Shown in pieces: positions 1-20,276 of a stretch of DNA of 20,276 nt. The position numbers and the translations under genes are program-made. The stretch comes from a virus. Position 1 is the stretch's first letter. The number at the start of each line of letters is the position of its first letter. Below the pieces are notes generated by a model, which saw only the letters and a list, made by a program, of their open reading frames with translations, did no database searches and was not told the DNA's origin. Where the stretch lies: positions 1-20,276 of IMG/VR virus record IMGVR_UViG_3300029258_000666, one strand, 5' to 3'.

Positions 1-31
1 ATTGTGTATGAATTAACCATAGGAAACTGCT

Positions 32-586
32 GTGAAAGAAACAGATAGAGAAAATTATACCAGAGTAACAACCGTACTAAGTCCGTTCTGCAATTTTGAT
101 GGGATTGATGAAAACGTCCTACAAAAAGCGGCGGATAGGGGAACAAGAGTTCATGAATGTTGCGAGTTACATGCTAACGGTGAATTCGTTATGCCAGAAG
201 CAGATTGCGCTCCATACTACGATAGCTTCTCCATGTGGTACGAAGAAATGGTGGACAAAGCTCTATTTACAGAACTTCGGCTTTACAACGACATCTTACG
301 TATCACGGGAGCTATAGATCTAGTTGCTAAGCTAAAAGGCTCAAATAAACATTGCATCATAGATATAAAAACACCGCAGCAAGAATCTAAAAGTTGGTGC
401 TTGCAGTTATCCGCTTACCATTACTTGGCGCAAGGTCATGAAACAATCGTACCTGAAAGAAGAATAGCTCTTATGCTTTCTAATAAAGGGAAATACCCAA
501 AAGTGTTAGAGTATACGGACTTCAATAGAGATTGGGGAATATTTAGAGGAATTTTAAATGCCTACAGGTGGTTCAACAATGTTTGA
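32..586 (+). CDS. PD-(D/E)XK exonuclease-like recombination protein
   Basis: Probable phage exonuclease of the RecB/Cas4-like PD-(D/E)XK superfamily, which would resect DNA ends to give the single strands used by the RecT-type protein encoded downstream. The 184-residue product shows the motifs in order: RGTRVHE with H41, E81 in the second motif, GAID with D96, the core IDIKT with D111 and K113, and QLSAY with Q125 and Y129. These are the expected metal-binding and catalytic residues. The start is GTG at 32, preceded by AGGA at 21-24 at normal spacing. It is first in a tightly packed cassette that ends with recT, which supports a role in recombination. It is short for the superfamily but looks complete. 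Family assignment is firm; substrate and exonuclease polarity are inferred from context. Confidence 0.82.
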   Translation: MKETDRENYTRVTTVLSPFCNFDGIDENVLQKAADRGTRVHECCELHANGEFVMPEADCAPYYDSFSMWYEEMVDKALFTELRLYNDILRITGAIDLVAKLKGSNKHCIIDIKTPQQESKSWCLQLSAYHYLAQGHETIVPERRIALMLSNKGKYPKVLEYTDFNRDWGIFRGILNAYRWFNNV

Positions 587-767
587 TATCTTACACGACT
601 TTCATTTTTCAACCGAGCCGCAAATTGAAACGTGTGAATGGTGCGATAAATCCTTCTTCGAAAGAGATAGCTACGTCTCTCTCTACTCAGAAGAAACACA
701 TCTATGCTCTAACTATTGCGTAGATAAATTTAACGAAAAATATATAGAGGAAAACGATGACAATTAA
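558..767 (+). CDS. Small putative zinc-finger protein
   Basis: A 69-residue protein of unknown function. It carries a CEWC motif and, about 20 residues later, a CSNYC motif, i.e. a CxxC...CxxxC arrangement like treble-clef zinc fingers. The same spacing style recurs three times in the HNH protein encoded at 8674-8054. The start is ambiguous. ATG at 558 has AGAGGA at 545-550 but overlaps the exonuclease gene by 29 bases. ATG at 579 has AGGTGG at 565-570 and overlaps by only 8 bases, giving a 62-residue product. The end overlaps the next gene by 11 bases, so the genes are probably translationally coupled. Zinc binding is inferred from cysteine spacing only; no function is claimed. Confidence 0.65.
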   Translation: MPTGGSTMFDILHDFHFSTEPQIETCEWCDKSFFERDSYVSLYSEETHLCSNYCVDKFNEKYIEENDDN

Positions 768-978
768 AAAAGAAAAACACGATGATTTAGTAATTTTCAA
801 AAACAAACAACAAAGGTTTTCTTGGAGGGTTCGCTTTAACGAATCCATAAAAGATACAAACGATCCAAGGTATGCAAACCTTAAGCTTATAGCTAAAAAG
901 CAGCACAATCTATATCTTTCTAGGGATGGATTAGCAACTTTAATGGAAACACTAATGTACGCAGCAACGAACAAGTAG
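757..978 (+). CDS. Hypothetical protein, 73 aa
   Basis: A small basic protein that I do not recognise. No membrane segment, cysteine motif or repeat is visible. The C-terminal half looks helical and ends in a Met/Leu-rich stretch. The start ATG overlaps the end of the preceding gene by 11 bases and is preceded by AGAGG at 746-750, six bases before the ATG, so expression is well supported. It lies within the recombination cassette between the putative zinc-finger gene and the conserved gene at 986, which suggests an accessory early role. That role is inferred from position only. Confidence 0.6.
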   Translation: MTIKKEKHDDLVIFKNKQQRFSWRVRFNESIKDTNDPRYANLKLIAKKQHNLYLSRDGLATLMETLMYAATNK

Positions 979-985
979 GCACATC

Positions 986-1657
986 ATGACAATTGATTAC
1001 GAAGAGTTTTTAAAAGGATTCTGTGTTGTAGTACCAGAGCATAAGGAAGTTAAGAAAAATGAAGAAGGTCTTCTTATCATAGAGCCTAAAAGCTATGTAA
1101 ATCCTACAAGCACTTTCGATGCTGAATTTGCAAAAAGCCAGTTGGGAGTTGATAGCGTTGATGAACTTGTAGAAATGGCAACTAACTTTGTCGTCGAAAC
1201 AGACAAGGAAGCACAGAAAGGGCTATCTATGGCTCTACAAGCTCGTGACCTAAACAAGACTATAGAAACCACAAGAAAGGCTCTTGTACGGCCTCATATT
1301 GATTTTCAAAAAAGTTTGAAAACTTTCGCTGATGCTTTCAGAATGAAGCTTCAAGAAATAGAAGAATCCCTTCAAAAAAAAGTAGAAGACTATCAACAAA
1401 AAAGAAAAGAAGACTTGAAAGAACATGGCATAGATGATGCTTCCTTCGATACGCTATCCGTTGAAGAAGGCTCTTCTACAACAAAAACAACATGGGAATT
1501 TAAGCTTGACGATATAGAGAAAGTTCCTATGCAGTACCTTCAACTAAATGAAAAATTAGTGAAAGAAGCAATAAAATTAGGACACCGAGAAATACCCGGA
1601 ATAGAAATTTTCGAGGTGAAAAAGAAACGATATAAACTGAAAGGAGCAAAAAAATGA
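986..1657 (+). CDS. Conserved phage recombination-cassette protein
   Basis: A 223-residue protein of a type I recognise as often encoded beside phage exonuclease and single-strand annealing genes; its biochemical role is not known to me. A long helical, probably coiled-coil segment spans about residues 85-145 and is rich in Glu, Lys and Gln. The C-terminal signature has a Trp-containing strand, then VPMQYLQLNEKLVKEAIK and a GHREIPGIEIFE-type ending, matching the pattern 'VP..YL...........AI..G.REIPGV.I' seen in such proteins. The start ATG lies seven bases after the preceding stop. The gene ends in a 4-base ATGA overlap with the next gene, indicating one operon. Membership of the recombination cassette is well supported by synteny. 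Whether it binds the exonuclease, RecT or DNA is unknown. Confidence 0.7.
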   Translation: MTIDYEEFLKGFCVVVPEHKEVKKNEEGLLIIEPKSYVNPTSTFDAEFAKSQLGVDSVDELVEMATNFVVETDKEAQKGLSMALQARDLNKTIETTRKALVRPHIDFQKSLKTFADAFRMKLQEIEESLQKKVEDYQQKRKEDLKEHGIDDASFDTLSVEEGSSTTKTTWEFKLDDIEKVPMQYLQLNEKLVKEAIKLGHREIPGIEIFEVKKKRYKLKGAKK

Positions 1658-2136
1658 GCCTATACAATTTAGTATGCGGAAGATGTTCAGCAGCACTAAG
1701 AATAATGGAACTTATGGGGATAGACGTTGAGACTTTTCCCAGGTTTAGAGACTGCTACCTAAGTAAAGACTTAGATAAAGCGTTCATATATGCAAGAACA
1801 GGTGGAATGAATCGAGAAGAATATTTAGAAGATATTCAGCTAGTTAGAGATCACCATCTATTTGTAAAAGACTATGATGATGAATTTGACAACACCTTTA
1901 TGTACTTTGAGTTTAAATTTCCTACAGAAATGAAAGATCAAATTCAAGATGACATTGAAAAAATAAAGAAAGAAGCAATAAAAGATGCTAAAGAAGAAAT
2001 AAAGTATATTGAAGAGAATATTAAAGAAATAAAAAAAGATATTCTTGAAGACCTAAAAAAAACACCACGTGAAAAATGGGATTACGTAAATAAAAAAATA
2101 GGGAAAGCAAAAGAAAATATAATGGAGCGAGCATAA
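1654..2136 (+). CDS. Conserved phage protein of unknown function with coiled-coil tail
   Basis: A 160-residue protein in two parts. The N-terminal part (about residues 1-88) matches from memory a family of conserved phage and metagenome hypotheticals. Its marks are an MSLYN start, a GRFRDC-like element (here PRFRDCYL), an ARTGGMNREEY segment, and DYDDEFDNTF followed by F-FP. I know no function for that family. The C-terminal part (about 90-160) is almost pure Lys, Glu, Ile and Asp, and should form a long charged coiled coil. This tail is probably a lineage-specific extension. AAGGAG at 1641-1646 serves the ATG, which overlaps the previous stop as ATGA, and the end overlaps the RecT start as TAATG. 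The gene is thus coupled on both sides within the recombination cassette. Confidence 0.7.
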   Translation: MSLYNLVCGRCSAALRIMELMGIDVETFPRFRDCYLSKDLDKAFIYARTGGMNREEYLEDIQLVRDHHLFVKDYDDEFDNTFMYFEFKFPTEMKDQIQDDIEKIKKEAIKDAKEEIKYIEENIKEIKKDILEDLKKTPREKWDYVNKKIGKAKENIMERA

Positions 2137-2915
2137 TGAGCGAAGAAACTAAAAACGAAATAGTATCAGCAGGAAAAAATCTTGCCCTAAGTAAACCTTT
2201 ACCAATGGGTGAAGAAGCTGAAAATATAATTAAGTGGTCATCACTTATGAGTGAAACGAAGTTCTATCAGTCAATGGTTGCAGCAGGAGGGAAAAACGCA
2301 ATATTGGCTATCTTTTTAACAGCTAGAAGCTTAGATATTGATCCTATGCTTGCAATTAATGGCGGTATCTCATGTATCCAGGGACGCACGATGTTATCGA
2401 GTTCTCTAATGAATATGTTAATTAGACGGCAAGGTCATAGCATTCAAAAGAAAATCGGTAATTCGGAAATAGTGCATTTGATTGGAAAACGCAGAGATAA
2501 TGGCGATACAATGGAAAGTATTTTCACAATGAAAATGGCTGAAAATGCAGGTCTTACAAAGAACGCTGTTTATGCAAAATTCCCAGAGCGTATGTTATTT
2601 AATAGAGCTTTATCCAACTTGGCAAAAGACCTTTTCCCAGATTGTATTGGAAACAGTCTTTGTGAAGGCGAAATTATCGACATAACCCCAGAAGTAAAAG
2701 AAGAAAAAGTAGCTCTATCCAGAGAAGAGATTGAGTTTATAGAAACTTATAATCTCAACGATTTAGATAGCGAAGCAAGCAAGCTCATAGAAGGAATTTC
2801 TAAGAATATGGATAAAAGTAGGCTAGAAGTTATCTCCATTTGTGCTAAAGACCCTAAAAGATTCAAAGATGGACTTGATAAAATTAAGAATAAAAACGAT
2901 AATCCGAAAACGTAA
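2136..2915 (+). CDS. recT: RecT-type single-strand annealing protein
   Basis: Putative RecT-family recombinase that would anneal complementary single-stranded DNA made by the partner exonuclease, for phage recombination and possibly replication of concatemers. The evidence lies in two regions. Residues 53-103 carry the 'aI..a...aLdi.P..A......i..GR..lS' pattern, including GRTMLSSSLM. Residues 132-172 have AENAGL, then KFPERMLFNRALSNLAKDLFPD, the typical 'W.kyP..ML..RA.s..aR..fPD' block of RecT-like proteins with Trp replaced by Tyr. The length of 259 residues is normal. The C-terminus (about 190-259) is charged and less conserved. The start ATG overlaps the preceding stop (TAATG) and has GGAG at 2124-2127. 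It is the last gene before the terminator at 2947. Family call good; exact subfamily uncertain. Confidence 0.82.
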   Translation: MSEETKNEIVSAGKNLALSKPLPMGEEAENIIKWSSLMSETKFYQSMVAAGGKNAILAIFLTARSLDIDPMLAINGGISCIQGRTMLSSSLMNMLIRRQGHSIQKKIGNSEIVHLIGKRRDNGDTMESIFTMKMAENAGLTKNAVYAKFPERMLFNRALSNLAKDLFPDCIGNSLCEGEIIDITPEVKEEKVALSREEIEFIETYNLNDLDSEASKLIEGISKNMDKSRLEVISICAKDPKRFKDGLDKIKNKNDNPKT

Positions 2916-2946
2916 GTTCAACTAACTCTCCCACTATGGTTGATTC

Positions 2947-2972
2947 GCCTCCTTCTTGGAGGCTTTTTTTTT
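2947..2972 (+). terminator. Intrinsic terminator after recT
   Basis: A perfect 6-bp stem, GCCTCC (2947-2952) and GGAGGC (2958-2963), encloses a 5-base loop and is followed directly by nine T residues (2964-2972). It lies 31 bases after the recT stop and would end transcription of the recombination cassette. Confidence 0.92.
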
Positions 2973-3028
2973 GGTGATTTAATTTTTAAAACAGAGTAAA
3001 AATAAATTTAAACATTCTCTTTGGTTAT

Positions 3029-3086
3029 ACCTCCGGAGCTTATCTTTGCGAATCCCCGTAAAGAAATTAAGCACAAGGAGGTTTTT
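3029..3086 (+). promoter_or_regulatory. Long imperfect hairpin with T-run; possible attenuator or small RNA
   Basis: The outer helix pairs ACCTCC (3029-3034) with GGAGGT (3077-3082). The middle helix pairs GCTTA (3038-3042) with TAAGC (3068-3072). The inner helix pairs TCTTTGCG (3043-3050) with CGTAAAGA (3057-3064), with one G-U pair and a 6-base loop. A 3x4 internal loop and a 3-base bulge separate the helices, giving 19 pairs in all. The 3' arm runs directly into TTTTT (3082-3086). It could be a second terminator, a 5' attenuator for the genes at 3159-3835, or the 3' end of a short RNA. It contains AAGGAGG (3075-3081) but no convincing start codon follows. Seen in sequence; function not established. 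Confidence 0.5.
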
Positions 3087-3087
3087 C

Positions 3088-3116
3088 TTGCCTGTAAATC
3101 TTCAGCCTGTTATAAC
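3088..3116 (+). promoter_or_regulatory. Sigma70-like promoter
   Basis: A -35-like TTGCCT (3088-3093) and a -10-like TATAAC (3111-3116) are separated by exactly 17 bases. They match the TTGACA and TATAAT consensus at 4 and 5 of 6 positions. Transcription would start near 3123, about 36 bases before the ATG at 3159. Three CCTGT copies (3091, 3106, 3119) lie across it and could be operator half-sites. Confidence 0.55.
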
Positions 3117-3158
3117 ATCCTGTATAAAAACAAAAACGTAACTACGGGAGAATTAGTT

Positions 3159-3467
3159 ATGAAACAAAATAAAATACAAGCTAGATTATCATATATACAC
3201 GTACCACCAAGATGTAGAAAAGCAAGAAGGGATTCTATATGGACTTATGGAGATACTAAGGAAGAAGCTAGAAAGCTAGTTGCTGGAAAAGTAAAAAAAA
3301 TTATAAGCACAAGCAAACAATACCAGTTTGACAAAAAAGTTACCTACCAACCTGCTACAATAGACGGTACTGTAACTTCTTTTAATATGTTTGCAATAGA
3401 AGGCGTGGATGGATGCACTAGCGAATCATTCGAAGAAGCAATGAACCTTTCAAGAGAGGTTTCATAA
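3159..3467 (+). CDS. Hypothetical basic protein, 102 aa
   Basis: An unrecognised protein and the first gene of a two-gene unit bounded by terminators at 2947-2972 and 3873-3902. I chose ATG at 3159 because GGGAG (3146-3150) stands eight bases before it and the proposed promoter (3088-3116) lies just upstream. The reading frame is open back to a TTG at 3021, but that would run through the hairpin and promoter. The N-terminal half is rich in Lys and Arg (for example PPRCRKARRDS) and could touch nucleic acid; the C-terminal half is more neutral and acidic. There is no signal peptide or membrane segment. The end overlaps the next start as TAATG, so the pair is co-translated. Its placement between recombination and packaging genes hints at a regulatory or host-takeover role, which is speculation. 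Confidence 0.65.
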   Translation: MKQNKIQARLSYIHVPPRCRKARRDSIWTYGDTKEEARKLVAGKVKKIISTSKQYQFDKKVTYQPATIDGTVTSFNMFAIEGVDGCTSESFEEAMNLSREVS

Positions 3468-3835
3468 TGAAAATATCAAAAGTAGTTCCATTTTCAGATG
3501 GCCTATACATAGAAGAAGTTAAAAAAGATAAGTTCAAGGTAATGTACCACGGACACAACTTCACCGTTAGCTTATCAAATAGCAAGCTAAGCTTTAACAC
3601 ACTAAGAAACATAGGGATGAAAAGAAAGTGCCAAAGAATCGCTACAGAATACAAGAAAATCGATGCTCAAGCTCTGAAAAAATCTCACGGGGTTAGAGAT
3701 GAAAAATATCTTAACGATAAAGAAAAAAAACAAGCTCAAACTGTTATGATATTAGCTATGGCAATCATAAATAAAAACTGCAAGAGCTTAGCAAAAACTC
3801 TTGTAGAAGAATATTTTAGTGACTTAAAATTATAA
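3467..3835 (+). CDS. Hypothetical lysine-rich protein, 122 aa
   Basis: An unrecognised protein, the second gene of the small unit at 3159-3835, coupled to its partner by a TAATG overlap. The N-terminal half (about residues 1-45) looks like beta strands (VVPFSDGLYIEEV, FKVMYHGHNFTVSL). The middle is very rich in Lys, and residues 90-122 are predicted helical and moderately hydrophobic (VMILAMAIINKN) but interrupted by charge, so not a clear membrane segment. The fold could be a small DNA- or protein-binding protein, but I see no diagnostic motif. A terminator begins 37 bases after the stop, so this is the last gene of its unit. Function unknown. Confidence 0.65.
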   Translation: MKISKVVPFSDGLYIEEVKKDKFKVMYHGHNFTVSLSNSKLSFNTLRNIGMKRKCQRIATEYKKIDAQALKKSHGVRDEKYLNDKEKKQAQTVMILAMAIINKNCKSLAKTLVEEYFSDLKL

Positions 3836-3872
3836 AAAAGTCTTTAATAAAGTAACTCCTCATATTGTATTT

Positions 3873-3902
3873 GGCGGTCACCACGAAGGCCGTCTTTTTT
3901 TT
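3873..3902 (+). terminator. Intrinsic terminator before the packaging operon
   Basis: GGCGGTC (3873-3879) pairs with GGCCGTC (3888-3894) over seven pairs, two of them G-U, around an 8-base loop. Eight T residues follow (3895-3902). It closes the two-gene unit 3159-3835 and separates it from the terminase genes. Confidence 0.8.
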
Positions 3903-3930
3903 GTTCTAAAAAAATCATTCGTCCTATAGA
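3901..3930 (+). promoter_or_regulatory. Possible promoter of the packaging and virion operon
   Basis: TTGTTC (3901-3906) and TATAGA (3925-3930) are spaced by 18 bases and lie between the terminator and the small terminase gene. Matches to sigma70 consensus are modest (4 of 6 each), and a phage-specific late promoter would not be recognised by this comparison. A promoter is expected here because a terminator lies just upstream. Confidence 0.3.
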
Positions 3931-3961
3931 TTAAACTTGAATCTTAACAAGATTGTAATCT
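3928..3961 (+). repeat. Alternating inverted half-sites before terS
   Basis: AGATT (3928), AATCT (3940), AGATT (3950) and AATCT (3957) alternate in orientation. The central pair extends to AATCTT-AAC-AAGATT (3940-3954), a perfect 6-bp inverted repeat. The array overlaps the proposed -10 region and ends 16 bases before the terS ATG. It could bind a repressor or the small terminase itself. The AT-rich context makes chance occurrence possible. Confidence 0.35.
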
Positions 3962-3977
3962 AAGGAAGCTAGTTAAT

Positions 3978-4430
3978 ATGCCATGTGGCTACCCTAAAGA
4001 ATTAACTTTAAATAAAAAATCAGTCACAACAGCTTTAAAAAAGAATAAAGGCGTTTACCTACACGCTTGCAAGCTCTTAAATGTAGATAGAAGCACATTA
4101 TCAAGGTTCGTTAATGAACATCCAGATCTTAAAAAACTCGTAATAGAGCTACGTACACAGTTTGAAGAAGATCTTCTTGACGCTTGCGAAGATGTCCTTT
4201 CAAAATTAATCAAAAAGATAGATACAGACCCAACAAATGCCCTTAAATCGGCTATCTATACCCTAAATAACAAGGGTAAAAGAAGAGGCTACGCTCACCC
4301 AGACGCAGATAGAGACCACGATAAAATGACTCCTGCACAAGCTAAGGCAGTAGCCAAGTTCATCGAGGAAGAAAGAAAGAAACAGGATAAGAAGTTGAAA
4401 GGGGCTACGCTTGCAGAAGATAAAGCTTGA
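3978..4430 (+). CDS. terS: Terminase small subunit (putative)
   Basis: Putative DNA-recognition subunit of the packaging motor. It would bind the pac or cos region of phage DNA and hand it to the large terminase. The 150-residue product has an N-terminal helix-turn-helix-like region (about residues 14-45: KKNKGVYLHACKLLNVDRST, then LSRFV), followed by helical segments where TerS proteins oligomerise (LVIELRTQFEEDLLDACEDVLSKLI). The C-terminus is charged and basic. The small terminase of P22-type phages sits immediately upstream of terL, as here, and the two genes overlap by 20 bases. The ATG has AAGGAAG upstream at somewhat long spacing. The call rests on the helix-turn-helix plus position; TerS sequences are poorly conserved. 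Confidence 0.75.
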   Translation: MPCGYPKELTLNKKSVTTALKKNKGVYLHACKLLNVDRSTLSRFVNEHPDLKKLVIELRTQFEEDLLDACEDVLSKLIKKIDTDPTNALKSAIYTLNNKGKRRGYAHPDADRDHDKMTPAQAKAVAKFIEEERKKQDKKLKGATLAEDKA

Positions 4431-5931
4431 AGAGGTAGACTTTACACTCCTTGATGATAAAGAATATCGAATGGATACCTTCTACGGTGTCATTGACAAG
4501 GATAAAAATCCCGTTCGATTCGTAATGAACGATGTTCAAAGGATGGTACACCGTCAACGACATAGACGTAACTTAGTTATTAAGGCTAGGCAACTTGGGA
4601 TGTCAACTTTCTGGATTTTAGACCTATTCGATGACGCAATATGGCTTCCAAACACCTCTTGCGGTATTGTCTCTTACTCTAGAGATCATTCTAGCCACAT
4701 CTTTAAGAAAATCATAGGCTATGCTATTAAGAATCTTCCCGAGTGGTTAGAGGTCGGAATCGTTAGCCAATCAGCTTCAGAAGTAACCTTTTCAAATAAT
4801 TCCGTTATACGAGTAGATACAACGCTACGAGGTGGAGCTTATCAAAATGTGTTAGTGTCCGAGTTTGGTAAAACATGTGCTAGAAATCCCATTAAAGCTG
4901 AAGAAGTAGTTACAGGTACATTAGAGACTATCCCGGAAAGCGGTAAGGTTACTATAGAAAGCACTGGTGAAGGCTCAGGCGGTTTCTTCTATGATATGGT
5001 AGCTGCTGCTGATGCCAGAGGTAATGACAACCTTACAAATCTAGACTACAAGCTCTTCTTCTTCCCTTGGTATCAAGAACGCAAGTATAGAATAGAGCAA
5101 GATGTGGATTGTACCGTAGACCACACTGACTATTTTGCTAGGATGGAGAAGGAAACAGGTTTAGCTTTAACTAAGCAGCAAAAGAACTGGTACGTTACGA
5201 AAGAAAAGATGCTTGGGGAGAAGATGCCTCAAGAATATCCGACCACAATAAAGGAATGCTTCTTCTCTAACTCAGAAGCTTTCTACTTTGCTGGAGCAAT
5301 CAAGAAAGCTAGTGATGAAAACCGATTCATTTACACAAACCCATACGACCCACTAGAACCGCTTTATTGCGACATGGATATAGGCGTCAATGATCTAACG
5401 GTTATGGCTTTCTTTCAGGTCATACATGGTGAAATTAGAGTTATTGACTACTACGAAGACAACAATAAAGGTGTTGACTTCTACGCTAACTTTCTTCTTA
5501 AGGACAAGAATTATCACTACAACACAATTTTCTTGCCACATGATGCCGTTGAAAGAAACAACCTTGACGTAACGAAAGATTATGCAAGCGAATTTCGAAA
5601 GCTTTTTGCCGGAACAGGAACTAAGTTTATCGTTATGAAGAAGTTAAGCTTCGACACTTCAATAGCAAACGCCCGTTCTGCAATAGGTCGAATGGTGTTC
5701 AATATGTCTAGGGTTAAAAAGTTTGTAGACCATTGCACAAAGCATAGAAAGAAGTGGAGCGAACAACTTGGCAGGTATCTTGATTGTGAACTCCACGATA
5801 TTAACTCCCACTACGGAGCTTGCATGAGGTATATGGCACAAGCTGTAGGGCTTATAGAAAGGGGCGTTCATCAAGGTCAAGCATACGAAAAGCACAAAGA
5901 AGCTGTAGAGGCTAGAAAGTACATAGTTTAA
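4411..5931 (+). CDS. terL: Terminase large subunit
   Basis: The packaging ATPase and nuclease that drives DNA into the prohead through the portal and cuts concatemers. Visible motifs in the 506 residues: a deviant Walker A, KARQLGMST (58-66); a Walker-B-like strand VLVSEFGK with E151, where Ser takes the usual Asp position; a coupling motif TIESTGEG (181-188); and nuclease residues YCDMDIG (D321, D323) and LPHD (D378). The C-terminal SHYGACMRYMA (from residue 466) aligns with the usual 'SH.ADA.RY' but lacks the Asp of ADA; D463 just before it may serve instead. The start is TTG at 4411, with AAGGGG six bases upstream; the first in-frame ATG (4471) has no good ribosome site. The length is typical. 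Confidence 0.93.
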   Translation: MQKIKLEEVDFTLLDDKEYRMDTFYGVIDKDKNPVRFVMNDVQRMVHRQRHRRNLVIKARQLGMSTFWILDLFDDAIWLPNTSCGIVSYSRDHSSHIFKKIIGYAIKNLPEWLEVGIVSQSASEVTFSNNSVIRVDTTLRGGAYQNVLVSEFGKTCARNPIKAEEVVTGTLETIPESGKVTIESTGEGSGGFFYDMVAAADARGNDNLTNLDYKLFFFPWYQERKYRIEQDVDCTVDHTDYFARMEKETGLALTKQQKNWYVTKEKMLGEKMPQEYPTTIKECFFSNSEAFYFAGAIKKASDENRFIYTNPYDPLEPLYCDMDIGVNDLTVMAFFQVIHGEIRVIDYYEDNNKGVDFYANFLLKDKNYHYNTIFLPHDAVERNNLDVTKDYASEFRKLFAGTGTKFIVMKKLSFDTSIANARSAIGRMVFNMSRVKKFVDHCTKHRKKWSEQLGRYLDCELHDINSHYGACMRYMAQAVGLIERGVHQGQAYEKHKEAVEARKYIV

Positions 5932-5997
5932 AAAAAAGTTTGCTTTATAGAAATTAATTTGCTTAGATTAGGTAAAGAAAAAACTTAAAGGTTTTAA

Positions 5998-8145
5998 ATG
6001 TATACTGAAAGTGATTTAAAGTCTGAATATTTAGAAAATGGAAGGTTTGCCAAGGAATTTTGGTCTTCTTTTAAACGAGACGCTCAAGTTTATACACTAG
6101 CAGCAGCCGGATACACTTGGAGCGAAGCAGAGCGTAAGGCTTTAGCTGTGGATGGACGTGAACCAATAGAATTTAATATAATGCGGCGACCCCTTGAGTT
6201 TTTTTCTGGATACTTAAGAGACAATGTTAATCAGGTTGTCTACTCACCAGTGGAGGGGAGCGACCAAAAGACAGCCGATCAGTTTACAAAGCTTTCTTAC
6301 TATGTATGGGATAAGGGAAAGGGGTATCCTCGATTTCTTTCAGCGTGTGACGAGTCTATTAAAAGCGGTATGTCGCTTTGCGGAATTCAGATGGACTACT
6401 CTAAAGACTTCGTTAATGGTGATGTAGCTTTCTTCAAAAGAACATATAACAGCTTTCTACTCGATCCAACCTTTGAGGAAACTGATTTATCAGACTGTGG
6501 TTTTGGTATCACTACCGACTTTATGAATAAGGATATACTTCCTTCTTTACTACCCTACATATCAAAAAAAGACTTGGAAGAGTTAGCATTTTCCTACAAA
6601 GACGAACTCTTTCCAGAATATCACCCACAGATAAGTAGCTTTAACAGAAATCGAACACAAGTTGTATACAATCAATACTATCGTAGAACAACGAGGAAAA
6701 GGAAGTTTTTAGTAGATATAGACAGTGGGTTTTACTCCGATATTACGGATAAGGAAAGCAAAGAGATTAGGACGCTAAAAAATGGAATTGCTCGCTTCAA
6801 TGACATAAGAAAAAACCCTGACTTATATAACTTTGATTTAGAGGATATCCCAAACGTTGAGATAAGAGACGTAGAAAGACCTTATGTAGAACTTACCGTA
6901 TTCTTAAACGGAATTCCAGTTTACACAGGTGACGATAAAACTGGCGTTACAGAAATGTATCCTTTTGCTCCGCTAATCTGCTACATAGAGCCGTCAATCT
7001 GGATGTCCACCAAGAGAATACAAGGGCTTGCCTCATGCAATTACTCGCTTCAGCGGCAGTTTAACAAGCGTCACATGAAGATTCAGGACATGATGGATTC
7101 TGATATCTCTACAGGATATGCTTACTTAATAGGTGCTGTCAAAGACCCTAACGACTTACTTCAAACAGGACAAAATAAACTAGTTGGTATAGACCCTGAT
7201 AATGCACCGGAAGGCTTAAATTCGATTAGAGAACTGAAAGGCGGTGGTGCTAACCCGGCCTTAATAGAATACCAGAATGTTCTAGATCAACTTTCTCTTA
7301 CGCTTTCCAATGTGAATGAATCTGTGCTTGGAACTGACGACAAGGGGAATACTCAAGTATCTGGCCGACTAGCTCAAGTCCGTATAGCTCAGGGGCTTAA
7401 GGGTAACAGAAAGATCTTCGACAACATCGAGGAATCACAGCAAGTTATAGGATCTATAGTGCTAAAAGCAATTCAAGAAAACTACCCTAAAGCAAAAGTC
7501 AAACGGATTCTAGGCGAACCACCAACGGCACAATTCGATAACAGAACTTTCGAAGTCTATGATGCCGTAATAAAAGAAGGTGTCCGTTCTAAATCACAAA
7601 AAGATGCGTACTATTATGAGCTTGTTGATCTTAAACGTAGCGAAGTTGTTAACGTCCCAGAAAGTGCTATCATTGATGCTCTTGATATGTCTGGGGCTAG
7701 TGACCTTAAAGAACATATTGAAAGACAGGAACAGCAGCAGCAAGAACAGCAACAGAAGATAGACGAACAAGAGAGAGTTGCTTTAGAGCTTGCTAACAGT
7801 CAGGCTGAGGCTAATCTTGCTATGAGTGCAGAAAGAAGAGCTAGAGTTGTAAGTGACTTAGCTTTAAGCACGGAAAGGATCTCAGAGTCAGAAGAAAATA
7901 GGGCTCAAGCAGCTTTAGCAAAAGCTAAAACAATTACTGAGATTGAAGCAATGAATGAAGACCGGATAATGAAAGTACTTCAGTTTGTTGAAATGCTAGA
8001 ATCACAAGAGGTAGGAGATAGAGAAGCTATTGGACAAAAAGTTATGTCTCAAGCTAAAGACATAGAGACCTCGAAGCTTTCAACGCCTTCTCAATCTCCA
8101 AAACAGCAGACTTCCGGCGTCGGTTCTTTGGGAGGTGTTTTGTGA
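5998..8145 (+). CDS. P22-type portal protein
   Basis: The ring at the unique head vertex through which DNA enters and leaves; it docks the terminase and later the connector proteins. The 715 residues are close to the 725 of P22 gp1. The N-terminal core has the portal pattern of an EFN..RRPLEFFSGYLRDN region (about residues 58-78) and a later NYSLQRQFNKRHMK segment typical of P22-like portals. From about residue 570 the chain becomes helical: a Gln/Glu-rich stretch (577-590) and then a long Ala/Glu-rich helix region to about 690, resembling the C-terminal barrel of P22 portal. A flexible Ser/Gly tail ends it. The ATG has AAAGG upstream. The last 92 bases overlap an antisense HNH gene. Family call strong. 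Confidence 0.9.
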   Translation: MYTESDLKSEYLENGRFAKEFWSSFKRDAQVYTLAAAGYTWSEAERKALAVDGREPIEFNIMRRPLEFFSGYLRDNVNQVVYSPVEGSDQKTADQFTKLSYYVWDKGKGYPRFLSACDESIKSGMSLCGIQMDYSKDFVNGDVAFFKRTYNSFLLDPTFEETDLSDCGFGITTDFMNKDILPSLLPYISKKDLEELAFSYKDELFPEYHPQISSFNRNRTQVVYNQYYRRTTRKRKFLVDIDSGFYSDITDKESKEIRTLKNGIARFNDIRKNPDLYNFDLEDIPNVEIRDVERPYVELTVFLNGIPVYTGDDKTGVTEMYPFAPLICYIEPSIWMSTKRIQGLASCNYSLQRQFNKRHMKIQDMMDSDISTGYAYLIGAVKDPNDLLQTGQNKLVGIDPDNAPEGLNSIRELKGGGANPALIEYQNVLDQLSLTLSNVNESVLGTDDKGNTQVSGRLAQVRIAQGLKGNRKIFDNIEESQQVIGSIVLKAIQENYPKAKVKRILGEPPTAQFDNRTFEVYDAVIKEGVRSKSQKDAYYYELVDLKRSEVVNVPESAIIDALDMSGASDLKEHIERQEQQQQEQQQKIDEQERVALELANSQAEANLAMSAERRARVVSDLALSTERISESEENRAQAALAKAKTITEIEAMNEDRIMKVLQFVEMLESQEVGDREAIGQKVMSQAKDIETSKLSTPSQSPKQQTSGVGSLGGVL

Positions 8146-8674
8146 GTTTAACAAATTCAAGGCTTTGCATAAGGTTTAAATTATGTTTTGTGGAGGATTT
8201 ATGAACTCTTATATGACACCCTCTACACAAAGCAATCAAATTTTCAATTTCGTTGATTTCTCGATTCCCATTGATGTGATGAATGTCAATAGTTTTTTTG
8301 CAATCACCACAAATAGAACACTTTTTTTCAAAGTTATTAAGGGCTTTAGTGCGATATTTGCGTTTTATTGGTCTGTTGTAAAGACAATCCTTACTGCAAT
8401 AAGAACGCTTCCTATAACTGTTATAAGTTGCAAGCTTTTTCTTGCATGTCTTACACGTATAAACGGTTTTTTTAGCTTTAACATTTGCAAAATAGCATTC
8501 AAGAGAACAAAAAAATTTCCTATCAACTGTGATTTTAAATTCTTTATTACATTGTTTGCATTTTTTGAATCTTTCAGGATTTGCATATCTTCTAGCGCAA
8601 CCGTTGGAACAAAACCTTATTTTTTGCAGTCTAGCCCAAAATTGTTCTTTACAATGTTCACATATTTTCTTCAT
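8054..8674 (-). CDS. HNH homing endonuclease with three zinc-finger modules
   Basis: A free-standing HNH endonuclease on the opposite strand to every neighbour. The 206-residue product begins with three tandem CxxC-x13-15-CxxxC modules: C5/C8/C22/C26, C39/C42/C56/C60 and C74/C77/C93/C97. These are followed by an HNH nuclease domain at 119-159 with CSIC, IDIHHINGN (H132, H133, N137), N145, and LCRGCHIRVH (C150, C153, H154, H158). The fingers probably bind DNA at the target site; HNH nucleases make the break. A basic tail (183-206) is encoded antisense to the portal 3' end, over 92 bases. The start ATG is preceded on the minus strand by AAAAGG. No convincing minus-strand promoter was found. Such genes spread by cutting related phages lacking them. 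Domain call strong; homing activity inferred. Confidence 0.85.
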   Translation of the reverse strand: MKKICEHCKEQFWARLQKIRFCSNGCARRYANPERFKKCKQCNKEFKITVDRKFFCSLECYFANVKAKKTVYTCKTCKKKLATYNSYRKRSYCSKDCLYNRPIKRKYRTKALNNFEKKCSICGDCKKTIDIHHINGNREINEIENLIALCRGCHIRVHKSSTKHNLNLMQSLEFVKLTKHLPKNRRRKSAVLEIEKALKASRSLCL

Positions 8675-8738
8675 AGATTACCTTTTAGTAGCTATGAATA
8701 CCTTAACAAGAATAGCAATATCCAACAAGGAGGATATT

Positions 8739-8927
8739 ATGCCTAGTATGAAAAAGGCTTCTAGTTCCCCTAGTGGCCTCTTTTCTAGTAAAGGGAATCC
8801 AATGCCAAAAGCACGACAAGTGCCTAGAGGTTGCGGAAGCTCTGGAAACAAAGATGCTGCAAAAGCAAATAAGCTATTACATAAAGCTTATGCTGAGAAA
8901 GAATCACTTCGCGGAAAAATGGGATAG
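8739..8927 (+). CDS. Small conserved phage protein, 62 aa
   Basis: A short protein rich in Ser, Gly, Lys and Ala, with the ending KANKLLHKAYAEKESLRGKMG. I have seen this general pattern (...NKLL.KA...K.SLRGK.G) in small proteins between portal and scaffold genes of P22-like metagenomic phages, but know no function. The ATG at 8739 follows a near-perfect AAGGAGG (8727-8733). The frame is open further upstream to 8529, but that part is antisense to the HNH gene and is not coding. The gene ends five bases before the next start. Its conserved position suggests a minor head-assembly protein; this is inference. Confidence 0.7.
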   Translation: MPSMKKASSSPSGLFSSKGNPMPKARQVPRGCGSSGNKDAAKANKLLHKAYAEKESLRGKMG

Positions 8928-8932
8928 TTTTT

Positions 8933-9328
8933 ATGAGTAGTATGTCTAGATGCCCCGAAACAGGTTTGATCCTACCATCTAAGTTTATCGATGAAAAAAC
9001 ATCGTTAAAAAATTCTATAGACGAAGTAGTGGAGCAAGCCATTAATGATTTAGGGTATTTTAGAGAAAACTACTTCCTAACTATACATGCGAAGTTTGAT
9101 AAACTAAATCCGGATGTTTTTAAAATAGGTCAACCAAAAGCCACAACGAAATTGCCTCAGTTTATGAGTAACACCTTTGTATTTTGGGTGTCTCCCCAAA
9201 GGGGAATATGTGAGTTGTTATGGATGGTAGCACCTAAGAAACCCGGACAAAAAAACTTGAAGGTAGAATTTAATGAGAAAGGCGTAGCCTATCTTCAAGC
9301 AAAAGGAGCTATGCCTAAACCGTCGTAG
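8933..9328 (+). CDS. Conserved hypothetical head-module protein, 131 aa
   Basis: A soluble 131-residue protein without a recognised domain name. Its central part alternates predicted strands and includes FVFWVSPQRGICELLWMVAPKK, followed by VEFNEKGVAYLQAKGAMP. I recall similar proteins beside portal and scaffold genes in uncultured podovirus-like phages. There is no membrane segment and no catalytic motif. The start ATG at 8933 lies five bases after the previous stop with only a weak ribosome site; ATG at 8942 is an alternative that removes three residues. It is coupled in the operon between the 62-residue gene and the scaffold gene, so a minor structural or assembly role is likely. Confidence 0.65.
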   Translation: MSSMSRCPETGLILPSKFIDEKTSLKNSIDEVVEQAINDLGYFRENYFLTIHAKFDKLNPDVFKIGQPKATTKLPQFMSNTFVFWVSPQRGICELLWMVAPKKPGQKNLKVEFNEKGVAYLQAKGAMPKPS

Positions 9329-9385
9329 CAGGTTTAACCGCTCGATTCGCAAACGTGCAGCGCAAAGCACGAAGGAGACTATGTA

Positions 9386-10051
9386 ATGCCTGATGAAGTC
9401 ATAGATCATCAAGAACCTGTGGAGCAGGAAGCACCACAAATGACACCTGATGAGCTTGTTAATGATATGCAACAAGCCGTTGAAGGTGAGCAAGAGCAAC
9501 AAGAGCCAGAAGAAAAAATGGTTCCGCTGTCAGCTCTACAAAAGGAAAGAAAAAAACGTCAAGAAGCAGAGCTTCACGCTGAATGGCAACTGCAAGAACG
9601 GCAACGTCTAGCACAAGCCAGTCAACAACAAGCTCCTGAAGAAGACGATGATTCTCTATACGAATCGGCTACTAGGGCAGACCTTAATAAAACAAAGAAG
9701 GAAACGCTCGATGAAGCAGTCCGAGAAGTTAGGGAACAACTTTGGGTTGAGAACAACCCAGAGCGAATGGAATTTGTAAATGAAAATTTAAGTAATTTTT
9801 TAAAACAAAGACCAGGATACGCAAGAGTTTTAGAGGTTTCACCCAATCGTTACAAAGAGGCATATGAACTTATGGAAGCATTTCAACCAAGGCAACAAAA
9901 AGCACCAGTGAAGCCAGAACCTAGAAAGAACGCCCCAAACGCTCCTACTAGCGTTCCAAAATCCACGGCTTTAAATGCCACAGTTGACGTGATGAAAATG
10001 AGTGATGCCGAATTTAGGGAGTGGAGGGCTTCGAAAGCAAAAAGGCGTTAA
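9386..10051 (+). CDS. Scaffolding protein (putative)
   Basis: The internal protein that guides coat assembly and leaves before the head matures. It lies directly before the coat gene, as P22 gene 8 lies before gene 5. The 221-residue product is hydrophilic. It has an acidic Glu/Gln-rich N-terminus (1-45), then VPLSALQKERKKRQEAE, a common phage scaffold motif, then a helical central region with NNPERMEFVNENLSNFLKQRPG and a Pro/Lys-rich linker (165-195). The end is basic and helical (SDAEFREWRASKAKRR), where P22-type scaffolds bind coat protein. There are no hydrophobic segments. The ATG has AAGGAGA (9372-9377) eight bases upstream. Confidence 0.83.
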   Translation: MPDEVIDHQEPVEQEAPQMTPDELVNDMQQAVEGEQEQQEPEEKMVPLSALQKERKKRQEAELHAEWQLQERQRLAQASQQQAPEEDDDSLYESATRADLNKTKKETLDEAVREVREQLWVENNPERMEFVNENLSNFLKQRPGYARVLEVSPNRYKEAYELMEAFQPRQQKAPVKPEPRKNAPNAPTSVPKSTALNATVDVMKMSDAEFREWRASKAKRR

Positions 10052-10067
10052 TCCTAGTCGATAGGAT
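10051..10067 (+). promoter_or_regulatory. Hairpin covering the coat gene ribosome site
   Basis: ATCCTA (10051-10056) pairs with TAGGAT (10062-10067) around a 5-base loop. The 3' arm contains the AGGAT ribosome binding site, six bases before the coat ATG at 10074. The 5' arm starts at the last base of the scaffold stop codon, so ribosomes ending scaffold translation would open it. This suggests translational coupling. The stem is only six pairs. Confidence 0.4.
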
Positions 10068-10073
10068 GGTTTT

Positions 10074-11006
10074 ATGACAGTTACAACAACCAGTAATTAC
10101 GGCTCTATGTCCGACTCTTGGGCTCATAGAGCTTTATTACAGAGGGCAAAGCCTCGTAACATTCACGGGATACTTGCAAAAGATTTTTATCTCCCTAGCA
10201 AGGATACAGATACAATGGCGTTAAGAAGGCAAGAAAATTTAAATTCTGATCCTGTTGTATTAAGTGAAAGTGCAGACCCAGCACCAGAAAGAATTGAAAA
10301 ATTTGATGTGCAAATCAAAATTCAAGAATTTGGTAAGGTCGTTTTACTTTCAAGAAAAGTTCTTCTAGTCGTAGAAGACGACACAGCAAACGAGACAGCC
10401 GATAACTTAGCACAGTGCATGCACACTATGCTAGACAAGGTGTGTCGTGATGTGATGGATTCCGGAGTAGCAGAAATCTCATGCCTAAACGGTGTGAACG
10501 GTAATGCTATTACCGAACTAAGCACGCCAGACGTTGAACGTGCTATCGCTTATCTAGATGAAAATGACACAGAAAAAATGACACCAACCATTGAAGGAAC
10601 AAGCCGTTTTGGCACTGCTCCTGTTGATGCTGCTTTCTGGGTATTGTCACACGTTAAAATAAAGCCAGATATCAGAGCTTTAGATGCTTACATTTCTACT
10701 GCTCAGTATGGCTCTCAAGATGCTGTTCTTGAAGCTGAGTTCGGTGCTACAGATGAAGCTAGATGGCTAACATCTACACTTACACAAGTTTCTTCTGATT
10801 CCCCTCCACAATATAGCAATATGTTCGTAGGCTCTGGAGCTGTCGGAAAAGTCGCTATTGACGAAGTTTCTACTGAGGTGATTCTAAAACCTTTAGGTTT
10901 CAACGATTATCTAAATAGATTCCAATCTATGGGATTCACAGCGTACTTCAACGCTGGTATCCTTGATGATGCTCACATCGTAAACTTGCTTTCTACAAAA
11001 GCTTAA
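10074..11006 (+). CDS. Major capsid protein, N4-gp56-like (HK97 fold)
   Basis: Main shell protein of the head. The 310-residue product follows the scaffold gene and resembles the N4 gp56 family. The N-terminal third holds the LN-DPVVLSE.ADP and KFDVQIKIQEFGKVVLLSRK elements, followed by a helical spine (residues ~105-130, NETADNLAQCMHTMLDKVCRDV). The middle has an 'AFWVLSHVKIKPDIRAL' strand-and-turn and then 'YISTAQYGSQDAVLEAEFGATDEARWL', corresponding to the family's 'P..qY......gE.G...g.r' segment. The C-terminal domain ends in strands. It is shorter than N4 gp56 and lacks an obvious N-terminal extension. The coat gene is conserved in position relative to P22 gene 5 but the sequence is not P22-like. 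The alternative is another HK97-fold coat family. Confidence 0.78.
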   Translation: MTVTTTSNYGSMSDSWAHRALLQRAKPRNIHGILAKDFYLPSKDTDTMALRRQENLNSDPVVLSESADPAPERIEKFDVQIKIQEFGKVVLLSRKVLLVVEDDTANETADNLAQCMHTMLDKVCRDVMDSGVAEISCLNGVNGNAITELSTPDVERAIAYLDENDTEKMTPTIEGTSRFGTAPVDAAFWVLSHVKIKPDIRALDAYISTAQYGSQDAVLEAEFGATDEARWLTSTLTQVSSDSPPQYSNMFVGSGAVGKVAIDEVSTEVILKPLGFNDYLNRFQSMGFTAYFNAGILDDAHIVNLLSTKA

Positions 11007-11024
11007 TAAGAAGGAGGTTTTAAG

Positions 11025-11786
11025 ATGGATCTACACGAAGGTCAAACAATGAGTGAAGCTTTTCCGTTTATTTCTGCCGGAACAGCACATACTTTCACTT
11101 TCAATTTCCAGCCAGATAAGGTTGTTTTCACTAACCTAACACAGTGGACTAGCACAGCCGGTGGACTTCCTGTATCTGTATACTACAGAGGGTTAACTAC
11201 AGCTGCTCATGCATTCCAAATGCAAGTAATTGATTCAAATGCAGCACAGTCCTTCAACTTTGTTGATCTTGCTACTAATGGTTTCACAAATGCTGATACC
11301 TCCGGTGGCGTTGCAACAAGAAAATGTACTATCTCCGCTATTACACAGGCCGATCCTTGTAATATCACTCATAGTGCGTTTACGTTCCAAGATGACCAAA
11401 TTATCCGCATAAGCGACCTAGGCAGCTCAATGCCAACGGCTCGTGGTATGGACGAATTGGACTCCAAGCGGTTTAAGGTCAAGGTTGTAGACTCAACTCA
11501 TATCACGCTAAAAGACCCTATAAGCGGCGAAGATATTGACTCTACCGCTTATACAGCTTATGTGTCTGGTGGTAATATCACGCTAGAAACTAACGTGTTG
11601 CAGTTGAACAACCCACAAGTGGGCGACTATGCTACAACTCCTTATGTTTCTAACCCTTACGAATATGCTCCTGTAGTCTATAAATTGACTGCTGGAACTA
11701 GTGTAATGGGTTCTAATGACGACCAGTTCATAATAGAAGCCTTTAAGTACGGTCAGTGGACTGATCTTGGAGACCTTTTAACATAA
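11025..11786 (+). CDS. Head decoration or stabilisation protein with FCCH-like module
   Basis: A beta-rich 253-residue protein encoded right after the coat gene, a common place for decoration proteins. Residues ~101-188 form a module of the phage 'E1 FCCH-like' type. It starts ISAITQADPCNITHSAF, continues with a DDQIIRISDLG strand, and ends DSTAYTAYVSGG. A related module appears in the protein from 14379. The flanking parts are Thr/Ser/Phe-rich strands that look like one split domain carrying the inserted module. The ATG has AAGGAGG immediately upstream, consistent with high expression. There is no signal peptide. Its exact place on the particle is not visible from sequence; decoration protein is an inference from position and composition. 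Confidence 0.6.
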   Translation: MDLHEGQTMSEAFPFISAGTAHTFTFNFQPDKVVFTNLTQWTSTAGGLPVSVYYRGLTTAAHAFQMQVIDSNAAQSFNFVDLATNGFTNADTSGGVATRKCTISAITQADPCNITHSAFTFQDDQIIRISDLGSSMPTARGMDELDSKRFKVKVVDSTHITLKDPISGEDIDSTAYTAYVSGGNITLETNVLQLNNPQVGDYATTPYVSNPYEYAPVVYKLTAGTSVMGSNDDQFIIEAFKYGQWTDLGDLLT

Positions 11787-11789
11787 TTA

Positions 11790-11826
11790 GCAAAATCACT
11801 GATTTAGGAATATTTTGCCTAAATTA
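11790..11826 (+). repeat. Two interleaved inverted repeats after the decoration gene
   Basis: GCAAAAT (11790-11796) pairs with ATTTTGC (11812-11818). The segment TGATTTAGG (11800-11808) pairs with CCTAAATTA (11818-11826), with one G-U pair. The two hairpins interleave, so they could be alternatives or form a pseudoknot. No T-run follows, so a normal intrinsic terminator is unlikely. Confidence 0.35.
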
Positions 11827-11840
11827 GAGATCTTCTATAA

Positions 11841-11868
11841 GCTAGCCTTCTTTAATTAGGAGGCTAGC
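11841..11868 (+). promoter_or_regulatory. RBS-sequestering hairpin of the HNH gene
   Basis: GCTAGCCTTC (11841-11850) pairs with GGAGGCTAGC (11859-11868) over ten pairs (one G-U) around an 8-base AT-rich loop. The 3' arm contains the GGAGG ribosome site (11859-11863) and ends one base before the ATG at 11870. The structure should block translation when read through from upstream virion genes, as reported for several T4 homing endonuclease genes. Confidence 0.75.
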
Positions 11869-11869
11869 G

Positions 11870-12595
11870 ATGAAAAAGTGTAGTAAATGCAAAGTTGAAA
11901 AAGAACTAAGTGAATTTTATAAGTGCCAAGTATCAAAAGATGGTTATAGATCATTATGTAAGCAATGTAGGAATGAAACTCAAAAGAAATGGAATTCTGA
12001 GAATAAAGATAAGATAAATTCAGCAAAAAAAAGATATTATAAAAAAAATAAAGACGAAATTTTAGTTAAATCAAAGGAATTAAAGAAAGCGAAAGGAGAA
12101 AAATATCTTGCTCAGCAAAGGGAATATGCTAAAAAAAGATACCACGACAACTTAGAAAGAGAGCGACAGCGATGCCGAAATTGGAGAGAAGCAAACCCTG
12201 AAAAGTATAAGGAAAGCAATAGGAAAAGTTGTAAGAAAAGATATGAGAATAATAAAGATTTTTATAAGAAATACGGCAAGTGGTATAGGACGACTTTTAA
12301 AGAAAAAAAAGAGAAATCTGATAAAGTCTGGAGGGAAAATAATCCAGACAAGGTAAAAAAATATAGTAGAATTGCTGCTAAAAGAGCAAGAAATAAACAT
12401 CCAGAAAAAGTAAAAGCAAGATTGTTAGTAGATTATGCAATAAAGAAAGACTTCCTAATACGACCAACCGAATGCTCAAAATGCGGTAAAGAAGGTCGAA
12501 TAGAAGGCCACCACGAGGATTACAGTAAACCCCTAGAGGTAACATGGCTTTGTAAGAAATGCCATGTTGAACTTCACAAACAAACAAGAGGATAG
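11870..12595 (+). CDS. HNH homing endonuclease with zinc ribbon and helical repeats
   Basis: A free-standing HNH endonuclease in sense with the virion operon. The 241-residue product has an N-terminal zinc motif (C4/C7 and C30/C33, with SEFYK and DGYRSLC between). It then has a long, very basic helical middle (about 40-175) of degenerate units like 'WRE.NPEK.K...RK..KKRY..N', which probably grip DNA. The C-terminal nuclease domain has CSKC (C202, C205), GHHEDYSKP (H214, H215, D217) and WLCKKCHVELHK (C228, C231, H232, H236). A hairpin hides its ribosome site. The next gene starts two bases after the stop and uses a ribosome site inside the end of this gene, so insertion was neat. Homing is inferred from family behaviour. 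Confidence 0.88.
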   Translation: MKKCSKCKVEKELSEFYKCQVSKDGYRSLCKQCRNETQKKWNSENKDKINSAKKRYYKKNKDEILVKSKELKKAKGEKYLAQQREYAKKRYHDNLERERQRCRNWREANPEKYKESNRKSCKKRYENNKDFYKKYGKWYRTTFKEKKEKSDKVWRENNPDKVKKYSRIAAKRARNKHPEKVKARLLVDYAIKKDFLIRPTECSKCGKEGRIEGHHEDYSKPLEVTWLCKKCHVELHKQTRG

Positions 12596-12596
12596 G

Positions 12597-13025
12597 ATGC
12601 CAAAAGCAGAGAAAGAAGAAGTAAAGAAAGAAGAATTACCGATAGAAGAAATGCCGTTGAACTCATTGAGAGATTATAGATTACATAATGAGAGAGCGAG
12701 ACGGATAAATAAGAAACACCGTAAACTCATTCACCCTATATTACAATGTCCTGTTGAACTACACCCAACACAACGAATTGTTTTTAATAGAAATGACCAG
12801 CCGGAAAATTCTCTTCCTGTTTATGTGAGCAATCACCTTATCGAGTTTAAGAAGACTTTGTATCCAGGTCAGGTTTACGATTTACCAGAATGCGTACTAC
12901 ATCACCTATCTACTAGGGGTTATCCTGTATGGGCTTGGGTAGACGGTAAAGACGGAGCTAGAGAAACAAAAATCGTGAGTAAAACACCTAGATTTGCTTT
13001 AAGAACCGTTTATAGCGAGGTTTAA
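12597..13025 (+). CDS. Conserved virion-module protein, possible head completion, 142 aa
   Basis: A protein of unknown biochemical role, present at the position between coat and connector genes. After a charged N-terminus (1-25, Lys/Glu) comes SLRDYRLHNERARR and a beta-rich domain with LHPTQRIVFNRNDQPENSLPVYVSN, then LYPGQVYDLPECVLHHLSTRG and WAWVDG...RET, ending PRFALRTVYSEV. I recall this pattern from metagenomic podovirus-like phages beside N4-gp56-type coat genes. The ATG at 12597 has AGAGGATAGG just upstream; the frame is open back to 12564, but that part lies inside the HNH gene. It ends one base before the next ATG. A small head-surface or head-completion role fits its position and is inference. 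Confidence 0.6.
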   Translation: MPKAEKEEVKKEELPIEEMPLNSLRDYRLHNERARRINKKHRKLIHPILQCPVELHPTQRIVFNRNDQPENSLPVYVSNHLIEFKKTLYPGQVYDLPECVLHHLSTRGYPVWAWVDGKDGARETKIVSKTPRFALRTVYSEV

Positions 13026-13026
13026 A

Positions 13027-13725
13027 ATGGCTCAGGGGTCAAGATTAGTTTCGGACGTATTAAGTATTATGCGTAAAGCACTTATGAGGCGAAACACAAA
13101 CAATACCGATACGAATGATGATATGTTGCTATCATATTTAAATGATTTCATAAGCTTAAAAGCTCCTAATGATGTTCGTATGGTGGAAGATTTTGCCACC
13201 TTGTCTTTTACCATAGATGATACAACTACCGATGGTGTTTATACCTTCAATGATGTAGGTGCAACATCTGATTTTATGACGATATCAAACGAAGCTTACA
13301 TATCAATTCTTGATCCCGTTGGTGAATCTTATTCATGGCAAGACCTTACTATTTATCGAGATCCCGGAGAGTTCTTTTCTTACTGGGGAATAAATAACGA
13401 AGACGTGATAACAACCGGGTTTCCTTCGGAGATGTTATTTTATGGAAACGAAATGACATTTAGAACAATCCCTGATGATTCTTACATAGTGAAGATTTAC
13501 GGGTATAAGAAACGGAATGATTTTTCCGATACTTCTGAAGAAATACCTTACGATTATTGGCTTAGATATTTGGCTTATGGTTCAGCTTTAGATTATGCGA
13601 GAGATTATAATTATTCAGCCGACAAATTAGGTATGTTAGAAAAAATATTTAGAAGTGAAAAAAATAATATAATGTTTAATATCCATAATAACGTGAAAAT
13701 GTCACGTGGTAAACCCAGCTTTTAA
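13027..13725 (+). CDS. Head-tail connector candidate (P22 gp4 position)
   Basis: A 232-residue protein that probably adapts the portal to the tail. The N-terminal helical part (1-50: VLSIMRKALMR, then NDDMLLSYLNDFISL) resembles the start of phage head-completion and adaptor proteins. A beta-rich middle (55-165) follows, then the helical end YDYWLRYLAYGSALDYARDY with an LEKIFRSEKNNIM helix, a pattern of 'W...aYGAA.D.a' also seen in adaptor proteins. It is coupled to its neighbours and lies where P22 encodes gp4, before the gp10-like gene. Sequence similarity to P22 gp4 itself is not visible to me, so the role is from architecture and synteny. Alternative: a minor tail protein. Confidence 0.55.
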   Translation: MAQGSRLVSDVLSIMRKALMRRNTNNTDTNDDMLLSYLNDFISLKAPNDVRMVEDFATLSFTIDDTTTDGVYTFNDVGATSDFMTISNEAYISILDPVGESYSWQDLTIYRDPGEFFSYWGINNEDVITTGFPSEMLFYGNEMTFRTIPDDSYIVKIYGYKKRNDFSDTSEEIPYDYWLRYLAYGSALDYARDYNYSADKLGMLEKIFRSEKNNIMFNIHNNVKMSRGKPSF

Positions 13726-13737
13726 GGAGATTAAAAT

Positions 13738-14379
13738 ATGTGTCCATGGAACTCAGTATATCCAGACGGCTCTAAAAGCGTAAAGCAGAATGAAACACCA
13801 GGACTTGAAAACACAGCCTATATTGAAACAACTATGGGTAATACAGCGAATGACACAACTAATACTAATGTGATTAGAGATCATTACTGGAATGTCGGGG
13901 TTAATTTAGATGGTCGGCATCGTTTTATTAATCTCCCCGCCTACACGATAGCCGGCTCTCCGACAGACCCAGTAATAGGAGCTAGTATGGGTGGTGTATT
14001 GTACGTTAGAGAAGACAAAACTACAGGCACAGCGAATGAAGTATACTTTCGTAATGCCGTAGGAGTGAAGAAACTTTCTAATCCTTTTGAGATGGTAGCA
14101 GCCGGATACATCACAGACATAACTGGGACTCCAACATTAACGAATACTTATAACATAGCTTCTTGCACGAATGTAGCAACTGGACAATGGAAAATTACGT
14201 TTAGCACTGCTTTAGCTAGTGTAAACTATATTATAACTGGTTCAATGGGAGATACTTCAGGTAGAAGCTGGATTGTTCCTAAAGCCACCAAGTTAGTAGG
14301 TTCTTTTGTTATTGATGTAGAAAATAATAATGGTAATGCTGCTGACCCAATAGAATTTAATTTTGTAGTGTATGCCTAA
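13738..14379 (+). CDS. Fibre-like virion structural protein
   Basis: A 213-residue beta-rich protein. The N-terminal half has DHYWNVGVNLDGRHRFINLP and MGGVLYVRED, resembling domains of phage head or tail fibres that present an amide-rich trimeric shaft. The C-terminal third has CTNVATGQWKITFSTALASV followed by NYIITGSM, matching the common fibre-end pattern 'R..tG.y.vtF....p...Y.v.g'. It is rich in Thr, Asn and Gly and lacks cysteine-rich or catalytic motifs. AAGGAG lies just upstream of the ATG, and the end overlaps the next ATG as TAATG. It may be a head fibre, decoration spike or tail needle component. I cannot tell whether it meets the host receptor. Confidence 0.55.
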   Translation: MCPWNSVYPDGSKSVKQNETPGLENTAYIETTMGNTANDTTNTNVIRDHYWNVGVNLDGRHRFINLPAYTIAGSPTDPVIGASMGGVLYVREDKTTGTANEVYFRNAVGVKKLSNPFEMVAAGYITDITGTPTLTNTYNIASCTNVATGQWKITFSTALASVNYIITGSMGDTSGRSWIVPKATKLVGSFVIDVENNNGNAADPIEFNFVVYA

Positions 14380-16283
14380 TGGATGTTTACGAAATAACAG
14401 ATTATAAAACTGGTGAAAGCGAAAAAGGGGTAAATTACTTACAACCAAGTGATACCTTTCAAAAGCTTGAAGACGGTTTTATTTACAGACAGGTTCTACA
14501 GTCTCGCAAAGGGATAGGGTATTATTGCCCTCGCCTTGCAGGAGGCACTAGGATAACAGGCATTTTTGACTTTAGAAAGCCTGATGGAACTTTTGAACTT
14601 TTAGCAACGGATAAGAATTATTTATATAGGTACAACGAAACTACAAATGTTTTCGATCAAATTTCTTTCGCTGGCTCAATGGCCGGTTATGCTGGATTTA
14701 ACATTCTTGATAATGAGGATTATATATCCGGTGTAGGATACGCTACAAAAACAAATACAGCTCGATTTGTTTTCAGTAGCAGCGGAATCCAAACAAATGC
14801 ATCCGGTTCCGCTGTTTTTTTCTATAATGGCACTGATGTAAGAGATTTCACTAATGTAGCAGACAACGCAGACTACGCACAACCTCTTGACGGTAAACTT
14901 GTTAGAGCTAAACACATTTTTTACTTTAACGAGAGGATTAATTTTGTTGTTCCTTCAATCGTTACGGCTCGCAATCAGGGAGTTCTATATTCAGGTATCA
15001 AAGATTCGGCTGGGAATGGAGAAAAGTTTAATGTTTCCGGTTCAGGTCTTCTTCAGTTTAGTACATATGAAAGCATTAAGGGAGCTTCAATCTTGGGGCA
15101 GGACTTGCTTATCAATCTGGAGAAATCTGCAAAGGTTTTGGAAATCACCGCAGATGTATTTAATCCTTACCGAATACGAAATATTCCTTCTGTTCTTGGC
15201 AGCGATGCTTCTTTTTCTTCAGTGGCGTGGAATAATATAGTAAACTCAGTCGGTAAGACAGGGATTCTTCAAACGGATGCTAGGAGTAGCTTGCGTGTTG
15301 ATAATAAGCTACCTAACTTTGCAGCCGAGCGTATAGACCAGCAATATTTTGAATTAACCTATGGTGGATTTGATAGAGCAAATGGGCAATTCCTGTGGTC
15401 ATATAAGGAAGATAATTTAAGTTCTGATGATACACAAGATAGGGTTTTAGTCCGCAACTATGAAGAAGACTCATGGTCTGTATATAAAATGAGACTTACA
15501 TGTTTTGGGGCTACAGAAGCCGGACAAAGCCTTGCATGGAATCAAATAGAAGCTGCTAGTGGTAATCCTTCATGGGATAGATGGGATACCACGGAAGAAA
15601 GTTGGAAAACAATAGGACTTGGGAAGTACGTAAGCAAAACCTTAGCTGGTGATGACCTTGGTTTTATTTACCAATTAAATTCCGATGCTGATGATAATCT
15701 TACTTCTATTTCAGCTATAAGCCAAGCTTCTCAAGCCGTTTGCACGGTTGGAGCATCTTCTTTTCTAGAAGGAGATTCTGTAATAGTAGAAAACGTAACA
15801 GGTATGACAGAAATAAATAATTTTGATCCTAGCGACTCCGATCAGACAGACATTGTGCCTTATACTGTAGTCTCCGCAACACCTACAAGCGTTACGTTAA
15901 ACGTTGATTCTTCGCTATTTACAGCTTATACAAGTGGAGGAAAGCTTTCAAAGCTTATTGAATTTTATGGTGAAACCATTCCTTTTAATCCATATATAAA
16001 ACAAGGTAAGAAGATTTTTATCTCTCATGTAGAGTTCCTTGTTCCTACTGACATCGGATACTTTAAGGTCGATTTATATGAGAACGAAGAAAACACTCCA
16101 ATAATAAGAGACTTTTTACTTAAACCGTCTTCTACGTTAAGAAAAACCGAATGGCTATCAATGGTAGTGAATAATGAAGCTGAGTTTATGAGATTTGCCA
16201 TAAAGCATGTAAATCCTGGAAGCATTTTCAAGCAAACGAGCATGAGAATTTACGCAGAAGCTGGAGGAGATATCAATGGCTAA
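14379..16283 (+). CDS. Packaged-DNA stabilisation / tail hub protein (P22 gp10 position)
   Basis: A large beta-rich protein of 634 residues, probably part of the channel that closes the head and seats the tail. Repeated blade-like segments (for example DFRKPDGTFELLATDKNYLYRY near the start, then LEDGFIYRQVLQSRKGIG) suggest a beta-propeller, as in P22-type gp10 and other head-closing proteins. Residues ~443-525 look like an insertion of an FCCH-like module: ISAISQASQAVCTVGAS, then VTGMTEINNFD, ending LFTAYTSGG. A related module sits in the decoration protein from 11025. The C-terminus (530-634) is a beta sandwich-like domain with FEL-VPTDIGYFKVDLYEN. The ATG overlaps the fibre-like gene stop, and the end overlaps the next start by 8 bases. 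Role inferred from synteny and fold impression. Confidence 0.62.
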   Translation: MDVYEITDYKTGESEKGVNYLQPSDTFQKLEDGFIYRQVLQSRKGIGYYCPRLAGGTRITGIFDFRKPDGTFELLATDKNYLYRYNETTNVFDQISFAGSMAGYAGFNILDNEDYISGVGYATKTNTARFVFSSSGIQTNASGSAVFFYNGTDVRDFTNVADNADYAQPLDGKLVRAKHIFYFNERINFVVPSIVTARNQGVLYSGIKDSAGNGEKFNVSGSGLLQFSTYESIKGASILGQDLLINLEKSAKVLEITADVFNPYRIRNIPSVLGSDASFSSVAWNNIVNSVGKTGILQTDARSSLRVDNKLPNFAAERIDQQYFELTYGGFDRANGQFLWSYKEDNLSSDDTQDRVLVRNYEEDSWSVYKMRLTCFGATEAGQSLAWNQIEAASGNPSWDRWDTTEESWKTIGLGKYVSKTLAGDDLGFIYQLNSDADDNLTSISAISQASQAVCTVGASSFLEGDSVIVENVTGMTEINNFDPSDSDQTDIVPYTVVSATPTSVTLNVDSSLFTAYTSGGKLSKLIEFYGETIPFNPYIKQGKKIFISHVEFLVPTDIGYFKVDLYENEENTPIIRDFLLKPSSTLRKTEWLSMVVNNEAEFMRFAIKHVNPGSIFKQTSMRIYAEAGGDING

Positions 16284-16542
16284 ACTACCTACAAGTTTTA
16301 ATGTTGGTGATAGAGATAATTTAACAGTGAATAGACTTTTAGATATCATCGAAAGAATGTACACCGATATAGCTGATGCAGTGAATAAAAAACCTGATGT
16401 ATATGAAAGGGCTTCTGACGGTTTAGCAACGGACGTTCAATTGTCCAATGGCTCAGTGAATATTAATACAACAACAAACAAGATAGAGATGTTAGCTTCG
16501 CATAATACGCCAACATCAGTGTCTTGGATAACGCTAGGTTAA
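16276..16542 (+). CDS. Small conserved phage virion-module protein, 88 aa
   Basis: A short protein I recognise only as a frequent neighbour of tail or connector genes in podovirus-like phages. It starts with a helix (LTVNRLLDIIERMYTDIADAVNKKPDV) and ends with strands: LSNGSVNINTTTNKIEMLASH and TSVSWITLG. The pattern 'LSNGS.NIN..T.KIEMLT.H....V.W..L' recurs in such small proteins. No metal or catalytic motif is seen. The start overlaps the end of the gp10-like gene by 8 bases. Translation is presumably coupled and function remains unknown; a small tail-associated or chaperone role would fit its size and site. Confidence 0.65.
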   Translation: MAKLPTSFNVGDRDNLTVNRLLDIIERMYTDIADAVNKKPDVYERASDGLATDVQLSNGSVNINTTTNKIEMLASHNTPTSVSWITLG

Positions 16543-16545
16543 ATC

Positions 16546-17178
16546 ATGGTTATTGATCCCGTAACATTATCAGCTATAATAGCAGCAGCTTCCGCAGCCG
16601 TAAAAGGTGGAGTTTCATATATGGGAGCTAAAAAAGAACGTAAGGAGCAAGAAAAACTTCGCAGACCTTACGAACAAGCACAGCAAAGAAAAGAAAACTT
16701 AATTAGCGAGCTTTTATCTTCCATAGAAGGTGAAGGGAAATATAGTAGGTTTTTCCAAGATGATCCCGAAACTTTCCAAAAATCTGTAGTAGACCCATTG
16801 AAGGGAACATTTCAAAGAGAGATAGCACCTCAAATACAGCAAGCTTCTATTGCATCAGGGCAACAAAGAAGCTCTTCTATGGAAGACCAGCTTACTAGGG
16901 CAGGGGTTAGCTTAGATGAGATGATTAATAAAGCTTACATGGATTTCCAAGGACGTGGCCAGCAAAGGGCTGCATCAACTTTAAGTGGTATAATAGGTGG
17001 AGCAGCACCAGAACCTTTAAAACCAATGACACAGCCAGGACAAGAGTTATTAGGCTCAGCTTCCGGATTCCTAGAGAGTGATGCGTTTGCCGATTGGCTT
17101 GGTTCTTTTGGTAAACAAGCAGATACAAAGACAACAGAAGATAAAACAGAAGAAACACGCCCAGGGTATGTAAAATAA
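16546..17178 (+). CDS. Internal/ejection protein candidate 1 (P22 gp7 position)
   Basis: A 210-residue protein with a short Ala-rich hydrophobic N-terminal helix (about residues 6-27, LSAIIAAASAAVKGGVSYMG), then a charged helical body. The motif-like centre reads FQKSVVDPLKGTFQREIAPQ, then IQQASIASGQQRSSSMEDQ, then LTRAGVSLDEMI, which I recall from virion proteins of podovirus-like phages. The C-terminus is Pro/Thr-rich. P22 encodes the transfer proteins 7, 20 and 16 at this place, and gp7 is of comparable length. These proteins are packed inside the head and enter the host during injection. The ATG at 16546 follows the previous stop by three bases. Assignment is positional plus composition; it could also be a head-closing protein. 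Confidence 0.5.
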   Translation: MVIDPVTLSAIIAAASAAVKGGVSYMGAKKERKEQEKLRRPYEQAQQRKENLISELLSSIEGEGKYSRFFQDDPETFQKSVVDPLKGTFQREIAPQIQQASIASGQQRSSSMEDQLTRAGVSLDEMINKAYMDFQGRGQQRAASTLSGIIGGAAPEPLKPMTQPGQELLGSASGFLESDAFADWLGSFGKQADTKTTEDKTEETRPGYVK

Positions 17179-17190
17179 GAAGGTACAATT

Positions 17191-17895
17191 ATGAGTTTTG
17201 GATTTCAGCAAGCATCAGAACGTGCAAGAAAAACAAGTGATAAGATTTCTGGAGCTTTTAAAGAAGTACAGCAAAAGCAAACAATTGATGATATCATCTC
17301 TAGTGCTTTGGATTCTGATAACCCACAAGCTGTACAGGCTTCTATAGGAAAGATTCTTTCTAGTGTTTCACCGGAACGTCAACCAGCAGCGATTAAGTAT
17401 TTAGAATCTGTAGCAGAAAGAAAAGTGCAAGAACAAGCTGCAACAAGAGAAAGGAGTGCTTTAGAAAAGGCTGGTATAGATCCTAATTTACCTCGTGACA
17501 TCCAAAAAGAAGCTTTTAAAGCAAAATTGCAAAAAGAAGAAGGTAAACAGCTTAAGTTAAATGAAGAACTTAATCAGCAAAAATCACGAACTAAATCAAA
17601 AGTAGATGATATTATTAGACCTTATGGAATGATAGATCCTTTTACACGGATGATTACTTGGAATAAAGATGTAGGTGAAAAAGAAAGATCCAAAATAAAT
17701 AAAAAGATAGAAGCAGAAAGGAAAAAATCTTTTTCAGTGCAAAAAAATCTATACAAAAGATACGGTCAACCAGTACCTGAAGATTTGGAAGAAACTTTAG
17801 AAGAAGAAAGCTCTTTAGGCACTGAAGATACTGAGCGTTCAGCAAAAGTTGATGAAGCTGTAAATCTTCTTAAACAACTAATGGGTAATCAATGA
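17191..17895 (+). CDS. Internal/ejection protein candidate 2 (P22 gp20 position)
   Basis: A 234-residue, strongly helical and charged protein with no membrane segment. Gln, Lys and Glu dominate, with long predicted coiled-coil regions at about 20-60 and 70-130. A short less helical part near residues 140-160 reads DDIIRPYGMIDPFTRMITW. The end is acidic (DLEETLEEESSLG). It follows the candidate gp7-like gene, has AGAAGG upstream of the ATG, and overlaps the next gene as ATGA (17892-17895). This suggests that the two downstream proteins are made in step. No catalytic residues are recognised. Location matches P22 gp20, so an injected internal protein is the best inference; a structural minor tail protein is possible. 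Confidence 0.45.
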   Translation: MSFGFQQASERARKTSDKISGAFKEVQQKQTIDDIISSALDSDNPQAVQASIGKILSSVSPERQPAAIKYLESVAERKVQEQAATRERSALEKAGIDPNLPRDIQKEAFKAKLQKEEGKQLKLNEELNQQKSRTKSKVDDIIRPYGMIDPFTRMITWNKDVGEKERSKINKKIEAERKKSFSVQKNLYKRYGQPVPEDLEETLEEESSLGTEDTERSAKVDEAVNLLKQLMGNQ

Positions 17896-20276
17896 CTTTA
17901 AGTCCTGAAATGCAGCAGCTATCTAGTATTATTGGTTCATTTAGTAATGAAGAATTAGATGAATTTAATAAATCAGTGGGTCAATTAGTTGGTCAAAAAC
18001 AATTACAAGAAAAGATTAATGAAAACCCTTCTTACCTAGATCTTTTTAAAGAGGGATTGCAAGAATCTACTGGTAATTTAATCACTGAGGATATTCCCGG
18101 GTTTAAGCAATTATATGAATATGCAGACATTAAACCCATGCCAACTTTAAAAGAAGAGGCTGCTAGAAGCCAAAGAGATTTAGGATTCTTAAAGAGTTTG
18201 GCAAAAGAAGCTGGTGGACTTATTGGAGATTTACCCGCAATGGCAATTGGTGGGGTCGCCGGAGGATTAGCAGGAGCAGAATTAGGAGCTGGAGCTTTAG
18301 TTACTGGTGGAGCTGGAGCTTTTGCACTTCCAACACTTTTGAAAACAAGTCATCATGAATATCAAAAGTTTTTTGAAGAAAATCCAGAAGCCGATGTTAC
18401 TTTTGGAGAATATCTTGAAGCTGCTGGAAGAGTATCAAAAGAAACAGGTAAGAGTGCTGCAATTGGCGGTGCAACGGCGATGGTAGCTCCATTTGTTGGA
18501 TATCTTTCAAAGATGCCGGGCATTAATAAAATACTGTCGTCTAAGGTTACAAGAAAAGCTACTGAAGCTATTGGCGAAGCAGCAACTATCACTACTGGAA
18601 CAGCAGCTTTTCAAGGCGAGTGGCCTGATAGCGAGCAGTTTGCAAAAAACCTTTTATTGGTAGCAGGATTTCAAGGAACGAAAAAGGCTGCTAAAACATT
18701 TGGTAATTGGGCTAGGGGAAAAGGGCTTTCTCAAGTTGAAGCTGTAGAGATTTTAGACAATCTTAATGAAGAACAAATGAAGGCTTTTAATAAAGCTGAA
18801 TCTGTAGATGATATCCAAGAATTAATTGAACCAAAACAGATTGAATATAAGCCTAAAGAAGTTGAGGTAAAGGAAAAACCTAAAGAGATAAAAAAAGAAT
18901 TAGTAGATGACAAGGATGTTATTGAAGAACCTGTTCCAGAAGAATTAAAAGAAGTTGAATTTAAAGAAGAGACAAAAAAACTAGAACCTAAAGAGAAAGT
19001 TGTTGAAAAAATTGAACCTAAAGAAATACCTGAAGGTAAAGAACCGTCACCGATAGAACCAGAAGTGTTAGAGCCGGGTGAAATGCCAAGACCTAGAAAT
19101 TTAGAAGTTGTAAAAGATCCTAAAGGCCAAGAAGTTGTAAAATTTGAAAAGGTAACTTATGAGTCACCAGTAAAAGATAAATCCTACTTTGAAGGTATTA
19201 ATAGAAGATTTAAAGACATCTCAAGTCGATGGAATAAGTTTTGGAATGTAGAAGCACCGTTCAAAGAAGTTGGTGGAAATGAAACAGGTCGCAAAGCTAA
19301 ACTTTTTTACAACACAATAGAAAAACATCAAAGAGATGCTATAGATCTTATAAAACAACTTAAGAATCAAGGATACGATAGAAGGGATAGGGGTATCCTA
19401 GCTTTGTTAGCAGAGTCTAAAGATCTTCCAGAAAAATACAAAGAAAAGTATGAGAAAGGATACAGCTTAATAAGAGATTATTTTGATAAGTCTTTTGAAG
19501 AATTAAAAGATGTTGATGCTCTTACAAAGCCATTTCCTCAGTCGCTTATTGATAGAATTGAAGCTGAAAATGAAGAGCTTTCAAAAGACATAAAAACAAC
19601 GAAAGGCAAAAAAGCAAAAGAAAATATTAAAGAGAAAATTGCCAAGAACAAAGAAGCAATGAGGAAACTTGAGAACACTAAGTTTGTTCATATACCTTAT
19701 AGTGAGTGGTTTACAAATTTACATGGAACTCAAGGACAAAGAATTATCAATTCTATAAATTCCTTAACGAATAAACAAAGGAAAAGTCTTTCTATAGCAG
19801 ATCTCCTTAATTCTAAAGCGATAGATGCAGAGAAAATAGATATCGCAGATATTATAGGTTCTTATGGTCTTAGAAAGGGAAAGGATTTAGCTATTTATGG
19901 TGTGATGAAACAAGCTGAAACTGAAGGATTAGCTTCTAAAACAAGAATAAAGAATTACGAAAAAATACCAAAATGGGCATCTAACGTAGCAAATAAATTT
20001 TACGTTCATCCAGTTGTTTATGATTATCTAGTGCCAATGTTGAAACGAGAACCTAGTGCTTTTTTAAACTTTATGGGGAAAATGAAAGGGTATCAGTTTT
20101 ATAATCCGTTATTTTTACCCGGTTATGATATGTTTCAGGCTGCTATGTTAGGAACAGTAAACCCACTTAGACCGATAAAATCAGCAAAATATTTTATTAA
20201 AGCTAATAAGGACATATATAATCGTTCTAAAGATTACCATGAAGCTATGGAAGAGGGGTTATCTTCATCACCTTTC
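17892..20276 (+). CDS. Large internal/ejection protein candidate, 3' truncated by window end
   Basis: An open frame of 795 codons from ATG 17892 (4-base ATGA overlap with the preceding gene) to the last base, without a stop. Residues 107-150 are Gly/Ala-rich and hydrophobic (GGVAGGLAGAELGAGALVTG and onward), a candidate membrane-penetrating segment; a second weaker one is at ~188-210. A low-complexity Glu/Lys/Pro linker covers ~313-402. Residues ~552-597 are a charged coiled coil. The rest is helical with no catalytic motif I recognise. It is longer than P22 gp16 (609 residues) and lies at the corresponding position, so it is a candidate DNA-transfer protein. Later domains, possibly enzymatic, may lie outside the window. 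Confidence 0.75.
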   Translation, partial: MTLSPEMQQLSSIIGSFSNEELDEFNKSVGQLVGQKQLQEKINENPSYLDLFKEGLQESTGNLITEDIPGFKQLYEYADIKPMPTLKEEAARSQRDLGFLKSLAKEAGGLIGDLPAMAIGGVAGGLAGAELGAGALVTGGAGAFALPTLLKTSHHEYQKFFEENPEADVTFGEYLEAAGRVSKETGKSAAIGGATAMVAPFVGYLSKMPGINKILSSKVTRKATEAIGEAATITTGTAAFQGEWPDSEQFAKNLLLVAGFQGTKKAAKTFGNWARGKGLSQVEAVEILDNLNEEQMKAFNKAESVDDIQELIEPKQIEYKPKEVEVKEKPKEIKKELVDDKDVIEEPVPEELKEVEFKEETKKLEPKEKVVEKIEPKEIPEGKEPSPIEPEVLEPGEMPRPRNLEVVKDPKGQEVVKFEKVTYESPVKDKSYFEGINRRFKDISSRWNKFWNVEAPFKEVGGNETGRKAKLFYNTIEKHQRDAIDLIKQLKNQGYDRRDRGILALLAESKDLPEKYKEKYEKGYSLIRDYFDKSFEELKDVDALTKPFPQSLIDRIEAENEELSKDIKTTKGKKAKENIKEKIAKNKEAMRKLENTKFVHIPYSEWFTNLHGTQGQRIINSINSLTNKQRKSLSIADLLNSKAIDAEKIDIADIIGSYGLRKGKDLAIYGVMKQAETEGLASKTRIKNYEKIPKWASNVANKFYVHPVVYDYLVPMLKREPSAFLNFMGKMKGYQFYNPLFLPGYDMFQAAMLGTVNPLRPIKSAKYFIKANKDIYNRSKDYHEAMEEGLSSSPF

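Follow-up and report, generated by a model that had tools for sequence, protein, structure and literature searches.

Our analysis revealed that the plus strand of a viral DNA carries, at 3029-3086, a real hairpin of above-chance stability that ends in a T-run (H2). With moderate confidence, we favor the view that H2 serves as a second intrinsic terminator, long and of moderate strength, which would separate the recombination operon from the promoter of two small downstream genes, s1 and s2. The whole stretch of DNA that was analysed (the window) is an IMG/VR virus record of 20,276 bases. A second record of 39,012 bases, IMGVR_UViG_3300017989_000218, contains the same DNA with no mismatch over the compared stretches and supplied the rest of the genome; a window position equals the record position minus 18864. 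The features on which the argument depends are as follows, in window coordinates.

32-586, YqaJ-like PD-(D/E)XK exonuclease (yqaJ), in the upstream operon
2136-2915, plus strand, RecT-like annealing protein (recT), last gene of the upstream operon (phrog_4171, E 5e-11)
2947-2972, plus strand, T1, compact intrinsic terminator after recT, GCCTCC TTCTT GGAGGC with nine T (terminator scan, d score 48-57)
2956-2983, plus strand, weak promoter candidate, TTGGAG, 16 nt, TTTAAT with TG extension; RNA start at about 2990
3029-3086, plus strand, H2, long hairpin (6+5+8 pairs, 3029-3082) with T-run (folding, shuffles, window scan)
3075-3081, plus strand, AAGGAGG, of which GGAGG (3077-3081) is paired in the 3' arm of H2
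3088-3116, plus strand, s1-s2 promoter candidate, TTGCCT (3088-3093), 17 nt, TATAAC (3111-3116) with TG extension (1 of 1000 shuffled gaps)
3088-3141, plus strand, 17-codon ORF from TTG 3088, unsupported as a gene, overlapping the promoter candidate
3159-3467, plus strand, s1, orphan ORF of 102 aa
3467-3835, plus strand, s2, orphan ORF of 122 aa
3873-3902 (stem 3873-3894), plus strand, T3, terminator after s2, GGCGGTC...GGCCGTC with eight T (scan, d score 29-38)

The preliminary description had assigned 19 pairs in helices of 6, 5 and 8 to 54 bases, and both the sequence and the fold bear this out at 3029-3082. The basal helix pairs ACCTCC (3029-3034) with GGAGGT (3077-3082), five of its six pairs being G-C. 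A 3x4 internal loop separates it from the middle helix of five pairs (GCTTA 3038-3042 with TAAGC 3068-3072), which is joined through a 3-nt bulge to the upper helix of eight pairs (TCTTTGCG 3043-3050 with CGTAAAGA 3057-3064) and an apical loop of AATCCC. Some details of the earlier account need to be refined. Of the three helices described as stacked, the two upper ones stack across the bulge, whereas the internal loop keeps the basal one apart. The T-run of five after the 3' arm is present, but its first T (3082) is the last paired base; the basal helix closes there and abuts the run, and TTTT (3083-3086), a C and the TTG at 3088 follow. Pairing does hide GGAGG in the 3' arm, while the AA of the AAGGAGG said to be masked sits in the internal loop.

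The comparison with dinucleotide-shuffled sequence suggested in that description showed that the natural sequence folds better. The segment 3029-3086 reached -23.0 against a shuffle mean of -9.7 (sd 2.6), and none of 5000 shuffles was as stable. For 3020-3095, RNAfold gave a minimum free energy of -25.3 kcal/mol (z -3.85), an energy reached by 0 of 200 shuffles and, in a larger set, by 11 of 5000. When the whole 243-nt gap was shuffled, none of 300 versions contained a 60-nt window as stable as H2. Among non-redundant 60-nt windows, with 8088 folded over both strands of the window, H2 had the second lowest energy. When closed hairpins with T-rich tails on the plus strand of the 39-kb record were sorted by energy, it came second in stability among the matches listed.

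H2 lies where the recombination operon gives way to a small unit made up of two orphan genes. The complete terminator reported 57 bases upstream of it was confirmed as T1, with its stem at 2947-2963 and nine T ending at 2972. On the other side, s1 and s2 sit between the recombination operon and the genes for the terminase large subunit, portal and major head protein, which occupy the DNA from 4411 on. Neither s1 nor s2 gave a Pfam match at the curated cut-off, a PADLOC match or a relative among named phages, and s1 had at best one weak PHROG match of unassigned function (E 0.004). As judged from the sequence, the unit has promoter-like (3088-3116) and terminator-like (T3, 3873-3902) sequences of its own. 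Because an own promoter, an own terminator and orphan genes occur together, s1-s2 may be a moron-like unit or insertion; its GC content, 33.1% vs 38.0 +/- 4.0% in similar-sized windows, does not decide this idea. A search of the window for tRNA and tmRNA genes returned none. The window also has a second gene resembling an HNH endonuclease (8054-8674; phrog_1271, E 8.8e-21), which lies on the minus strand and overlaps the end of the portal gene.

The promoter-like sequence described right after H2 was likewise confirmed. One base separates the end of the T-run from the -35 of the candidate at 3088-3116, whose extended -10 is TGTTATAAC. An extended -10 preceded by a suitably spaced TTG arose in 1 of 1000 shuffled gaps, the promoter patterns for these counts having been picked after inspection of the sequence. 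A simple promoter scan skipped this site, since it accepted only -10 elements ending in T. Two further copies of the core TGYTATAACA lie at record position 18856, just ahead of the yqaJ operon, and at minus-strand position 15553, where a leftward gene follows. Both strands of the 39-kb record gave five counts of this core against a shuffle mean of 0.3, and none of 100 shuffles reached this number; since two of the sites are perfect palindromes and were each counted on both strands, the five counts correspond to three sites. On these grounds 3088-3116 is likely the s1-s2 promoter, and taking TTG 3088 as its -35 is preferable to taking it as a start codon. The s1-s2 transcript would not contain H2, because the likely promoter lies downstream of the hairpin; the earlier proposal of an attenuator is not supported, and attenuation of s1-s2 was rejected, for this reason.

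A perfect 10-base palindrome, TGTTATAACA, lies at the -10 of two promoter candidates (G001 15544-15553 and 21972-21981, the latter at window 3108-3117), and a near copy, TGCTATAACA, is found at a third candidate at record 18856 (39-kb record G001; L058/L059). The palindromic -10 is a core that these promoter candidates share, and possibly an operator too.

The fold and the T-run of H2, T1 before it and the promoter-like sequence after it can be read from the DNA, and from this anatomy we infer termination and promoter insulation as its use. A polymerase that gets past T1 would copy H2, whose upper stem of 13 pairs would fold first; the GC-rich ACCUCC/GGAGGU helix would then close against UUUUUCUU and the RNA would be released. 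The outcome would be that read-through is kept off the s1-s2 promoter, which begins two bases on. This view is supported by the GC-rich basal helix directly against the T-run and by the position of H2 at a unit boundary, with T1 before it and a -35 and extended -10 from 3088 after it. The yqaJ promoter (18856) is likewise preceded closely by a hairpin with eight T (record 18783-18806), and thus the order of terminator then promoter recurs in this phage. Hairpins with a terminator score of at least 5 arose in 4 of 200 shuffled gaps, none of them at an energy of -21 or lower; the script for these gap shuffles handled even lengths only, so T1 (17 nt) was not listed by it.

Several traits count against such a role. 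The d score of H2, computed in the d'Aubenton-Carafa form, is marginal at -5.7 to 15.5 depending on convention, vs 48-57 for T1 and 29-38 for T3. The T-run comprises five T and is then broken by a C (tail TTTTTCTTG), and a 3x4 internal loop after six pairs is untypical of terminators; a simple terminator scan (loop 3-8) omits H2. A compact stem with a short loop is the usual trait of terminators, not a strict requirement. T1 alone should be sufficient, and the other plus-strand copies of the AAGGAGG found in the 3' arm of H2 serve this phage as ribosome-binding sites. Most likely, H2 is a terminator of ordinary kind, though a long one, that stands at the edge of a unit, and not a new type of regulator; as a terminator, it would be part of the ordinary transcription map of the genome.

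The AAGGAGG leads to a different explanation, which we consider unlikely: H2 would mask a ribosome-binding site serving TTG 3088, the start of a 17-codon leader peptide or of a lost gene, and translation from read-through RNA of the recT operon would be blocked, as happens with gene e and I-TevI of T4. The earlier statement that this sequence has no clear start codon is wrong to the letter, as TTG 3088 lies 6 nt after GGAGG, although it opens only 17 codons. AAGGAGG is normally a ribosome-binding site in this phage, because for the other five of the six plus-strand copies in the 39-kb record an ORF (62-1309 codons) begins with ATG 4-7 nt further on, the near-identical AAGGAGGTTTTAAGATG before 11025 being one of these five; the sixth, in H2, has its TTG at 6 nt. 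The single minus-strand copy in that record is the other arm of T1. Hairpins with a Shine-Dalgarno sequence in the 3' arm were found in other viruses as well. ACCTCC-N32..56-AAGGAGGTTTTT, used as a search pattern, matched 37 viral loci, including the copy of this phage, a set selected for the motif itself and containing near-duplicates; the outer stem forms in 36 of the 37, and 15 of the 36 other loci open an ORF of at least 40 codons 3-13 nt past GGAGG. Ten of these 15 ORFs were scanned, yielding two IS200-like transposases, one holin, one P22_AR_N domain and six without a match. However, an ORF of 17 codons, as found behind H2, does not exceed the length expected by chance, and TTG 3088 falls on the -35 of a promoter that is better supported. 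In addition, ATG 3159 of s1 is preceded by a GGGAG of its own, T1 should end most transcripts ahead of H2, and the 36 comparison loci were picked for containing the motif. Since only 17 codons follow, this reading is the minority one. A remnant of an IS200-like element was a further candidate and was rejected, as no transposase-like ORF follows H2.

H2 might also be the 3' end and own terminator of a phage small RNA of about 97 nt (2990-3086), either trans-acting or a decoy that acts through its unpaired, A/U-rich 5' part, an idea that we put forward only tentatively. An extended -10, TGATTTAAT (2975-2983), with TTGGAG 16 nt before it could provide the start, although the -35 matches at 3 of 6 bases and a TG.TWTAAY -10, with T or C allowed at the last base, arose in 41 of 1000 shuffled gaps. 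In the predicted fold the 5' part is mostly unstructured and the RNA ends in a stable hairpin, T1 leaves H2 no gene of its own to end, and another orphan hairpin with a T-rich tail (record 18617-18658) has no rightward ORF directly before it. Against this, the RNA has neither a credible Rfam match nor relatives among the sequences searched: the window gave 0 Rfam matches at the gathering score, and the best match by E-value in 2900-3200 (0.24, SraG, minus strand, 20.1 bits vs a gathering score of 50) was judged a chance one. If true, a small RNA starting in the gap would be an unstudied one in this phage group. Such a small RNA, encoded between the recombination operon and the structural one, or an H2 that is terminator and ribosome-binding-site lock in one, is a doubtful proposal. 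We regard it as highly improbable that the arms of H2 act as DNA, either as an operator made of inverted repeats or as a cruciform, ahead of the s1 promoter. The position just upstream of the -35 and the folding of the minus strand (-19.1) would fit this, but three nested helices, unequal loops and a one-sided T-run suit RNA better. Moreover, the short palindrome at the -10 (3103-3122) is a likelier operator, and CCTCC...GGAGG-TTT was seen, among the fetched loci compared, only in this phage's own sequences.

Upstream of yqaJ, the divergent gap (record 18462-18895) contains several hairpins, one of which, 38 nt long (18617-18654, -18.3), has a T-rich tail and is a possible small RNA.

In IMG/VR, the sole match to a sequence word of H2, to s1 and to s2 was in each case the identical 39-kb record, and the sequences searched held no diverged copy of H2, its only copy being in that 100% identical record. 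The region 2100-4000 gave no match to named phages; the gap between recT and s1 gave none to plasmids and only short ones, at E 0.02 or worse, to phages. We fetched 47 terminase relatives beyond the identical record and the best 80 of 135 head-protein loci, the identical record included. Fifty records, chosen mostly by length from the terminase- or head-protein-related loci and many of them fragments, were searched whole; RecT was present in four and s2 in one, with the identical record counted in both. In L010 (terminase 63%), the closest locus that extends upstream, the genes preceding the small terminase gene are unrelated. Another, L190, keeps the yqaJ-o4-recT order at 27-42% identity, and no comparable plus-strand hairpin was found after its recT. 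Among GTDB genomes, alignment of RecT gave no relative, and the major head protein gave two, in MAGs labelled Bacteroidales and Parcubacteria.

Long hairpins also precede IS200-like transposase ORFs in viral contigs (L076 10997-11541 and L088 1-241). These IS200-like leaders resemble H2 in that the 3' arm of a long hairpin ends in AAGGAGGTTTTT; in L076 and L088 a Y1_Tnp ORF directly follows. Unlike them, H2 is followed by no transposase, s1 and s2 being without a Pfam match at the curated cut-off. For IS200, antisense RNAs and Hfq are cited in a passage of PMC8450116.

Hairpins that sequester ribosome-binding sites are described, in passages of PMC3014915, for the T4 genes e, soc, 49 and I-TevI and for the HNH gene mobE of Aeh1. 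They share with H2 a Shine-Dalgarno sequence in a stable helix and a promoter nearby. According to the same passages, RNA from the late promoters of T4 gene e lacks only the 5' part of the structure and is then translated. In contrast, all of the H2 hairpin precedes its neighbouring promoter, and the start that it masks leads into only 17 codons and no recognisable gene. Elsewhere in the window, a perfect hairpin of 11 pairs at 11841-11868 (GCTAGCCTTCT TTAATT AGGAGGCTAGC; z -4.56, 0 of 200 shuffles) masks the ribosome-binding site of an endonuclease-like gene on the plus strand (11870-12595; phrog_2340, E 6.7e-36), the ATG of which comes directly after it. This hairpin resembles the masked starts of I-TevI and mobE as these are presented there (PMC3014915).

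Tandem intrinsic (Rho-independent) terminators between phage transcription units are the known kind whose working H2 would most resemble. H2 differs from them in its greater length, its internal loop and bulge, its short T-run broken by a C and its marginal score. It is like them in having a GC-rich basal stem with a T-run, a second terminator 57 bases upstream and a promoter-like sequence directly downstream.
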